The notes: generated by a model not told the origin, from the sequence alone. A stretch of 64,000 nt of DNA from Halapricum desulfuricans (GCF_017094505.1 NZ_CP064787.1:2418001-2482000), one strand, 5' to 3'; numbered from the stretch's first letter, positions 1-64,000 are shown. Program-made: numbers and translations.

Positions 1-122
1 AACGCCGCAACTACCCCGACAGTACCGTTTCGAATCTGAGCGCGGTAACCGTCGAGAAGCAGTGGCCCGCCGTGACGATCTATCGCGTCGATCAGGCGGC
101 GCTCGGCAACGGGACTGGCTAG
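1..122 (+). CDS. C-terminal fragment of an unidentified protein (cut by window start)
   Basis: A reading frame open from the window edge ends at the TAG at 120-122. It gives about 39 residues ending VTIYRVDQAALGNGTG. Codon choice is GC-rich, as in neighbouring genes. It converges on the next gene with only 3 bases between the stops. Too little is left to name a family; an aromatic, beta-rich tail of this kind could belong to a membrane glycosyltransferase or another envelope protein, but that is a guess. Confidence 0.5.
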   Translation, partial: RRNYPDSTVSNLSAVTVEKQWPAVTIYRVDQAALGNGTG

Positions 123-125
123 GAG

Positions 126-377
126 CTACGCATCGACGACGCTCACCGCCTCCGCCTCGGTCGAGAGCGTCTCCAGGTGCATCGGGATGTACTGGCGGCG
201 CGCGTAGGCTTCACGCTCGTCTTCCTGCCCGATCGTACACCACAGCTGCGGTCGATCCGGCCCGTGCCAGTCGCCCTGGCGCTTGACGGAGAAACAGACG
301 TACTGCTCGCCGTCGTACTCGATGACGGCGTCCTTCCGGAGGTCGCCGGGATCGCCGTTGATGATGAGGTTCTTCAT
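126..377 (-). CDS. Small conserved haloarchaeal protein, HAH_0734-like
   Basis: An 83-residue acidic protein starting MKNLIINGDPGDLRKDAVIE. An upstream in-frame ATG would add 27 residues that look non-coding, so the start at 377 is preferred. The sequence resembles a small haloarchaeal family of unknown function that I remember as HAH_0734-like; the name is from memory and unchecked. It is divergent from rpl44e with about 100 bp between. It has a single Cys in YVCFSVKRQ, a CTIGQED segment, no signal peptide and no membrane segment. Function unknown. Confidence 0.7.
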   Translation of the reverse strand: MKNLIINGDPGDLRKDAVIEYDGEQYVCFSVKRQGDWHGPDRPQLWCTIGQEDEREAYARRQYIPMHLETLSTEAEAVSVVDA

Positions 378-481
378 GCCCGCTCGTTCGGTGCAACCGC
401 ACTTAGGGACTTCGGAGGGAGCGAGCGGAACCAAACGGGTTTTAAGCGCCCACGTCAAATCCCCGCCAAGGACGATTCGCT

Positions 482-763
482 ATGCAGATGCCACGCCGAT
501 TTAACACGTACTGTCCGCACTGTAACGAGCACCACGAACACGAGGTCGAGAAGGTCCGGACGGGCCGTTCCTCGGGCATGAAGAAGGTCAACGACCGCCA
601 GCGCGAACGCCAGTCCGGCATCGGGAACGACGGCAAGTTCTCGAAGGTCCCCGGTGGGGACAAACCCACCAAGAAGACCAACCTCACCTATCGCTGCAGC
701 GAGTGTGGCAACGCCCACGTTCGCGAAGGGTGGCGCGCCGGACGGCTGGAGTTCCAGGAGTGA
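482..763 (+). CDS. rpl44e: 50S ribosomal protein L44e (eL42)
   Basis: A 93-residue basic protein of the large ribosomal subunit, near the E site. Two zinc-binding CxxC pairs are visible: CPHC near residue 11 and CSEC near residue 72. The central Gly-rich basic region ([20 protein letters not shown], then [15 protein letters not shown]) is typical of eL42, and the length is normal for archaea. It is the first gene of a tight information-processing operon: rps27e starts 5 bp after its stop. Confidence 0.97.
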
Positions 764-768
764 TCACG

Positions 769-942
769 ATGGCCGGGAACTTCCACACCGTCGTGTGTCC
801 GGACTGTGAGAACGAACAGATCGTCTTCGGCAAGGCCGCCACCGAGGTCTCCTGTGCGGTCTGCGGGCACACGCTCGCGGTCCCCACGGGCGGGAAGGCC
901 GAGATCGAAGGCGAGGTCGTCGAGACCGTCGAGGCTCGGTAA
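769..942 (+). CDS. rps27e: 30S ribosomal protein S27e (eS27)
   Basis: A 57-residue small-subunit protein starting [17 protein letters not shown]. The zinc ribbon is CPDC (residues 10-13) and CAVC (residues 29-32). An in-frame ATG further upstream would overlap rpl44e, so 769 is chosen. The gene lies 5 bp after rpl44e and 2 bp before aif2a. The order eL42, eS27, aIF2-alpha, Nop10 is conserved in many archaea. Confidence 0.96.
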
Positions 943-944
943 CG

Positions 945-1745
945 ATGAAGTACAGCGGGTGGCCGGAACCGGGCGAACTCGTCGTGGGTCGGATCGACGA
1001 GATCGAGGACTTCGGCGTCTTCGTCGACCTGCTGGAGTACGAGGACAAGCGCGGACTCGTCCACGTCAGCGAGGTCGCGAGCGGCTGGATCAAGAACGTC
1101 CGCGACCACGTCAACCCCGACCAGCGCGTCGTCGCGAAAGTGCTCGACGTCGACGAGTCCTCCCAGCAGATCGACCTCTCGCTGAAGGACGTCAACGACC
1201 ACCAGCGCAAGGACAAGATCCAGGAGTGGAAAAACGAGCGCAAGGCCGACAACTGGATGGAGCAGTCCTTCGGCGAGGACATCACCGACGAGCAGTACGC
1301 CGCCGTCGGCAACGAACTGCTCGCGGCGTTCGGCTCGATGTACGCTGGCTTCGAGGAGGCCGCCATCCGCGGCAGCGAGGCGCTCGAGGACACCGACCTC
1401 GACGACGACGAGATCGAGGCGATCGTCGAAACGGCCCGCGAGAACGTCTCGGTGCCCTACGTCGAGGTGACCGGATACGTCGATCTGCAGGCGTTCGGCA
1501 GCGACGGCGTCGACGCGATCAAGGCGGCGCTGCAGGCCGCGGAGGGCAACGGAGACGTGCCGGAGGAAGTCGAACTCGAGGTGACCTACGTCGGATCGCC
1601 GGAGTACCGGATCAGGGTCAAAGCGCCGGATTACAAGACCGCCGAGTCGGAACTGGAAGACAGTGCCGACCGAGCCGCCGACTGCATCGAAGAGCGCGGC
1701 GGAACGGCACAGTATCACCGCGAGCGCAACACCGACGAAGAGTAA
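945..1745 (+). CDS. eif2a: Translation initiation factor 2 subunit alpha (aIF2-alpha)
   Basis: A 266-residue alpha subunit of the heterotrimeric factor that brings Met-tRNAi to the ribosome. Residues about 10-85 form an S1/OB RNA-binding domain ([17 protein letters not shown], then [16 protein letters not shown]). A helical middle domain and an alpha-beta C-terminal domain that contacts the gamma subunit follow. Length is normal for archaea. The acidic bias ([10 protein letters not shown]) fits a salt-in halophile. It lies between rps27e (2 bp) and nop10 (21 bp). Confidence 0.96.
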
Positions 1746-1766
1746 CGCTTCTCGCTGTTTTCACGC

Positions 1767-1949
1767 ATGAAATCCGACATCCGCGTGTGTTCGGCGTGGC
1801 GTGAGACTCACGATCGGCCAGTCTACACCCTCTCGGAGCGCTGTCCAGACTGTGGAGCCGAGGCCGTCAACAGCGCGCCGGCCCCGTTCTCGCCCGAGGA
1901 CCGGTACGGTTCGTACCGACGGGCACTTAAGGAGCGACGCCGCGAGTAG
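1767..1949 (+). CDS. nop10: H/ACA RNP protein Nop10
   Basis: A 60-residue protein starting MKSDIRVCSAWRETHDRPVY. Nop10 bridges Cbf5 and L7Ae in H/ACA RNPs that make pseudouridine in rRNA. The second zinc knuckle CPDC is intact, and the PFSPEDRYGSYRRALK tail is typical. The first CxxC knuckle is reduced to a single Cys followed by AW and a short insert. I believe this is common in haloarchaeal Nop10 and not damage. It is in the same operon as aIF2-alpha and is 5 bp from the PAC2-like gene. Confidence 0.93.
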   Translation: MKSDIRVCSAWRETHDRPVYTLSERCPDCGAEAVNSAPAPFSPEDRYGSYRRALKERRRE

Positions 1950-1954
1950 CGGGT

Positions 1955-2710
1955 ATGGACCCATTCGAGATCGAGATTCTCGCCGAGCCAGAACTGGACG
2001 ATCCGGTGCTCGTCGAGGGATTGCCCGGCGTCGGCCACGTCGGCAAGCTCGCCGCCGAGCACGTCCTCGAAGAGCTGGACAGCACGCTCGTGGCGCGCGT
2101 CTATTCGACGCACTTCCCGCCGCAGGTGACAGTCGAGGACGGCACGGCCGAACTGGCCCACGCCGAGTTTCACGCCGTCGAGACCGAGGACGGATCCGAC
2201 CTGATCACGCTGACCGGCGACCATCAGGCCCAGGACAACGAGGGCCATTACGGGCTGACGGACACGTTTCTGGATGTCGCCGACCGACTGGGCGTCCAGC
2301 GCGTGTTCGCTCTCGGCGGCGTCCCGACCGGCGAGCTCATCGAGGAGTACGACGTGCTCGGGGCGGCGACGACCGACGAGTTGGTCGACGAGCTCGAGAG
2401 CGCCGGCGTGGAGTTCCGCGAGGACGAGCCCGCCGGCGGAATCGTCGGCGTTTCGGGCCTGTTGCTCGGACTGAGCGGCCGTCGCGACCTCCCGGCGGCC
2501 TGTCTGATGGGCGAGACCTCGGGCTATCTCGTCGATCCCAAGAGCGCCCAGGCGGTGCTCGAGATCCTGCAGGACGTGATCGGCTTCGAGGTCGATTTCG
2601 CCTCGCTGGAAGAGCGCGCCGACGAGATGGAAGAGGTCGTCCGGAAGATTCAAGAGATGGAGGGCGGCGGTCCCGCGGCGTCCGAGGAAGACCTCCGGTA
2701 CATCGGCTAG
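1955..2710 (+). CDS. PAC2 family protein (proteasome assembly chaperone-like)
   Basis: A 251-residue protein of the PAC2/ATP-grasp-like family. Visible are the N-terminal LVEGLPGVGHVGKLAAEHV loop, a central ALGGVPTG segment, and GIVGVSGLLLGLSGRRDLPA, which is diagnostic for archaeal PAC2 homologues. The last 40 residues form a charged helix (EERADEMEEVVRKIQEM). The eukaryotic relative helps assemble the proteasome alpha ring; the archaeal role is unproven. It is the last gene of the operon, 5 bp after nop10. Confidence 0.9.
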   Translation: MDPFEIEILAEPELDDPVLVEGLPGVGHVGKLAAEHVLEELDSTLVARVYSTHFPPQVTVEDGTAELAHAEFHAVETEDGSDLITLTGDHQAQDNEGHYGLTDTFLDVADRLGVQRVFALGGVPTGELIEEYDVLGAATTDELVDELESAGVEFREDEPAGGIVGVSGLLLGLSGRRDLPAACLMGETSGYLVDPKSAQAVLEILQDVIGFEVDFASLEERADEMEEVVRKIQEMEGGGPAASEEDLRYIG

Positions 2711-2821
2711 GCTCGCACCTCCGCAACGACGGCCACGGTATCGCGCCCGTCGGTCGGAATCCCGCACGGCTTGCCTCCAGCGAACCGTTCTTGTTTGCGG
2801 TATCCGTTACTCGCTTCCAGT

Positions 2822-3412
2822 GTGCTAGACAGTCTCGCGACCCTCCCCTCGTGGCTGGTCACCGGTCTCGTGCTGGGAGCCGTCAGTAGCGTCGCCATCG
2901 CGGGGCTGTTCGTCGCGATCGTTCGCCTGTTCCCCACCCGGGCCCCCTCTCAGTCCAGCGACACGGAAGCGCGCCGTCGCTCGGAGATTCGGGCGTATCT
3001 GGAGGGGATCGGCGAACGCTACGTCGAGAACCACGTCATCGCCGGCCAGTCAGTCGAGTTCTACCTCCCGGATCAGGAAGTGGCGATCACCTTCGACGCG
3101 CGCGTGTACTTCCGTCTCGTCGGGACGGACGCCACGCCGGTGCTCGTCGAACACGAACTCCCGGGCGTCGCGATCGGCCCGCGACTGCCCTTCGAGACGC
3201 CCGAAAGTGGTCCGTCTCCCGGGAGTGCTTCTCACCCGGCGAGCGAGGCGTTTGCCCGGCTCGGACTGCCTGCCGGTGCGCCGCTCGCGGACGTTCGAGA
3301 CGCCTACCGGCAGAAGGTCAAGGAGGTCCACCCCGATCAGGGCGGTGACGAGGCCGCGTTCCGCCGCGTCCGGGAGGCGTACACGACGGCCAGACAGCAC
3401 GCGACCGACTAG
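2822..3412 (+). CDS. Membrane-anchored J-domain (DnaJ-like) protein
   Basis: About 196 residues if the GTG at 2822 starts it; an ATG at 2771 would add 17 residues of unconvincing sequence. One N-terminal transmembrane segment (about residues 9-35, TGLVLGAVSSVAIAGLFVAI) precedes a middle beta-rich region. A short C-terminal J domain contains the HPD motif (VKEVHPDQGGDEAAFRRV) that stimulates Hsp70 ATPase. No zinc-finger or substrate domain is present, so it is a type III J protein tethered to the membrane. It converges on the tfx gene with a 4-bp overlap of 3' ends. Confidence 0.8.
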   Translation: MLDSLATLPSWLVTGLVLGAVSSVAIAGLFVAIVRLFPTRAPSQSSDTEARRRSEIRAYLEGIGERYVENHVIAGQSVEFYLPDQEVAITFDARVYFRLVGTDATPVLVEHELPGVAIGPRLPFETPESGPSPGSASHPASEAFARLGLPAGAPLADVRDAYRQKVKEVHPDQGGDEAAFRRVREAYTTARQHATD

Positions 3413-3861
3413 TCGCGGACCACGCGCACGTCGCCGCTCTCGGTGACAAGCACCCGGACCGGCTCGGTGACGACGTTGCCGCTGATCGCCTCGCCGGCCT
3501 CCGAGCGGACCGTCTGGACCAGATCGACGGCGGAACTGCTCACCTTGATGTCGGCCTCGTCGCAGGCCGAGTACACCATCGGCGGGACGTCGAACAGCGA
3601 CGTGTGCGCGTCGATCTCAAGCTCCACGAGCGGGCGCAACCGCTCCAGGAAGTCGACGGTGTTGCGTGCCTTCTCGGCGTTCTCGCGCGCGCTCGCCTCG
3701 ATGTTGGCGACGTTGGCGCGGGACGTCCCGAAGCGGTCGGCGATGTCGGCCTGGGTCAGCCCCTGCTCCCGGAGCGCGAGCACCTCGGCCTGGCGGCGCG
3801 TCACCACCAGCTCGTCGGCCTCGTACCCGGTGTCGTCAAGGGGGTCGGTCTCTCGGTCCAT
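3409..3861 (-). CDS. tfx: Tfx family DNA-binding transcriptional regulator
   Basis: A 150-residue protein. The N-terminal HTH is TRRQAEVLALREQGLTQADI with SRANVANIE as the recognition helix. The C-terminal part (about residues 85-150) is a beta-rich domain. This arrangement is that of Tfx, first described as a protein binding near molybdenum formylmethanofuran dehydrogenase genes in a methanogen. Here it is divergent from a tungstate/molybdate ABC transporter, which supports a Mo/W-related regulatory role. The RNA is probably leaderless: a TATA-like GTTATATTC lies about 25 bases before the ATG on the minus strand. Confidence 0.88.
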   Translation of the reverse strand: MDRETDPLDDTGYEADELVVTRRQAEVLALREQGLTQADIADRFGTSRANVANIEASARENAEKARNTVDFLERLRPLVELEIDAHTSLFDVPPMVYSACDEADIKVSSSAVDLVQTVRSEAGEAISGNVVTEPVRVLVTESGDVRVVRD

Positions 3862-3992
3862 GCGCTGCGTATTTGAATATAACTGTAATCGTCACCGGCG
3901 CTTAATACTGCCGACTGTCCCGATGCCCGCAACCGTAATCGATCCCGATCACGATATCTGACGAAAAGTATATTTGTTAACGGGTTTTCGTT
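3862..3992. promoter_or_regulatory. Divergent tfx/tupA promoter region with inverted repeat
   Basis: 131 bp between divergent starts. On the tupA side ACGAAAA (3961-3967) and TTTTCGT (3985-3991) form a 7-bp inverted repeat with a 17-bp spacer. It encloses a TATA-like GTATATTT (3968-3975) about 25 bases before the ATG, so a leaderless mRNA is likely and a protein bound there would block the promoter. Two further GTAATCG half-sites (3885-3891 and 3935-3941) are 50 bp apart. The binding factor is unknown; Tfx is the obvious candidate. Confidence 0.55.
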
Positions 3993-4934
3993 ATGTCTAT
4001 GGAGATACAACGGCGGCGGTTCGTCGCGGGGATCGGTGCGGGGGCAGTCGCGCTCACAGCCGGGTGTGCACAGCTGGGGAGCGACGGTGAGGCAGACGAC
4101 GACCGGCCGGACGTCGTCGGGGAAACGCTCACGCTCACGACGACGACGAGCACCTACGACACGGGGTTGCTCGATGCGATCCACCCCGACTTCGAGGAGC
4201 TGTACGGCGTCGAGGTCGACCCGGTCGCACAGGGGACGGGAGCCGCGCTCGAGTCGGCCCGCAACGGCGACTCGGACGTGGTGATGGTCCACGCCCGGGG
4301 CCTCGAAGACGAGTTCATGCGCAACGGGTACGGCGTCAACCGTCGGGACCTCATGTTCAACGACTTCGTCATCGTCGGCCCGGAGGGCGATCCGGCGGGG
4401 ATCGACGGGGCGGGCTCGGCGACCGAGGCGCTTACCGCCATTGCCGAGACCGGGGCGACGTTCGTCTCGCGCGGGGACAACTCCGGCACTCACACCAAGG
4501 AGCTGAACCTCTGGGAGGCCGCCGGGACCGAACCCGGCGGGGACTGGTATCAGGAGACCGGGTCCGGAATGGGCGAGGCGCTGAACGTCGCCACCCAGCA
4601 GGGCGCGTACACCCTCTCGGACCGCGGGACCTTCCTCTCTCGGCGCGCGGATATCGACCTGGTCATCCTGGTGGAAGGCCCCCTCGAGGACGGGCCGGAG
4701 ATCCTCGCCAATCCATACGGCGTCATGGCGGTCAATCCCGCGATCCACGACAACGTCAACTACGACCTCGCGATGGCCTACATCGGGTGGCTAACCAGTC
4801 CCGACGCCCAGGACGCGATCGCGGACCACGAGCGAAACGGCGAACAGCTGTTCTATCCCGAGGCGATCTCCGAGAACCCGGACTTCCAGCAGTACGTTCC
4901 CGAGGGGTGGAACAGCGACTCGTCCGGGGAGTGA
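3993..4934 (+). CDS. tupA: Tungstate/molybdate ABC transporter substrate-binding lipoprotein (TupA-like)
   Basis: 313 residues. The N-terminus has a Tat-type twin-arginine run (QRRRFVAG) and a lipobox ending at Cys25 (LTAGC), so the protein is likely exported folded and lipid-anchored. The mature part has the PBP fold of the TupA branch: [14 protein letters not shown] near the start of the mature domain, [18 protein letters not shown], and [18 protein letters not shown], which binds the oxyanion in this family. It starts a tupABC operon; its stop overlaps or abuts the permease start. Tungstate is favoured over molybdate because a tungsten-type oxidoreductase is near. Confidence 0.93.
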
Positions 4935-4936
4935 TC

Positions 4937-5650
4937 GTGCTACCGGAACTGATCGGACACCCGCTGTCGGCCGTCTTCGATCTCCCGTTCAGAGACGGCT
5001 ACGTCTGGAGCATTATCTACGTCTCGCTGTACGTGAGCCTCACCGCCGTCGCGTTGAGCACACTGGTCAGCGTCCCGGTTGCGATCGTGATGGGGTTTTC
5101 GGAGTTCCCCGGCCGACAGTTCGCCAAGTCGGTGATCAACACCGGCATGGGCTTTCCCAGCGTGGTCGTCGGGCTGGCCGTGCTGTTTCTCGTCTCTAAT
5201 CAGGGGCCGCTGGGATCGCTGGAGCTGATCTTCACCACGGAGGCGATGATAATCTCGCAGTTCGTGCTCGCGACGCCGCCGATCACCGCGATCAGCCTCG
5301 CCGCCATCACCGGCGTGAACGATCGCGTTCGCGACGCCGCCCACGTCCTCGGCGGGACGCGTCTCGACGTGGCGCTGGTCGTTCTCAAGGAGGCGCGTTA
5401 CGGGATCGCGACGGCGATCCTGGCCGGGTTCGGCCGCGCGATCAGCGAGGTCGGGTCCGTGCTGATTGTCGGCGGCAACATCACCGGCGCAGACGGGATC
5501 TCCAAGACCAGGACGCTGACGACCGCTATCCAGCTCGAGGCCCGGCAGGGGAAATACGAGACGGCGATGGTCCTCGGGGCAATCCTGCTCGCGCTCGTGC
5601 TGGTGATCAACGCCGTCGTCGTCCGACTCGGCGATCAGGGGGTCCGATGA
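4937..5650 (+). CDS. tupB: Tungstate ABC transporter permease (TupB-like)
   Basis: About 237 residues from the GTG at 4937, which has a GGGGAG Shine-Dalgarno 5 bases upstream; the GTG at 4931 overlapping the tupA stop is an alternative. The hydrophobic protein has about five or six membrane segments. The EAA loop ([20 protein letters not shown]) that docks the ATPase is at about residues 134-153. Sequence features ([35 protein letters not shown]) match the TupB/WtpB permease group. Its stop overlaps the tupC start by 4 bp, indicating translational coupling. Confidence 0.92.
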
Positions 5651-6504
5651 TGCTCCGGGAACCCGAGCGCGTACAACCGCACGAAGACGGTACGATGACC
5701 CGGGGGATCGACCGCTCACGGCCGCGATCGGGCAGGGTGACGCTCCAGGCGACCGACCTCACCCAGTCCTACGGGGACGAAACAGTGTTTCGCGGTCTCT
5801 CACTCGCCGTTGGCAGCGGCGAGGTGGTCGCTGTCATCGGCCCCTCCGGCGTCGGCAAGTCGACGCTGCTGCGGACGCTCGCGCTTGCGCTCGAGCCGGA
5901 CGACGGAACCGTCACGTTCGACGGGACCGAGGCCTGGCGCGTCGGCACGTCCGAACGGCTCTCGCTGCGCCGGCGCATCGGGATGGTCTTTCAGGAGGCG
6001 TCCCTGTTCGACGCCTCGGTCGCCCGCAACGTCGAGTACGGGCTCCGGGTCCGGCGGTCCTGGTCCGAACGGGTCCGTGCTGGCCTGCAGTCGATACTCA
6101 GTGCCAACGGGACCGCCGAGGCCGTCTCCGAAGCGCTCGGCGTCGTCGAGTTACGGGACAAGGCCGACCAGCAGGCGGAGTCGCTCTCGGGCGGGGAAGG
6201 CCAGCGCGTCTCCTTCGCCCGCGCGCTGGCGTACGACCCCGACGTGCTGTTGCTCGACGAACCGACCTCCGACCTCGATCCGCGAAACACCGCCGTCATC
6301 GAGGAGGCGATCGCCGAGGCGCGAGACCGCGGTATCGGCGTCGTCGTGGCCACCCACGACATGCATCAGGCCGAGCGCGTCGCCGATCGGGTGGCGGTCC
6401 TGCTCGGCGAGACGATCACCGAAGTCGGCCCGACGGCGACGATCTTCGACGAGCCGTCAGACCCCCGAACCCGGAAGTTCATCTCCGGCGAACTGGTCTA
6501 CTGA
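5647..6504 (+). CDS. tupC: Tungstate ABC transporter ATP-binding protein (TupC-like)
   Basis: 285 residues (an internal ATG at 5695 is also possible). Walker A is GPSGVGKST, the signature is [15 protein letters not shown], Walker B is [12 protein letters not shown], and the H-loop is [14 protein letters not shown]. The signature motif has an extra-acidic GGEGQ form. The protein energises TupB for uptake of tungstate. It is last in the operon and ends 23 bp before the convergent molybdopterin-domain gene. Confidence 0.93.
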
Positions 6505-6526
6505 TCGATCGGGTCTCCACACCCAG

Positions 6527-6985
6527 TCAATGACCGGTCTCGTAGTCGCGAGCGTCCTCGCCTGGCTGCAGTTCGATCGCCTCGATCGCCGAGAGGTTCC
6601 GGATCGTCCGCGAGGAGTCGATCTCCGGGGCCAGAAACCGCGGCGTCTCACGCAGGGCGTACGCCTCGCCACCTTCGACGGTGAGTGCCTCACAGACGAA
6701 CCCGACGAATCCCTCGAGCCCGAACCAGGCGTCGATACAGACCCGATACCCGTCGTCCGCGGTCATCAGTAGGTGTGTGGCTTCGGGCGGGAATTGCGCG
6801 GCCTCGGCCACCGGCGCGATCGGGACCCCGCTCCAGCGCCCCTCGATCTCGCGCCCGGAGTGGCAGTTGATCGTGAACGACCGGGTCTGCCACGGGAACC
6901 GCTCGCGGGTCGCCGGCGCGTCCGCGAGCGTGACTTCGCTGTCCCCCGCGACCGTCACGGCCGGTTCGGACTCCTGTGACACCAT
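6527..6985 (-). CDS. Small molybdopterin-binding (sulfite-oxidase-fold) protein
   Basis: 152 residues matching the core of the oxidoreductase molybdopterin-binding domain: FTINCHSGREIEGRWSGVPI with Cys at the place of the metal-ligand Cys of sulfite oxidases, then HLLMTADDGYRVCIDA and AYALRETPRFLAPE. No dimerisation domain, heme domain or signal peptide is present, so it is a minimal single-domain version. It lies between the tungstate importer and the aldehyde oxidoreductase, on the opposite strand from both. Its substrate is unknown. Confidence 0.8.
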   Translation of the reverse strand: MVSQESEPAVTVAGDSEVTLADAPATRERFPWQTRSFTINCHSGREIEGRWSGVPIAPVAEAAQFPPEATHLLMTADDGYRVCIDAWFGLEGFVGFVCEALTVEGGEAYALRETPRFLAPEIDSSRTIRNLSAIEAIELQPGEDARDYETGH

Positions 6986-7043
6986 CTCCGAGACGTTCGC
7001 CGCCCGCCCTCAAGAACGTACCGTCTACGGGCGTCGACGGCGT

Positions 7044-7140
7044 CTGCCGGTACCGGCAGGACGGTGTCGCTCAGCGCGACGTAATCACCGACGATTACAT
7101 CGCCGGACGTAGAGCTAACCCGCTGGCGACCGTATATAAT
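7044..7140. promoter_or_regulatory. Two palindromes upstream of the aldehyde oxidoreductase gene
   Basis: A perfect 16-bp palindrome CTGCCGGTACCGGCAG lies at 7044-7059. A second inverted repeat, CGACGTAATC (7077-7086) and GATTACATCG (7093-7102), has 10-bp arms matching at 9 positions with a 6-bp spacer. An AT-rich TATATAAT is at 7133-7140, though it is rather close to the ATG at 7155 for a standard TATA box. These look like operator sites; the factor is not known. GTAATC half-sites also occur in the tfx/tupA region. Confidence 0.5.
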
Positions 7141-7154
7141 CATGAGGGATAACG

Positions 7155-9077
7155 ATGACGGAACTCGGCGGCTACCGCGATCGGGTCGCGCAGATCGACC
7201 TCGGGAGCGGTGACATCAGCTACGAGGGTATCGACGACGAGGACGCCAGGAAGTACATCGGAGGACGAGGTCTCGGGGTCAAGTACGTCTTCGAGCAGGG
7301 TCCGGACGTGGATCCGCTCGGTCCGGAGAACCTGCTGGCGTTCATGAACGGGCCGCTGACCGGGACGCAGGCGACGATGAGCGGCCGGATGGCCGTCGTA
7401 ACCAAGTCACCGCTGACCAACACGGTGACGGACTCCCACCACGGCGGCTGGTCGGCCGCCCGGCTCAAGTGGGCCGGTTTCGACGCGCTGCTGTTCGAGG
7501 GACAGGCCGACGAACCGGTCTACGCCTACGTCGAGGACGGCGAGGTCGAACTGCGAGACGCCTCGCACCTGTGGGGCAAGACCACTCACGAGGCCCGCGA
7601 GATCGTCGAGGACGAACTCGACGGCGAGTACGGCAAGAGCCTGAGCTTCATGGGAATCGGTCCCGGCGGCGAGAACGAGGTCCGGTACGGCTGTATCATC
7701 AACGAGGACGACCGGGCGTCCGGCCGCGGCGGGACGGGCGCGGTCATGGGCTCGAAGAACCTCAAAGCGGTCGTCGTCAAGTCGGGCACCGACATGCCGA
7801 AGCCGGCGGACGAGGAGACGTTCGCGGAGGGCCACAAGCAGGCCATGAAGGTCATCCAGGAGTCGGATATCACCGCGCCCAACGAGGGCGGCCTGTCGGT
7901 GTACGGCACGAACGTCCTGACGAACCTGACCGAGGAGATGGACGGCCTGCCCACTCGCAACGGGCGATACACTTCGACGTCCGCGGAACGCGAAGACGAC
8001 CCGAGCGAGCCGAACATCGACGCCGAGAACACCTCCGGCGAGTGGGTCCGGGAGAACATCCTCGTCGACGAGCCGACCTGTCACTCCTGTCCGGTCGCCT
8101 GCAAGAAGGAGGTCGAGGTCGAGACCGAACTCGGCGGCGAGACGCAGAACGTCCGGATGGAGTCGCTGGAGTACGAGCCGGCCTTCACCTTCGGGTCGAA
8201 CTCGATGAGCGACGACGCCGAGGTGACTGCGGTCCTGATCGACCGCTGTAACAAGTACGGCATCGACGCCATCGAGTCGGGCAACATGCTCGCGATGGCC
8301 ATGGAGATGACCGAGAAGGGGCAGGTCGAGGACGGCATCGACTGGGGCGATCACGACGCGATGTACGAGATGCTGCGCAAGATCGCCGAGCGCGAGGGCG
8401 AGCTCGCCGACGCCCTGGCTGAGGGCGCGGCCGGCGCGGCAGAACGCTTCGACGCCGAGGACTCCCGGCTGGACGTCAAAAACCAGACCATCCCCGCCTA
8501 CGACCCGCGTTCGATGAAGGGCATGGCCATCGGCTACGCCACCTCGAACCGTGGCGCGTGTCACCTGCGGGGGTACACCCCGTCCGCGGAGATCCTCGGC
8601 TTCCCCGAGGCCGCCGATCCTGCCGACCCCGAAGGGAAAGGCGAACTGCAGGTGACGTTCCAGGACATGCACGCCATCTCCGATTCCTTTGACATCTGCA
8701 AGTTCAACGCCTTCGCGGAGGGCATCGAGGAGTACGTCCTGCAGTACAACGGGATGACCGGCCGGGACGTCACCGAAGAGGAGCTCATCGAGACCGGAAA
8801 ACGCATCTACACGCTCGAGCGCTACTACAACAACCTCGTGGGCTTTGACGGAGCGGACGACTCGCTGCCGGACCGGTTCGTCGAAGGGAGCGAGGACGCG
8901 ATCCCCGGCATGGGGGCGGCCGACGGACAGCTCGCGGAACTCGACCAGCTCAAAGACGAGTACTACGAGGCGCGCCAGTGGGTCGACGGCGTCGTGCCCG
9001 ACGAGCGCCTCGACGAACTCGACATCACGATCGGTCCGGGGACCGGCGTCTCCGCCGGTGCTTCGGCCGACGACTGA
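7155..9077 (+). CDS. aor: Aldehyde ferredoxin oxidoreductase (tungsten-pterin enzyme)
   Basis: 640 residues, full length for the AOR family, which oxidises aldehydes to acids and reduces ferredoxin using a tungsten bis-pterin cofactor and one 4Fe-4S cluster. The N-terminal domain has the GGRGLGVKY and SGRGGTGAVMGSKNLKA segments. The cluster Cys set is CHSCPVACKK at about residue 314 plus a distal Cys in FDICKFNAF at about 516. The substrate aldehyde is not evident. It is preceded by palindromic operator-like sites and a GAGGGAT Shine-Dalgarno-like run. The adjacent tungstate importer makes metal supply a likely functional link. Confidence 0.95.
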   Translation: MTELGGYRDRVAQIDLGSGDISYEGIDDEDARKYIGGRGLGVKYVFEQGPDVDPLGPENLLAFMNGPLTGTQATMSGRMAVVTKSPLTNTVTDSHHGGWSAARLKWAGFDALLFEGQADEPVYAYVEDGEVELRDASHLWGKTTHEAREIVEDELDGEYGKSLSFMGIGPGGENEVRYGCIINEDDRASGRGGTGAVMGSKNLKAVVVKSGTDMPKPADEETFAEGHKQAMKVIQESDITAPNEGGLSVYGTNVLTNLTEEMDGLPTRNGRYTSTSAEREDDPSEPNIDAENTSGEWVRENILVDEPTCHSCPVACKKEVEVETELGGETQNVRMESLEYEPAFTFGSNSMSDDAEVTAVLIDRCNKYGIDAIESGNMLAMAMEMTEKGQVEDGIDWGDHDAMYEMLRKIAEREGELADALAEGAAGAAERFDAEDSRLDVKNQTIPAYDPRSMKGMAIGYATSNRGACHLRGYTPSAEILGFPEAADPADPEGKGELQVTFQDMHAISDSFDICKFNAFAEGIEEYVLQYNGMTGRDVTEEELIETGKRIYTLERYYNNLVGFDGADDSLPDRFVEGSEDAIPGMGAADGQLAELDQLKDEYYEARQWVDGVVPDERLDELDITIGPGTGVSAGASADD

Positions 9078-9081
9078 CCGG

Positions 9082-10131
9082 TCAGTACTCGCGTTCGACC
9101 AGGAAGTCGGCGATGTCGTCCAGTCGGTCGCGCGCCTCGTTGTCCGGCAACACCCGGAGGTTGTCTTTCCCCTCCTCGATGAGGTCGTGTGCCAGCTCGC
9201 GGGCGAAGTCGATGCTGCCAGCTTCTTCGAGGCGTTCGACGGCCTCCTCGATCGTCTCCTCGTCGACCGCTTCCACGTCGTCTTCGGGGACGAGGGAGTC
9301 CACGTCGACGCCCTGGCGGCGGGCGTGCAGCGTGATGATCGTCTGCTTGTTCTCGACGAGGTCCGACCCGCGCTGTTTGCCCAGTTTCTCGGAGGGCGTC
9401 GTCAGGTCCAGCAGGTCGTCCTGAATCTGGAACGCCCGGCCGACGTTGAGCCCGTACTGATAGAGCGGATCCACGGCGTCGTCCGCGCCCAGCAGGATCG
9501 CCGGTATCGACGCCGCGGCCGCGTACAGGACCGCGGTCTTCAGCTCGACCATCTCGAGGTACTCGTCGGTCGTCACGTCGGTTCGCGCCTCGAACTGGAT
9601 GTCACAGGACTGGCCCTCACAGATCTTCGTACACGTCGTCGCCAGCTCCGACAGCGCTCGAACCGACCGCTCGGAGTCGGCTCCCGTCTCGAGCATGTGC
9701 TCGAAGGCCTTCGCGTAGAGGGTGTCGCCCGCGAGGATCGCCGTCGAGAGGTCGTACTCCCGGTGGACGGCCGGGACGCCCCGGCGCATGTCGTCGTCGT
9801 CCATGATGTCGTCGTGGATCAGCGTGAACGACTGGATCGTCTCGATGCTGATCGCGGCGGCCATCATGTCTACTGAACCTTCGGGCGCGGGAAACTCCCG
9901 GTAATCCGCCTGCAGGGGTTCCACGTCCGCGATCGCTTCCGCCGCGAGCAACAGCACCGTCGGCCGCAGTCGCTTCCCGCCGGCGTCCAGCAGGTACCGC
10001 GACGCCTCGTAGAGTCGTTCGGGCTTCTGGACCGGAAGCTGGTTGGGGATCGCTTCGTTGACGAGCTCCCGCCGAGCCGCGATCGCCTGCGTGACCGCCG
10101 CCGCGGTGTCGGATCCCTCGCTCATGCTCAT
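9082..10131 (-). CDS. idsA: Geranylgeranyl diphosphate synthase (polyprenyl synthetase)
   Basis: 349 residues. It makes the C20 (or C25) prenyl chain of archaeal lipids. The first Asp-rich motif is HDDIMDDDD (about residue 117) and the second is QIQDDLLDL (about residue 245), with the KTAVLYAAA segment between. It lies 1 bp downstream of the RNase J gene on the same strand, an RNase J-idsA order found widely in haloarchaea. The start at MSMSEGSD is at 10131; MSEGSD two codons later is equally possible. Confidence 0.95.
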   Translation of the reverse strand: MSMSEGSDTAAAVTQAIAARRELVNEAIPNQLPVQKPERLYEASRYLLDAGGKRLRPTVLLLAAEAIADVEPLQADYREFPAPEGSVDMMAAAISIETIQSFTLIHDDIMDDDDMRRGVPAVHREYDLSTAILAGDTLYAKAFEHMLETGADSERSVRALSELATTCTKICEGQSCDIQFEARTDVTTDEYLEMVELKTAVLYAAAASIPAILLGADDAVDPLYQYGLNVGRAFQIQDDLLDLTTPSEKLGKQRGSDLVENKQTIITLHARRQGVDVDSLVPEDDVEAVDEETIEEAVERLEEAGSIDFARELAHDLIEEGKDNLRVLPDNEARDRLDDIADFLVEREY

Positions 10132-10132
10132 C

Positions 10133-11473
10133 TCACTCGACCAGCTGGATCATGTTCCCGTTGCGCGTGATGTGCAGTCCGTCCCCGACCTCGAGTCCGA
10201 ACTGCTCGGCCAGATCGACGTACGGAGCGAATCCCCGCATGTCCTGGTGGGCCGGGATGACGTTCTCCGGCTGGAGCGCGTCGAGCATCTGGTAGTGGCC
10301 CTCCTCGCGGAGGTGGCCCGAGACGTGGATCTCGTCGTAGATCCGAGCGCCCTGCATCCGCAGCAGTTTCTCGGACTGGTAGCGCTGGCCCTCGTTGGTC
10401 GGCTCGGGGATCACCCGCGCCGAGAAGATGACCTTGTCGCCGTCCTCGATGTCGTAGGGCGTCTCGCCGCGGCCCATGCGCGTCAACATTGCCCGCGGTT
10501 CGCCCTGATGGCCCGTGACGATCGGCAGGAAGTTCTCCTTGCCCTCGTTCATGATCCGCTTGAACGTCCGATCGACGGACTTGCGGTGGCCGTACATCCC
10601 CAGATCGTCCGGGAAGTCCACGAAGTCCAGGCGTTCGGCCGTGCCGGAGTACTTCTCCATCGAGCGTCCCAGCAGGACCGGCTGGCGGCCGATGTCGTCG
10701 GCGAACTCGACGAGCGACTTGACGCGCGCGATGTGGGAACTGAACGTCGTCGCGACGATCCCGCCGTCGTAGTCCTCCAGACTGTACATGACGTCCTTGA
10801 GGTGTCGCCGCGCGACCGACTCGGAGGGCGTGCGCCCCTTCTTGCCGGCGTTGGTACAGTCCTCGATGTAGCAGAGCACGCCCTCGCGGCCGATCTCGCG
10901 GAACCGCTCCATGTCGATCGGGTCGCCCAGCACCGGGTCGTGATCCATGCGTTTGTCCAGCCCGTAGACGATCGCCCCCTCCGGCGTGTGCAGGACCGGG
11001 TTGATCGCGTCGATGATCGAGTGGGTGACGTTGACGAACTCGAGTTCGTTCTCGTCGCCGATGGCCATCCGGCCGCCTGCCTCCATCTTCACGAGGTCGT
11101 TCTGGACGCCGAACTTCTCCTCGCTTTTGATCTGCTGTTTGACCAGTTCGATCGTGAAGGGCGTTCCCACGATCGGCGCGTCGTATCGATGCGCGAGTTT
11201 CGAGATGGCACCGATGTGATCGAGGTGACCGTGGGTCGGCACGATGGCCTTCACGTCGCCCTCGAGTTCGGACATCACCCGGTCGTCCGGGATCGCGCCC
11301 ATGTCGATCAGGTCGAGACTGTGCATCCGCTCGGTTTCGACGTTGTCGTGGATGAGGACCTTCGAGAGGTTCAGCCCCATGTCGAACACGACGACGTCGT
11401 CTCCGGCGCGAACGGCGGTCATCTGGCGGCCGACTTCCTCGTAGCCGCCGATAGTTGCGATTTCGATTTCCAT
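10133..11473 (-). CDS. rnj: Ribonuclease J (metallo-beta-lactamase/beta-CASP)
   Basis: 446 residues, starting [20 protein letters not shown]. The metal-binding motif [10 protein letters not shown] is at about residues 115-124. A beta-CASP insert follows, with [20 protein letters not shown], and the late motif [17 protein letters not shown] is present. Archaeal RNase J enzymes are 5'-to-3' exonucleases in RNA turnover. A Shine-Dalgarno GGAGGGT lies 5 bases before the ATG on the minus strand, unusual among these mostly leaderless genes. It is followed directly by idsA. Confidence 0.94.
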
Positions 11474-11729
11474 AGTTTACCCTCCGAGAACGGCCGCCAG
11501 AGGGGCCAGGGGACCGACACGGCCACTGGAGCGTGGTCTTCGAAACTCGCACCGATGACCGGCGTGGTCCGGATGGGCGGGCCCGGATGGGCCGTCGCCG
11601 CCGAACCGGCTCGTCTCCATACGACACGTCGACGCGTCCCTCGGCCGCGCTCGCGCGGCCGTCTGCTCGGTTGTCTCTCTGTTGTATGCGAGCCGTTAAA
11701 AACAGTGCGGGTCGCGGCCGAGCGTTCGG
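11474..11729. other. Intergenic region upstream of RNase J
   Basis: 256 bp between the membrane-protein stop and the RNase J start. I see no convincing gene in it. Its only clear signal is the Shine-Dalgarno just before the RNase J ATG. Short open frames here have no family resemblance and no supporting start signal. Confidence 0.4.
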
Positions 11730-12401
11730 CTACTCGCCGGCCGATTCGTCGTCGTCCAGTTTCGACTCGATCTCGCGCCGCCAGGCTTCTTCCGACCCGT
11801 CCGAACCCGCGAGCGGATCTCCTCCGTCCGATCCACCGGTCAGTGCGTCGCCGGTCCCCGCTGGCCCGCCCAACGGGTCGTCACCGCGTTCGGCCGGCGA
11901 ACCGTCGACCCCGGAACCGCCGCCCGGTTGGTCGCCGTCCGGCCCCGTCCCGCCGGCTAGTGGATCGCTCGTCGGCCTGCCGTCGTTCCCGGTGTCGGCG
12001 TCACCGTCGACAGACGTGCCTGTCGCGTCTCCCGTTCGCTCCGATCGCTCGCCGTCGGCGTCTGTCGACACCGCGTCCCGCTCCGTGGGTCTCTCGTTAC
12101 CTTCCGCTGGTGTGAAAGCGGTTTCGAGCCCGACGGCGACCGCGTCCGCGAGCCCCGCGAACGCCGTCGCGAACACGCCCGCGACGAGGACAAGCACGCC
12201 AAGCAGAACGAGTGCTCCGCCGGCGGCGACCGGAGCGTACCCGTCCGGCGAGGCGTCGCCGAGCACGACGCCGGGTTCCAGTGTCTCTACGACCCCGACA
12301 CCGCCGGCGATCAGTGCCCCGCCGAGCACGACCGTCACGAGGAGGTAGCCGAACAGCCGAACGCCGTATCCGAACACGTCTCTCGCCGAGCGGGTGACCA
12401 T
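11730..12401 (-). CDS. Membrane protein with long acidic Gly/Asp-rich tail
   Basis: 223 residues. Two transmembrane segments (about 15-35 and 57-85) precede an 80-100 residue low-complexity tail rich in Gly, Asp, Ser and Pro (DPLAGGTGPDGDQPGGGSG and repeated DPLxGG units), ending EEAWRREIESKLDDDESAGE. The tail is probably disordered and cytoplasmic. The family is not recognised. The gene is upstream of RNase J on the same strand but separated from it by 256 bp, so it is probably not in that operon. Confidence 0.65.
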   Translation of the reverse strand: MVTRSARDVFGYGVRLFGYLLVTVVLGGALIAGGVGVVETLEPGVVLGDASPDGYAPVAAGGALVLLGVLVLVAGVFATAFAGLADAVAVGLETAFTPAEGNERPTERDAVSTDADGERSERTGDATGTSVDGDADTGNDGRPTSDPLAGGTGPDGDQPGGGSGVDGSPAERGDDPLGGPAGTGDALTGGSDGGDPLAGSDGSEEAWRREIESKLDDDESAGE

Positions 12402-12571
12402 ACGTTCCCTCTCGCAAGTACTCGAAAAGTGTCTTGTGGTCGTTATGCTGTGACAGTCGCTCCCGGCCTTTCGATACGTTTAGGAGTGCGCTCGGCCACA
12501 CCTCGAACAACGGCGAGCGATCTCGCGTCTCCGTGCGCGGCCCGGTCGCATCGACGCGACTATCCGAAACC

Positions 12572-14023
12572 ATGTCAGAGCAAGAACTCGGTATCACGAC
12601 GAGCAAAGAGCACGAAACGGGCGAGTGGTACGCGGAACTGGTCCAGAAGGCCGGCCTGGCCGACTACGCGCCGATGGGCGGGTTCATCGTCACCCGGCCA
12701 CGGGGATACGCCATCTGGGAGCGCCTGCAGAACAACCTCGACGCGTGGTTCAAGGACACGGGCGTCCAGAACGCCTACTTCCCGATGTTCATCCCCGAGA
12801 GCTACCTCGAGAAGGAGAAAGACGTCGTCGAGGGGTTCGATCCCGAGGTCGCGTGGGTGACCCACGGCGGCTACGAGGAGCTCGAGGAGCGACTGGCCGT
12901 CCGTCCGACCAGCGAGAGCATCATCACGCCGTTTCTCGCCCAGTGGATCCGGAGCCACCGGGACCTGCCGATGCGGGTCAACCAGTGGTGTTCGGTCGTC
13001 CGCTGGGAGGCCACCGAGACCAAGCCGTTCTTCCGCACCAAGGAGTTCCTCTGGCAGGAGGGCCACACCGCCCACCGCGACGCCGAGGACGCCTACGAGG
13101 AGACGATGACCCGGCTCGAGCAGTACGAACGCCTCTACGAGGACGTGCTCGCGATGCCCGCGCTGACCGGTCGCAAGCCCGACCACGACAAGTTCCCCGG
13201 GGCCGACACGACCACGACCGTCGAGACGCTGATGCCCGACGGCAAGTCCGTCCAGGCCGCCACCTCCCACTATCTCGGGACCTCCTTCGCGGAGGCCTAC
13301 GACGTGACCTACGTCGACGAAGACGAGGAAGAGCAGCTCGCGCACACGACCTCCTGGGGACTGTCCTGGCGGGCGCTCGGGGCGCTGTTCATGACCCACA
13401 GCGACGATCAAGGGCTGGTCCTCCCGCCCACGCTCGCGCCCACGCAGGTCGTCATCGTCCCCATCTGGAACGAGGACAGCAAAGACGCGGTGCTCGAGTA
13501 CGCCGCCGACGTCGCGGCCGAACTCGACGAGGCAGGCGTCCGGGTCGAACTCGACGACCGCGACAACCGAAACCCCGGGTTCAAGTACAACGAACACGAG
13601 CTCAACGGCGTCCCGCTCCGGATCGAGATCGGTTCCTACGAGGTCGAAGACGACGAACTGACGCTCGTTCATCGCCCCGACGGTGAGGAGACGACCGTCG
13701 ATCGGGAGGGGGCCGTCGAGACCGTCGAGGACCACCTCGATACGATCTACGCCAAACTCTACGCCGAGGCCGAGCAAACCCTCGAAGGGGAGATCCGCGA
13801 GGCCGAGAGCCGCGAGGAGATCCTCGGGACGATCGGCCAGCACGGCGGCTACGTCAAGTGCGGCTGGTGTGGCGACGAGGCCTGCGAGGAGCCGATCAAG
13901 GACGCCATCGCCGCCGAGATCGTGATGGTCCCGCTCGAGGAGGACGAAGAGCCGATCCACGACGAGTGTGCCATCTGCGGCGAGGACGCCGAGGAGACGG
14001 CCTACTTCGCCAAGACGTACTGA
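12572..14023 (+). CDS. proS: Prolyl-tRNA synthetase, archaeal type
   Basis: 483 residues from MSEQELGITTSKEHETGEWY; an in-frame ATG at 12434 would add an unlikely 46-residue leader. It charges tRNA-Pro. Class II features are present: motif 2 around VRWEATETKPFFRTKEFLWQ and motif 3 around TTSWGLSWRALGALFMTH. The C-terminal archaeal extension carries a zinc site (CGWC, CEE, CAIC) and ends in Tyr, as in archaeal/eukaryal ProRS. The TGA stop is also the first bases of a 79-bp palindromic element. Confidence 0.96.
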   Translation: MSEQELGITTSKEHETGEWYAELVQKAGLADYAPMGGFIVTRPRGYAIWERLQNNLDAWFKDTGVQNAYFPMFIPESYLEKEKDVVEGFDPEVAWVTHGGYEELEERLAVRPTSESIITPFLAQWIRSHRDLPMRVNQWCSVVRWEATETKPFFRTKEFLWQEGHTAHRDAEDAYEETMTRLEQYERLYEDVLAMPALTGRKPDHDKFPGADTTTTVETLMPDGKSVQAATSHYLGTSFAEAYDVTYVDEDEEEQLAHTTSWGLSWRALGALFMTHSDDQGLVLPPTLAPTQVVIVPIWNEDSKDAVLEYAADVAAELDEAGVRVELDDRDNRNPGFKYNEHELNGVPLRIEIGSYEVEDDELTLVHRPDGEETTVDREGAVETVEDHLDTIYAKLYAEAEQTLEGEIREAESREEILGTIGQHGGYVKCGWCGDEACEEPIKDAIAAEIVMVPLEEDEEPIHDECAICGEDAEETAYFAKTY

Positions 14024-14101
14024 TACTGGTGGCTAACCATTTCAAGATGAGCTGGCACGTCGTCGTGCCAGATGCCTTTCCGAACGTATAGCTACCAGTA
14101 T
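14023..14101 (+). repeat. 79-bp palindromic element (variant type)
   Basis: It begins on the last base of the proS stop codon. Terminal inverted repeats are ATACTGGTGGCTA at the left and TAGCTACCAGTAT at the right (12 of 13 pairs). The centre holds a strong hairpin, CTGGCACG-TCGT-CGTGCCAG. Size and architecture match the 82-bp elements elsewhere in the window, but the sequence is different. It could be a small non-autonomous mobile element or a structured 3' end of the proS mRNA. Confidence 0.65.
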
Positions 14102-14115
14102 GACGTACTGCGTGA

Positions 14116-14721
14116 CCGACGGGAGCGCAGTTTCGCCGCGACGAGCCTGCGAGTCGCGGATCTTTTCATCGACGGTTTCCGACGAGCGGTTCCGCTGCGG
14201 GGCTCGCCGCCGAACACACCACGACCACCGACGAGATCGAACTCTACGACGGGGACGTCCCGGAGAGTCACGTGGACGACCTCGACCGACTGCGTGCGGA
14301 CCTCGCGACCGCCCGCGAGCGCGCCCGGGCGATGGGCGCCGACGCCTCGAACGCCATCAGCGAGACGGAACGCCGCACCGCCGACTGGGCGGAGACGCGC
14401 CCCGAGTGGGGGCTGGCCGGCAACGGCGGCGACCTGATGACCGGCCTCCCGCTGCAGTCGTTGCTGGCCGCTGCCGATCGGCCACACCACCAGCCGCTGT
14501 GCCTCTCGACGGTCGTCCACGCGCCGGTCGAGCGCGTCACTGACGCGCTGGCCGACCACGAGGACGTGATCGAACTGCTGGACAACGACTGGCTCTCGCT
14601 GGCTGTCGTCGATCCCACTCGGGACCACCGCACGTTCCACTACGAGGCGGAACTGGCGTGGACACAAGCGACCGAACGGACTGCGGACGCACCGAACACG
14701 CCCGCGGTCGCGGACGACTGA
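14116..14721 (+). pseudogene. Remnant of dabA-like gene (DUF2309, inorganic carbon uptake)
   Basis: The frame is open from 14116 to a TGA at 14719-14721. Residues with family character start near 14221 (TDEIELYDGDVPESHVDDL). The DabA hallmark WAETRPEWGLAGN is followed immediately by GGDLMTGLPLQS, a motif that in intact DabA lies roughly 80-90 residues further on. So an internal stretch is missing, apparently lost at a GGCAAC-type microhomology, and the first several hundred residues of the protein are absent. The usual C-terminus (VVDPTRDHRTFHYEAEL) is kept. DabA partners DabB in CO2/bicarbonate uptake; no dabB is visible. Some annotators may call a small ORF from the GTG at 14272. Confidence 0.75.
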
Positions 14722-14823
14722 TAGTTATTGCTGTACGTCTGATCCGGATTGCCGTACGTCTGATCCGGATCGATCGCCCGATGGCAGGCGACCGCAGCGG
14801 TACATCGGTACAGCGATCGCTAT
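14721..14823 (-). repeat. Palindromic element copy D, with 21-bp internal duplication
   Basis: It starts on the last base of the dabA-remnant stop. It is the reverse orientation of the 82-bp family: CTGTACGTCTGATCCGG here is the complement of the conserved CCGGAACAGACGTACAG (one difference). The unit of about 21 bp containing GTACGTCTGATCCGGAT is present twice in tandem (14730-14771), so 103 bp equals 82 plus 21. The ends, ATAGTTATTGCTGTAC and GTACAGCGATCGCTAT, are imperfect inverted repeats. Confidence 0.75.
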
Positions 14824-14830
14824 GAGACGC

Positions 14831-15571
14831 TCACGCCGCCCGGGCGAAGACGACGAACAGCGCGAGACCGACGCCGGCGAGGAGCGCGACCATCGAGTGC
14901 TCCGTCTCGTAGGTCTGGGCCTCGGGAAGGAGATGTGCCGCCGAGACGTAGATCAACACGCCGGAGACGAATCCGAGGAGCAGGCCCAGGTCGTCCGACC
15001 CCAGTCCACTCACCAGCGGATAGGCGACGAACGCGCCGATCGGCGTCGTCAGCGCCGCGATGAAGAAAGCGTACGTTGCCGCGGTCCGGTCGCTCACCTC
15101 GCCTTTCAGCAAGACGAGATAGGTGATCGCTCCCTCCGCGAACTCGTGGACGACCAGTCCGGTCCCGGCGAGCACGCCGGTCAGCAGTGACACGTTGAAC
15201 GTGACGGTGTAGACGACGCCGTCGACCAGCGAGTGGATTCCGATGCCCTCAGCCGCCGTTACGCCGAACGCGAGCGTTTCCTCGCTGGTGTAGTGCTTGA
15301 TGACCCGATTTGAGAGAAACATGAAGAGGAACCCGCCCAGAGCGGTGATGCCTGCATCGGCGTTGTTCGCGACCGCGTTCGGCAGGGCGTGAACCAGCGG
15401 CGTCGTGATGAGAATACCCGCGGCAAAGCACATCAGATACGGGAGCGAGCGTTCGGCCCGTTCTCGGTGTCGAACTATCGCGACGATACCCGCGCTATTG
15501 ACCAGTGCCGCAACGACGGCGAACGCCGCGATCCAGTAGAACACCTCCGAGAACGCTACCATAGTGAGCAT
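14831..15571 (-). CDS. ZIP family divalent metal transporter
   Basis: 246 residues and about eight membrane segments. The ZIP metal-binding helices are visible: IHSLVDGVVYTVTF (HxxxDG, about residue 112) and VVHEFAEGAITYLVLL (HExxEG, about residue 141), which carry zinc or iron. A second start, MVAF, lies 9 bases downstream of the first ATG. The gene converges on the palindromic element and the dabA remnant. The metal cannot be told from sequence. Confidence 0.9.
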   Translation of the reverse strand: MLTMVAFSEVFYWIAAFAVVAALVNSAGIVAIVRHRERAERSLPYLMCFAAGILITTPLVHALPNAVANNADAGITALGGFLFMFLSNRVIKHYTSEETLAFGVTAAEGIGIHSLVDGVVYTVTFNVSLLTGVLAGTGLVVHEFAEGAITYLVLLKGEVSDRTAATYAFFIAALTTPIGAFVAYPLVSGLGSDDLGLLLGFVSGVLIYVSAAHLLPEAQTYETEHSMVALLAGVGLALFVVFARAA

Positions 15572-15795
15572 TCCGTGAGCGGCCTCGACAGGTGACCTTC
15601 GAGTGGGGACGGGTGATCGGCCGCTTCAGATTGAGTTGGCCGTCTCATGTCTGAGACTACTACTGTTGAGGCGGTAAAACCAGCGCCCACCACTCGTCAT
15701 CTGCGGCAGGGGGAGTCTGGAGAATTGATATAGCCCATGTTGGTTTACCAAGAGAGAGCCGACAGCGTCAGGGGTCCGCAGGTGGAAGAATCGAC

Positions 15796-16347
15796 ATGGA
15801 CAAACGGAGGTGTCTGTTGGTCGCCGGCCTGATCGCTCTCGCGGTCCTCGGCGGCTGTTCGTTCGCCGACAGCAATCGGCTCGAGGGAGATACTCTCGAC
15901 GGAACTGTCGTCGAGGTCGTCGACGGCGATACGATCGACGTGCGACTGTCGAACGGTACCGTCGAACGGGTCCGACTGCTCGGGATCGACACGCCGGAGG
16001 TCCACGTCGAGACCCAGCCGGACGAGTACGAGGGGATACCGGACACAGTGGCCGGGCGAGCGTGTCTCCGGGCCGCCGGGGAAAACGCGAGTCGCGCCGT
16101 CGAAGATCGGCTCTGGGGCGAACACGTAACACTCCGGCTGGACTCCGAGGCGGACACCCGGGGTGGCTACGATCGACTGCTGGCGATCATCGTCCACGAG
16201 AACCAGTCGATCAACTACCAGCTCGTGCGCGAGGGGCACGCACGACTGTACGACACCGACTTTTCGGCCCGTGATCGCTACGCCGCCGCGGAAGACGCCG
16301 CGAGAGACGAGAACCGCGGCCTCTGGACGTGTCGTGTCGGGTCGTAA
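15796..16347 (+). CDS. Secreted thermonuclease-family (SNase-like) lipoprotein
   Basis: 183 residues. A signal peptide with a lipobox (AVLGGC, Cys21) precedes an SNase domain: EVVDGDTIDVRL, RVRLLGIDTPEV, and a late ARDRYAAAEDAARDENRGLW. The catalytic set (Asp of DGDTI, Arg of VRLLG, Asp of GIDTPE, late Arg) looks complete. It is probably a cell-surface nuclease acting on DNA or RNA. No operon partner is present; 224 bp lie upstream without a gene. Confidence 0.9.
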   Translation: MDKRRCLLVAGLIALAVLGGCSFADSNRLEGDTLDGTVVEVVDGDTIDVRLSNGTVERVRLLGIDTPEVHVETQPDEYEGIPDTVAGRACLRAAGENASRAVEDRLWGEHVTLRLDSEADTRGGYDRLLAIIVHENQSINYQLVREGHARLYDTDFSARDRYAAAEDAARDENRGLWTCRVGS

Positions 16348-16470
16348 ATCCCATATTGATATATGAAATCTCGGTCGGCGGCTGAGATCACGGGCAAGAG
16401 CTGCATAATCACTCGAAGCGAGCTGGGCGGGGAGGCTGTTCGGGTGTGGTGAGAAGATCGGCCGCGACAG

Positions 16471-17121
16471 TCAGCAGTCCCGCGACTGGGAGATGAACTC
16501 GAGCATCAGTTTCGCCTCGGCGGACTTGAGCCGTCGCGAGAGGGCGGACTTCGAAATGTCGAGTTCGTCGGCCATCGAGGCCATGTCGACGTCCCCGTCA
16601 CGGGCGTAGTATCCGCGGGCAACCGCGAGTTCGACGGCCTCGCGTTGCTTTTCAGTCAGGACTGAGAGATCACAGAGAACGGTCGAGTCGCCGATCAGTT
16701 CCGGACTCACGCCGACCAGCCGTTCGATATCGAGGACGTAACCGAGGTCCTGAATCGAGTCGACGAGGTCGGGGATCGTCTCCCGCGAGTCGGGGTAGAC
16801 AGTCACAGTGATCGAGTCCTCGTCGGCGTCGACGACGTGGGGAACACACCCGTGCTGGTGAAACACCTGCGAGATACAGTCTTGCCCCATCTCCTGGCGG
16901 GTCTGGAGGACGCTGACGTCGTCGTCCTCACGGGTGACGATCGTCGCCCGGCACTCGCCGTGCATCTGTTGGAGGTCGACGTTTTCGACGTCGCCCGTGA
17001 CACGCGTCAGCGGACAGTCGCCGCCGACGTACACCCGGAGCATGACCCACAGGTCCCGCGTCTCACCGGGTTCAATCTCCGCGGGGTCGGTCACGGACTC
17101 GAACGCCGGGGCGTCTGACAT
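16471..17121 (-). CDS. HTH-10 (bacterio-opsin activator-like) transcriptional regulator
   Basis: 216 residues. The C-terminal HTH of the Bat-type family is LTEKQREAVELAVARGYY, then MASMADELDISKSALSRRLKSAE. The N-terminal half is a haloarchaeal sensory-type domain with several Cys (GDCPLTRV, GECRATIV, GQDCISQVFHQHGC), and the very C-terminus has a further Cys (SRDC). The Cys/His content could suit redox or metal sensing, but this is inference. The gene is divergent from a 27-codon small membrane ORF. The target is unknown. Confidence 0.88.
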   Translation of the reverse strand: MSDAPAFESVTDPAEIEPGETRDLWVMLRVYVGGDCPLTRVTGDVENVDLQQMHGECRATIVTREDDDVSVLQTRQEMGQDCISQVFHQHGCVPHVVDADEDSITVTVYPDSRETIPDLVDSIQDLGYVLDIERLVGVSPELIGDSTVLCDLSVLTEKQREAVELAVARGYYARDGDVDMASMADELDISKSALSRRLKSAEAKLMLEFISQSRDC

Positions 17122-17236
17122 CGATCGCCCGTTAGGACTGTGAGTGTAAAGGGGTGTCGTAGCCGGTCAGTTCCGCGCTGTCGGCTATGACGTGAAATCT
17201 CAGGACACCTGAGTCAGCCGCGGCGAGAAATCCGTG

Positions 17237-17320
17237 ATGTCAGACGACGCACTCACCCTCGAAATGATCGGGGTCGTCGCGCTCGCGGTGGCTCTGCCGG
17301 TCGCATTGCTCGTACTGTAG
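17237..17320 (+). CDS. Putative 27-residue single-span membrane peptide
   Basis: An ATG at 17237 opens a 27-codon frame ending TAG at 17320. The peptide has an acidic start (MSDDALTLEMIG) and one hydrophobic helix (VVALAVALPVALLVL). Codon use is like the neighbours. The coding potential of so short a frame is weak evidence, but the layout is a plausible small membrane protein. It is divergent from the HTH-10 regulator and convergent with the USP gene. Confidence 0.45.
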   Translation: MSDDALTLEMIGVVALAVALPVALLVL

Positions 17321-17389
17321 TGAATCGGCAGTGCGGCGAGTCGAACTCCGAGGGCACACACAGCCGGCAGCTGCAGTGTGTCCTCGCAG

Positions 17390-17893
17390 CTAGCTCTCCT
17401 CGTCGGCACGGACTGTCACAACAGGCACGTCGGCCATCCGGACGACTTTCTCGGCGATACTGCCCAGCAGGTACCGTTCGATCCCGGAGTAGCCGTGCGT
17501 TCCCATCACGATCATGTCCGCGTCCTCAGCGTGGTCGAGGATGACCTCGTGGGGTGCACCTTCCTGCACGACAGCCCGAGTGTCCACCGACCCGAGTTGG
17601 CTGGTGACTTCGTCGACGACGGCCTCTGCGCGTTCCCGCTCGTGTTCGTGCATGTCCTCGGCCGTTTCTCGATGACCGATCATCCCTTCCCCACCGCCTT
17701 CCTGATGACCGACCATCCCCGGAGCCCGTCTCTTGTCGGGGTCGTCGCCGAGCCCCAGCGCGGGCTGAGTCGTGTCGAGCACTGACAGCACATGTACCGT
17801 CGCGTCGTACTGTTCGGCCAGATCGCGGACGTGCTCGAGCGCCGCCATCGCTCCGGGACTTCCGTCCGTCGGATAGAGGATATCGTCGTACAT
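17390..17893 (-). CDS. Universal stress protein with His/Met-rich insert
   Basis: 167 residues of UspA fold. The start MYDDILYPTDGSPGAMAALE and the ATP-binding GTHGYSGIERYLLGSIAEKV loop (G-2x-G-9x-G-S) are intact. An unusual insert between about residues 57 and 85 holds two GM(V/I)GHxE units and a DMHEHERE stretch, rich in His, Met and Glu. This could bind a metal, but that is inference. A very AT-rich stretch (17941-17975) upstream could hold the promoter. Confidence 0.9.
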   Translation of the reverse strand: MYDDILYPTDGSPGAMAALEHVRDLAEQYDATVHVLSVLDTTQPALGLGDDPDKRRAPGMVGHQEGGGEGMIGHRETAEDMHEHERERAEAVVDEVTSQLGSVDTRAVVQEGAPHEVILDHAEDADMIVMGTHGYSGIERYLLGSIAEKVVRMADVPVVTVRADEES

Positions 17894-17996
17894 TGTACCT
17901 CCCCGAGTTTCCGGGGCTGAAAGTACAACCCCGATGAAGTTATCATCATCTTATTATAACTATTATATATCATAGTTCACACGTCGCCGAGTGCGA

Positions 17997-18950
17997 TCAC
18001 TCGATCGGGATCCGATGCCCGGAAAGCGAGTCGGTCCCGGCGCGGTCGAGCAGTCGGTCGATCCGGTCGTCCATCGGCGGATGCGTAGAGAGCAGCCGCG
18101 TCAGGGGTCCGTCCTCGTCACCCCGGACGTACAGCGTCGCCAGCAGTCCCCGTTCGCGTTCGCCGGCGCGCTGGATCTTCCGGAGAGCGCGCGCGAGCGC
18201 CAGCGGCCTGCCGGTCACCTCGACGGCCCGGTCGTCGGCAGCGAGTTCCCGCCGACGAGAGTGAGCACGGACCAGCATCGTCAGTCCCAGCACCAGCACT
18301 GTCACGCCCAGACTCACCCACTGATAGACGAGCATGAGCGGATTCCGGCTCCAGGTATCGGGTCGACCACTGATCCACGCCCAGCCGCGCGCGATCCCAG
18401 TCACCACGAGCAACAGCGGCAACAGCGGGATCATGACCAGCCCGACGAGCGTCCGGAGCGCGCTGTAGGCGACTGTCTGCACGAGGGCGTCGTAGCGCTC
18501 GAGATGGGCGAGTTCGTGTGCGAGGATCGCCTCGCGCTCGTCGGAGGTGAGCATGCGAAGCAGCGACAGATCGAACACGATCACGCCCGAGTTGAGCCCG
18601 CCGAGGGCGAAGGCGTTCGGCACGCCCAGCCGGGCGACGACGACGCGCGGACGGTCGACGCCCATCGACGACTGGAGGCGATCGAGCCGTCGGAACAACT
18701 GCGGGGCGTGGCGGTGATCGATCTCGACCGCGTCGAGCCCGGCGAGTAACTGCCGCGTCCCGAACCGGTAGCTGAGGTAGGCTGCGAGCACGGTCATTGT
18801 GCTGATCGTCACCAGCGCCGTCGCGAGGTCCGGCGGGGAACGGACCAGAAAGACCACCAGTTCGTAGACGAGGACCGCCGCCGCGACGTAGACGATCAGC
18901 AGCGACACGCCGATCGCGATCATCGCCGTCCGCAACGCCGACCGGTTCAT
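17997..18950 (-). CDS. htpX: M48 family zinc metalloprotease (HtpX-like)
   Basis: 317 residues starting MNRSALRTAMIAIGVSLL; longer in-frame extensions upstream overlap the transporter gene in another frame and are rejected. Two N-terminal membrane helices come first. The zinc motif is HELAHLERYDALVQ (HExxH, about residues 140-144). Two more membrane segments follow, then the third zinc-ligand region RRRELAADDRAVEVTG. It is an integral membrane protease of protein quality control, with active site in the cytoplasm. It lies downstream of a DMT transporter on the same strand with a 74-bp gap. Confidence 0.92.
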   Translation of the reverse strand: MNRSALRTAMIAIGVSLLIVYVAAAVLVYELVVFLVRSPPDLATALVTISTMTVLAAYLSYRFGTRQLLAGLDAVEIDHRHAPQLFRRLDRLQSSMGVDRPRVVVARLGVPNAFALGGLNSGVIVFDLSLLRMLTSDEREAILAHELAHLERYDALVQTVAYSALRTLVGLVMIPLLPLLLVVTGIARGWAWISGRPDTWSRNPLMLVYQWVSLGVTVLVLGLTMLVRAHSRRRELAADDRAVEVTGRPLALARALRKIQRAGERERGLLATLYVRGDEDGPLTRLLSTHPPMDDRIDRLLDRAGTDSLSGHRIPIE

Positions 18951-19024
18951 GCCGATATCTCGGTTCGGTAAGCGCTTATATTCCGCGGCAGGTTCGCGGA
19001 CGGATCCCGGAAGCGACGCTCCGG

Positions 19025-19945
19025 TTACGTCGGTGCGGCCTCGCGCCAGCGATCGAGCTCCCGGGCCAGTGCCCGCCGTTTCAGCAGGACGAACCCGGCG
19101 AAGATAAACAGGAAGCCGACGCCGGTCGCGGCGTCGATGACCTCCCCGAGGAAGGCAAATCCGACCACCGCTGCCACGACCGGCGCGAGATAGGAGACGA
19201 GGTTGATCTCGACGGGGCCGAGCCGGTCCAGCAGATCGAAATACACCAGGAACCCGACCGCACTGGCGATCAGCGAGAGATACCCCAGTGCAGCGATCGC
19301 TCGCGGCGTCCAGTCGATCGCTGCGGGTGATTCCCCGAGCAGGGCAACCGACAGCACGTGCATGATGATCGCGCCGCCGACCATCGACCACGCTTCCAGC
19401 GTCTCGATCGGCAGACCGGCGTCGAGCCACCGGAGGAGGACGCTCCCGAACGCGAACGAGAGCGCGGCACCGAAAACGAGGCCGACCGAGACCGCGTCCC
19501 GCCCGAAGAGGTTCGCCGGATCGGGGCGCACGAGGACGGCCACGCCGACCAGCCCGAGCAGGAGGCCGGCGATCCCGACCGACGTCAGGCGCTCCTCGGG
19601 GAGCAACAGCCGGGCGAACCCGGTCGTGAGCACGGGCGAGAGACTCACCACGACGGCGGCGGCAGCGCTGGTCGTCCCCTGCTCGCCGACGAACAGCAGC
19701 GCGTGATAGCCCGCGATGAGAAAGACCGATCCGACCGCGACAGCGGCCCACTCGCGGCGCGTCCGCGGTCGCCATCGTTCGACGGCAAGGACCGCGTACC
19801 CGAGCACGAGCGCGCCCGCGACGTCGTAGCGAATCGCCGCGAACAGCACCGGCGGGATGTCCGCCAGTCCGGCCTTGATCGCGACGAAAGCGCTCCCCCA
19901 GACGATCGACAGCACGACGAACAGCAGGGCGTTTCGGTATCGCAC
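19025..19945 (-). CDS. EamA/DMT superfamily permease
   Basis: 306 residues with ten predicted membrane helices in two EamA repeats (SIVWGSAFVAIKAGLADIPP in the first; GLVFGAALSFAFGSVLLRWL in the second). It is probably a metabolite or amino-acid-type exporter, substrate unknown. It ends upstream of the M48 protease and starts 2 bp after the end of the CBS gene on the same strand, suggesting an operon: CBS, DMT, M48. Confidence 0.9.
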   Translation of the reverse strand: MRYRNALLFVVLSIVWGSAFVAIKAGLADIPPVLFAAIRYDVAGALVLGYAVLAVERWRPRTRREWAAVAVGSVFLIAGYHALLFVGEQGTTSAAAAVVVSLSPVLTTGFARLLLPEERLTSVGIAGLLLGLVGVAVLVRPDPANLFGRDAVSVGLVFGAALSFAFGSVLLRWLDAGLPIETLEAWSMVGGAIIMHVLSVALLGESPAAIDWTPRAIAALGYLSLIASAVGFLVYFDLLDRLGPVEINLVSYLAPVVAAVVGFAFLGEVIDAATGVGFLFIFAGFVLLKRRALARELDRWREAAPT

Positions 19946-19947
19946 AG

Positions 19948-20442
19948 TTAGACGGCGACGTCGTGTTCGCTGAGCGTCCGGAGCACGTCCTCGCGGGAGA
20001 TTATTCCGACGAGTTCGCCGTCCTCGACGACCGGGAGGCGGTTGATGTCCCGGTCCGGGTCCGCCAGGTGGCCGATGACTGTCTCGACGGTGTCATCAGG
20101 AGAGACCGTCACGACGTCGGTGACCATCACCTCTCGGATCGGCTTGCCGGCGCTTTTCACGAGGTCGACGCCGACGTCGAGGTCGCTCCAGGAGAGGTCG
20201 ACGCTGTAGGTCAGCGTCTCGATGAACGGCGGGAACCCGACCGGGATCCACAGCCGTCGATCCGACGGCTGGAAGAGATCGACCAGGTCCGTTTCGGTGA
20301 CGATTCCGACGACCGCCCCGTCTTCGACGACCGGGAAGCCGCTGAAGTCGGCTTTCGCGAGTCGGGTCAGCACGTCGCTGACGTCGTCGTCGGGAGCGAC
20401 CGTCTCGACCGGGCTGGTCATGATCTCTCGGGCGGTAACCAT
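19948..20442 (-). CDS. CBS-domain protein
   Basis: 164 residues from MVTAREIMTSPVETVAPDDD; an in-frame ATG at 20538 would add a non-conserved leader. Two CBS repeats are present (about residues 8-58 and 100-160), each with the pattern GFPVVEDGAVVGIVTETDL or RLPVVEDGELVGIISREDV. They likely bind an adenosyl nucleotide. There is no fused enzyme domain, so a regulatory role is assumed. It heads a probable three-gene operon. Confidence 0.9.
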   Translation of the reverse strand: MVTAREIMTSPVETVAPDDDVSDVLTRLAKADFSGFPVVEDGAVVGIVTETDLVDLFQPSDRRLWIPVGFPPFIETLTYSVDLSWSDLDVGVDLVKSAGKPIREVMVTDVVTVSPDDTVETVIGHLADPDRDINRLPVVEDGELVGIISREDVLRTLSEHDVAV

Positions 20443-20587
20443 ACGTCGGCCAACGACCGGCCGGCCCGTATGCGTTCCGGTGGGTATCGGACCAGCCGTC
20501 CGCACGCAAACGCGTCCGGATCGATCAGGTGCGTGCAAGGGCTGCGTCGAGCCACAGATTTAGGTAACTGGGTGACGAACGACCGGT

Positions 20588-21211
20588 ATGGCCGCATACG
20601 GCCGGCCGTCACTTCGAGACCTGTTCGACGAGTCGCCGACGCCGCACATCGCCCACCCTCCTCGCACTCATCACCGGGACTTCTATGTAGCGACCGACGG
20701 GTCCTTCCGGAAAGACAGTGGCGGACTCGGCGTCGTCATCGAGACGCGCGACGGGGAGTGTGTCGCCCGCCTCGCGCTCGACCAGCCCGTGCCCGACAAC
20801 AACGTCGCCGAGTACCGGGCGCTGCATCTCGGGCTGGACGTGCTCGCGGAACGGACGCCTCCCGACGCCCGCGTCGGCGTCCTGATCGATCACGATCAAC
20901 TGGCCAGCAACGTCAACGCGGCCGTCCTCGACGCCTGCCGACCGGCGGCCACGTCGCCGCATCAACTCGTCGTCCCGCCGGCGACGACCAACCACTGGCG
21001 CGGCATCCGGGCTCGGATCAACGGGTTCGGCGAGATTCGCGCGGCACGGATCGCGAGTGGCGACAACCCCGCCCACCCCCTCGCGAACGCACCCGGCGAG
21101 TACGCACACGTCAACGACGGCCCCGACCGATGTGTCCGGCCCGAACCGCTTTCGTCCGGCGATCGGTCCGTGCCACCGCCCTCGCGCTCGGACCGCGGCG
21201 CGAGCGACTGA
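20588..21211 (+). CDS. RNase H-like (reverse-transcriptase-like RNase HI fold) protein
   Basis: 207 residues. The core is DFYVATDGSFRKDSGGLGVV (first catalytic Asp), NNVAEYRALHLGLDVLAE (Glu) and LIDHDQLASNVNAAV (Asp), giving the D-E-D set of a ribonuclease H fold. The terminal part contains GDNPAHPLANAPGEYAHVND, where a fourth acidic residue would lie. The last 35 residues are low complexity. It may cleave RNA-DNA hybrids. The gene is divergent from the CBS operon. Confidence 0.82.
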   Translation: MAAYGRPSLRDLFDESPTPHIAHPPRTHHRDFYVATDGSFRKDSGGLGVVIETRDGECVARLALDQPVPDNNVAEYRALHLGLDVLAERTPPDARVGVLIDHDQLASNVNAAVLDACRPAATSPHQLVVPPATTNHWRGIRARINGFGEIRAARIASGDNPAHPLANAPGEYAHVNDGPDRCVRPEPLSSGDRSVPPPSRSDRGASD

Positions 21212-21282
21212 TCGATATTTTTCGCGGGTAGAGCAGCCGCTTCCGGCGGAGGCGGCGAAAAAACGTCACGTCGAGTCGTCGG

Positions 21283-22437
21283 TCAGTTCTCCGAGCCGTC
21301 GGTGGACTCGTTGAACTCCTCGGCTTCCGGCATCTCGGCGTCCATCTCGTCGATTACCTCGTCGGGGTCTTTGATTTCGGCGTCGTCGGCACCGTGCTTG
21401 ACGGCTTCGGCCTGATCCTCCATCTGTTCGACGTCGACCTCGGCTTCCTGGTCGATCTGTCCGAGAATTTCCTCGATGTCGTCCAGTCCGAGCATCTCGC
21501 GGGTCTCCTCGTCGAACTCGAGCCCTTCGAGCTCGTGGCCGTTGGTCCGGGCGTCGGAGCCGGTGAGGTGCTTGCCGTAGCGGCCGACCAGCGACGTGAG
21601 TTCCTGGGGCAGGACGAACTTCGTCGACTCGCCCTTGCCGATCTCCTCGAGGGTTTCCATACCGCGTTCGATGACGGCACGTTCGCCCATCGATTCGGCG
21701 GATTTGGCCCGCAGGACCGTCGAGATAGCGTCACCCTGGGCCTCGAGGATCTGGCTCTGCTTTTCACCCTGCGCGCGGATGATGTTCGACTGTTTCTCAC
21801 CCTGGGCTTCCTCGACGGCAGAACGGCGTTCACCCTGGGCTTCGAGGATCATCGCGCGGCGGCGACGCTCGGCGGAGGTCTGCTGTTCCATCGCCTGCTG
21901 GACGTCCTTGCTCGGGTTGACTTCCCGGACTTCGACGCTCTCGACGCGGATCCCCCACTCGTCTGTCGGTTCGTCCAGTTCCTGACGGATCTTCGAGTTG
22001 ATCTGCTGGCGCTTGTTGAGCGTGTCGTCCAGTTCCATGTCCCCCAGCACTGCGCGCAGCGTCGTCTGGGCCAGATTCGACACCGCACGCTTGTAATCGT
22101 CGACCTGCAGGAACGCCTTCTTGGCGTCCATGACCTTGATGTAGACGACGGCGTCGGCGGTCACCGGCGAGTTGTCTCGCGTGATCGCTTCCTGGCGCGG
22201 GACGTCGAGCGTCTGGGTACGCATATCGAAGCTGTAGGTCTTCGAGACGAACGGCGGGACGAAGTTGATCCCCGGTTCCAGCAGCTTTCGGTACTCCCCA
22301 AGCACGGTGAGGGCTTTCTTCTCGTATGCCTGTACAATGACGACCATCTGCCAGACGACCGCAACGGCGATGGCTAGAACAACCAGACCGATCAGTGGCA
22401 AAGTACCAATCAACTGTAGCGGGACCAGTTCGAGCAT
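21283..22437 (-). CDS. SPFH/band-7 (stomatin/prohibitin-like) membrane protein
   Basis: 384 residues. An N-terminal membrane anchor (about residues 10-32) precedes the band-7 domain (KALTVLGEYRKLLEPGINFV, RTQTLDVPRQEAITRDNSPV). A coiled-coil built from repeated EAQGE(K/R)(Q/R)S units spans about residues 195-240. An extended acidic C-terminal tail (EAEVDVEQMEDQAEAVKHG and on) follows. Band-7 proteins form large membrane scaffolds. No NfeD partner is visible next to it, which is unusual for bacterial relatives. Confidence 0.92.
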   Translation of the reverse strand: MLELVPLQLIGTLPLIGLVVLAIAVAVVWQMVVIVQAYEKKALTVLGEYRKLLEPGINFVPPFVSKTYSFDMRTQTLDVPRQEAITRDNSPVTADAVVYIKVMDAKKAFLQVDDYKRAVSNLAQTTLRAVLGDMELDDTLNKRQQINSKIRQELDEPTDEWGIRVESVEVREVNPSKDVQQAMEQQTSAERRRRAMILEAQGERRSAVEEAQGEKQSNIIRAQGEKQSQILEAQGDAISTVLRAKSAESMGERAVIERGMETLEEIGKGESTKFVLPQELTSLVGRYGKHLTGSDARTNGHELEGLEFDEETREMLGLDDIEEILGQIDQEAEVDVEQMEDQAEAVKHGADDAEIKDPDEVIDEMDAEMPEAEEFNESTDGSEN

Positions 22438-22786
22438 GCGTCCGGGGCTTAGGTCGACCCGATAAAAAGTGTTCGGTGAAAAACACAGGATCGTATCTGG
22501 AGGAAGACAACAGACGGCAGCGCGACGAAAACGGGCGCTTCAGCGACACCGGCCTTGACCGGGCTAGAATCGCGTGCCACCCTACAGGAGGGGCAGGCCG
22601 AGTGACTCGGGGCCGTTCAGAAGTCGAAGGTTTCCGTGATGAGCGCGGGACTTCGCCCCGCGAACGACGCGAGCGCCGTGAGCAGATGACGAGACGCCTT
22701 GGCGTTTCGAACCACTTGACCCGGGGTGGTTCACGGCCCAACAACAATAGTATCCCGACCTGATGGCCACCTTGTGTTCCGCTGGC
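22438..22786. other. Gene-free 349-bp region with hairpins, possible mobile-element scar
   Basis: No convincing gene. Two clear hairpins lie near each other: GCGGG-ACTTCG-CCCGC (around 22642-22657) and GAGACGCC-TT-GGCGTTTC (around 22691-22708). On the minus strand, short frames here translate to fragments (for example RGAKSRAHHGNLRLL) that I recall seeing repeatedly beside transposon ends in haloarchaea. A decayed IS200/IS605-type right end is one guess; a structured ncRNA is another. Confidence 0.35.
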
Positions 22787-22969
22787 TCACGACGCCTGTT
22801 CAGGCGGGCGCGAGCGCCGCACCACATCCACGAGCTTGAGCGCGGCCATCAGCGGAAGCAACGGTAACAGCAAGAGGGCGACGCCGAGCGCGATGACGTA
22901 TCCCACGATGTCCATATGCAGTACCTGTTTCGCGCCGCTGACCCGTGCAATCGTGTCTGCCATGCCCAA
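22787..22969 (-). CDS. Small membrane protein, 60 residues
   Basis: One or two hydrophobic segments (IVGYVIALGVALLLLPLLPL) lie near the middle, followed by a basic-then-polar tail (VVRRSRPPEQAS). A start at the second Met (22963) is equally possible. The protein resembles haloarchaeal short membrane proteins with a D-x-x-GY-x-hydrophobic pattern; no function is known. It lies 33 bp downstream of another membrane protein gene on the same strand, so co-transcription is possible. Confidence 0.6.
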   Translation of the reverse strand: MGMADTIARVSGAKQVLHMDIVGYVIALGVALLLLPLLPLMAALKLVDVVRRSRPPEQAS

Positions 22970-23002
22970 TACTACGGCGTCGGAGAAGAATAGTTTTGTG
23001 GG

Positions 23003-23611
23003 TTACCGCAACCGGCCGAGGAGTCCGGGTTCGGGATCGCTACCATCGCTATCAGAAGACTGAAGATACGCGTACAGGCCGATCTGGATCGCGATCCCGG
23101 CGACGAAGACGCCGTACAGCCACGGCGAGACGAACGCGTCGAGGAGCTCGGCGGCGTCGGTCACGTCGTCTATCGGCGGTGTAAACGCCAGCGAGACCAG
23201 CGCCGCGCCCCAGGCCGCTGAGACGACGAGCACGATGAGCCTCCTGAGCAGCCACCCAGCGACTGCCCCGGCGAGCAGTCCCACGAGTACCAGCGGGTCG
23301 GCGAGCGTCGCCGGCCGAGCAAGCGATCCGCCGGACGCGTACAGTCCGATCGCCAGCCCGCTGACGGCACCGGCCGCGAGGATCGCCATCCGGTAGGCCG
23401 AGAGCACGAGCCAGATCCCGACGATCGTGCCGACGACCGCCGAGCCGAGAACGAGCATCCAGTCCCCGGTGAGATTCGTCCCGATCAGGACGCCGCCGGC
23501 CGCCCCGAGCAGTCCGCCGAACCCGTACAGCGCCTTCCGGTAGACGAAGATTCCCGTCGTCGCCAGCACGAGTCCGACCGCGATCAGGATCGCGTCGAAC
23601 GCGAGTGTCAT
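23003..23611 (-). CDS. Polytopic membrane protein (DUF4203/TMEM198-like)
   Basis: 202 residues from MTLAFDAILIAVGLVLATTG; the ATG at 23743 would add 44 non-conserved residues. Six or seven hydrophobic helices are rich in Gly and Ala, with RKALYGFGGLLGAAGGVLIG near the start. The pattern is like the DUF4203 group but this is not checked. The C-terminal tail is polar (SSDSDGSDPEPGLLGRLR). It is divergent from the lysW-like gene. Confidence 0.7.
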   Translation of the reverse strand: MTLAFDAILIAVGLVLATTGIFVYRKALYGFGGLLGAAGGVLIGTNLTGDWMLVLGSAVVGTIVGIWLVLSAYRMAILAAGAVSGLAIGLYASGGSLARPATLADPLVLVGLLAGAVAGWLLRRLIVLVVSAAWGAALVSLAFTPPIDDVTDAAELLDAFVSPWLYGVFVAGIAIQIGLYAYLQSSDSDGSDPEPGLLGRLR

Positions 23612-23701
23612 ATGCTCACAGGGGCGACCAGTCACAAAAAACCTGTTCGCCGATCGAGATTCGACCGTTTGATAGGGGTCCGACCCGACTGTCCGGGTGC
23701 T

Positions 23702-23866
23702 ATGGCAACTTGTCCCGAATGCGGTGGCGACGTGGCGCTGCACGACGACGTCGAGATCGGAGAGATTGTCGACTGCTCGACCTGCGGCGCGGAACTTGAG
23801 GTCGTCGCGGTCGATCCCGTCGAACTGGAACCCGCCCCGGAACTCGAAGAGGACTGGGGCGAGTAA
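23702..23866 (+). CDS. lysW: LysW-type amino-group carrier protein (orphan)
   Basis: 54 residues from MATCPECGGDVALHDDVEIG; an upstream in-frame ATG at 23612 is rejected as the added residues are not LysW-like. It has two zinc CxxC pairs (CPEC at 4-7, CSTC at 26-29) and the C-terminal EDWGE tail whose last Glu carries the substrate amino group in lysine/arginine synthesis through LysX/ArgX. None of its usual partners (lysX/argX, lysZ, lysY, lysJ, lysK) is in this window. Confidence 0.88.
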   Translation: MATCPECGGDVALHDDVEIGEIVDCSTCGAELEVVAVDPVELEPAPELEEDWGE

Positions 23867-23913
23867 CGACGATTCCCGTCCTGTCGACGGTTTTCCCGCG
23901 ACGAGGCGACGCC

Positions 23914-24627
23914 CTACAGCTCGGCGTCGCGCCCGTCGTCAGGCTCTGTTCCGGCAGTTCCGAGACGCGCACAGTACCGGACGTCGCTTTCGGGATCGAC
24001 GAGGTGGGTCCGCCGACAGAACGCCTCGACCGGTTCGCCGGTTGCGGCGACGAACCCGTCCTCGAGTAACTCCCGTCGCCGTTCGAGACTCCCGAGTCGT
24101 TCGTCGCCCCAGAAGTACGTCGTTCGTACGCGCAGGCACGCGTCGGTATCGTTGACGAAAAACGACCGCTCGACGCGCGCCTCGCCCGCGCAGTGTGTCC
24201 CCTCATACCGGAGGGCTGCCCCCTCTTCGACCGTGACCGCCGTCGCCGGCTGAAACGTCGATTCCACGTCGGTCTCCGGGAGTGGGTCGGTCGCTTCGGC
24301 CGCAGTGTCGAGACAGAACCGGACGTCCGTCGCCGGCGCTTCGAAGTGGTGGTTGCGGCAGAACCGCGCCAGCGGCTCGCCCGTGTGTCGGAGCCGGTCG
24401 CCGTCGAGCAGCCAGCTTTCGGTGACTGTCGTCACTTCCGTCCCGCCGTCGATGTAGACCGTTTCGACGTTGAGAATCCCGTCTTCGACGTAGTAGGTGC
24501 GTTCGACGGTCGCGCGGTCGTAGTGGTGTGTCCCTCGAAACAGCGGCCGTTCCGTCGTCCCGGTGGTCTCGAGGGGCTCGAACTCGGAGTCGATGTCCTC
24601 GCTCGGCGGTTCGGCTGACTCCATCAC
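23914..24627 (-). CDS. Unidentified protein with internal duplication
   Basis: 237 residues. Two halves are clearly related: residues about 32-105 (GTHHYDRATVERTYYVEDG ... GEPLARFCRNHH ... DVRFC) and about 143-219 (GTHCAGEARVERSFFVND ... GEPVEAFCRRTH ... DVRYC). Each carries conserved Cys and His in the same order, hinting at metal binding or a disulfide. No membrane segment or signal peptide is seen. No family is recognised. It converges on lysW and lies 28 bp from the GNAT gene stop. Confidence 0.7.
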   Translation of the reverse strand: MMESAEPPSEDIDSEFEPLETTGTTERPLFRGTHHYDRATVERTYYVEDGILNVETVYIDGGTEVTTVTESWLLDGDRLRHTGEPLARFCRNHHFEAPATDVRFCLDTAAEATDPLPETDVESTFQPATAVTVEEGAALRYEGTHCAGEARVERSFFVNDTDACLRVRTTYFWGDERLGSLERRRELLEDGFVAATGEPVEAFCRRTHLVDPESDVRYCARLGTAGTEPDDGRDAEL

Positions 24628-24655
24628 CTTATAGTGGAGCGGCGACGGTGAAAAG

Positions 24656-25105
24656 TCATCCGCCGAGCGACTTTCGCATCTCGACGTGGGGGATGCCGGC
24701 TTCCTCGAACTGGTCGCCGACGCGCTCGTAGCCCAGACTGGCGTAGAAGGGGGCGGCCCGGACCTGCGAGTGCAGGCGCAACCGCTCGAACTCGCGCTCG
24801 CGAGCGGCCGCTTCGACTCGCTCCATCAGGGCCGTCCCGACGCCGTCGTCCCGGTACTCCGCCCGCACAGCGAGGCGCTCGACCTTCCCGATCGCTTCTT
24901 CGGGTTCGCGGAGTCGCGCCGTTCCGATCGCCGCGCCGTCGTCGTAAGCCACGAAGTGGGTCGCCGTCGACTCGTGCTCGTCGACTTCGATCTCCGCCGG
25001 GACGCCTTGCTCCTCGACGAACACGTCCGTTCGCACCGAAAGCGCGTCCCGGTAGATCGGATCGTCCCCCGCGGGCGCGTCGACGGTCCGTATCTCGATG
25101 TCCAT
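24656..25105 (-). CDS. GNAT family N-acetyltransferase
   Basis: 149 residues. The acetyl-CoA loop region is RLAVRAEYRDDGVGTALME (pattern R-x-x-G-x-G/A). The ElaA-like N-terminus is YRDALSVRTDVFVEEQGVP, and FYASLGYERVGDQFEEAGIPHVEM at the end is typical of this subgroup. The acceptor substrate is unknown. The gene is divergent from the M29 aminopeptidase. Confidence 0.9.
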   Translation of the reverse strand: MDIEIRTVDAPAGDDPIYRDALSVRTDVFVEEQGVPAEIEVDEHESTATHFVAYDDGAAIGTARLREPEEAIGKVERLAVRAEYRDDGVGTALMERVEAAAREREFERLRLHSQVRAAPFYASLGYERVGDQFEEAGIPHVEMRKSLGG

Positions 25106-25241
25106 GGGTGTCGCTAGGTCCCGATCGACCCAAGAGGCTGACTATCCCTTCGCGGCCACTTCCGTCGTGCCCGTCGTGCGCGGAGGTCACGGCGACGCTC
25201 GGTCGAAAGCGGTTAGCCGCTGCCGTTCCGAGACGACGTGT

Positions 25242-26324
25242 ATGGATCCGCGCATTCGCGAACACGCAGAGATCATCGTCAATCACTCGATCGACTGCAG
25301 CGAGGGCGACAACGTCGTCATCGACGCGCATCCGGTCGCGGAGGACCTCGTCACGGCCATCGTCGAGGCCGTCGCCGAAGTCGGCGGTCATCCGCTCGTG
25401 ATTCAGGAGCGACTCGGCAAGCGCTTCCGGCGGGCGTATCTCACACACTACGACGGGGAGTTCGAAGCGCCCGAGCACACCCACGCGCTCTACGAGGCGA
25501 TGGACGCCTACATCGCGATCAAGGGCGGCGACAACGAGACCGAACTTGGCGACGTCGACACGGCGACCCAGTCGGCTTACGAGAAGGCCTACGAACCGGT
25601 CCGGGAGACCCGCCTGAACAAGACCTGGAACCTGACGCTGTATCCGGCCTCGGCCAACGCCCAGCAGGCCGAGATGGCCACCGAGGAGTACGAGAACTTC
25701 GTCTACGACGCTATCGTCAAGGACTGGGACGCCGTCCGGGACCACCAGCAGGAGATGGCGGACCGACTGACCGACGCCGAGGAGGTTCGGATCGTCTCGG
25801 GCGAGACCACGGACCTCACGATGTCCGTCGCGGGCAACGAGACGCTGAACGACTACGGTGAGAACAACCTCCCCGGCGGCGAGGTCTTCACCGCGCCCGT
25901 CAAGGACAGTGTGGACGGCGAGGCCTACTTCGACATCCCGATCTACCACCAGGGCCGGGAGATCGACGGCGCGCGTCTGGTCTTCGAGGACGGGAAGGTC
26001 GTCGAGCACAGCGCCGAGAAGAACGAGGAACTGCTGACGGATGTCCTGGAGACCGACGAGGGCGCACGATACCTGGGCGAACTCGGGATCGGGATGAACC
26101 GCGACATCGACCGGTTCACCCGCAACATCCTCTTCGACGAGAAGATGGGCGACACCGTCCACATGGCCGTCGGCCGCGCCTACCCCGAGACCGTCGGGGA
26201 GGACAACGTCCAGAACGAGTCGGCCGTCCACGTCGACATGATCCTTGACATGAGCGAGGACAGCTACATCGAACTGGACGGTGAGGTCGTCCAGCGAAAC
26301 GGTACGTTCTGGTTCGAGGAGTAA
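25242..26324 (+). CDS. M29 family aminopeptidase (thermophilic aminopeptidase-like)
   Basis: 360 residues from MDPRIREHAEIIVNHSIDCS. It resembles the AmpS/AmpT/PepS two-metal aminopeptidases, with motif-rich parts NNLPGGEVFTAPVKDSVDGE, GELGIGMNRDIDRFTRNILF, DEKMGDTVHMAVGRAYPE and ESAVHVDMILDM, where the metal-binding Glu, His and Asp residues lie. It removes N-terminal residues from peptides in the cytoplasm. The last 27 bases of coding sequence are echoed 117 bp downstream. Confidence 0.92.
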   Translation: MDPRIREHAEIIVNHSIDCSEGDNVVIDAHPVAEDLVTAIVEAVAEVGGHPLVIQERLGKRFRRAYLTHYDGEFEAPEHTHALYEAMDAYIAIKGGDNETELGDVDTATQSAYEKAYEPVRETRLNKTWNLTLYPASANAQQAEMATEEYENFVYDAIVKDWDAVRDHQQEMADRLTDAEEVRIVSGETTDLTMSVAGNETLNDYGENNLPGGEVFTAPVKDSVDGEAYFDIPIYHQGREIDGARLVFEDGKVVEHSAEKNEELLTDVLETDEGARYLGELGIGMNRDIDRFTRNILFDEKMGDTVHMAVGRAYPETVGEDNVQNESAVHVDMILDMSEDSYIELDGEVVQRNGTFWFEE

Positions 26325-26411
26325 TCCCGCGAGCGAGCGGAGCGAGGTTGCGCTTTTTCATCGACGTTTTTGCGCGAGCGGTCGCCGATGCGACCCGAGC
26401 GCAAAAACGTT

Positions 26412-26438
26412 CGAACTGGCACGTTCTGGTTCGAAGAG
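26412..26438 (+). repeat. Partial duplication of the M29 gene 3' end
   Basis: These 27 bases match 26295-26321 (the codons for the GTFWFEE tail) at 23 positions, 117 bp downstream in the same orientation. The gap between holds GC-rich and A-run sequence without a gene. It may be a scar of a small insertion that used the gene 3' end as a target, or a local duplication. Confidence 0.5.
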
Positions 26439-26578
26439 GCTCTTGGCGAATACAGTGAAACAGAGGTATTTGGCTGGGATTTGTCAAGAATGCCTGTGAT
26501 GAATACAGGGCGCGTATCTTGCACAGAGTTGCTTCCAGGAGTAGTCACCTTCGAGTGATCGAGATAGTAAATATATAT

Positions 26579-27943
26579 TTAGTCGTCTGCGTAACAAATA
26601 ATACCGTCTTCTTGGGGAATGACGACTGCTCCCCGCCCGACAGATGGCGATCCGGTTGCGATAGTAGCCATCTCGACGCTAGCAAGTATCTCTCCCGTAG
26701 AAACGTCGATCCGCAAGAGCCGGGACTCGCCGTCTCGGCGGTTTTCACAGGCGAATGCCACTTGTCCCGCGATTACTGGCCCCGTGTATGTAACAGTCGT
26801 GTCGTCGTCGCTCAACTCTTCTGGGACAACCTGCCAAACTTCATCACCAGTTTCGATCTCGAACGCAGTGATCCGATCACTGTGACTACTGTGGACTCGT
26901 TCCCGAGCAAGCATCAAATCTCCAACAATCGCGAGTTCACCGTAGTTCGGTCGCGCAACAGAATTGCCGCTCTCGGAGCGTTTGAAGCCCGGATCGTCGG
27001 GGATACGTTCACCGTCCATGTAATGGTCCGATTCGACCGTCCATTCCTCATCCCCTGATCCAGTCTGGTACGCTATCAAGAAACCGGGATGATTCGTTGC
27101 GAACACTCGATTCTCAGTCACAGCTTGAAGACGCGCACTCTCTTCAGTGCGCCATTGTTCGTCACCCGTGTCCCGATCAAGCGCCACAATCCCCTCTGCC
27201 GTACTGACGTAGAGTGACTCGTCATGAACATAGATCTCGTTCGGACGGGGACTATCAACTCGCCACGATGAACACTCGTCACCTGAATCTGCGGAAAGCG
27301 CTGTGACGATCGATTCGTCGGTCTCGTCGTCTCTCTCGTGTATCCAGACGTTCCCCCTACCAGTCACGGCGGGACGCCCGTATCCCCCTCCGTCTACTGG
27401 AGTAACCCAGAGACGCTTTCCCGTTCCCAGAGACATTGCAGCCACCGCAAGCCCGTGGTCTTCCGTGTGCGTTCGGTAGAAGAGGTCACCTTCACTGGCT
27501 ACAAGATCACCCATATCATCCACTTGTCCCATATGTCCATCTGTCGTGACGAGTTCGGTCCACTGTTCTTCGCCGGAGGCCAGATCAACAGTCAGAATGC
27601 GCTCGCTGGACATCTCAGAAACCACGACAGCAACTCGTCCTCCAGCGATCACGGGTTGTCCGATGCTATCTCCGGTATACGAAACGTTCCACTGCTCTTG
27701 GAGTTCGTCTTTTGGAGCGCTTTGTTCCGGTGCCCGTCCTGTGCCAGCAAAATCGTATCGGGGAGCTGGCCAATCGTATGGGTCAGTGACCCGCTCGCTC
27801 CCGCCACATGTTGGCTTCTCGGTCGAGAACCACTCAGTTCCGAAGAGATAGCCGCCGACTGCACCGGCCCCCAGACTTACTGCGGAGGCTTGGAGCAATC
27901 GCCGACGAGAACTGGAGGGACCTATTGAGGGCATAGTGAGCAT
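26579..27943 (-). CDS. Tat-exported PQQ-like beta-propeller repeat protein
   Basis: 454 residues. The N-terminus has a twin-arginine signal (SSRRRLLQASAVSLGAGAVG). The mature part has several outer-membrane-BamB/PQQ-like blades with the W-x-x-GxG pattern (ALDRDTGDEQWRT, AYQTGSGDEEWTV, AFEIETGDEVWQV, RIDVSTGEILASV). It is probably extracellular and the ligand is unknown. Its base composition is noticeably more AT-rich than that of neighbours, and the 250-440 bp flanks are AT-rich too, suggesting acquired DNA. Confidence 0.88.
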   Translation of the reverse strand: MLTMPSIGPSSSRRRLLQASAVSLGAGAVGGYLFGTEWFSTEKPTCGGSERVTDPYDWPAPRYDFAGTGRAPEQSAPKDELQEQWNVSYTGDSIGQPVIAGGRVAVVVSEMSSERILTVDLASGEEQWTELVTTDGHMGQVDDMGDLVASEGDLFYRTHTEDHGLAVAAMSLGTGKRLWVTPVDGGGYGRPAVTGRGNVWIHERDDETDESIVTALSADSGDECSSWRVDSPRPNEIYVHDESLYVSTAEGIVALDRDTGDEQWRTEESARLQAVTENRVFATNHPGFLIAYQTGSGDEEWTVESDHYMDGERIPDDPGFKRSESGNSVARPNYGELAIVGDLMLARERVHSSHSDRITAFEIETGDEVWQVVPEELSDDDTTVTYTGPVIAGQVAFACENRRDGESRLLRIDVSTGEILASVEMATIATGSPSVGRGAVVIPQEDGIICYADD

Positions 27944-28385
27944 GAGTAGCAGACGTCATTTAATTATTTTGGAATGATATATCCGGGAGCTTTGTGAACA
28001 GTTTGATTTAGGATAATATACATGGATGAACGACGTCCCCGTGCTGCATGGAACCTCTATATTCAGCAGTCAGTCTTGGTCCATGTCACATACCCAATAA
28101 TTGCTTCGCTAGATCAGGCAAGAGCCTTCCTCGGTACCTGACCGAACGTCAAAACGTTTCGGGAGCTGGTGACTACTGAATGTGCACCCTCCATCTTGCA
28201 CGCCTCAAAATATCTGACCCTCATTCGATAGGTGAGAGGGCGGAACGGGACTCACCACTCCACAGTCGAAGTACCACTCATCGTGACTGCTGTCCCGATG
28301 TACCGCTGCGATCGCCTGCTGTCGAGCGGTCGATCCGGAACAGACGTACAGCAACCACTATCACGCCGCTCGCACAAGCGACGGT
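27944..28385. other. 442-bp AT-rich intergenic region
   Basis: No gene can be supported. It contains the PQQ-protein promoter side and, at 28280-28361, one copy of the 82-bp palindromic element. The remainder is AT-richer than the surrounding genome, with no clear repeat. Confidence 0.5.
28280..28361 (+). repeat. 82-bp palindromic element copy C
   Basis: Same length as copies A and B. The right half keeps the conserved GGAACAGACGTACAG and CAACCACTAT end. The left end, ATCGTGACTGCTGT, is a degraded inverted repeat of the right end, and the central hairpin is weaker than in A and B. Unlike the others it is not at a stop codon; it lies 24 bp before the trmO start. Confidence 0.7.
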
Positions 28386-28844
28386 ATGGAACCGATCACC
28401 TACGAACCGATCGGCGAGATCCGTTCGCCGTTCGAAGACCCCTCAGAGGTGCCGGTCGATCCGGACGAGCCGTCGGGCGCGGCCGGACGCGTCGAACTCG
28501 AGCCCGAGTACGAACCCGGGCTCGACGGGCTGGACGGCTTTTCACACGTCACGATCCTCGCCCACCTCCACCGGAGCCCGGCCGATACGCTGCGGGCGCA
28601 CCCGCCGTTCGCCGAGGGACTCGAAGTCGGGGTGTTCGCCACCGCCAGCCCGAACCGCCCGAACCCGATCGCCCAGACGGTCGTCCGACTCGAGGCGATC
28701 GAGGGATCGACGCTGCACGTCGACGGACTGGACTTGCTGGATGGAACGCCCGTGCTCGATCTCAAGCCGTTCGCGCCGAAGCCGTCGCTGCTGGAGGAGT
28801 TAGAAACGGGCTGGATCGGTGAGCACCTCGATCAGGAATACTGA
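28386..28844 (+). CDS. trmO: TrmO-like tRNA (t6A37) N6-methyltransferase
   Basis: 152 residues of the TsaA/TrmO (VirR/UPF0066) fold. TrmO adds a methyl group from S-adenosylmethionine to t6A37 of tRNA. The signature is IGEIRSPF at the start, FSHVTILAHLHR, and VGVFATASPNRPNPIAQTVV, matching the R-x-P-x-R-P-N-P-I core. Length is that of archaeal single-domain forms. The start is at the ATG just after palindromic element C. Confidence 0.9.
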   Translation: MEPITYEPIGEIRSPFEDPSEVPVDPDEPSGAAGRVELEPEYEPGLDGLDGFSHVTILAHLHRSPADTLRAHPPFAEGLEVGVFATASPNRPNPIAQTVVRLEAIEGSTLHVDGLDLLDGTPVLDLKPFAPKPSLLEELETGWIGEHLDQEY

Positions 28845-28886
28845 CCGGCCGTTCGGCGTAGCGCCGTCGAATCTGCAGGCGCGTCG

Positions 28887-29534
28887 CTAATCGAGCGCGG
28901 AGATGACCTCATCGACGAACTGCTCGGGCGGGAGCCCGCCGGTGAACTGCCCGGAGTCGTTGACGTTGATCTGCGGGACGCCGCGGACGCCGTACTCCTG
29001 GGAGAGCTCCATGAACTCCTGGGACTCGATGCCGTCGGCAGTAATCTGGTCGTTCTCGATCGCCATCTGGTGAGCGGCCTGAACCGCTCGCGGGCAGTGC
29101 GGACAGGTCGGCGTCACGAACACCTTGATGTTGACCGGCTGGTCGATGTTCTGGACTTTCTCGCGCACGTCGTCGGGGAGGTCCGTCTCGCCCGGGCCCT
29201 GCGCGACCGCGATGAGCCCCTGCAGGAAGGCGCTGAACTCCTGGCCCGACGGGATGCCGAAGTACCGGACGCCGGTGACGCCGTCGCGAGTGATGACAGT
29301 GACGGGCGCGCCGTCGTACTTGGTCGCGCCGAGTTCCTCGGCCAGCGGGTCGTCCATGTCGTGGGTCTCGACGACGACGTCGTCGCTCTCGCCCTCGACG
29401 TCTTCGTACAGGTCGAGCGTCTCGTCGCAATACTGACAGCCGTCCTCGGTGAAGACGTGGACGGTGACTGTCTCTTCGAGGGAACTCAGGAGTTCGTTGA
29501 CTTGACTGCGGTCGTCTGCGGAAAGGACTGACAT
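28887..29534 (-). CDS. Protein disulfide oxidoreductase with two thioredoxin folds
   Basis: 215 residues from MSVLSADDRSQVNELL (an upstream in-frame ATG at 29585 is less likely). It is the archaeal PDO type: two thioredoxin units, each with an active-site CxxC, CQYC at about residue 34 and CPHC at about residue 145. The second cis-Pro region is GVRGVPQINVNDSGQF. It makes or rearranges disulfides in the cytoplasm, or serves as a glutaredoxin-like electron carrier. No thioredoxin reductase is next to it. Confidence 0.92.
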   Translation of the reverse strand: MSVLSADDRSQVNELLSSLEETVTVHVFTEDGCQYCDETLDLYEDVEGESDDVVVETHDMDDPLAEELGATKYDGAPVTVITRDGVTGVRYFGIPSGQEFSAFLQGLIAVAQGPGETDLPDDVREKVQNIDQPVNIKVFVTPTCPHCPRAVQAAHQMAIENDQITADGIESQEFMELSQEYGVRGVPQINVNDSGQFTGGLPPEQFVDEVISALD

Positions 29535-29622
29535 TCTGACTTGACGTTGGCACTCTGACTGTGTTATATTTTGCGTTTTGCCCAATACTCCGAAACGCGC
29601 GGATACAGCCCCTGAGGCTGCG

Positions 29623-30738
29623 TTACTCCGGCGTGAACGCGTGGCCCCGAAGCACCATCCGGGTGGTGAGTGCCGCAGTGACGACCCAGACGACTGCGAG
29701 CAGGCCCGTCACGGCGGCGAGCGTGGCGGTGAATCCGCCGATACCGAGGAAGCCGCCGAGCGACCCCGCCGAGATAGCGAAGGCCCCGAGCGGGAAGGTG
29801 TAAGCCCACCAGGTAAAGAAGAACGGGTGCGTCCGGCGAGTGACGTAGTGGGCCACGAGTCCGGCGGTCAGCACGAACCACCAGGCCGAGAAGCCCCACA
29901 TCACCAGCGCGAGGAGCTTCAGGCCCGGCACCAGCGGTTCGACTGCCAGCCCCAGCCCGACGCCGGCCTCGAGCGCGTGAGCGAGTTTCACGAGGGCGAT
30001 CGTGAGCACGGCCGTCGGAGCCAGCCCGATGACGAACGTCGGCGCGAGCTTCTCACGCGGGAGGCTCTCGTAGGCGTAGCGATGGAGCACGATCGAACCG
30101 AAAAACAGGAACATGAACGACCCGATCCCCAGCGCGATCATCGAGACGACGAAGACGAACTGTCCGGTCGCCGTCCCGGCGAGATGTCCGGCGACGAGAT
30201 CGAAGCCCAACAGCGGAATGACGAGGTGACTCACCGGCGGGATGTACCAGGCGAAGACGCCGTGTTCGGTCCCGATCTCGTCGTTGGTGAACATGATCGT
30301 CACGACGACCAGCCCGAACCCGAAGATGCCGGCGCTTCCGAGGACGAACAGCCCCGTCAGTAGCGGTTCGAGCACACTCGACGGGACGATATCACCCATC
30401 GTGCGAGCGATCCCGAGACCGAGGACGATCAGCGTGATCGGCATCGTCGGGAAGAACTGACTCCGGATGGGATGGGTGAGGTCCGTTCGGACTCGATGTG
30501 GGTACAGCCACATCCGCGCCAGCCACGGCAGCGTGTACGTGACCGTCATCACGGCCGTCAGCGCGACGAACAACTGCGCGAACGGGAGCAACGCGTCGAT
30601 CCCGGACTGGGCGGCGAGCAACCCGAGCGCGACGCCGAGCGCGCCGGTCCCCATCGTCGATCCGAACCACTGCGGACCGAAGAACTCGACCGTGTTTGCG
30701 ACTCTCGCTCTCGTCGATGTCGAAGTGACCTGACTCAT
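29623..30738 (-). CDS. TDT family (tellurite resistance/dicarboxylate, SLAC1-like) transporter
   Basis: 371 residues with ten hydrophobic segments. The start FGPQWFGSTMGTGALGVALG matches the TDT family opening helix, and TFPLGAFAISAGSLGGFLG near the end is its second signature. Relatives move anions such as malate, sulfite or tellurite-related ions; the substrate here is not known. It is divergent from the lipoyl-LPD region with a 285-bp gap. Confidence 0.85.
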   Translation of the reverse strand: MSQVTSTSTRARVANTVEFFGPQWFGSTMGTGALGVALGLLAAQSGIDALLPFAQLFVALTAVMTVTYTLPWLARMWLYPHRVRTDLTHPIRSQFFPTMPITLIVLGLGIARTMGDIVPSSVLEPLLTGLFVLGSAGIFGFGLVVVTIMFTNDEIGTEHGVFAWYIPPVSHLVIPLLGFDLVAGHLAGTATGQFVFVVSMIALGIGSFMFLFFGSIVLHRYAYESLPREKLAPTFVIGLAPTAVLTIALVKLAHALEAGVGLGLAVEPLVPGLKLLALVMWGFSAWWFVLTAGLVAHYVTRRTHPFFFTWWAYTFPLGAFAISAGSLGGFLGIGGFTATLAAVTGLLAVVWVVTAALTTRMVLRGHAFTPE

Positions 30739-31023
30739 AATATTGTGTGTTTGTGTACTTTCTCTGCTGGATCATCTTCAACGCGTCGGAACTGACAATC
30801 CCATTTAATAGTGGGGTATGCGTTTTTCCAGTCCGCTGTTTTCAGTTTCGGGCGCGTGGACGTCGATGTAGACGATTCGGCTGTCTACCCGACACTGTTC
30901 CGATTCATGGACCTCCACAAAACGGAGCTCGTGTTGTACATGGTCGTGGGACATTCACGAAAGATCGGACGGGTGTCCGGCGTATCAAAGCCCTATTGGT
31001 GGTTCGGTCGCCATGTAGGGGTG
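30739..31023. other. 285-bp region between TDT transporter and lpdA
   Basis: A frame is open upstream of lpdA as far as 30811, but its sequence is not family-like, so the lpdA start is placed at 31024. A GGGGTG run sits just before the start, giving a Shine-Dalgarno-like site. No repeat or RNA gene is seen. Confidence 0.45.
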
Positions 31024-32859
31024 ATGACGATGGAATTCGAAATGCCGGAATGCGACGACGGGAGCGACGAGGGGAAACTCGTCGCCTGGCACGTCGAACC
31101 CGGTGACACGGTTCAGTCCGGCGACCGGATCGCCGACATCGAGACCGACAAGTCGGTCATCGAGGTCACCGCCCCCGGCGAGATGGTCGTGACCGAACTG
31201 CTTCACGAGGTCGGCGACGACATCCCGGTCGGCGAACCGCTCGTCGCCTACGACGAGACCGAGGGCGAGAGCGATGAATCGTCGGCGGACGAGGGGCCGG
31301 TGTCTGCCGTCTCCCGCGTGGACGACGAGAGCGAGGACGCTGGGCGCGGGACAGACGAAGGCGGGGAGGAACCGACGTCCGCCGTCTCGCGAGTCGACGA
31401 CGGCGACGAGGGACCGACTGCGGCGGTCTCGCAAGTCGAGAGTGAGTCGGTCGCCCCGGACGAGGCCGACGACGCGACGGAGGTGCTGATCGTCGGAGCC
31501 GGGCCCGGCGGGTACGTCGCGGCGATCCGGGCGGCACAGCTCGGGCTGGACGTGACGCTCGTCGAACGGGACGCCTACGGCGGGACCTGTCTCAACTACG
31601 GCTGCATCCCCTCGAAGGCGCTCATCCACGGGAGCGACGTCGCATACGAGGCGCGCAACGCGGGGGACCTCGGGATCACTGCCGACGTCGAGGTCGACTT
31701 CGCGAAACTCGTCGACTGGAAGGACGACGTGGTCGACCAGCTCACCGGGGGCGTCGAGAACCTCTGTCGGGCGGCCGGCGCGACGCTGATCGAGGGGACC
31801 GCACGCTTCGTCGACGATCACGTCGCCGAAATTGAGACCGACGACGGGGCGTCGACGCTCGCCTTCGAGAACGCGATCGTTGCGACCGGCAGCCGCGTCA
31901 TCGAGATCCCCGGCTTCGAGCCGGACGGAGAGTACGTCCTCGACTCGCGAGACGCGCTCGATCTCGAGGAGATCCCCGACTCGCTGGTCGTCATCGGCGC
32001 GGGGTACATCGGGATGGAACTGTCGACGGTCTTTGCGAAACTCGGGACCGACGTCACGGTCGTCGAGATGCTCGAGGACGTGCTGCCCATGTACGAGAGC
32101 GACGTCTCTCGGATCGTTCGCGAGGAAGCCGCCGATCTGGGGATCGAGTTCCGATTCGGCGAGCTCGCCGCCGACTGGGAACGGGACGGCGACGGCGTCG
32201 TCGTCACGACCGAGGACGAGGACGGCGCGACGGCGGAACTGGCGGCCGACGCGGTGCTGGCCGTTCCCGGACGGGAGCCGGTCACCGACACGGTCGGCCT
32301 CGAGGCGCTGGGGATCGAACCCGACGAGGACGGTTTCGTCCCGACAGACGCGCAGGGGCGGACCGCCCGCGATCACGTCTTCGCGATCGGCGACGTGGCC
32401 GGCGAACCCATGCTCGCCCACAAGGCCAGCCACGAGGGGGAGGTCGCCGCGGCCGCGGTCGCCGGCGAGCCCGCCGCGCTGGACCACAGAGCGATGCCGG
32501 CGGCGGTCTTCACTGACCCCGAGGTCGCGACGGTCGGCCTGACCGAGGCTGACGCCGAGGAAGCGGGCTACACGACGGCGGTCGGACAGATGCCCCTGAG
32601 CGGGAACGGCCGCGCCCTGACTGTCGAATCCCCCGAAGGGTTCGTCCGGATCGTCGCCGACGCGCCGACCGGAACCGTCCTCGGCGCACAGATCGTCGCG
32701 CCCGAAGCCTCGGAACTGATCGGCGAAGTCGCGCTGGCGGTCGAACAGCGTCTCACCCTCGAGGAACTCGCCGGAACGGTCCACACCCATCCGACGCTCT
32801 CGGAAGCGATCATGGAAGCCGCCGCCGACGCTGCCGGCGAGGCTATCCACACGCACTGA
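31024..32859 (+). CDS. lpdA: Lipoyl domain-dihydrolipoamide dehydrogenase fusion
   Basis: 611 residues from the ATG at 31024 (a second Met two codons later). Residues 1-77 are a lipoyl domain with the lipoylation motif ETDKSVIEV (Lys43). An acidic linker (about 78-155) holds three PxSAVSRVDD-like units (92-101, 117-126, 131-140). The rest is a full E3 flavoenzyme: GAGPGGYVAAIRAAQLG (FAD), GGTCLNYGCIPSK (redox disulfide), GAGYIGMELSTVFAKLG (NAD), IGDVAGEPMLAHKA, and the C-terminal HTHPTLSEAI with the His-Glu pair. E3 oxidises dihydrolipoamide with NAD. No E1 or E2 gene is in the window; OsmC, lipoate ligase and an AhpD-like protein follow. Confidence 0.93.
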   Translation: MTMEFEMPECDDGSDEGKLVAWHVEPGDTVQSGDRIADIETDKSVIEVTAPGEMVVTELLHEVGDDIPVGEPLVAYDETEGESDESSADEGPVSAVSRVDDESEDAGRGTDEGGEEPTSAVSRVDDGDEGPTAAVSQVESESVAPDEADDATEVLIVGAGPGGYVAAIRAAQLGLDVTLVERDAYGGTCLNYGCIPSKALIHGSDVAYEARNAGDLGITADVEVDFAKLVDWKDDVVDQLTGGVENLCRAAGATLIEGTARFVDDHVAEIETDDGASTLAFENAIVATGSRVIEIPGFEPDGEYVLDSRDALDLEEIPDSLVVIGAGYIGMELSTVFAKLGTDVTVVEMLEDVLPMYESDVSRIVREEAADLGIEFRFGELAADWERDGDGVVVTTEDEDGATAELAADAVLAVPGREPVTDTVGLEALGIEPDEDGFVPTDAQGRTARDHVFAIGDVAGEPMLAHKASHEGEVAAAAVAGEPAALDHRAMPAAVFTDPEVATVGLTEADAEEAGYTTAVGQMPLSGNGRALTVESPEGFVRIVADAPTGTVLGAQIVAPEASELIGEVALAVEQRLTLEELAGTVHTHPTLSEAIMEAAADAAGEAIHTH

Positions 32860-32940
32860 TAGTGGCTGCTGTAACGATCTATCGGTGTGCCCGCACGCAG
32901 TCGTGCGGTCAACCCGGAACAGACGTACAGCAACCACTGT
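32859..32940 (+). repeat. 82-bp palindromic element copy A
   Basis: It begins at the last base of the lpdA stop codon (TGA 32857-32859). The ends are ATAGTGGCTGCTGTA and TACAGCAACCACTGT, inverted repeats with two or three mismatches. The centre holds the hairpin CCGCACG-CAGT-CGTGCGG. It lies between lpdA and the osmC promoter and may act as a terminator or processing structure as well as being a repeat. Confidence 0.75.
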
Positions 32941-33025
32941 GATACTCGCCGATTATCCACGGTTTTTGATCGATTTTCTCCTCCAATACACGACTTCGGA
33001 GAATTCGATTCCACAAGCCCTTTTA

Positions 33026-33052
33026 CTGTATAGTGAGGACTGCACAATACAG
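33026..33052. promoter_or_regulatory. Operator-like inverted repeat upstream of osmC
   Basis: CTGTATAGTG (33026-33035) and CACAATACAG (33043-33052) are 10-bp arms matching at 9 of 10 positions with a 7-bp spacer. The site ends 2 bases before the ATG at 33055 and covers the place where a TATA box would be for a leaderless mRNA (TGTATAG). A bound dimer would block transcription. The regulator is unknown. Confidence 0.6.
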
Positions 33053-33054
33053 AC

Positions 33055-33459
33055 ATGTCCGATATCAGTCTGACGACGACGAACACGAGCGGCTTCGACA
33101 CGGAAAGCGTCATCGGCGATTTCGCGGTCGGTATCGATCCGATGACCGAGACCGGCCCCGACCCGAACTCGGTACTGGTCGCCGATTACGCGGCGTGTTT
33201 CCTGCCCGCGGTTCGGATGGGCGCACGCAAGTCCGGTTACGACCTCGGCAAGCTGGAGATCGAGGCCGAGGCCGACCTGACCGACGAAGATAACCTCGAA
33301 TCGATCAGCTTCACGCTGAAAGTCGAGGGTGACGTCGAGAACCCCGAGGAACTCGTCGAACTGGGCGAGCAGTTCTGTCACGTTCACACGGCGCTTCGCG
33401 AGGAACTGCACGCCGACGTCACCGTCGAGACCGAGGCCTTCGCGACGGCGTCGGCGTAA
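33055..33459 (+). CDS. osmC: OsmC/Ohr family thiol peroxidase-like protein
   Basis: 134 residues. The family pattern has a first reactive Cys in VADYAACFLPAVRMGARKSG (residue about 48) and a second Cys in LGEQFCHVHTAL (about 107), the usual pair for reducing organic hydroperoxides. A mid-protein ISFTLKVEGDV beta segment is present. In bacteria Ohr is re-reduced by lipoylated proteins and lipoamide dehydrogenase; the fusion gene upstream would be a natural partner. The operator-like inverted repeat overlaps its promoter. Confidence 0.92.
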   Translation: MSDISLTTTNTSGFDTESVIGDFAVGIDPMTETGPDPNSVLVADYAACFLPAVRMGARKSGYDLGKLEIEAEADLTDEDNLESISFTLKVEGDVENPEELVELGEQFCHVHTALREELHADVTVETEAFATASA

Positions 33460-33515
33460 CGACTGCGAGCGCGGAGACCGACACGCAGAAACACGCTCCT
33501 CCCCTTTCGAGTTCT

Positions 33516-33785
33516 ATGGACCACAGTGGCTCAGTCAAGGTGCCGGACGGCAAACTCGTCGAGGTGGCCGTCTCCGGAACTGATCGGATCGAATCCGCTC
33601 GCATCACGGGTGACTTCTTCCTCGAACCGCCCGAGGCGCGAGCCGAACTCGAGGCCGCGATCGAGGGCCACTCCTTCGAGGTCGACCGCGAGGCGCTCGT
33701 GGCGTCGATTGAGAACGTCGACGCACGGCTCATCGGGTTCGAGGCCGGCGATCTGGCCGGGGCGACGCTGGAGGCGATCGAATGA
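33516..33785 (+). CDS. lplB: Lipoate-protein ligase C-terminal domain protein (LplB-like)
   Basis: 89 residues, starting MDHSGSVKVPDGKLVEVAVS. It matches the small accessory domain of bipartite archaeal lipoate ligase (KVPDGKLVEVAV, then RITGDFFLEPPEARAELEAA). In Thermoplasma the separate large and small chains are both needed to adenylate lipoate. Its stop overlaps the lplA start by 4 bases (ATGA), so the two chains are co-translated in near equal amounts. Confidence 0.85.
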   Translation: MDHSGSVKVPDGKLVEVAVSGTDRIESARITGDFFLEPPEARAELEAAIEGHSFEVDREALVASIENVDARLIGFEAGDLAGATLEAIE

Positions 33786-34528
33786 ACCTCCGCGTCGTCG
33801 ACACCGGCCGGTACAGCGAGCCGGTCCAGCAGGCGCTGGAACGCGTTCTGACCGACCGGCTGGCGGCGGGCGAGATCGAACCGACGCTGCGGTTCTGGTA
33901 CCGCGACGGCCCCGCGGTCCCGCTGGGTCGCTTCCAGGCCTACGCCGACGAGGTCGCGACCGACTACGTCGAGGAGCACGACATCGACGTCGTCCGCCGG
34001 ATCACCGGCGGCGGGGCGATGTACGTCGAACCGGGCGCGGTGATCACCTACTCGCTGTATCTCCCCCGCGAGGCCGTCTCGGGCGACGTCGAGGCCAGCT
34101 ACGCCGAACTCGATCAGTTCACGCTCGACGCGCTCCGGGACCTCGGACTGGAGGTCCGCCACGAGCCGTTGAACGACATCGCTCACCCGGAGGGCAAGAT
34201 CGGCGGGGCCGCCCAGCTCCGGACGGACGACGCCGTGCTCCACCACACGACGATGAGCTACGAACTGGACATCGCGGAGATGCTGCGCGTGCTCCGGATC
34301 GGCGAGCAGAAGGTCTCGGACAAGGCGATCACGTCTGCCGAAAAGCGCGTCGCCCGTATCAGCGACCACATCGATGCCGACCGTAGCGAGGTCATCGACG
34401 CGATGATCGACGCGGCGGCCGACCGGTACGACGTGTTCGAGGGTGGACTGTCCGAAACGGTGCTCACGGAGGCACGAGCGCTCGCCGACGAACAGTTCGA
34501 CACTGACGAGTGGAACCGACAGCTGTAG
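33782..34528 (+). CDS. lplA: Lipoate-protein ligase A, catalytic chain
   Basis: 248 residues of the LplA catalytic domain. Motifs are RRITGGGAMYVEPGAV (RRxxGGG), and HPEGKIGGAAQLRTDD with the catalytic Lys in KIGG. It activates lipoate with ATP and attaches it to a Lys of a lipoyl domain. Length is normal for the stand-alone archaeal form whose C-terminal domain is a separate gene (lplB, overlapping). The only lipoyl domain in the window is on the lpdA fusion. Confidence 0.92.
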   Translation: MNLRVVDTGRYSEPVQQALERVLTDRLAAGEIEPTLRFWYRDGPAVPLGRFQAYADEVATDYVEEHDIDVVRRITGGGAMYVEPGAVITYSLYLPREAVSGDVEASYAELDQFTLDALRDLGLEVRHEPLNDIAHPEGKIGGAAQLRTDDAVLHHTTMSYELDIAEMLRVLRIGEQKVSDKAITSAEKRVARISDHIDADRSEVIDAMIDAAADRYDVFEGGLSETVLTEARALADEQFDTDEWNRQL

Positions 34529-34640
34529 GAACGCCGGTCGAGGCGTGTCGGTCGATCACGCCCTCGATAGAAGCAATTCTTGCACTGAAAACCATTTATA
34601 AATACGTTTATTGTGCTGGCGGCCATTCGATAAACCGGAT

Positions 34641-34979
34641 ATGGCATCTCCAGAAGACGAAGTCGCGGAGAAAAAACAGACCGTACAGGAATTCGCCGGG
34701 GAAGCACGATCCGTCGAGTCGTTCCTGGGATTCGTCCATTCAGCCGAGGAAGACGGCGCGCTGGACGCGAAAACGAAGGAACTGATGTCGCTCGCACTGG
34801 GCGTCACGCTGCGCTGTGAGGACTGCATCGTCTGGCACCTCGACGCCGCGCTGCAAGCGGGCGCGACCGAAGACGAAGTCGTCGAAGCGCTCGAGATCGC
34901 GGTCGTCATGGGCGGCGGCCCGGCACTGATGTACGCCACCGAAGCCTACGAGACGCTGCAGGCGTTCGATCTCGACTGA
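34641..34979 (+). CDS. AhpD-like carboxymuconolactone decarboxylase-family protein
   Basis: 112 residues from MASPEDEVAEKKQTVQEF; the frame is open 30 bases further up to an ATG at 34611. It has the AhpD active-site pattern RCEDCIVWHLDAAL (CxxC followed by His, residues about 59-65) within the all-helical fold. Bacterial AhpD takes electrons from a lipoylated subunit and lipoamide dehydrogenase and gives them to a peroxiredoxin. Its own promoter has TTTATAAAT about 50 bases before the ATG. Confidence 0.88.
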   Translation: MASPEDEVAEKKQTVQEFAGEARSVESFLGFVHSAEEDGALDAKTKELMSLALGVTLRCEDCIVWHLDAALQAGATEDEVVEALEIAVVMGGGPALMYATEAYETLQAFDLD

Positions 34980-35153
34980 CGCTGGTCGCTATACGTTCGT
35001 ACAGGTATTCGACACGACGGGTGACGGATCGTTTCGAAATCGTGTAGCCGCCAGTATAAGACCGGTTCCCGTCGATCGCTTCGGGTGCGTATTTTTCTCG
35101 GAGCGTTCGCCACCAGTAGTTTTTCCTCTCAGCCGTCCTGTGCTCCGTCCGCA

Positions 35154-35912
35154 ATGCGACGGTTTGCCCTCCGAACGACGCTGGTCCTGTATGCGGCGCT
35201 GCTGATCGCCCCGCTGGGGGCGTTGCTTCCGGGCAACGAGTGGGCGCTGTCCGTCGCGGCCAGCGCCGTCGGCGCAGTCGTCGGAACGGTCGCGACCGAC
35301 GCTCGTGACCCCGAAACGTTCGTCCACACGGCACCCCGTGGTCTCGCCGGCGTCCTCCTCCCGCTGGCGTGGCTCGTCCCGGCAGTGACACGCGCCGAGT
35401 CGGTCGTCTCGGTGTTCGTCAGCCCGTGGTTTCTCGGGTCGATCGCCGCCCTCGCGTGGTTCGTCGCGCTGTTGCTCGGCCACGAGGTCCGACAGCACCG
35501 ACTGCAGGAGCGGCTGACGACAGTCGTCTCCTTCGAGGCCGGCCCGCCCGAGAACGTCCGTCGCCAGACGAAATACGCAGTCGGCGTCTTTCTGGCCGCG
35601 ACGACCGCTATCGTCGTCGCCGTCGTCCTTATCGGCGGGGACGCGGAACCGACGTCGTTCGTCTGGCTGCCCGCTATGCTTGCGGTGTGGCTCAGCCTGT
35701 TCACCGACCAGAAACAGTCCGTCGAGATCACCGACGAGGGGATCTTCGCACAGAGAACACTCCACGACTGGGAGACGATCGACGGCTACGAGCGCGGCGA
35801 CGACGCCCTCGAGATCACGCGCACGGACTGGTATCGCGCCACGATGCGGTTCGATCCCCACCACATCGACGACATCGACGCCGTGACCGACGCGCTCGAC
35901 CGCTACGTCTGA
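35154..35912 (+). CDS. Membrane protein with C-terminal PH-like domain
   Basis: 252 residues from MRRFALRTTLVLYAALLIAP; upstream ATG at 35085 is rejected as non-conserved. Four to six membrane segments are followed by a C-terminal part with beta character (SVEITDEGIFAQRTLHDWET) like bPH/YdbT-type domains. Function unknown. It converges on the phosphomannomutase gene with a 10-bp overlap of 3' ends. Confidence 0.7.
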   Translation: MRRFALRTTLVLYAALLIAPLGALLPGNEWALSVAASAVGAVVGTVATDARDPETFVHTAPRGLAGVLLPLAWLVPAVTRAESVVSVFVSPWFLGSIAALAWFVALLLGHEVRQHRLQERLTTVVSFEAGPPENVRRQTKYAVGVFLAATTAIVVAVVLIGGDAEPTSFVWLPAMLAVWLSLFTDQKQSVEITDEGIFAQRTLHDWETIDGYERGDDALEITRTDWYRATMRFDPHHIDDIDAVTDALDRYV

Positions 35913-37267
35913 TCGATCTCCGACACCGTCGCTTCGACGACCGATTGCACGTCCGCGAGCAACTCGTCGGCGGCCTCGCTCTCGACGTAGATCCGGACGT
36001 ACGGTTCGGTCCCGCTCGGCCGGACCAGCGTCCAGGCCCCGTCCGGGAACGACAGGCGCACGCCGTAGTCGAGGGTGGCCTCGGCGCCGGGGAATGCCTC
36101 CGGAAGGCGCGTTTCGAGCCGGTCCATCACCGCCGATTTATGCGCGTCCGGACAGCGTACCGGGTCCTTCCGGTAGGGTCGTTCGGTGACTGGTTCGCGC
36201 AACGTCTCGAGGCCGTTCGCGGCGACCAGACGCGCGAACACGGCCGCGCTGGCGACGCCGTCGATCCACCCGCCGAGCTGGGGGTGGACGTGTTTCCAGG
36301 GCTCGGCGGCGAAGACGACAGCCGTCCCGTCGGCGGCCGTCGCCCGGATCTCGGCGATCCCCTCGTGGAGCACTCCGAGGCCCGTGCGTTCGATGCGGCC
36401 GCCGGCGGCCGCGACGCGCTCGTCGATCCGCTCGGAGGCGTTGGGCGTCGTCAGCACGACCGGATCGGCCGCGTCGCTGGCGCTGACGTAGTGTTCCGCG
36501 AGGATCGCCAGCACGGTGTCCTCGTGGACGATCGCGCCGTCGCCGTCGACGATCACGATCCGATCGGCGTCGCCGTCGTGACCGATCCCCAGCTCGACGG
36601 CGTCATGTGCAGCGACGAACTCGCGCAGGCCGGTCAGCGTCTCGGGCGTCGGCTTGCTCCCTCTGGCGTCGAAGTGACTGTCGACGTTCGCGTTGAGCGC
36701 TCGCACCTCGGCCCCGAGTTCGTACAGTACCTGCGGCGTCGCGAGCGAGGCCATCCCGTTCCCGCAGTCGATCGCGACGCCGAGTCCGTCCAGTGGTCGG
36801 CCGTGTCCGCGAGCGTACTCGACGATCGCTTCGCGGTACGCCCCGAGCACGTCCGCGCGTTCGACGGTCCCCCACTCGTCCCAGGGTACCGGCTCGAGGC
36901 CGCCCTCGACGCGGCGCTCAATCCGGTCCTCGGCGTCGCCGTCGAACTCGACGCCGTCGACGAACAGCTTGATTCCGTTGTCTTCCGGCGGGTTGTGACT
37001 GGCTGTTAGCATGACGCCGTACCGGCCGCGAGACGCCCACGCAAGCGTCGGCGTCGGCACCTGTCCCAGTCTGCGGACGCGAGCCCCGGCCGATTCGACG
37101 CCGGCCTCGACGGCCGCGGCCAGCGCGCTCCCCGACTGACGGCCGTCCCGGCCGACGACCACCGTCTCCGCCTCGCGGCCGACGGCCCGCCCGACCGACA
37201 GTGCGAGTTCCGGCGTGACAGTCTCCTCGACGGGGCCCCGTATCCCGGCCGTTCCGAACAGCTCCAT
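35903..37267 (-). CDS. Phosphoglucomutase/phosphomannomutase family protein
   Basis: 454 residues from MELFGTAGIRGPVEETVTPE; a longer frame to the ATG at 37354 would read through a tandem repeat. Features: active-site Ser in MLTASHNPPEDNGIKLF (about residue 93), metal loop GHDGDADRIV (about residue 221), sugar loop VVFAAEPWKH and phosphate loop VRPSGTEPYVRIYVES. It interconverts sugar 1- and 6-phosphates for glycan and central metabolism. The promoter region holds three 30-bp tandem repeats. Confidence 0.93.
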   Translation of the reverse strand: MELFGTAGIRGPVEETVTPELALSVGRAVGREAETVVVGRDGRQSGSALAAAVEAGVESAGARVRRLGQVPTPTLAWASRGRYGVMLTASHNPPEDNGIKLFVDGVEFDGDAEDRIERRVEGGLEPVPWDEWGTVERADVLGAYREAIVEYARGHGRPLDGLGVAIDCGNGMASLATPQVLYELGAEVRALNANVDSHFDARGSKPTPETLTGLREFVAAHDAVELGIGHDGDADRIVIVDGDGAIVHEDTVLAILAEHYVSASDAADPVVLTTPNASERIDERVAAAGGRIERTGLGVLHEGIAEIRATAADGTAVVFAAEPWKHVHPQLGGWIDGVASAAVFARLVAANGLETLREPVTERPYRKDPVRCPDAHKSAVMDRLETRLPEAFPGAEATLDYGVRLSFPDGAWTLVRPSGTEPYVRIYVESEAADELLADVQSVVEATVSEIDQT

Positions 37268-37290
37268 ACCCGGGGTTGCTTCGCCGACGG

Positions 37291-37380
37291 TAAATAGACT
37301 GTCGGCTGTGCCGTCACCGAGCAATAGACTATCGGATATGTCGTCACCGAGCAATAGACTATCGGATATGTCGTCACGGG
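37291..37380. repeat. Three tandem 30-bp units at the phosphomannomutase promoter
   Basis: Units at 37291-37320, 37321-37350 and 37351-37380. Units 2 and 3 differ at two positions; unit 1 is more diverged. On the gene strand each unit has GTCTATT; in the proximal unit this reads TCTATTTA and is about 25-30 bases before the ATG at 37267, a good TATA position for a leaderless mRNA. So the array looks like a triplicated core promoter. Confidence 0.75.
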
Positions 37381-37410
37381 AGAGGCCCGCGAGACTGCAG
37401 ACCCGCCGGC

Positions 37411-38133
37411 CTAGATGTCGTAGTCGTCGTAGGTCGTGATGTCGACGCCCTCGGACGTCACTTCGGCGACGCAGAGTCCGTTCCCTGACCCGGTGTCGCG
37501 CTCGGCGGCCGCCTCGATCGAGACGGCGGCGACCTCGGTGGCCTCCTCGATGCTCATGTCCGGCTCGTACCGGTCCTCGAGGGTCCCGTAGGCGACGGTC
37601 AGCCCGGAGCCCGTGACGGTGTAGTCGTCCTCCATGACGCCGCCGGCGGGGTCGACGCTGTAGACGTGACTGCCCGCCTCGTCGATGCCGCCCAGGATCG
37701 GGTTGATCGCGAGGAACGGCCCGCCGCGGGCGAAGTTACCCGCGAGCGTCGACAGCGCCTGCATGCTCATGTTCTTCCCGCGGCGCGCCTCGTAGAGGTT
37801 GACCTCCGCGCGCAGCGTCCGGATGAACGACTGGGCACCGCCGACGCTGCCGACGAGGGTAAGCGCGGCCGTCGGGTGGATCTGTTCGACCTTCTGGACG
37901 TTCTTGTTCGAGACGAAGCGCCCGCCGAGGCTGGCGCGCCGGTCGGTGGCGACGACGACGCCGTCCTCGGTCGCGATGCCGATCGTCGTCGTCCCGGTCT
38001 TGTTGACGGCTTCCTCGTCGCGGTCGCCGCTGGGGAGCGATCCCAGCTGCGGTTCGTAAGGCGAGTCCAGCTGTCGACCGCCGGTGTGGGGGCGGTCCTG
38101 TGAGAACTCCGGTCCCGAGTGTGGGTCGTGCAT
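37411..38133 (-). CDS. psmB: Proteasome subunit beta
   Basis: 240 residues. A propeptide of about 45 residues (MHDPHSGPEFSQDRPHTGGR...EEAVNKTG) is cut at Gly to expose the catalytic Thr in TGTTTIGIATEDGVVVATDR. The Lys in ASLGGRFVSNK and the Asp/Gly core GSVGGAQSFIRTL are present. It is the proteolytic chain of the 20S core with an alpha-subunit encoded elsewhere. The start MHDPHSG is upstream of a typical haloarchaeal propeptide. Confidence 0.96.
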   Translation of the reverse strand: MHDPHSGPEFSQDRPHTGGRQLDSPYEPQLGSLPSGDRDEEAVNKTGTTTIGIATEDGVVVATDRRASLGGRFVSNKNVQKVEQIHPTAALTLVGSVGGAQSFIRTLRAEVNLYEARRGKNMSMQALSTLAGNFARGGPFLAINPILGGIDEAGSHVYSVDPAGGVMEDDYTVTGSGLTVAYGTLEDRYEPDMSIEEATEVAAVSIEAAAERDTGSGNGLCVAEVTSEGVDITTYDDYDI

Positions 38134-38192
38134 ACCCGACGGCTACTGGCCCGCCGTTGATAAAGGCTCCCGTTGTCGCCGCTCCGGTCCCG

Positions 38193-38801
38193 TCACCGCA
38201 GGTCGCCCATCGCATAGTAGAACCGCTGGAGCGCGGTGACGTGACCGACGACCGCGAAGACGATCAGCAGCCACCCGATGACCGTGAACCCCCGGATCGG
38301 GTCGGTGAGGCCGACTGCGAGCGCGCCGACGACGCCGATCAGCGCGAGCCGGTCGGCCCGTCCCAGGAGGCCGCCGTACACCCGATCGAGACCGACCGCC
38401 TGGGCCTGCGTTCCGAGATACGAGGTCATCAACACGCCCGTCACCGCGGCCAGCCCGAGGTCGTACCGGCCGATCCCGGCCGCGAGTCCGGCGATGATCA
38501 GGATGTCGGCGTAGCGATCGAGGACGTGATCCAGCAGGTCGCCGGCCTCGGAGGCGGCGTCGAGTCGGCGGGCAAGCGCGCCGTCGAGCAGGTCGAGCCA
38601 GCCGTTGACGAACACGAGCACGGCGCCGATGCCGTACAACAGCGGCTCGTCGCCGCCGAGATAGAACGCCCCGGCCGCGGCCGCGGCCACGGCGATCGCG
38701 AGGACGCTCACGCCGTTGGGGGTGAGGCCGAGTCTCGCTGCGGCGGTCACGAACGGTTCGAGCGCGCGATCGGCGAGCGAGCGGTATCTATCCAGTGTCA
38801 T
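38193..38801 (-). CDS. CDP-alcohol phosphatidyltransferase
   Basis: 202 residues with the family motif D-x2-D-G-x2-A-R-x8-G-x3-D-x3-D visible as DLLDGALARRLDAASEAGDL followed by LDHVLDRYAD. Six membrane helices. It transfers a polar alcohol onto a CDP-activated archaeal lipid (archaetidyl type) at the membrane. Which head group cannot be told. It ends 59 bp before the psmB start side and lies after the AK6-like gene on the same strand. Confidence 0.9.
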   Translation of the reverse strand: MTLDRYRSLADRALEPFVTAAARLGLTPNGVSVLAIAVAAAAAGAFYLGGDEPLLYGIGAVLVFVNGWLDLLDGALARRLDAASEAGDLLDHVLDRYADILIIAGLAAGIGRYDLGLAAVTGVLMTSYLGTQAQAVGLDRVYGGLLGRADRLALIGVVGALAVGLTDPIRGFTVIGWLLIVFAVVGHVTALQRFYYAMGDLR

Positions 38802-38816
38802 CGTGGTCGATTGTCG

Positions 38817-39326
38817 TCATCGCAGGTAATCGGTGTAATCGACGGTTCCGGCACTCGGTTCGCGCTCGCCGGCGATCACGGCGTCGATCTCGGCCGCGAC
38901 CGCCTCGGGCGTGCGATCAGTCGTGTCGATCTCGTAGACGGCGTCTTCACCGTGGTTCTGGACGGCGTGACCGAGTATCACGTCCAGCGCCTCACTTTCG
39001 GCGTTCTCGCGGGCAGACTCGGCCGACTCGCCGCGCTCTCGAAGCCGGCGTTCGATCACCTCGGGCGCACACCGCAGGACGATCACCCGGTCGGCGTCGA
39101 ACTCGTGAGCCAGATGGGACTCGACGACGACGTCCTCGCGGTCGTCCAGCCACGACGCGACGGCGTCCAGATCGGTTATCAGCGTGTCTCGCTCGTCGTC
39201 GCGCCCGGTCGTCAGCTCCCGCTCGCGGATGACCTCGTTGAGGTGGATCACCTCGAAGTCTGACGCGAGCAGGTCCGTCGCGGTCGTCTTGCCCGTCCCG
39301 GGCGTCCCGGTGACTGCGACTCTCAT
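38817..39326 (-). CDS. AK6/Fap7-type adenylate kinase family protein
   Basis: 169 residues. P-loop GTPGTGKTTATDLLASDF starts at residue 7, and a short lid region is present with CAPEVIERRLRERG. This is the AK6/Fap7 group, whose eukaryotic member aids 40S ribosome maturation. It lies 6 bp after hisC and 15 bp before the CDP-alcohol transferase, all on the minus strand, so an operon is likely. Confidence 0.9.
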   Translation of the reverse strand: MRVAVTGTPGTGKTTATDLLASDFEVIHLNEVIRERELTTGRDDERDTLITDLDAVASWLDDREDVVVESHLAHEFDADRVIVLRCAPEVIERRLRERGESAESARENAESEALDVILGHAVQNHGEDAVYEIDTTDRTPEAVAAEIDAVIAGEREPSAGTVDYTDYLR

Positions 39327-39332
39327 CCCAGG

Positions 39333-40415
39333 TCACCCCCGGACATCCGCCAGCACCTCGTTGATCGTCTCGACGGCGCGGGGCGTCTCCTCGCGCGTGC
39401 CGGTCGTGATCCGGATGTGTTCGGGCAGACCGAAGCTCGTGCAATCCCGAACGATGACGCCCTCGCGCTGGCAGGCGTCGGCCACCGCCCCGGCGTCTCC
39501 GACCTTCGCGAGGACGAAGTTCCCCCCGCTCTCCCAGGTCTCGGCGTCGAGGTGCTCGCGGATGTACGCCCGGCCCCAGCGGGCGGTCTCGATCGTCTCC
39601 TCGAGGAACGCATCGTCGTCCAGCGCGGCCAGTCCGGCCCGACAGGCGATCTCGCTGGCCGCGAAGGGCGTGTTCACGCGGGCGTAGGCGTCGCCCCACT
39701 CCTCGGGAACGATCGCGTAGCCGAGCCGGATCCCCGCGAGCCCGTAGGCCTTCGAGAACGAGTGGAGCAGGGCCACGTCGTCGCGCTCGCGGACGAGGCC
39801 GATCTTGCTCTCCCGCTCGCTGAACGGCTCGTAGGCCTCGTCGACGACGACCAGCGTCTGCTCGTCGGTCGCCTCGGCGATCCGTTCGACCTCCGCTATC
39901 GTGACCTCCGAGCCGGTCGGGTTGTGCGGGCTGGTCAGGTAGACGATCCGGTGGCCGTCGTAGGCCTCCAGCACGCGCTCGGGCGACTGCTGGAAGCCCT
40001 CGGCCTCAGAGAGTTCGAAGGTCTCGACGGTGCCGTGGTGGTACTTCGCGCTCATCCCGTGATAGGTGAAGTCGGGGTCGGGCACGAGCACGGCCTGACC
40101 CGGCTCCAGTAACGCACGCGAGAGGTAATCGAGCGCGCCGTCGCCGCCGTTTGCCAGCCAGATCTGCTCGTCGCTGACGTCCCACGCCTCGGCGAGTTTC
40201 GCGATCAGGTCGGTATGAGAGGATTTCGGATAGTAGTGGACTGCTTCGGCGACGTCGCGAATGGCTTCGACGGCCTTCGGCGAGGGACCGAGCGAATTCT
40301 CGTTCGAGGAGAGTTTGATCAACTCGTCCGGGTCCAGACCGAGCTCCCGGGCGACTTCCTCGACTCCTCGTCCCGCCCGGTAGACCGAGTGCATCGAGAG
40401 GTCCCGTGGTTCCAT
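39333..40415 (-). CDS. hisC: Histidinol-phosphate aminotransferase
   Basis: 360 residues from MEPRDLSMHSVYRAGRGVEE; upstream in-frame ATG at 40532 is rejected. PLP aminotransferase fold I: substrate loop KLSSNENSLGPSP, YLTSPHNPTGSE (Asn-Pro), VVVDEAYEPF (PLP Asp), HSFSKAYGLAGIRLGY (Schiff-base Lys). It makes histidinol phosphate from imidazole-acetol phosphate. Other his genes are not in the window, as is common in haloarchaea. Confidence 0.94.
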   Translation of the reverse strand: MEPRDLSMHSVYRAGRGVEEVARELGLDPDELIKLSSNENSLGPSPKAVEAIRDVAEAVHYYPKSSHTDLIAKLAEAWDVSDEQIWLANGGDGALDYLSRALLEPGQAVLVPDPDFTYHGMSAKYHHGTVETFELSEAEGFQQSPERVLEAYDGHRIVYLTSPHNPTGSEVTIAEVERIAEATDEQTLVVVDEAYEPFSERESKIGLVRERDDVALLHSFSKAYGLAGIRLGYAIVPEEWGDAYARVNTPFAASEIACRAGLAALDDDAFLEETIETARWGRAYIREHLDAETWESGGNFVLAKVGDAGAVADACQREGVIVRDCTSFGLPEHIRITTGTREETPRAVETINEVLADVRG

Positions 40416-40621
40416 ACTCGGGGCAAGCGGGCGGTGGGCCTTAAGCGTGCTCAAGGCGCCCTGTCGCGCTGTCGACGATATCGGCGTATGATGATCGTTG
40501 CTACAACTCAATGCAGGGCGCCTGCTCCACAACGGACAGTCGCGATGGCAGACGATTATAACTGCTTATTCTTTACCGATATTTTAATGCAGATATAAAT
40601 TTCAGGGTTTTCACCTTCGAG

Positions 40622-40852
40622 CTACGTATCGAGACCCAGTGCGACGACCCACAGCCCGATCAGGACGACAAAGAGCCCACCCCGCCGTGTGATCTTCACC
40701 TTCCATTCGGCGGGCTCGACTTTCGACAGTCGACGTTTGCTCCCGATGGCGTCAAGTTGCTCCTCGAATCGGGAAATCCGGTACGGCTTCCACACCATCA
40801 GAAGACCCCATATCGTTATCATAACCCCAAAGACAAACAGACTGGCCTCCAT
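40622..40852 (-). CDS. Small two-helix membrane protein
   Basis: 76 residues. Hydrophobic segments at about 4-22 (LFVFGVMITIWGLLMVW) and 57-74 (GLFVVLIGLWVVALGL) flank a basic middle (SKRRLSKVEPAEWKVKITRR), predicted to face the cytoplasm. Family not recognised. It is divergent from the cheC-like gene. The AT-rich 200 bp between it and hisC show no further gene. Confidence 0.6.
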   Translation of the reverse strand: MEASLFVFGVMITIWGLLMVWKPYRISRFEEQLDAIGSKRRLSKVEPAEWKVKITRRGGLFVVLIGLWVVALGLDT

Positions 40853-40970
40853 AGATATCCATCCACGATACTCGAAAATATGCTTTCTGATTCTCTTTCC
40901 TCATCGAATGCAACGAGTACGATCTTGACCGAAACGACTACCACGCGAGACGCTGATTCACCGATAGGGA

Positions 40971-41606
40971 ATGCCGCTGCTGATCGACATCCGGAAGCTC
41001 CGGATTATCAATACGCTGATGAAACGCGGGACGGAGAACGTCACGCGATCGCTGTCGTCGCTGGCCGACGTCGACGCGGACGTCGAGATCACGAGCCTCT
41101 CGTTCGTCGAGCCCAGCGACATCGCCGCCGAGATCGGCACCGACGAGATCTACAGCGCGTCGATCGACCTCCGGGAGCCCCCCTACGGCGTCTTCCTGCT
41201 CACGTTCCCGCCCGCCACGGCCGCGGAGATGGCGACGCTGATGACCGGATCGCCCGTCGAAGGCGAGTTCAACCGACTCCAGAAGAGCGCCCTCCAGGAG
41301 ATGTGTAACATACTCACGTCGGGATTCATCGACGGGATGGCGAACACGCTGGGGACGACTATTGACATGGAGACTCCGAAACTCGAGTATTCGAACGGCG
41401 CGACCGTCGCCGAGGAGACCCTCTCGCACGTCCGGCGGGACGCGCTCTCGATCGTCCTCGACTCGATGATCGACGTCGCCGAGGAGGACGCCGCGTTCAA
41501 GATCCGGATCTTCCTGGTCCCCGATCCCGGATCGTTCGTCAACCTGCTCGATCACCTCAGCGTCGATGAGATCTCCGATCGGACCGAGTCCGCCGGTTCG
41601 CTGTGA
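40971..41606 (+). CDS. cheC: CheC-like chemotaxis phosphatase (orphan)
   Basis: 211 residues starting MPLLIDIRKLRIINTLMKRG. One CheC/FliY helix is clear: RLQKSALQEMCNILTSGFIDGMANTL with the catalytic Glu and Asn. The second half, SHVRRDALSIVLDSMIDVA, lacks an evident E-x2-N set, so it is a one-active-site type. CheC removes phosphate from CheY. No cheY, cheA or receptor gene is nearby, so it acts away from the main che cluster. Confidence 0.87.
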   Translation: MPLLIDIRKLRIINTLMKRGTENVTRSLSSLADVDADVEITSLSFVEPSDIAAEIGTDEIYSASIDLREPPYGVFLLTFPPATAAEMATLMTGSPVEGEFNRLQKSALQEMCNILTSGFIDGMANTLGTTIDMETPKLEYSNGATVAEETLSHVRRDALSIVLDSMIDVAEEDAAFKIRIFLVPDPGSFVNLLDHLSVDEISDRTESAGSL

Positions 41607-41660
41607 TCGCCTGTATCGGGATCCTCCACATTCAAGGACGCGCCGCCCTCGAACGCGAAT

Positions 41661-42122
41661 ATGGATCCTGAACTCGCCGGGCTATACGCGTTGCACGTGC
41701 TGTTTGCCGGGCTCTGGACCGGCGCTGTCGTCTTCGTGACGTGGGCCGTCCTGCCGCTCGCTCGCGACGGTGACCTCGACGCACAGCCGCTCGAATCGAT
41801 CGCCGGCCGGGTGAAACGTCTCTCGCGGATCAGCGCCGTCCTGCTTGCGTTGACCGGTGTCCGGATGGCGATGGTACTCGACTATACCGAGACGACCGTC
41901 CTTTTCGAGACGACGCGCGGATATCTGCTGGTCGGGATGGTCACCCTCTGGCTGGTGCTGATGGGGGTCGTCGAGGTCGGCGCGAGCAAGCTGGCCGACG
42001 GGACCGGCCGCCGGAAGGTCCGCGAGCCGGCGCGCAACGCCCGTCCGTTCTTCCTCGGGGCGACGGTCGTCGCCGCGCTGTTGCTCGTCGACGCCGGCCT
42101 GCTGGCTGCCGGGACGCTGTAA
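41661..42122 (+). CDS. Four-helix membrane protein (CopD-like or DUF)
   Basis: 153 residues. Hydrophobic segments at about residues 8-33, 52-68, 82-107 and 129-150, with the first reading LYALHVLFAGLWTGAVVFVT, a pattern seen in CopD-like membrane proteins. A weak match, not an assignment. No conserved His set for metal or heme is clear. It ends 76 bp before the vapB-like gene. Confidence 0.65.
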   Translation: MDPELAGLYALHVLFAGLWTGAVVFVTWAVLPLARDGDLDAQPLESIAGRVKRLSRISAVLLALTGVRMAMVLDYTETTVLFETTRGYLLVGMVTLWLVLMGVVEVGASKLADGTGRRKVREPARNARPFFLGATVVAALLLVDAGLLAAGTL

Positions 42123-42198
42123 GTCGTAACGAGCTAACTGATATTTTCCCATGCGAGCAGCTGTTACATCTATAGTATTACAGCAGGTATTACGAAGC

Positions 42199-42459
42199 AT
42201 GAGCGAGTCCACCCGCATCACGAAAAAAGGTCAGACGACGATCCCCAAGGACCTTCGCGAGAAGTACGACCTGGAGCCGGGTGACGAGGTCATCTGGATG
42301 GACACCGACGACGGCATCGTCGTCAAGAAGCGCACGCGGACCAGCGGGCGCGGGATGCTCGTTCCCGACGATACTGCCGAGGAGAAGCGCCAGGAAATCG
42401 CCGAGGAGTTGGGACAGCGTATCCGAAACCGTTGGGACCGCAACTACGAGGAGACCTGA
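42199..42459 (+). CDS. vapB: AbrB/MazE/SpoVT-family antitoxin (VapB-like)
   Basis: 86 residues from MSESTRITKKGQTTIPKDLR. The swapped-hairpin DNA-binding domain is clear (ITKKGQTTIPKDLREKYDLE, then DEVIWMDTDDGIVVKKR). The C-terminal acidic helix would bind a PIN toxin. The stop TGA is the first bases of palindromic element B, which separates it from a broken toxin frame. So the antitoxin is intact but the partner is not. Confidence 0.88.
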   Translation: MSESTRITKKGQTTIPKDLREKYDLEPGDEVIWMDTDDGIVVKKRTRTSGRGMLVPDDTAEEKRQEIAEELGQRIRNRWDRNYEET

Positions 42460-42540
42460 TAGTGATTACTGTAACGATTTACCGGTACGACCGCACTACT
42501 TCGTGCGGTCGACTCGGAACAGACGTACAGTAATCACTAT
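42459..42540 (+). repeat. 82-bp palindromic element copy B
   Basis: The cleanest copy. The 15-bp ends ATAGTGATTACTGTA and TACAGTAATCACTAT are a perfect inverted repeat. The centre is GACCGCAC-TACTTC-GTGCGGTC. It starts at the last base of the vapB stop and ends 3 bases before the start of the vapC remnant. No target-site duplication is obvious. Confidence 0.8.
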
Positions 42541-42543
42541 GAG

Positions 42544-42800
42544 ATGCCGACGTACACGGCCGACGCCGTCTCGCTGTTGGTCCATCTCGTCGATGCGCTC
42601 CCACAGCGAGCCGACCGAATTTTCGCCGAAGCCGAAGCGGGAGAAACGATCATTCAGGCACCGAGTACGCGCACGTCGTTGACGAGTTCAGTATTCACGA
42701 CGGGCTGATCGTCGCCAGCCACCGAGTACGAGACACGGAGGCGATCATCACGACTGACGGGGCCATCGACGACGCGGGATACGAGACGCGCTGGGAGTGA
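42544..42800 (+). pseudogene. VapC-like PIN-domain toxin remnant
   Basis: It starts MPTYTADAVSLLVHLVDALP, like a PIN N-terminus, and is open to IIQAP. Then it shifts frame and about 60 residues of the middle are missing. The C-terminal part, in another frame, is typical: DEFSIHDGLIVASHRVRDTE, then IITTDGAIDDAGYETRWE to the TGA at 42798. Even the N-terminal catalytic Asp is uncertain. A dead toxin beside an intact antitoxin and a palindromic element between them. Confidence 0.8.
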
Positions 42801-42811
42801 CGGCGACCGGA

Positions 42812-44395
42812 TCACGTCTGTGAGAGCGTCTCTTCGAGGTGATCGGCGACCCGCAGTGCCAGCGCCGCGATCGTCAGCGTCGGGTTCATCGCGCCCGCGC
42901 TGACGAAGACACTACTGGAGGGGATCCAGGCGTTGTCCAGGTCGTGGGTCCGACACCGCGAATCGACGACGCTGGTCGCCGGGTCGTCGCCCATCCGGGT
43001 GGTCCCCATGTGGTGTGCGGCCGGCCCCGTCGAGTCCGGGCCGATGACCCACTCGATGTCGGCGTCGAGTTCCTCGAGGATCGATCGCTGGATCTCGGTC
43101 GCTCGCTCGACCGTTCGCCGGTCGCGGTCGCTGATCGACCAGTGGACCTCCGGGACGGGGTTGCCGTGATCGTCAGTGCGGGACGAATCGAGCGTGATCC
43201 GGTTTTCCGGTCTGGCCTCCTGCTGGACGAGGCCGGCGGCTTCGAGCGTGTTCCCGTAGGTCTCCCGTAGCGTCGCCAGCAGGTCGTCGCCCCAGTGGTC
43301 GGCTTCCAGCGCGGTCGCGGCGGGCGGCCGGCCGGCGTAGTTCAGCAGCTCGAGCTTGATCGGCGGGTGGTCGTCGCTGTCGTAGAACTGGTGGCTCTCG
43401 GTGGTGATGAACTCGACGTGGTGTTGACGAGTGGGCCGGTCGACCGTTCCGCCGACGCGCGCGCCGAGGTGTTCCGTGAAATAGCGACCGACCAGCCCCG
43501 AGGAGTTGGCCAGCCCGTCGGGGTAGTGGTCGCTCGCCGAGAGCAACAGCAGTCGCGGGATCTCCACGCCGCCGGCGGCGAGCACGAACTGCCGCGCCTC
43601 CTGTCGGTGTTCGGTCCCGTCTGGCGTCGCGTACACGGCGGCCCGGATTCGGTCGGCGTCGTGTTCGAGACGCTGGACCGGCGCGCGATCGATCACGCGC
43701 GCGCCGCTGGCCTCGGCCCGTTCGACGTGCATCGGGGCGTCGTATTTCGCCCTGGTCGGACAGACCGGCTTGCACGTCCCGAAGCCCACGCACGCGCCGC
43801 GACCGTCGTACTCTTCGGAGTTGCGAGCGTTCGGTGCCGAGTGGGTGGCGATCTCCAGGGACTCACAGGCCTCCGCGAAGATCGCGTCGCTGTGGGAGGG
43901 CGGGAACGGAGGCATGGGAAACGGCTCCTCGCGGGGCGGCCCGAACGGGTTGTCGTCGGCCCCGGCGACGCCCATCGCCCGTTCGGCCTGCGCGTAGTAG
44001 GGCTGGAGATCGGCGTAGTCGATCGGCCAGGGATCGCCGCCGTTTCGCCCGTCGAAGTCCCGCTCGTGCAGGCGGACGACCATCCCCTGCCAGGCCAGGG
44101 TCGTCCCGCCGACGCCTTTCACCCGGGTACGATTCAGCGGGTAGTAGTCCGCTCCCGAAGAGGTGTAGGCGTCGCGCTGTCCACCGACGTCCCACACCGA
44201 CTGGGGTGTGTGTGCCGGCCGAAGCGACTGCTCCATGCGCTCGATCCGCCGCTCGCGGTCGAACCGCGGCCCGGCCTCCAGCACGACGACGTCGTAGCCC
44301 GCCGCCGCGAGGCGATGGGCCACGAGCGCCCCGGCCGGCCCGGCCCCGACGATACAGACGTCCGCGCGGTCGGACGGCGTTCGGTCGACTTCCAT
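42812..44395 (-). CDS. GMC family oxidoreductase
   Basis: 527 residues. N-terminal dinucleotide fold CIVGAGPAGALVAHRLAAAG, GMC pattern VKGVGGTTLAWQGMVVRLHE, a Cys-rich stretch GACVGFGTCKPVCP, and the C-terminal AGAMNPTLTIAALALRVADH with the active-site HHMGTTRMG. It probably oxidises a sugar or alcohol with FAD; substrate unknown. No signal peptide. No cytochrome or small subunit gene is visible alongside. Confidence 0.9.
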   Translation of the reverse strand: MEVDRTPSDRADVCIVGAGPAGALVAHRLAAAGYDVVVLEAGPRFDRERRIERMEQSLRPAHTPQSVWDVGGQRDAYTSSGADYYPLNRTRVKGVGGTTLAWQGMVVRLHERDFDGRNGGDPWPIDYADLQPYYAQAERAMGVAGADDNPFGPPREEPFPMPPFPPSHSDAIFAEACESLEIATHSAPNARNSEEYDGRGACVGFGTCKPVCPTRAKYDAPMHVERAEASGARVIDRAPVQRLEHDADRIRAAVYATPDGTEHRQEARQFVLAAGGVEIPRLLLLSASDHYPDGLANSSGLVGRYFTEHLGARVGGTVDRPTRQHHVEFITTESHQFYDSDDHPPIKLELLNYAGRPPAATALEADHWGDDLLATLRETYGNTLEAAGLVQQEARPENRITLDSSRTDDHGNPVPEVHWSISDRDRRTVERATEIQRSILEELDADIEWVIGPDSTGPAAHHMGTTRMGDDPATSVVDSRCRTHDLDNAWIPSSSVFVSAGAMNPTLTIAALALRVADHLEETLSQT

Positions 44396-44484
44396 CCGCG
44401 ACGCGTTTAGGCAACCCTAAATTTAGGCGTTTCCATTCGGGGCGGGGACTCAGTCGTTCCGTTGCTTGCCGTGTCCGGGCACGT

Positions 44485-45213
44485 TCACGCGTCCTGTCGG
44501 ACGTCGTGTTCGAGCGTGCCGATCCCCTCGATCTCTATCTCGACGTGGTCGCCGTCGGTCAGCGGGCCGACGCCTTCGGGGGTCCCGGTCGCGATCACGT
44601 CGCCCGGCTCGAGTGTCATGTACGTCGTGATCTCGGCGATCAGCTCGGGGATCGAGAAGATGAAGTGCTCGATCGAGGAGGACTGTCTCGTCTCGCCGTT
44701 CACCCGGAGTTCGACGGCGGCGTCGTCGGGGATCTCCTCGGCTAGGACGGGGCCCATCGGGGCGGCGTTGTCGAAGGCCTTGCCCCGGACCCAGTTCTGT
44801 TCGCGCGACTGGTCGTCGCGGTTGGAGACGTCGTTGAAGCAGGTGTACCCGCGGATCACGTCCTCGGCGTCCTCGGGGTCGACGTCCTTGCACTGCTCGT
44901 CGATGACGACCGCGAGTTCGGCCTCGTGTTCGATCCGTTCTTTGCCCGCCGGGAGCGTGATCGTCGAGCCGTGGCTGGCGACGGCGTTGGGCGGCTTGAG
45001 AAAGAGCAGCGGTCGGTCGGGGACGTCCTCGCCGCGTTCCTCGGCGTGTCTGGCGTAGTTGCGACCGACACAGACGATCTTCGTTGGCTCGGCGGGCGCG
45101 AGGACGTCCACCGCCTCGAGGTCGTAGGCGTCGTCGCCGAAGTGGACGTGGTCGTCGTGCAGGAGGCCGTTTCGCACAGTGCCCGCGGGATCGCGGAATC
45201 GGATGTCGTGCAT
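44485..45213 (-). CDS. Fumarylacetoacetate hydrolase (FAH) family protein
   Basis: 242 residues from MHDIRFRDPAGTVRNGLLHD; longer starts are rejected. Core patterns are PTKIVCVGRNYARHAEE, LFLKPPNAVASHG, EHEAELAVVIDE (metal Glu), GYTCFNDVSNRDDQ (metal Asp), and TYMTLEPGDVIATGTPEGVG. The family hydrolyses or decarboxylates 2-keto acids in aromatic or sugar catabolism; substrate unknown. Divergent from the DUF6663-like gene. Confidence 0.93.
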   Translation of the reverse strand: MHDIRFRDPAGTVRNGLLHDDHVHFGDDAYDLEAVDVLAPAEPTKIVCVGRNYARHAEERGEDVPDRPLLFLKPPNAVASHGSTITLPAGKERIEHEAELAVVIDEQCKDVDPEDAEDVIRGYTCFNDVSNRDDQSREQNWVRGKAFDNAAPMGPVLAEEIPDDAAVELRVNGETRQSSSIEHFIFSIPELIAEITTYMTLEPGDVIATGTPEGVGPLTDGDHVEIEIEGIGTLEHDVRQDA

Positions 45214-45287
45214 ACGCTCGCTATCGAGCGACCGGCCAAAAGTCTGCGGGACCGACTGCTTTTGGCTGTCGGGGGTATACGGACGGC

Positions 45288-45893
45288 ATGGACGAGACAC
45301 TGGCGGCCCGGGTGCTTCCGGACCCCGACGAGGATCGGGCGACTGTCGACGGGCGCGTGGTCCGGTTGCTCGATCGGGATCGATACGAGCCGGTCGAGGT
45401 TCTGGTTGCGGACGGCGAGGAGTTGCGGCCGGGGTATCTCATCGACGCGGATATTGAGTGGTCAGAGCCGGCCCGTCTCGAGGCGTTCTCGCTGCGACGG
45501 CCGACGCTGTATGCGTTTGCCGATGCGGTCGATCCCGTCTTCGAAGTCGCGCAGGACCTCTGGGAGACGGCGCGGGCGAACGGCGACGGCATGAACAGCA
45601 GCGTCACCAGAAACACCGACGGCGAGGTCAACGGCGTCTGCTACGTCTTCGCCGACGGCGGCGCTGGGGATCGCTTTCGGGAGTTCCGCGACGGGACGCG
45701 CCCGCTCGAGCCGCTCGTCGACCGCGTCAACGAACGCGAGGGCGCAGCATCGCGGGAGGTGTTCGTCCTCCGGCCGGCCGACGGTGGCTACGTCGTGGTC
45801 ACGATCGCGCTGACGAAAGGCGGGCACTTCGCCGATACGCTCCGGGATACCTACGGGCTGGATCGGTCGGAGGAGTCGGTTGTGGGGCTCTAG
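45288..45893 (+). CDS. Uncharacterised haloarchaeal protein (DUF6663-like)
   Basis: 201 residues from MDETLAARVLPDPDEDRATV. No membrane segment or known catalytic motif. A central SSVTRNTDGEVNGVCYVFAD and a late FVLRPADGGYVVVTIALTKGG are conserved-looking beta strands. The DUF name is from memory. It is followed by a T-rich run (TATTTTTTCATTATT) that may terminate transcription, then an insertion-sequence remnant. Confidence 0.65.
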   Translation: MDETLAARVLPDPDEDRATVDGRVVRLLDRDRYEPVEVLVADGEELRPGYLIDADIEWSEPARLEAFSLRRPTLYAFADAVDPVFEVAQDLWETARANGDGMNSSVTRNTDGEVNGVCYVFADGGAGDRFREFRDGTRPLEPLVDRVNEREGAASREVFVLRPADGGYVVVTIALTKGGHFADTLRDTYGLDRSEESVVGL

Positions 45894-45922
45894 TATTGTT
45901 ATTTTTTCATTATTGGTATTAG

Positions 45923-46718
45923 GGCACTGTCTGGTTGAGGGATTGAGAAGAGAGGAGGTCATAATGAGTTCTGTCCATGAAACTCGCAGACATCCTCAGA
46001 GAACGTTTAGACGTACAGAATCAAGACGTTTGGGAGAACGAGTGCACGCCGACACCCGTGCGTTGTTTCGCGGTTCGACGTCACTCGATGGGGTTATCAT
46101 TACATGAAGTCGAGGCCGTCTTAGACTGGTTGGGTGTCAATCGCTGTCATCAAGCGATTTGGTACGGGAAAGAGCGCTCACCGACACACAAAGCGACCCG
46201 CCAACGGCGTCGCCGTCGTGGGTCACAGTCGATGAGAAACAAATCAAAGTTGACGGCAAGAAGAAGTGGCTCTCGCTGCTATCGACACGGAATCAAAGCT
46301 CCTGCTGGAAGTAGAGGTGTTCAGCCGCCGCGGGACGGACCCCGCGGCATTAACGAGGGCGACGCTCTCGTTCGCACATCAGAAATCAGATGTTTCTGAG
46401 GACGGCATTTCTTCACCGCCTCACTGAGAAACACGATGTCGGCGACACAGAGTTTCTCGTCGATACTGGTGGCTACCTGACTGCCCTCTCTCGTCACGAT
46501 CTGAGCGGTCATCTTGCCTATCACGACCGGAACCACATCGAAAAGTGATTCCAGACTGTCGCTATGCGAATCGACCGCTTCCACTCGTTCTGGCGGGAAA
46601 GTCAATCAAGCGCGAAACGCTAGCTGAGACGCTTTAGACACTACTACAACCGCAATCGACCGAACCGAGCGTTAGATGACTCGACTCCAGTTGAGGAGGT
46701 GCTGAACTAGACAGTGCC
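45923..46718 (+). mobile_element. Decayed IS6-family insertion sequence
   Basis: 796 bp bounded by inverted repeats: GGCACTGTCTGGTTGAG at the left and CTGAACTAGACAGTGCC at the right (15 of 17 pairs). Inside, a broken IS6-type transposase can be followed through several frames: GLSLHEVEAVLDWLGVNRCH, PSWVTVDEKQIKVDGKKKW, VEVFSRRGTDPAALTRATL, FLHRLTEKHDVGDTEFLVD, HLAYHDRNHIEKWFQTVAMR, RHYYNRNRPNRALDDSTP. At least two frameshifts and stops kill it. No 8-bp target duplication is visible, so it is old. It marks the edge of the glycan island. Confidence 0.85.
46012..46710 (+). pseudogene. IS6-type transposase pseudogene
   Basis: Transposase frame fragments inside the remnant element, with the HTH-like N-terminus (LSLHEVEAVLDWLGVNRCHQ) and DDE core pieces VTVDEKQIKV (first Asp), TEFLVDTGGYLTALS (second Asp) and NHIEKWFQTVAMRIDRFHS (Glu). 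Frames change at least three times, and an in-frame stop follows the Glu region. It cannot produce an active enzyme. Confidence 0.8.
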
Positions 46719-46733
46719 GTGCCTTTTGAACAC

Positions 46734-47873
46734 TCAATTAGGGGTTCTTTCAGACATCAATAACTCGTAGACGTTGACTATCCTCGAAATGATCTGGCCT
46801 GGATTATAATTCGAGTTGATATGTTCTCTGTTTATTCTTCCCAGATCGATTTCAGTTCGGCTAACTCGGGAGATGGCAGCGGCCAGACTGTTCGAATCGG
46901 CAGGTTCACAGAGTTGTTTGGACACTGGAATCACCTCGGGAGGGCCGCCGATGTCGGTACAGACAACAGGGAGGCCAGCTTGCATCGCTTCAAGCAGCGT
47001 CCTGTTGAGCGGTTCCGGCCAAATGCCTGGATGGACAAACGCATCGGCGTTAGCGTACACCTCATCAATCCTATCGTAGGGGATACGGCCACTGAATTCG
47101 ATCCGACCGGCTACGTTTAGTTCGGAAGCCAGTTCTTTCAAATCGAGCTTCTTCGGCCCGTCACCGACAATCTGTAACGAGTACCGTTCCGGGAGCTGTG
47201 AGACTGCTCGGACTAGGTACGACACGCCCTTGTTTTCGGCAAGTGAGCCGACGTATAACAGCCTGTATGTCCCACGATGAGTGCTAGTGCTGTCCGGAGC
47301 ATCGAACGTCGGATCGATCATATTCGGCACATGCTCGAACCGACAGTTGGCGAACCCGTTCTGTTCGTATATGCGCTGAATCGCTTTGCTCAGTGCCACG
47401 AAGACATCGATACGTTTCACGTAGTGTCGAAGGACTCGGCCCGTTGTCGGGTGTCCCACAAGTTCGTACACTCGTTCGCCCGGATTCGGTGTTGTGTTGC
47501 TAACCGAAGAAGGAAAGAACTGGTAGGAGTTGAGCGTTGCCACTGAGGGGATATCTTGCCGATTAGTGATTGCCCCGACTACTGGATGGAGTTCCATATT
47601 GTAGCTGTGAACGATATCGAACTCCGACAGTCGACTTCTGAGGATTGGCCAGACACGCAGGTTTTGCCACTCAGTCACCGTCGAGGAAACCGTACCCTGC
47701 CGGTCGACTAACACACCGTTCGTTTCATGTGTCCCATCTCCGTCGAACGCTAACACCGTTACCGAATCAATACGCTCCGTCTCAGCAAGGTTCTCGGCGA
47801 GCAACTTCGCGCTCCGTTCACCCCCTCCGGTCGAAACAGGAGGATATCTCGGTGTGACGACGGCAACGTTCAT
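46734..47873 (-). CDS. Glycosyltransferase family 4 protein
   Basis: 379 residues with two Rossmann-like halves. The N-terminal Gly-rich loop VTPRYPPVSTGGGERSAKLL, the mid YRLLYVGSLAENKGVSYLVR and the donor-binding GIWPEPLNRTLLEAMQAGLP (E-x7-E type) identify GT4. It probably adds a sugar to a lipid-linked or surface glycan. Base composition is AT-richer than the average here, suggesting acquisition. It is the first gene after the IS remnant. Confidence 0.88.
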   Translation of the reverse strand: MNVAVVTPRYPPVSTGGGERSAKLLAENLAETERIDSVTVLAFDGDGTHETNGVLVDRQGTVSSTVTEWQNLRVWPILRSRLSEFDIVHSYNMELHPVVGAITNRQDIPSVATLNSYQFFPSSVSNTTPNPGERVYELVGHPTTGRVLRHYVKRIDVFVALSKAIQRIYEQNGFANCRFEHVPNMIDPTFDAPDSTSTHRGTYRLLYVGSLAENKGVSYLVRAVSQLPERYSLQIVGDGPKKLDLKELASELNVAGRIEFSGRIPYDRIDEVYANADAFVHPGIWPEPLNRTLLEAMQAGLPVVCTDIGGPPEVIPVSKQLCEPADSNSLAAAISRVSRTEIDLGRINREHINSNYNPGQIISRIVNVYELLMSERTPN

Positions 47874-48041
47874 CCATTCACTCTCCGTTTGCCGTCTGAT
47901 AGCTTATTCGGACGACGATATCGCAACTTGCCCATTTGGTAGTAATTTTCCACATCAGTACAAATAGGCTTTTGACTTGGGATCTACCCCGCTTCGAAGC
48001 TCATATTCCCGGTGGTACTGTAAGAGTCAATATATCGAATT

Positions 48042-49484
48042 ATGAATCACAATGTGATCGTCGTTGTGATCGACGCTCTTCGTCGGGACTCAGTAGGCAT
48101 TTATGGAAGCAAACGCGGGTTGACGCCGAATATCGACGCTTTAGGACAGAATGGGACGACCTTCGAAAACGCTTTTGCCTGCACGAATACCACCGATCCG
48201 TCTGTCACATCGATGCATACGGGCCGAGACCCCGAAACTGTTGTGAAACATCACGGGCCGTTCGTCACTGGCGAAGAGAAGCGTCGAGCCGAGTCTGTAC
48301 CGATACTCCCAGAACAACTACAGGTCAACGGATACCACACGGCAGTGACTGGCCGGACGCTCGGTCGCTGGCACCAGAGGGGATTCGATTACTATCCCGA
48401 AGAGTCGCTTGATCGCTATCAACGACGGGCGTTAGGTGAATATCTGGAACGGATCTCCCCGAAGATCAGAGAATTCGCGGGCTCGCTCTACGATCGCTAT
48501 GCGTCTGCTACGCGCTCCTCATCCGATGCGGTCGACGATTTCCTCGAAGTCACGAGTGATGGGCCGTTCTACGGTTTTATCCACCTCATGGATACGCACG
48601 TGCCGTATACTCATGAGGCTGAACTGGTGTCCAAGTACCTCGACCGGTTCGACTATCCGAACGCCGACCTAGCGGAGTTCTTCCGGGCGCACGAGGACAA
48701 CGGCTACGTCAGCGAGACGATGCGCGAGTACTCGGACGAACAGGATTACGAGGCCGGACTGGCCCGCTGGTTCGCGAAGTACGACGCTGCGGTCAGAATC
48801 GCAGACCGAAAGGTTGGGAAGCTAATTCAGGGGCTTGAAGACCGCGGCGTACTCGACGAGACGACCGTTATCATCACGAGCGATCACGGCGAGTCGCTGG
48901 ACGAACACGGGATCTACTTCGACCACCACGGCCTCTACGAGCCGGAGATCCGCGTCCCACTCGTTTTCCGGGGGCCGTCAATCCCTGACGCGAACCGCAC
49001 GGAGTTCGTCCAGTTGTACGACCTTGCGCCGACAATTCTCTCGCTGACGGGAACCGAGGCGACCATCGACGCCGACGGGCGAAGTCTGGTACCGCTGCTC
49101 GGCGGTGAGGGTGACTGGGAAGACCGCGAATACATTATTGCACACGAATCTCATGCGCAGAGCCGCCGGGCGATCCGGACGCGGGAGTACAAATTCGTCG
49201 AACACGTCCCCGAACCGGTGCTCGAACGCGAGCGCGGTGACTCATTTGAGTGTGGCTACTGCAATACGACACACGGCGACAAACGGGAACTGTTCGATCT
49301 CCGCGCCGACCCGGCCGAAACGGAGAATATCATCGCGGATAACCGCGATATCGCCGCGGAGTTGGAGGAGGCGCTCAACGACTACTTCGACGGATTAGAG
49401 ACGCTCTCGACGGACGACTCGACGGTCGAGTACGAGAACGAGGAGGAACTGATGGACCGTCTCAAAGACCTCGGGTATCGGTAG
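48042..49484 (+). CDS. Alkaline-phosphatase superfamily (sulfatase-like) enzyme, Thr nucleophile
   Basis: 480 residues. Metal-binding Asp11 (VVVIDALRRD), late SDHGESLDEHGIYFDHHG and a tail ending LMDRLKDLGYR. The sulfatase nucleophile motif C/S-x-P-S-R is instead T-D-P-S-V (Thr51), so formylglycine cannot form and the Arg is lost. A Thr nucleophile is found in phosphoglycerol/phosphoethanolamine transferases. So it may add or remove phospho groups on a glycan, not sulfate. It has no signal peptide or membrane span. It is the first of three such genes. Confidence 0.85.
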   Translation: MNHNVIVVVIDALRRDSVGIYGSKRGLTPNIDALGQNGTTFENAFACTNTTDPSVTSMHTGRDPETVVKHHGPFVTGEEKRRAESVPILPEQLQVNGYHTAVTGRTLGRWHQRGFDYYPEESLDRYQRRALGEYLERISPKIREFAGSLYDRYASATRSSSDAVDDFLEVTSDGPFYGFIHLMDTHVPYTHEAELVSKYLDRFDYPNADLAEFFRAHEDNGYVSETMREYSDEQDYEAGLARWFAKYDAAVRIADRKVGKLIQGLEDRGVLDETTVIITSDHGESLDEHGIYFDHHGLYEPEIRVPLVFRGPSIPDANRTEFVQLYDLAPTILSLTGTEATIDADGRSLVPLLGGEGDWEDREYIIAHESHAQSRRAIRTREYKFVEHVPEPVLERERGDSFECGYCNTTHGDKRELFDLRADPAETENIIADNRDIAAELEEALNDYFDGLETLSTDDSTVEYENEEELMDRLKDLGYR

Positions 49485-49579
49485 TAACCGCAATCGGCGA
49501 CCGTGTTTGTCGGTCGATCTCCCCAGCCAAACCGGATCGATAGAAAACGTTTTTTAACGGGGTGTTTTTGAGGCAGACA

Positions 49580-50965
49580 ATGCCGACGGTTCTAGTTACA
49601 GTCGACTCACTGCGAGCGGACCATTTAGGTCAGTACGGTTACGACCGGGACACAATGCCGGTTCTGGACGAACTCGCGGCAAATGGGACGGTGTTCACGC
49701 AGGCGTTCTCGAACGGACCGTATACGAGAGTCTCTATCCCGTCGTTTCACACCTCGCGGTATCTGGCCTACGGCGATCTTGACGTGTTCTCGACGATCAG
49801 TTCCGCGCTCGATTCAGTTGACATCCGGACGGCCGCGATAGGGACCCAGACAGGTATCGGGCTGGTCCCAGGGAAGTTCAACTTTGACGAACTGATCGAT
49901 CTCGGCCGTGATGAATTCGAAGAGGAAGAGACGGAACACACGGTGACAGAGCGGACCGCGGCGTATATCGACACCATCGCTGCAGGCGTGAGCGAGTGTC
50001 TCCAGCGACGCGGGCTGGACGCACTCTACCGGACGCTAAAACGTCCGTACAACGCGTTGTTCGACGACGTGACGCCGTTCCGGCAGAAGGGGTATACGAG
50101 CGCTGCCGAGGTCACCGACCGCGCCATCACTTGGCTCGAAACCCAGGATGACGGGGATTTCTTCCTGTGGGTCCATTATATGGAGGCCCACAGGCCCTAT
50201 GGCATCCACGACGAGAACCCCGCCTACCTCGACGGGCCGTGTGACGAAGAGCGCATCCGTGATCTGATGGAGACCGGCGGAACGGAGCCAGAAGAGATCT
50301 CCCGAGCAGACCGAGAACTGATGATCAATCTCTACGACTCCGACCTACGCTACTGCTCGCGTCACCTCTCGCGGCTGTTCGACGCTTTCCGGGAGGAAGG
50401 GCTGTGGGAGGACACGAACTGGATCTTCTCCAGTGACCACGGCGAGGAGTTTGGCGAACACGGCCTCTACTTCCATCGGAACTTCCCTTACGACGAACTC
50501 ATCCACGTCCCGCTCATCTTCAAGGGATCAGATCGATCGGAGCCGAGTCGGATCGACTCTCAGCGCGAACTGCTAGACCTCGCCCCGACGATCTGCTCGC
50601 TACACGGTATCGACAGCAGCGAGTATCGGTTCCTTGGGACACCGCTGTTCGAAGGAGAGGATCGGAACGTGGTCTCGCTTGGGCAACCAGGTATGGACGA
50701 ACCCGCTGTGGCACTCAGAGCCGACGGCTGGAAGTATATCCACACGCCCAAGGAGGAACTCCTCTTCGACCTTTCCACAGACCCAGAGGAACAGGACAAT
50801 ATCGCCCAATCAAATTCGGAGACAGTGTCGAGACTCCGGCAGCGGATCCCGGACCGCCTCTTCGGCCGCGATCCGAAGTCACCCAGACCACCAAAAGATG
50901 ACGTTGACCGCGAGCAGTTGGAAGCGCTGGGGTACATGGAACTGCGAGAGACAGGCAAGAACTGA
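49580..50965 (+). CDS. Alkaline-phosphatase superfamily (sulfatase-like) enzyme
   Basis: 461 residues from MPTVLVTVDSLRADHLGQYG. Asp9 and the later SSDHGEEFGEHGLYFHRNFP bind the metals. The nucleophile region is FSNGPYTRVSIPSFHTSRY: aligned to the sulfatase motif, Thr49 takes the Cys place and Ile the Arg place. The C-terminus includes REQLEALGYMEL. Domain order and length fit arylsulfatase-type enzymes, but the nucleophile argues for phosphotransfer. It follows the previous gene by 95 bp, same strand. Confidence 0.85.
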   Translation: MPTVLVTVDSLRADHLGQYGYDRDTMPVLDELAANGTVFTQAFSNGPYTRVSIPSFHTSRYLAYGDLDVFSTISSALDSVDIRTAAIGTQTGIGLVPGKFNFDELIDLGRDEFEEEETEHTVTERTAAYIDTIAAGVSECLQRRGLDALYRTLKRPYNALFDDVTPFRQKGYTSAAEVTDRAITWLETQDDGDFFLWVHYMEAHRPYGIHDENPAYLDGPCDEERIRDLMETGGTEPEEISRADRELMINLYDSDLRYCSRHLSRLFDAFREEGLWEDTNWIFSSDHGEEFGEHGLYFHRNFPYDELIHVPLIFKGSDRSEPSRIDSQRELLDLAPTICSLHGIDSSEYRFLGTPLFEGEDRNVVSLGQPGMDEPAVALRADGWKYIHTPKEELLFDLSTDPEEQDNIAQSNSETVSRLRQRIPDRLFGRDPKSPRPPKDDVDREQLEALGYMELRETGKN

Positions 50966-51045
50966 CAGCTCGGTGTCTGCTGCACAACGGTGGATAAAAT
51001 CGGCAGAGGATGTAATTTATATGCACTAGGGGACTTCACTGCGAC

Positions 51046-51948
51046 ATGGTACTCGTCGTCCTCGCACTGGATGCCGTCGACGTACGGCACGCCGAAGATT
51101 TCGGGTGTGAGAACATCCTTCTGGACGAACATACGGAAATGAAGTCGGTCGCCCACCGTCTGGACCACCCGCACACGGGTGAGGCGTGGCCGTCGATCGC
51201 AACTGGACTCCACCCCACGGAGCACGGTATCACCGGCCACGGGGAGTGGGACAACCCGATCCTAACGGTCGCGTCCCGCGCCGCACACACGCTCAACGTG
51301 AGCGGCTCAATTCGGAGTAAGGTCGGGGACACGATCAAGGAGAACACCAACCAAGAGTGGAAACTCACGACGGTGTCTGACCCGACGTTCCTCGACGGGG
51401 AGACCCGGGCCGTTCACAACTGGCCGGGCGTCTACCGCAACGAAGCGCTCCAGTACATCTGGCGGCTCTTCCAGGACGCCAAAGACGACACAATCTCGAA
51501 AGAGACCTTCGTTCGGGAGGCCTATACAGAAGCCGCGAGCAAGTTCGGCTGGGTGAAAGAAGCGATGACCTACAATGTCGAAGTGGCGGCCACGCACATC
51601 CACGTGCTGGACGTGCTGGGGCACATGTTCGCCGAGGACCGCGAGCAGTACCGCGAGCAGTATCAGAAGATCGACGAGCGTGTGGGTGAGATCCGGGACA
51701 CGCTGGGGCCCGATGACAATCTCCTGATCCTGAGTGACCACGGAATGGAAGCCAGTTGGATCGACGAGGACGAGGACTACGGCTCGCACTCCTGGCGCGC
51801 GATCGCCAGCTCGACGGTCGGCTCCCCGCCGGAACACGCCCTTGACGTCAGAGACTGGGTCGAGGACCACGTCGAACAGATCGAGGCGGACCGGACCCGC
51901 GCGGACCTCCCTGAGGAACAACTGCGGCAGCTGGGCTACGTCGAGTAG
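51046..51948 (+). CDS. Alkaline-phosphatase superfamily protein (phosphodiesterase type)
   Basis: 300 residues. Short form: Asp9 in VVLALDAVDV, nucleophile region HTGEAWPSIATGLHPTEHG (Thr44), and LLILSDHGMEASWIDEDEDY with metal ligands. It is closer to the type I phosphodiesterase/nucleotide pyrophosphatase group than to sulfatases. It ends LRQLGYVE like its neighbours. The partner of two similar genes just upstream, possibly in one transcription unit. Confidence 0.82.
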   Translation: MVLVVLALDAVDVRHAEDFGCENILLDEHTEMKSVAHRLDHPHTGEAWPSIATGLHPTEHGITGHGEWDNPILTVASRAAHTLNVSGSIRSKVGDTIKENTNQEWKLTTVSDPTFLDGETRAVHNWPGVYRNEALQYIWRLFQDAKDDTISKETFVREAYTEAASKFGWVKEAMTYNVEVAATHIHVLDVLGHMFAEDREQYREQYQKIDERVGEIRDTLGPDDNLLILSDHGMEASWIDEDEDYGSHSWRAIASSTVGSPPEHALDVRDWVEDHVEQIEADRTRADLPEEQLRQLGYVE

Positions 51949-52038
51949 ACAGCCGGTACCGCTGATCGACGGCACGGTCCGGCACGGCGGAGACTAGTTG
52001 TGGTGGATATTTAACTGACTCAACGGAAGAGGGAAACG

Positions 52039-53475
52039 ATGAGTATCGGCGATACTGACTTCGGCGTTCAGGTCAGCATCGGGGTCATCGGCCGCGTGCT
52101 GATGATGTTCGTCGCCTTTCTTGGCGCCGTGTTTCTAGCGAGACTTCTCGGACCCGACGGGTACGGCTCGTTCTACCTGCTGATGGCCATCGTCTCCTTT
52201 CTGAGCAACCCCATCAAGGGGTGGGCCAACGGGTGTCGAAAGCGGTTGACTGAACACGATTTCCCCGGCGGTGAAGCGATCGGGTCGACGCTGATTGGAC
52301 TGGCGGTGGCGACGGTCGCTGTGGCAGTCAGCGCGTGGGTAGCCGGGCCGGTCGTCGATTCGTACGTCCGCGTCGACGACGCTTGGCTCCTCCTCGTCGT
52401 CCTGTTCGCTGGCATGGCGACCTATCTCTCGGCGGTTGAGCTGATGAAGACGAGTTCCAAGTTTGGACTCACGAACTGGGTGATGGCCGGGCGCGACATT
52501 GTTCGCGTACTGCTCCAGGCGGGGCTGGTCCTCGCTGGCTTTAGCGTTGCTGGGATGGTCGGCGGGATGGTTGTCGCGAACTTCCTCGTGTTGCCCTTCG
52601 TGCTGTATCTGCTGAACGACCGGATCCAGCGACCGACGGGAAAGACACTCAAGGAAGTCTGGACGTTCGCAAGATCGAGCATCCCCAACGGCATCGTCGG
52701 CACCGCCCAGAGCCGCATGGACGTGTTGCTGCTCGGCGCGCTCGCGAGCACCAGCGTTGTCGGTAACTACGAGGTCGCCATGCGGATCACAATGCCGGCG
52801 ATGTTCGTCGCCGGCGTCGCGAGCGGCGGTCTTATGGGGCGCATCAGCAACCGTCGGAGCAAGGATCAGGACATTAGTCAGGACATCCAGCGCAACCTCT
52901 CGTACGCCAGCATCGTCGCATTCCCCGTCTTCTTCGGTGCGCTGGGCATAGGTGCGCCGGTCGTCGTGACAATATTCAGCAACCAGTACTCCGACGCCGG
53001 AGCGTTCGTGGCCGGGCTCGCACTCTTTCACGTGTTCCGATCCCAGAAGGAGATTCTCGAGTCGACTATCGACGGCTTCGACCGCCCCGACCTCAACCTG
53101 CGCGCTTCGACAATTGTTTTCGTTTTCAACTTGATCCTCGGAATCGGGCTGTACTTCGCTATCGGCCCGATTGGCGTTGTCTATGCGACCATCGTGAGCG
53201 AGATGGTCGGCTACGGACTGCGCGCCCGTTATGTGCGCCGGTTTGCCCCATCAGTCTCGCTGGTCCCGCCAGCAGTACGAGATCAGATCCTCAGCAGTGC
53301 CGTCATGCTCGCCGTCGTATTGGGAATTCGACAACTTCTCGCACTCTCTTGGTGGGGACCCGTCGTCTTTGTGCTCGGCGCCGGCGGCGTGACCTACTTC
53401 CTCACGCTGACCGTCGTGAGCGAGCCTTTTCGGGGCACGGTGCGTGCGGTCGCTAAGGACAGCGGCCTCGTGTGA
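52039..53475 (+). CDS. Lipid-linked oligosaccharide flippase (Wzx/polysaccharide transport)
   Basis: 478 residues, 12-14 membrane segments, typical of the MOP superfamily flippases. Motif-like features: VFLARLLGPDGYGSFYLL near residue 33 and a mid-protein GIVGTAQSRMDVLLLGALAS. It likely moves a lipid-linked glycan across the membrane. It sits in the middle of the glycan island and just before two glycosyltransferases on the other strand. Confidence 0.9.
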   Translation: MSIGDTDFGVQVSIGVIGRVLMMFVAFLGAVFLARLLGPDGYGSFYLLMAIVSFLSNPIKGWANGCRKRLTEHDFPGGEAIGSTLIGLAVATVAVAVSAWVAGPVVDSYVRVDDAWLLLVVLFAGMATYLSAVELMKTSSKFGLTNWVMAGRDIVRVLLQAGLVLAGFSVAGMVGGMVVANFLVLPFVLYLLNDRIQRPTGKTLKEVWTFARSSIPNGIVGTAQSRMDVLLLGALASTSVVGNYEVAMRITMPAMFVAGVASGGLMGRISNRRSKDQDISQDIQRNLSYASIVAFPVFFGALGIGAPVVVTIFSNQYSDAGAFVAGLALFHVFRSQKEILESTIDGFDRPDLNLRASTIVFVFNLILGIGLYFAIGPIGVVYATIVSEMVGYGLRARYVRRFAPSVSLVPPAVRDQILSSAVMLAVVLGIRQLLALSWWGPVVFVLGAGGVTYFLTLTVVSEPFRGTVRAVAKDSGLV

Positions 53476-53494
53476 GGGAATCCGGGCCGTCGCT

Positions 53495-54652
53495 TCACTC
53501 GCTAGTCCGAAGGTCGCTGAACTCTGCCCACTGCGTCTCGATCGTATCTCGAAGTGCGCGTTCGAACTGGCTTTTTCCAAACTGCTCTGCAACCCCCATC
53601 GGGTCCCCGTTGACTCCCTCTCGCTCAAAGCGCTTGATCGCGTCGCTAATCCCTGGTGACGTCCCATCATGGAAATACCCGTTCTCGCCATCCTCGACAA
53701 ATAATCCGGGAAACCCTTCATTGCGCGCGAGAACTGCCTTCCCACTGGCGTTAGCCTCGATCGGCACGATCCCGAAGTCCTCATTTCGTCCGTTGAAAAC
53801 GACCGCTCGACACCCGGCCAGTAGATCGTACTTCTCCGATTCGGGGACGAACCCCCGGTACTCGACGTTGTCGGCTCGCTCTATCCGACGACGCACAGCC
53901 TCGTCGATATCACCTTCCCCACCGGCCAACACGAGACGATGATCGATGTCCTGAAACGCCTCGACAATCTCCGGAACGCCCTTTTCGTCGTCGAGCCGAC
54001 CGAGATGCAAGTAGTAGCCCTCATCCTCGGCGACATAACACGCTTCGAGATCGACTGGCGGATAGACGACTGTCGAATCACGCTTGTAGTACTTTTGCAG
54101 CCGTCTGGCGATGACCGGACTGTTCGCCATGTAATGGTCGACACGGGGATCAACTGCCATGTCCCGTGTTCGCAGATGTCGAATCAGGGGACGGGCGAGC
54201 TGCCCGGCGAGAGAGTTCTTCCGGTCGTGATAGAGGTCGTAAAACCACCGTGGCGGAGAGTGACAGTAGTTCAGATGAAGCGTATCGTCCGGCGTAATTA
54301 CTGCCCGTGTTGTCGACCCCGAGGTGATCAACACGTCGGGGTCACCGAACTCGCGCCAGTCAACGTCTTCCCAGAGCGCGTACTCGAAGACCCGACCGAC
54401 ACGGCTCTGGAGCCGACGCAGTGGCCTCGGGGACAAGGACGGAACGACGTCGTGAAACGAGACGTCACCGTACGGATCCGGGGAGTCGGGTGACGGCGCT
54501 CCCAGCGTATAGACCGTATCGACATCGAGGACATCGGCCATCTGGGTCACGAGGTACTCGGCCCCGCCCCAGGCGTTGATATGCCAGTGGGCGATTGCGA
54601 TATCGAGCTCCTCGATCGAGCGATCGGCCATACTCCGCTCTGTGTCACTCAT
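53495..54652 (-). CDS. Glycosyltransferase family 4 protein
   Basis: 385 residues. N-terminal acceptor half with HWHINAWGGAEYLVTQMADV (Gly-Gly loop), mid HLGRLDDEKGVPEIVEAFQD, and late RNEDFGIVPIEANASGKAVL (EX7E-like Glu-Gly-Glu). It follows the flippase at the 3' ends (20 bp). Probably builds the same glycan as the neighbouring GT2. Its start MSDTERSMADRSIEELDI has another Met at residue 8 as a second choice. Confidence 0.9.
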   Translation of the reverse strand: MSDTERSMADRSIEELDIAIAHWHINAWGGAEYLVTQMADVLDVDTVYTLGAPSPDSPDPYGDVSFHDVVPSLSPRPLRRLQSRVGRVFEYALWEDVDWREFGDPDVLITSGSTTRAVITPDDTLHLNYCHSPPRWFYDLYHDRKNSLAGQLARPLIRHLRTRDMAVDPRVDHYMANSPVIARRLQKYYKRDSTVVYPPVDLEACYVAEDEGYYLHLGRLDDEKGVPEIVEAFQDIDHRLVLAGGEGDIDEAVRRRIERADNVEYRGFVPESEKYDLLAGCRAVVFNGRNEDFGIVPIEANASGKAVLARNEGFPGLFVEDGENGYFHDGTSPGISDAIKRFEREGVNGDPMGVAEQFGKSQFERALRDTIETQWAEFSDLRTSE

Positions 54653-54668
54653 CGCAAAAAGCCTACCG

Positions 54669-55604
54669 TCAGCGATATTTCGTCAGCCCGTAGAGATAGC
54701 CCGTTCCAACCACGCCCGTCAACACAACCAGCATCAACAACTGCATGCCGTTCTCACGCGACGGATCTGCGAGTAGCCCGGACAGCCGGCCGGGAACGTA
54801 TTCCCCAAGCAACGACCCGAGAAAGTCCCCCTCCTCCCCACTGGACTCCTCGAGGAGCACTTCCATCGCCCGCTTCGAGTACCCCTGCCAGAAGGCCCGA
54901 TCGAGCAACCATTTCGGATCGGTGCGGTACTCGAACACCTTGTGTGCGACCTCCGCCCGCGGGTTGTACCAGACGCCGTGGTCGTACGCCTGTCGCAGAC
55001 GCGCACCCAGCTCAGTCTCACCGCCCTGCAGATTGGCGTCGCCCTGCCGACCGCCGATGTCCGTATCGAACCCGCCGAGGTCCAAGAAAACGTCGCGTCG
55101 AAACGAGATGTTCGATCCGAACGTGTTGCGCACCTCGCCCGCAGCGTCGGCGTCACCGTCGGGTCCGAACCCCCGGTGAGTCACCCCGACCAGCCAGTAG
55201 AACTCCTCGGGCAGAAACGCGGGCTTGCCCGCGACCCACTCGGGGACCATCTTCCCGCCGACGGCCGGGGCGTCTCGCCGTTCGTACGCGTCGACGAGCT
55301 GGCTCACCCACTCCGGGTCGGCAATGGCGTCGTCGTCGATGAACGCGACGACGTCACCGCCCGCGACCTCCGCGCCGTGATTACGGGCCTCGAGCAGCCC
55401 GCGATTCTCCTCGAGCGCCGTGATCACGACGTCCTCGCTCTCTCCGAAATCGCGCTCGAACTGTCGCGTGACGGCTTCGCTCCCGTCGCTGACGAGCACG
55501 AGTTCGACCTCGTCGTAGGTCTGCTCGCGGACGCTCTCGGCGGCCTCGAGCAGGTCGTGATAGCGATCGAGCGTGTGCGTACACAGGACGACCGAAACGC
55601 GCAT
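54669..55604 (-). CDS. aglG: Glycosyltransferase family 2, AglG-like
   Basis: 311 residues. GT2 fold: VVLCTHTLDRYHDLLEAAES, DDDAIADPEWVSQLV (DxD), and FGSNISFRRDVFLDLGGFDT, QGGETELGARLRQAYDHG. The stretch MVPEWVAGKPAFLPEEFYWL is characteristic of haloarchaeal AglG, which transfers a glucuronic acid to glucosyl-dolichyl phosphate in N-glycosylation. A C-terminal membrane helix is present. It is upstream of the GT4 gene, 16 bp apart, same strand. Confidence 0.88.
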   Translation of the reverse strand: MRVSVVLCTHTLDRYHDLLEAAESVREQTYDEVELVLVSDGSEAVTRQFERDFGESEDVVITALEENRGLLEARNHGAEVAGGDVVAFIDDDAIADPEWVSQLVDAYERRDAPAVGGKMVPEWVAGKPAFLPEEFYWLVGVTHRGFGPDGDADAAGEVRNTFGSNISFRRDVFLDLGGFDTDIGGRQGDANLQGGETELGARLRQAYDHGVWYNPRAEVAHKVFEYRTDPKWLLDRAFWQGYSKRAMEVLLEESSGEEGDFLGSLLGEYVPGRLSGLLADPSRENGMQLLMLVVLTGVVGTGYLYGLTKYR

Positions 55605-55777
55605 TCGGTCCAGTGTCGACGGGCGAGCGGCCTAAGCGTGTCGCTCTCGCTCGCAGATCGATGTGTCACGTCGTCTCTGGGTCAGACAGCACGCGACTCA
55701 CAAAACAGCACGAACAGCAGTCCGTCCGCAAACCCGTTCAGGACAGTGTCAGTCCCGGGTGGGGACGCGACCGACGA
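55605..55777. other. 173-bp gap between aglG-like and porB genes
   Basis: No gene supported. It contains the aglG promoter side and the 3' end region of the por operon. No clear hairpin with a T-run is seen. Confidence 0.4.
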
Positions 55778-56737
55778 TCAGGCGTCGAGGCCCAGATCTT
55801 CGGCGCGCTTGTCGATCCACTCCTGCAGTTCCTCGATCGCGGCTTCGCCCTTCTCCTCGTCTTTGAACAGGTGCTTGAACCGGCCCTGCGGCTCGAGCCA
55901 CTCGTCGATCGGCTCGCGGTCGCGGATCTTGTTGACGCTGGTGATCTCGCCGTCTTCCATCTCGAAGACCGGGAACAGCCCCGTCTTGACGGCCATCTCG
56001 GCGAGTTCGACGGTCTTCGCGGAGTCGAAGCCCCAGCCGACCGGACAGGGGGCGTAGACGTGGAGGAACTTCGGCCCGTCGATCTCCAGGGCCTTCTCGA
56101 CTTTCTGCTTGAAGTCGTGGGGGTTGGAGATCGACGCCGTCGCGACGTAGGGCACGCCGTGATCGGCGGCGATCGAGGCCATGTCCTTCTTGTTGGTGTC
56201 GTTGCCGATGCTCTCCTTGCCAGCCGGCGAGGTAGTCGTCTCGGCACCGAACGGCGTCTGGCTGGAGCGCTGGACGCCGGTGTTCATGTACGCCTCGTTG
56301 TCGTACATGATATAGAGGACGTCGTGGCCACGCTCCATCATGCCCGACAGCGCCCGAAAGCCGATGTCGGCAGTCGCGCCGTCGCCGCCGATGGCGATGA
56401 TGTTGACGTCGTCCTCGTCCTGCACGTCGAGGTGGTCGGGGTCGCGCCGGTCGAAGGCCTGATAGGCGGCCTCGACGCCCGCGGCGACGCTGGCGGCGTT
56501 CTCGAAGATGTTGTGGATGTAGCTGGTGCCCCAGGAACTCTCCGGATAGGGCGTGGAGATGACTTCCATGCAGCCAGTGGCGTTGGCGACGATCGTGTTT
56601 TCGCCGGCAGCTTCAGTGATGTATTTCATCGCCAGCGCGGGGCCACAGCCGGCACACGCGCGATGGCCCGGGTTCCACAGTTCGTCTTCGTGCTCGAGCT
56701 GGTCGGTGTAGTCTTGGTCTTGCAGGTCGGAACTCAT
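55778..56737 (-). CDS. porB: 2-oxoacid:ferredoxin oxidoreductase subunit beta (PorB)
   Basis: 319 residues. TPP and cluster features: GHRACAGCGPALAMKYITEA (CxxC), IIAIGGDGATADIGFRAL (GDG TPP motif), and YDNEAYMNTGVQRSSQTPFG. The late Cys in VYAPCPVGWGFDSAKT is also conserved. With PorA, PorD and PorG it oxidises pyruvate (or a related 2-oxoacid) to acyl-CoA with ferredoxin reduction. Its start overlaps the porA stop by 4 bases. Pyruvate is the likely substrate; a branched-chain 2-oxoacid cannot be excluded. Confidence 0.92.
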   Translation of the reverse strand: MSSDLQDQDYTDQLEHEDELWNPGHRACAGCGPALAMKYITEAAGENTIVANATGCMEVISTPYPESSWGTSYIHNIFENAASVAAGVEAAYQAFDRRDPDHLDVQDEDDVNIIAIGGDGATADIGFRALSGMMERGHDVLYIMYDNEAYMNTGVQRSSQTPFGAETTTSPAGKESIGNDTNKKDMASIAADHGVPYVATASISNPHDFKQKVEKALEIDGPKFLHVYAPCPVGWGFDSAKTVELAEMAVKTGLFPVFEMEDGEITSVNKIRDREPIDEWLEPQGRFKHLFKDEEKGEAAIEELQEWIDKRAEDLGLDA

Positions 56738-57969
56738 AGGTCATCCCCTCCTTCGAGGAGTTCGGGACGCAGTTGCGGCCACGATTCGCTCTCTTTGAAG
56801 CCCATCTGCGGCGTCGCCGTCTTGGCGTCCTCGACGATCTCCGCGATGTCTTCGGGCTTGACGTCACGGCCGGCCATCCCCAGCACGTAGCTTTTGATGG
56901 GGGGCTGGCTCTCGGCGTGGTAGAGCGCGCCCTTGATCTCGCCGGCGAAGGCGCTCTCGTAGCCGGGAGACATCTCCTTGGTCAGGACGGCGACCGACTC
57001 GGCGTCGGCCAGCGCGTCGCGCAGTTCGGGGGCCGGGAACGGCCGGAACACGCGGGGTCGGACCATGCCGACCTTCTCGCCGTCCTCGCGGTAGGCGTCG
57101 ACGACGTTGCGGATGGTGCCGGCGATCGACCCCATCGCGACGACGATGTGGTCGGCGTCGTCGGCGTAGTAGGTGTCCAGCATGCCGCCGTACTCGGTGT
57201 AATCGCGGCCGAACACGTCGCGGAACTCCTCGACTGCGTCGGCCCAGACCTCGCGGGCGTCCATCATCGCGCGCTGGATCTCGTAGCGGCTCTCCGTCCA
57301 GTGCTCGGGTCGGGCGTAGGCGCCCATCGTCTTCGGGTCCGAGGGGTCGAGCGTGTACTCGGGATCGCGCGGCGGGAGGAACTCGCTGACTTCCTCCTCG
57401 TCCGGGATGTTGGCCGGTTCCTGAACGTGCGTCAGGATGAAGCCGTCGAAGTTCGACAGCGCGGGCAGGTTGACCTGCTCGGCGACGCGGAAACCCAGCA
57501 GGACGTGGTCGATGGCTTCCTGGACGTCCTCGGCGTGGAACTGGAGCATGCCACCGTCCCGTTCCGCGAAGGCGTCGGTGTGGTCGGCCCAGATCGACAG
57601 CGGGGCCGACAGCGACCGGTTGGCGACCGCCATCACGATCGGCAGGCGCATCCCCGCGGCCGTAAAGAGTGGCTCGCTCATCAGCTTCAGGCCCTGGCTC
57701 GAGGTCGCGGAAAAGGCGCGAGCGCCGGCCGCCGACGCGCCGATACACGTCGAGGCGGCGTTGAACTCGCTGTCGACCTTGATGAACTCGCTGTCGAGGT
57801 CGCCGTCGGCGACCAGTTCGGAGAGCTTCTCGACGACGCCCGTCTGGGGCGTGATCGGGTACGCCGAGACGACGTCGGGGTCGGCGGCCATGACGCCCTT
57901 GGCGACTGCCGACGTCCCCTTCATCACTTCCTGTTCGTCCGATGGGTTCTGCTGGTCTGCTTGCGCCAT
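56734..57969 (-). CDS. porA: 2-oxoacid:ferredoxin oxidoreductase subunit alpha (PorA)
   Basis: 411 residues from MAQADQQNPSDEQEVMKGTS; the frame upstream is open but overlaps porD. Substrate/TPP domain with VVSAYPITPQTGVVEKLSEL and FSATSSQGLKLMSEPLFTAA. The C-terminal domain carries VVAMGSIAGTIRNVVDAYRE. It is one of four chains of a separate-subunit POR, rather than the fused two-chain form usual in aerobic haloarchaea. It overlaps porB and is 1 bp from porD. Confidence 0.92.
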   Translation of the reverse strand: MAQADQQNPSDEQEVMKGTSAVAKGVMAADPDVVSAYPITPQTGVVEKLSELVADGDLDSEFIKVDSEFNAASTCIGASAAGARAFSATSSQGLKLMSEPLFTAAGMRLPIVMAVANRSLSAPLSIWADHTDAFAERDGGMLQFHAEDVQEAIDHVLLGFRVAEQVNLPALSNFDGFILTHVQEPANIPDEEEVSEFLPPRDPEYTLDPSDPKTMGAYARPEHWTESRYEIQRAMMDAREVWADAVEEFRDVFGRDYTEYGGMLDTYYADDADHIVVAMGSIAGTIRNVVDAYREDGEKVGMVRPRVFRPFPAPELRDALADAESVAVLTKEMSPGYESAFAGEIKGALYHAESQPPIKSYVLGMAGRDVKPEDIAEIVEDAKTATPQMGFKESESWPQLRPELLEGGDDL

Positions 57970-57970
57970 A

Positions 57971-58264
57971 TTATCCCTCCTCCCGTACCATCTCGATCGC
58001 GTCGGTCGGACACACTTCCGCGCAGATGCCACAGCCCTTGCAGTAGTCGAGATCGAACGCGTAGAAGTCCTCGCCCTCGACCGGCTTTGCGGCCTGGTCC
58101 GGGCAGTACGTCTCACACTGGCCGCAGTTGATACAGGTGTCCGGATCGACGACCGGCTTGTACTCCCGCCAGGAGCCGGTCTTGTTCGCGCGGGACGTGT
58201 TCGGTTCCGCGACGACGCCAGTCGTGATCTTCAGGTCTTCGTATGGGTCTTGCGTGTCGCTCAT
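57971..58264 (-). CDS. porD: 2-oxoacid:ferredoxin oxidoreductase subunit delta (PorD, 2x4Fe-4S)
   Basis: 97 residues. Two ferredoxin motifs, CINCGQCETYCP and CKGCGICAEVCP, bind two 4Fe-4S clusters that move electrons from the TPP site to ferredoxin. The N-terminal acidic part (DPYEDLKITTGVVAEPNTSR) is typical of PorD chains. Start overlaps the porG stop by 4 bases. Confidence 0.93.
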   Translation of the reverse strand: MSDTQDPYEDLKITTGVVAEPNTSRANKTGSWREYKPVVDPDTCINCGQCETYCPDQAAKPVEGEDFYAFDLDYCKGCGICAEVCPTDAIEMVREEG

Positions 58265-58800
58265 GCGTGTACCTCCGTGTACGCGTCGGTCGTGGCCGCG
58301 ACGTTCTTCTGGCCGATCTCGCCCTCGAACTTGCGGGTGATGACCGCCTCGAGGCTGTCGGTACTCAACTTGTCAGTCGCGCCCGCGAAGGCCCCGAGCA
58401 GCGCCGTGTTCATGATCGGCCGACCGAGGTTCTCAAGCGCGATCTCGGTCGCGTCGACGGTGACGATCTCGGCGTCGGTGTCGATGGCGACGTCCTCGGG
58501 GTCGGCGTCCGTGTTGACGATCAGGATGCCGTCGTCGCTGAGCCCCTCCGTCACGTCAACGTACTCCAGCAGGCTCGTGTCCTGAACGATGACACAATCC
58601 GGCTGTTCGACGTGGCTTCGCTCGGTGATTTTCTCGTCGCTATACCGTACGTAGGCCTCGACGGGCGCTCCGCGTCGCTCGACACCGAACGACGGTGTCG
58701 CCTGCGACCAGATGCCGTCCTCGTGGCCTGCCTGTGCGAGCAGCTGGGCAAGCGTGACCGACCCTTGCCCGCCGCGTCCGTGAATTCTGATCTGATACAT
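58261..58800 (-). CDS. porG: 2-oxoacid:ferredoxin oxidoreductase subunit gamma (PorG)
   Basis: 179 residues. N-terminus MYQIRIHGRGGQGSVTLAQL carries the Gly-rich GRGGQG of the gamma chain; also GVERRGAPVEAYVRYSD and RPIMNTALLGAFAGATDKLS. First gene of porGDAB with a GGAGGGA Shine-Dalgarno. The upstream 547-bp region contains palindromic sites and is shared with divergent ppc. The gamma chain binds part of CoA and is essential in the four-chain forms. Confidence 0.93.
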   Translation of the reverse strand: MYQIRIHGRGGQGSVTLAQLLAQAGHEDGIWSQATPSFGVERRGAPVEAYVRYSDEKITERSHVEQPDCVIVQDTSLLEYVDVTEGLSDDGILIVNTDADPEDVAIDTDAEIVTVDATEIALENLGRPIMNTALLGAFAGATDKLSTDSLEAVITRKFEGEIGQKNVAATTDAYTEVHA

Positions 58801-59347
58801 CGTGTGTCCCTCCGGGATGGGATGGCCCCGTAATCGTCCCGACGCAAACCGTCGGTCTATGGACCACCGTGGTCTCTCCTATGTCCTCCACCCATTCACC
58901 ATTTGACCCCCAAAATACGGGGTGTTTAAGAGATAGGTAGATATGCTTCAGGAACGTTCATCATTGTAGGGAAAACCGTTACAGTTTTTCGAATCATCAA
59001 TCATCAACTTCTCTCCCTCCCTCGACCCCGATAGCGGCCGATCCGGGATCGAGAGACCCAGTCTCCACGGTCAGAACGCTCCCGAGAGCGGTGATCGGGA
59101 CATCTGATTGAACCCCCAATATTTGGGTATGGTGTGTGGTACATCGTGGCGCAATCTCAAGCGACTGAGGCCGGGTGATATTATAATAAGATATATTATA
59201 TTAGGATCGGCTCACTGTCCAGAAACGCGCGTTTCAGTCCGGACGGCCGCTGTCAATTCGTGTTACGACCGATCTTTAATGAACATCCCTATGATATATC
59301 CGGTCAGATCCGCCAACGTTATACCCTAGCCCCTTTCAGAGGGTGGT
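58801..59347. promoter_or_regulatory. 547-bp divergent porG/ppc promoter region
   Basis: No gene supported. Two related near-palindromes, ACCCCCAAAATACGGGGT (58906-58923) and ACCCCCAATATTTGGGT (59112-59128), lie 206 bp apart in the same orientation. A very AT-rich block (about 59180-59202, ending TATATTATATTAGG) is between the second site and ppc. The ppc start has TTATACC about 29 bases upstream. The sites likely serve one regulator that links 2-oxoacid oxidation with PEP carboxylation. Confidence 0.55.
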
Positions 59348-62047
59348 ATGACTTTGCACGCCAGAGAGATAAACCAGGACGTCAGGGAACTGGGCGAGCT
59401 CCTGGGATCGGTCATCAAACATCAAAGCTCCGAGGAGGCGTTCGACCTCGTCGAGACGGTGCGCAACGCGGCGATCAACTACCGGCGCGGCGACGCCGAT
59501 AGCCGGGACCCGATCCACGACACGCTCGATCGGCTGTCTCCGGAAAAGCAGGACGTCGTTGCACGTGCGTTCACGACCTACTTCGAACTCATCAATCTCG
59601 CCGAAGAGCGCGAACGCGTTCGTGAGATCCGAGAGGGCAGTCAGGACGGCGTACTCGACGACAGCGTGGAGGAGGCCGCCGAATACCTCTACGAGCACGA
59701 CGTCGACCCGGAGACCGTCGAGTCGATCCTCGAGGACGTGTTGATCCAGCCGACGTTCACGGCCCATCCGACCGAAGCGCGGCGCAAGACGGTCAAGGCG
59801 AAGCTCCGTGACATCGCCGGCAACCTGGAGGAACTGGACGAGGTGCGGCTGACGGAAAACGAGGACCGGCGGGTCCGCCGGAACGTCCGCGCGCAGGTGA
59901 CGAGCCTCTGGCAGACGCCACAGGTCAGAGACCGCCGGCCGGAAGTCACCGACGAGGCGCTGAACGTCCAGTGGTACCTCGAGAACGTCCTGTTCGACGT
60001 CATCGACGAGGTCTACGAGGAGTTCGAGTGGGCGCTTGACGACGTCTACGAGTCCGAGATCGACGTGCCGAAACTCTACGAGTTCCGCTCGTGGGCCGGG
60101 TCCGACCGCGACGGCAACCCGTACGTGACGCCCGAAGTCACCGCCGAGACGCTCGAGCGACAGCGCGACGTCGTGCTCCCGCTGTACCGTGACCGACTGA
60201 AGGAACTATCGGGCGTGCTGACACAGGACGGCCGCCAGATCGACGTCGGAGAGCGCTTCCAGGAGCGACTCGACGCTCACCGCGAACGGCTGCCCGGTAT
60301 CGCCGCCGAAGCCAAAGAGCGCTATCCGAACGAGCCCTACCGACAGAAACTCAAGCTGATGCGCGAGTCGGTGCTGCGGGTTTCGGACGTCCGCTCTGGC
60401 GGCTACAGCGACGAGGACGAGTTCCTCGAGGACCTGCGAGCGATCGCCGACAGCCTCGAACGCAACGGCGCCGGCCAGATCTCCGAGACCTACGTCGAGC
60501 CGCTGATGCGGAAGGTCGCGACGTTCGGGTTCACCCTCGCCAGCCTCGATCTGCGCGACCACCGCGGGATGCACACCGACGCGATCGCCGAGGCGGTCGA
60601 CCAGCAAGAGGACATCGACTACAAGGGAATGGACGAACAGGAGCGCCAGGAGTTCCTGACCGAGGCGATCCTGCAGGACGAGCCGATCATCGACATCACG
60701 GACAGAGCAGAGCTCTCAGACGACGCCGAGCGCGTGCTCAGGCGCTTCGAAGAGGCGGCCAACTGGCAGCAGGAGTTCGGCGTCGACGCGATCGACACCT
60801 ACGCGATCAGCTGGTTCGAAGAGCCGAGCCACGGGCTGGAGGTGCTGTTCCTCGGCGACCAGGCCGGAATCGTCGACCTGCCGGGCTACTGTGGGTTCGA
60901 CATCGTCCCGCTGCTCGAGAGCGAGTACGCGCTCTCGGGCGCACGCCGGATCATGGGGACGCTGTTCGAGAACGAGGCCTACGCACAGGCGCTGGAGGCG
61001 CGCAACGACACCCAGGAGATCATGCTGGGGTATTCCGACTCCAACAAGGAGAACGGCTATCTCGCGGCCCAGTGGTCGCTGTACCGCAACCAGAAGCGAC
61101 TTGCGGCGATCCACGACGACTACGATATCGACCTGCGGCTGTTCCACGGTCGCGGGGGATCGATCTCCCGCGGCGGCGTGCCGATGCACGAGGCGATGCT
61201 GGCGCTACCCAACGAGACCTGCAACGGCCAGATCAAGTTCACCGAGCAGGGCGAGGCCATCTCCGAGAAGTACGCCAACGACAGCATCGCTGAGCGGAAC
61301 CTCGAACAGATGGTCAACGCGCAGGTCAAGGCGCGTCACAACGCGATGCACGAGCCGATCGAGGAGGTCCCCGACGAGTGGATGTCGGCAATGGAGACTG
61401 CGTCCGACGCCGCCCGCGAGGAGTATCAGGGCCTGCTGGAGACCGACGGGTTCGTCGAGTTCTTCGGGCAGGCGACGCCGATCGGCGTCATCGAGGACCT
61501 GAACCTCGGTTCGCGGCCCGCCTCACGGAGCGGCGAACGCAGCGTCGAGGACCTGCGCGCGATCCCGTGGGTCTTCTCCTGGACGCAGGCCCGCTGTATC
61601 ATCCCCGGCTGGTACTCGCTGGCGTCCGGGATCGAGGCCTACCTCGAGAACGGCGGCGATGTCGAGACGCTCCAGACGATGTACGAGGAGTGGCCGTTCT
61701 TCAACACGATCCTGGATCACGCCGCGCTGGCGCTTGCCCGCACCGACATGGAGATCGCCCAGCAGTACGCCGACCTGGCCGACGACGAGTTGCGCGAGAA
61801 GATCTTCCCGACCATCCGAAACGAGTACGAGAGCGCAGTCGATCTCGTCCTCGAGATCACCGGTCGCGACGAGCTCACCCACCGTGACTGGCTCGAAGAG
61901 AACCTCGAACGCCGCAACCCGTACGTCGACCCGCTGAACCTCCTCCAGATCCGGCTGCTGGCCCAGAGCCACCTCACCGAGACCGAACAGCAGACGCTGC
62001 GACTCACGGTCCACGGCATCGCTGCCGGGATGAAAAACACCGGATAA
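59348..62047 (+). CDS. ppc: Phosphoenolpyruvate carboxylase
   Basis: 899 residues, bacterial-type full-length form. TAHPTEARRKTV (catalytic His near residue 139), GYSDSNKENGYLAAQW, FHGRGGSISRGGVPMHEA (substrate loop, slightly different from the usual GGTVGRGG), and a C-terminal TLRLTVHGIAAGMKNTG (usual MRNTG). It makes oxaloacetate from PEP and bicarbonate. Its divergent partner is the por operon. The combination suggests balancing pyruvate and PEP use in fermentative or anaplerotic carbon flow. Confidence 0.95.
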   Translation: MTLHAREINQDVRELGELLGSVIKHQSSEEAFDLVETVRNAAINYRRGDADSRDPIHDTLDRLSPEKQDVVARAFTTYFELINLAEERERVREIREGSQDGVLDDSVEEAAEYLYEHDVDPETVESILEDVLIQPTFTAHPTEARRKTVKAKLRDIAGNLEELDEVRLTENEDRRVRRNVRAQVTSLWQTPQVRDRRPEVTDEALNVQWYLENVLFDVIDEVYEEFEWALDDVYESEIDVPKLYEFRSWAGSDRDGNPYVTPEVTAETLERQRDVVLPLYRDRLKELSGVLTQDGRQIDVGERFQERLDAHRERLPGIAAEAKERYPNEPYRQKLKLMRESVLRVSDVRSGGYSDEDEFLEDLRAIADSLERNGAGQISETYVEPLMRKVATFGFTLASLDLRDHRGMHTDAIAEAVDQQEDIDYKGMDEQERQEFLTEAILQDEPIIDITDRAELSDDAERVLRRFEEAANWQQEFGVDAIDTYAISWFEEPSHGLEVLFLGDQAGIVDLPGYCGFDIVPLLESEYALSGARRIMGTLFENEAYAQALEARNDTQEIMLGYSDSNKENGYLAAQWSLYRNQKRLAAIHDDYDIDLRLFHGRGGSISRGGVPMHEAMLALPNETCNGQIKFTEQGEAISEKYANDSIAERNLEQMVNAQVKARHNAMHEPIEEVPDEWMSAMETASDAAREEYQGLLETDGFVEFFGQATPIGVIEDLNLGSRPASRSGERSVEDLRAIPWVFSWTQARCIIPGWYSLASGIEAYLENGGDVETLQTMYEEWPFFNTILDHAALALARTDMEIAQQYADLADDELREKIFPTIRNEYESAVDLVLEITGRDELTHRDWLEENLERRNPYVDPLNLLQIRLLAQSHLTETEQQTLRLTVHGIAAGMKNTG

Positions 62048-62210
62048 CGCCGTCCGTCTGGCTCGCTTCGTCGTCTGCAGTCTTTGACTGGCTGTCCCCC
62101 GCGTCTGTTCGTCGCCGCCAGACGGGATTCCCCGGCACCCTATTTACAGACTCTGCGCAGTGCAAAGATAGAACCATTTATTTACGTCCGGGTAAACATA
62201 TCCGACAGGA

Positions 62211-62666
62211 ATGACACTACACACGATCCTGCTGGCAGTCGGACCGGACGACAACGACCGCGCGGAAGAGCTCGCCGAGGCCGTCGTCGAGATCGCGAAA
62301 CCGGCCGACGCGGAGGTCGTCATCGGCCACGTGTTCACCGAAAGCGAGTTCCGGCGAGCGGCCGAGCGGCTGGACTTCGACGACGACCTGGCGGACCCCA
62401 ACGAGGTCGCAAAGCGCCACCAGACGGTGCGGACGATGACGGAGTTGCTCGACGAGGCCGGCGTCGACTATACGATCCGCGGGGAAGTCGGCGAACACGC
62501 CGAGGAGATCGTCGAACTCGCGACGAAAGTCGAGGCCGATCGCGTCGTCGTCGGCGGTCGCAAGCGCTCGCCGACCGGCAAGGCCGTGTTCGGATCGACC
62601 GCACAGGCGGTCATGCTCGACGCGCCCTGTCCGGTGACGTTCGTGCGCGGCGAAGACAAAGAGTAG
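62211..62666 (+). CDS. Universal stress protein
   Basis: 151 residues. MTLHTILLAVGPDDNDRAEE start and a nucleotide loop VVVGGRKRSPTGKAVFGSTA near the end; this G-2x-K/G type differs from the strict ATP loop (G-2x-G-9x-G) but is close. Small alpha/beta fold, cytoplasmic. It converges on glpC, with a strong hairpin between them. Confidence 0.9.
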   Translation: MTLHTILLAVGPDDNDRAEELAEAVVEIAKPADAEVVIGHVFTESEFRRAAERLDFDDDLADPNEVAKRHQTVRTMTELLDEAGVDYTIRGEVGEHAEEIVELATKVEADRVVVGGRKRSPTGKAVFGSTAQAVMLDAPCPVTFVRGEDKE

Positions 62667-62677
62667 GCGGTCGTACC

Positions 62678-62699
62678 CCGACCGCCCGAGGGCGGTCGG
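62678..62699. terminator. Hairpin between convergent usp and glpC
   Basis: CCGACCGCCC and GGGCGGTCGG form a perfect 10-bp inverted repeat with a 2-base gap at 62678-62699. It lies between two convergent stops (62666 and 62719). It is a good candidate for a bidirectional 3'-end structure; no long T-run follows, so archaeal termination by T-run is not evident. Confidence 0.5.
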
Positions 62700-62718
62700 T
62701 CCGGAGCAGGCTTACCGA

Positions 62719-64000
62719 TCAGTCGATCAGCGCGGCTTCGATGAGTTCGAGCGGGTGGCGGACCTCGTAGCCGGTGCCGTGTTCCATCTGGCTCGCACAG
62801 GTGGGACACTCGGTCATGCCGGTCGTCCCCTCGGATTCCTCCATGTGCTCGAACATCTCCGAGCCGATCTCCATCGACTTCTCGTATTTTTCGGACTTCC
62901 AGCCGTAGGTGCCCGAGATGCCCGAGCAGGACTCGCCGACGTCCTCGACCGCGACGCCGTCGAGATCGCGGAAGAGCTCGATCGCCTGCCGTTCCAGCCC
63001 CTGATTGCGGGCGTGACACGGCGCGTGGTAGGCGAACTCCTCTTCGAGTTCGCCCGAGACTTCGGCCGCTTCGAGTTCCTGGCGGACGTCGGTGTGGATC
63101 CGGAGGTACTCGACGGCGTCGTAGGTGTGCTCGGCGAGGTCGTCGATCCCGTCGATGTCGAACAGCTCGGGGTACTCGTTGCGCAGCGCCATCGAACAGG
63201 AGGTACAAGAGGCGACGACGTCGGCCCCCTCCTCGATTGCGGCCGTGAGTTCCTCGACATTGGTCTCGGCGTGGCGGCGGGCGTCGTCGAGCATCCCGTT
63301 TGCGAACATCGGCGTGCCCGAGCACTTCTGGGGCGGGACCATGACCTCGTAGCCGAAGTGCTCGTAGATGCGGACCAGCGCCTTCGCGACCTCGGGCGTG
63401 TTGTAGTTCGAGTAACAGCCGTGGAAGTACGCGATCTTCTTGTCGTCCGAGTGGACCTTCGCGCCGCCACGCTCGGACCACCACTGCCTGAACGTCTGGG
63501 TGGCGAACTCGGGGAACTCCCGCTCGCTTGGGATGTGCATGACCTTCTCCATCGCCCACCGGACCGGACCGAAGTTCATGAAGAAGTTGGCCGTCCGCGG
63601 GAACATGCTCGCGAAGTACGCGGAGGTCCGGTAGTTGGCGAGGATCCGATTGCGGATGTACTTGACCGAGAGCTTCGACACCTGGTTGTCGACGTACTCC
63701 CCGCGGGCGGTGTTGTGCATCTGCGCCAGGTTGACCCCTGACGGACAGGACGTGTCACACCGAAGGCAGTTCGAACACTCCGAGATAGACGGATCGATCT
63801 CGTAGTCGTCGTCCGTCTGTTTGAGCCGCCACTGTTCGGGGCCTTGGAACTTCGGTCCCGGGAAGTCGTCGTCGACTTCCGCGACGGGACAGTTGGTGTC
63901 ACAGGTCGAGCACTTGTAGCACGAGTCCGCGCCGGGCCGGAGGTCGAAGCCGTCGTCCTCGGGGAAGACCTCCAGGGGTTCGTACTCTTCGCCTGTGTTC
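62719..64000 (-). CDS. glpC: Anaerobic glycerol-3-phosphate dehydrogenase subunit C (partial 5')
   Basis: The frame is open through the window edge, giving at least 427 residues. The N-terminal part has two 4Fe-4S motifs (CYKCSTCDTNCP and CSNCLRCDTSCP), followed by two CCG (Cys-Cys-Gly) domains (FHGCYSNYNTPEV ... CSGTPMFANGML; HAPCHARNQGLE ... CSGISGTYGWKSE). It is the membrane-associated electron-transfer subunit of GlpABC, feeding electrons from glycerol 3-phosphate to quinone. GlpA and GlpB would be expected upstream, beyond the window. Confidence 0.9.
   Translation of the reverse strand, partial: NTGEEYEPLEVFPEDDGFDLRPGADSCYKCSTCDTNCPVAEVDDDFPGPKFQGPEQWRLKQTDDDYEIDPSISECSNCLRCDTSCPSGVNLAQMHNTARGEYVDNQVSKLSVKYIRNRILANYRTSAYFASMFPRTANFFMNFGPVRWAMEKVMHIPSEREFPEFATQTFRQWWSERGGAKVHSDDKKIAYFHGCYSNYNTPEVAKALVRIYEHFGYEVMVPPQKCSGTPMFANGMLDDARRHAETNVEELTAAIEEGADVVASCTSCSMALRNEYPELFDIDGIDDLAEHTYDAVEYLRIHTDVRQELEAAEVSGELEEEFAYHAPCHARNQGLERQAIELFRDLDGVAVEDVGESCSGISGTYGWKSEKYEKSMEIGSEMFEHMEESEGTTGMTECPTCASQMEHGTGYEVRHPLELIEAALID

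Follow-up and report, generated by a model that had tools for sequence, protein, structure and literature searches.

What use does an archaeon have for a lipoyl arm that is joined to its own reductase and has a lipoate ligase encoded beside it? In the usual view, lipoate is a cofactor of 2-oxoacid dehydrogenases and of glycine cleavage, and its antioxidant roles are borrowed from those complexes. The question arises from the window analyzed here, a 64,000-nt stretch of the Halapricum desulfuricans genome (NZ_CP064787.1:2418001-2482000), in which an earlier note had recognized, on one strand, genes for a lipoyl-E3 fusion, an OsmC protein, the two halves of a split lipoate ligase (lplB and lplA) and an AhpD-like protein, and had read them as a dedicated lipoamide peroxidase system. 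All five genes were recovered there by Pfam and NCBIfam searches. We think it rather probable that the module, taken as a whole, is best explained as a dedicated NADH-to-lipoamide disulfide reductase, and the evidence suggests that it serves redox protection and not central metabolism.

The lipoyl-E3 fusion and its ligase

The first gene (31024..32859, plus strand) encodes a lipoyl domain (~31027-31245), an acidic linker in which the motif P[TV]xAVS[RQ]V occurs three times and then dihydrolipoamide dehydrogenase, as delimited by Pfam, NCBIfam and an alignment of 19 fusions. By its sequence the N-terminal domain is a lipoyl domain, scoring 51.6 bits against the Biotin_lipoyl cut-off of 22.1 (8.4e-14) and carrying a lysine at the turn; this residue, Lys43 (codon 31150..31152, in ETDKS), is the predicted lipoylation site. 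The remainder matched Pyr_redox_2 (4e-69), and the protein scored 526.1 bits against TIGR01350 (cut-off 408.8), which identifies it as a dihydrolipoamide dehydrogenase and bears out the description of a lipoyl domain fused to a complete E3. Lys43, the redox disulfide motif (CxxxxC; here CLNYGC) and HTHPTLSE with its catalytic histidine are invariant in all 19 aligned fusions, and the relatives share the first residue, which backs the start at 31024.

The gene for LplB, the small subunit of a split lipoate-protein ligase, lies at 33516..33785 (plus strand); its product scored 54.9 bits against NF053749, just under the cut-off of 65. The gene for the catalytic subunit LplA follows at 33782..34528 (plus strand), and the two reading frames share 4 nt (33782-33785), an overlap that the earlier note had already seen. 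LplA matched PF21948 (2e-44, 152 bits) and contains RRITGGGAMY, in which RRxTGGG is invariant in the alignment. With a catalytic domain bearing this motif and an adjacent small subunit, the pair is, as judged from sequence, the split ligase LplAB.

The Halapricum cluster probably gives rise to more than one transcript, because gaps of 195 nt (E3 to OsmC) and 112 nt (LplA to AhpD) interrupt it and the second contains a TTTATA box. This box (34595..34600, plus strand) is a candidate TATA element for a separate AhpD-like transcript; it is a weak match from a pattern scan for which ~3 occurrences are expected by chance in the 64-kb window. A promoter scan of the sigma-70 style is ill-suited to archaea.

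Recurrence of the cluster among Halobacteria

Among 391 Halobacteria genomes, 19 (the source genome included) encode a full-length lipoyl-E3 fusion, and most of the others have an unfused E3, with identities of ~60-67% at best. The suggested co-occurrence with osmC and lplAB was found throughout, as all 18 other fusions adjoin OsmC and/or LplAB. The gene order proved to be conserved in relatives as well, with variation among lineages. LplB and LplA adjoin the fusion in 18 of the 19 genomes, the exception (G320) having no LplAB of this type. An OsmC gene of the same subfamily lies 3′ of the fusion in 14 genomes (Halapricum, Natrialbaceae-type, g40 and Halohasta), and in Halapricum the AhpD-like gene is adjacent as well. 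In Halorhabdus and a sister genus OsmC is absent and the AhpD-like gene is located 5′ of the fusion, the genes for AhpD, E3, LplB and LplA following one another at distances of 8-38 nt. The same cluster was found on Halapricum hydrolyticum contig JAOPKD010000029.1, and in Natribaculum it is plasmid-borne.

The AhpD-like gene was present in 15/19 fusion genomes vs. 11/372 others (Fisher p 6e-17, kinship ignored) and LplA in 18/19 vs. 12/372 (Fisher p 3e-22, kinship again ignored). The 11 genomes with an AhpD-like gene and no fusion overturn the absence of this gene from fusion-free genomes that had been seen in a sample of 40. In the Natrialbaceae-type and Halohasta fusion genomes the AhpD-like gene is unlinked or absent. 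Bacterial relatives of LplA had no module within ~8 kb, and neither OsmC, an AhpD-like gene nor a fused E3 adjoined the LplAB loci of genomes without the fusion (Halobacterium, Halocatena, Nanohaloarchaea and three further genomes, G001, G093 and G129). The recurrence of gene content and order in other genera is not due to chance, and the cluster is a real unit; a non-random pairing of the fusion with an OsmC or AhpD-like gene is likewise supported.

In a tree of E3 sequences the fused forms fell into two well supported groups on an unresolved backbone, one joining Halapricum, Natrialbaceae-type genomes and Halohasta, the other Halorhabdus and its sister genus. An unfused E3 (G066), whose locus lacks the module, nests inside one of these groups, and a single origin of the fusion is not supported by this topology. 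We infer that the cluster may have been transferred as a block, which fits the tree because the first fused group crosses families.

OsmC and the AhpD-like protein could also be no partners of the lipoyl arm; their genes would then be stress or accessory genes under common regulation that plasmids carry along together. The Natribaculum plasmids, the differing gene orders and the wider gaps in Halapricum are in keeping with this explanation. We nevertheless regard it as very unlikely, since both partner types recur beside the fusion in independent arrangements, the Halorhabdus arm has no other detected partner, and OsmC domains are attached to lipoyl proteins elsewhere. The last point concerns several Natrialbaceae-type genomes, where E2 chains (lipoyl, E3-binding and acyltransferase domains) carry a C-terminal OsmC domain and are encoded near E1-type genes. 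This gene fusion, of which no description was found in the literature searched, is an independent case within the haloarchaea, and its domain composition supports a tie between OsmC and lipoyl domains.

Genomes in which the fusion is the only lipoyl protein detected

That no E1 or E2 lies near the cluster had been pointed out before and understates the case. The source genome (2.94 Mb, one contig) contains no PF00198 match, the mark of E2, anywhere, and PF00364 was exceeded by the fusion alone, GcvH remaining under the cut-off. A search of this genome for lipoate synthase genes, confined to lipA, was negative. Glycine cleavage genes (gcvT and gcvH) are present and unlinked to the fusion, which is the sole close relative of the typical haloarchaeal Lpd in this genome. 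LplAB thus has two clients in the source genome. Because GcvH needs an E3 besides LplAB, exclusiveness cannot be claimed for the module there, and the Halapricum fusion probably doubles as the glycine cleavage L-protein.

Bacterial lipoyl-E3 fusions are exemplified by those of Neisseria, which work with pyruvate dehydrogenase. The domain order of Neisseria p64K/Lpd (PDB 5u25, 1ojt) is the same (lipoyl-linker-E3), but no pyruvate dehydrogenase complex was found in the Halapricum (G165 excepted) and Halorhabdus fusion genomes. Together with gcvT, gcvH and the lack of another close Lpd relative in the source genome, the existence of such bacterial proteins could be taken to mean that the haloarchaeal fusion is simply the L-protein of glycine cleavage, that LplAB serves to lipoylate GcvH, and that the lipoyl domain has come down with the E3 as a passenger. 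This seems improbable to us given the genomes of other genera: Halorhabdus and its sister genus keep the whole module, Lys43 included, without GcvH or E2, and Natrialbaceae-type genomes carry it alongside 2-oxoacid dehydrogenases of their own. The missing linkage to the gcv genes in the source genome also argues against it. As the sole function of the fusion, an L-protein role is contradicted by the Halorhabdus genomes, since GcvH, present in Halapricum, is absent from them.

In five fusion genomes of Halorhabdus and its sister genus, searches for E2 (PF00198), GcvH and, as the synthase gene covered, lipA were all negative, and the single Biotin_lipoyl domain detected was that of the fusion. 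The purpose for which these genomes keep the arm and its ligase therefore lies outside the two classical pathways. Three Halorhabdus genomes without the fusion had no E2, GcvH, lipA, lipoyl domain, LplA or AhpD-like gene. PF00198 was also without a match in three of four other Halapricum genomes, the fourth (G165) having a complex. This gene content speaks for a lipoamide module that is dedicated and stands apart from 2-oxoacid dehydrogenase and glycine cleavage; its best candidate partner in Halorhabdus and its sister genus is the AhpD-like protein encoded next to it. The earlier portrayal of a self-contained system accordingly holds for these five genomes, in which the conserved module is the only lipoyl system detected, and does not hold for the source genome with its GcvH. 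On balance we lean toward the view that in Halorhabdus and its sister genus lipoate has a single use: after scavenging, LplAB would attach it to its own reductase, where it would drive the AhpD-like protein. Such an economy would have no part in either central carbon metabolism or glycine cleavage and would be gained or lost as a block.

Candidate two-cysteine partners and the proposed path of electrons

The AhpD-like protein (34641..34979, plus strand) matched PF02627 (7e-21) and exceeded the cut-off of the core domain model TIGR00778; against the AhpD subfamily model TIGR00777 it scored 15.9 bits (cut-off 191.95), so that its assignment is to the core alone. Its start was moved from the TTG at 34611 to the ATG at 34641, which is the most likely start because the conserved N-terminus of the relatives begins at that Met. 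Beyond the CxxC and His noted earlier (C59xxC62, H66), E47 is invariant in the alignment, and the protein thus keeps the AhpD catalytic set of Glu, CxxC and His, with a spacing that agrees with that of AhpD from Mycobacterium tuberculosis. A profile search matched 1gu9 and 5dik, and the structure model resembles Lpg0406 and RclX, the latter a protein that protects against HOCl (PMC7950407). In the module the AhpD-like protein would most likely act as a peroxidase or downstream reductase.

The OsmC-fold protein (33055..33459, plus strand; PF02566, 4e-14) does have both expected cysteines, C48 and C108, and both are invariant in the alignments. The catalytic reference for Ohr/OsmC peroxidases is Arg19 and Glu51 of Xylella Ohr (PMC5962072); in the alignments the haloarchaeal protein has no arginine before residue 54 and has Asn38 at the position of the glutamate. 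It also scored far under the cut-offs of the NCBIfam Ohr/OsmC peroxidase models. In this it is YhfA-like; a fold search with the structure model, of modest confidence (pLDDT 72), gave a match at family level only. YhfA-type proteins are described as lacking the catalytic Arg and Glu and are singled out as the exception in a family of peroxidases (PMC8945050, PMC4069020). Because both residues are missing, a peroxidase activity of the OsmC-fold protein appears doubtful and should not be assumed. The earlier reading holds up largely in its anatomy and self-containment, and the peroxidase function of the system stays a proposal.

We propose that lipoate, probably scavenged in the source genome given its lack of LipA, would be joined by LplAB to Lys43 in the lipoyl part of the fusion, whose E3 part would reduce the lipoyl disulfide with NADH. 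The dihydrolipoyl arm may then reduce small two-cysteine proteins, namely the AhpD-like protein where the cluster is of the Halorhabdus type, the YhfA-like OsmC protein where it is of the Natrinema type, and the two of them in Halapricum, where the same E3 and LplAB probably serve glycine cleavage too. The likeliest use would be to detoxify peroxides or other thiol oxidants by reduction. The direction of the electrons and the nature of the final oxidant are extrapolated from bacteria, where lipoylated proteins and Lpd serve as the reductant of AhpD and Ohr/OsmC (PMC8945050). The mycobacterial AhpD/AhpC-SucB-Lpd peroxidase (Bryk 2002, as described in PMC8945050) likewise comprises NADH, Lpd, a lipoyl arm and an AhpD with Glu/CxxC/His; its arm, however, is provided by a metabolic complex in the form of the E2, whereas the haloarchaeal arm is fused to the reductase, has its own ligase and occurs in several hosts without E2. 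The lipoyl-dependent Ohr/OsmC peroxidases (Cussiol 2010, as described in PMC8945050) share the OsmC fold, the two cysteines and the association with lipoyl proteins and Lpd, and differ in the two catalytic residues discussed above.

In Trichomonas the H- and L-proteins are separate chains, whereas the haloarchaeal arm and reductase are one. An OsmC associated with an incomplete glycine decarboxylase has been described in that organism (Nyvltova 2016, as cited in PMC10332631), and, as far as this citation goes, the likeness is that an OsmC accompanies a lipoyl protein for which no metabolic complex is functional. The haloarchaeal module, with arm and recharger in one chain and a ligase of its own, appears to be the only use that some archaea keep lipoate for. 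It would offer a minimal system for testing lipoamide-driven redox defence and a reason for the persistence of ligase genes in archaea without E2.

A gene for a SLAC1/TDT-family anion transporter (29623..30738, minus strand; PF03595) is the divergent neighbor of the fusion, and one is found near it in 11 of the 19 loci (Halapricum, Natribaculum-type and Halorhabdus). This invites an explanation by sulfur chemistry, in which the arm would carry or reduce persulfide, polysulfide, sulfite or another oxyanion, SLAC1/TDT would act in export, and the OsmC and AhpD-like proteins would handle sulfur or disulfide intermediates. The lack of peroxidase residues in the OsmC-fold protein fits this, as do the lipoate-binding proteins of bacterial Hdr-like sulfur oxidation, which also have a dedicated ligase beside the lipoyl carrier outside the classical complexes (PMC6067878). 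The haloarchaeal carrier differs in being fused to E3, however, and neither hdr-like genes nor others of sulfur metabolism could be recognized beside the module; SLAC1 is absent near most Natrialbaceae-type fusions, and the AhpD-like protein keeps its catalytic set. We therefore consider sulfur chemistry an unlikely function and favor the reduction of thiol oxidants.

A further minus-strand gene (28887..29585) encodes a protein disulfide oxidoreductase with two thioredoxin folds (TIGR02187, over the cut-off), which is linked to the module in Halapricum only.

Linker and E3 of the lipoyl-E3 fusion

The linker that joins the lipoyl domain to the E3 in the fusion (window 31295-31440) was found to contain a repeated motif, P[TV]xAV[ST][RQ]V, which occurs in up to three copies in the window and in loci L039, L041, L042, and L049. 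The motif is confined to lineages that have OsmC in the cluster and is absent from Halorhabdus-type fusions; it is possibly a docking motif. In the E3 tree, an unfused E3 from haloarchaeal genome G066 (L150:8268-9785) grouped inside the fused E3 clade, beside the Halohasta fusion, and may have lost its lipoyl domain. OsmC, LplAB, and AhpD-like genes were not found near this locus.

OsmC fused to E2 acyltransferases

An OsmC match within an E2 reading frame was observed in 6 of the 59 genomes searched. Three such chains, all from Natrialbaceae-type haloarchaea, consist of lipoyl, E3-binding, and catalytic domains followed by a C-terminal OsmC domain (L056:6249-8168, + strand; L057:6061-8127, - strand; L058:4889-6706, + strand), with the domains of the first two confirmed by Pfam. 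E1-type genes and an AcoX-like gene lie beside them.

Neighboring genes and relatives outside the module

Of the 19 fusion loci, 11 have a SLAC1/TDT transporter gene near the fusion (window 29623-30738, - strand), and its divergent position is identical in Halapricum and Natribaculum-type loci. Relatives of LplAB are present in Nanohaloarchaea (L081, L082, L083, L084), with 53-58% identity to the window LplA. In Nanohaloarchaea SG9, a second ligase-like gene adjoins these relatives, and sucC/sucD-like genes occur nearby.

AhpD-like orthologues (54-61% identity) were also found in 11 fusion-free haloarchaea; loci outside the module are L060-L063 and L164-L172. Two Natrinema fusion genomes have their unlinked copy next to a gene predicted to encode a zinc/manganese-type ABC binding protein; an IS605-type transposase gene is found nearby in Natribaculum.
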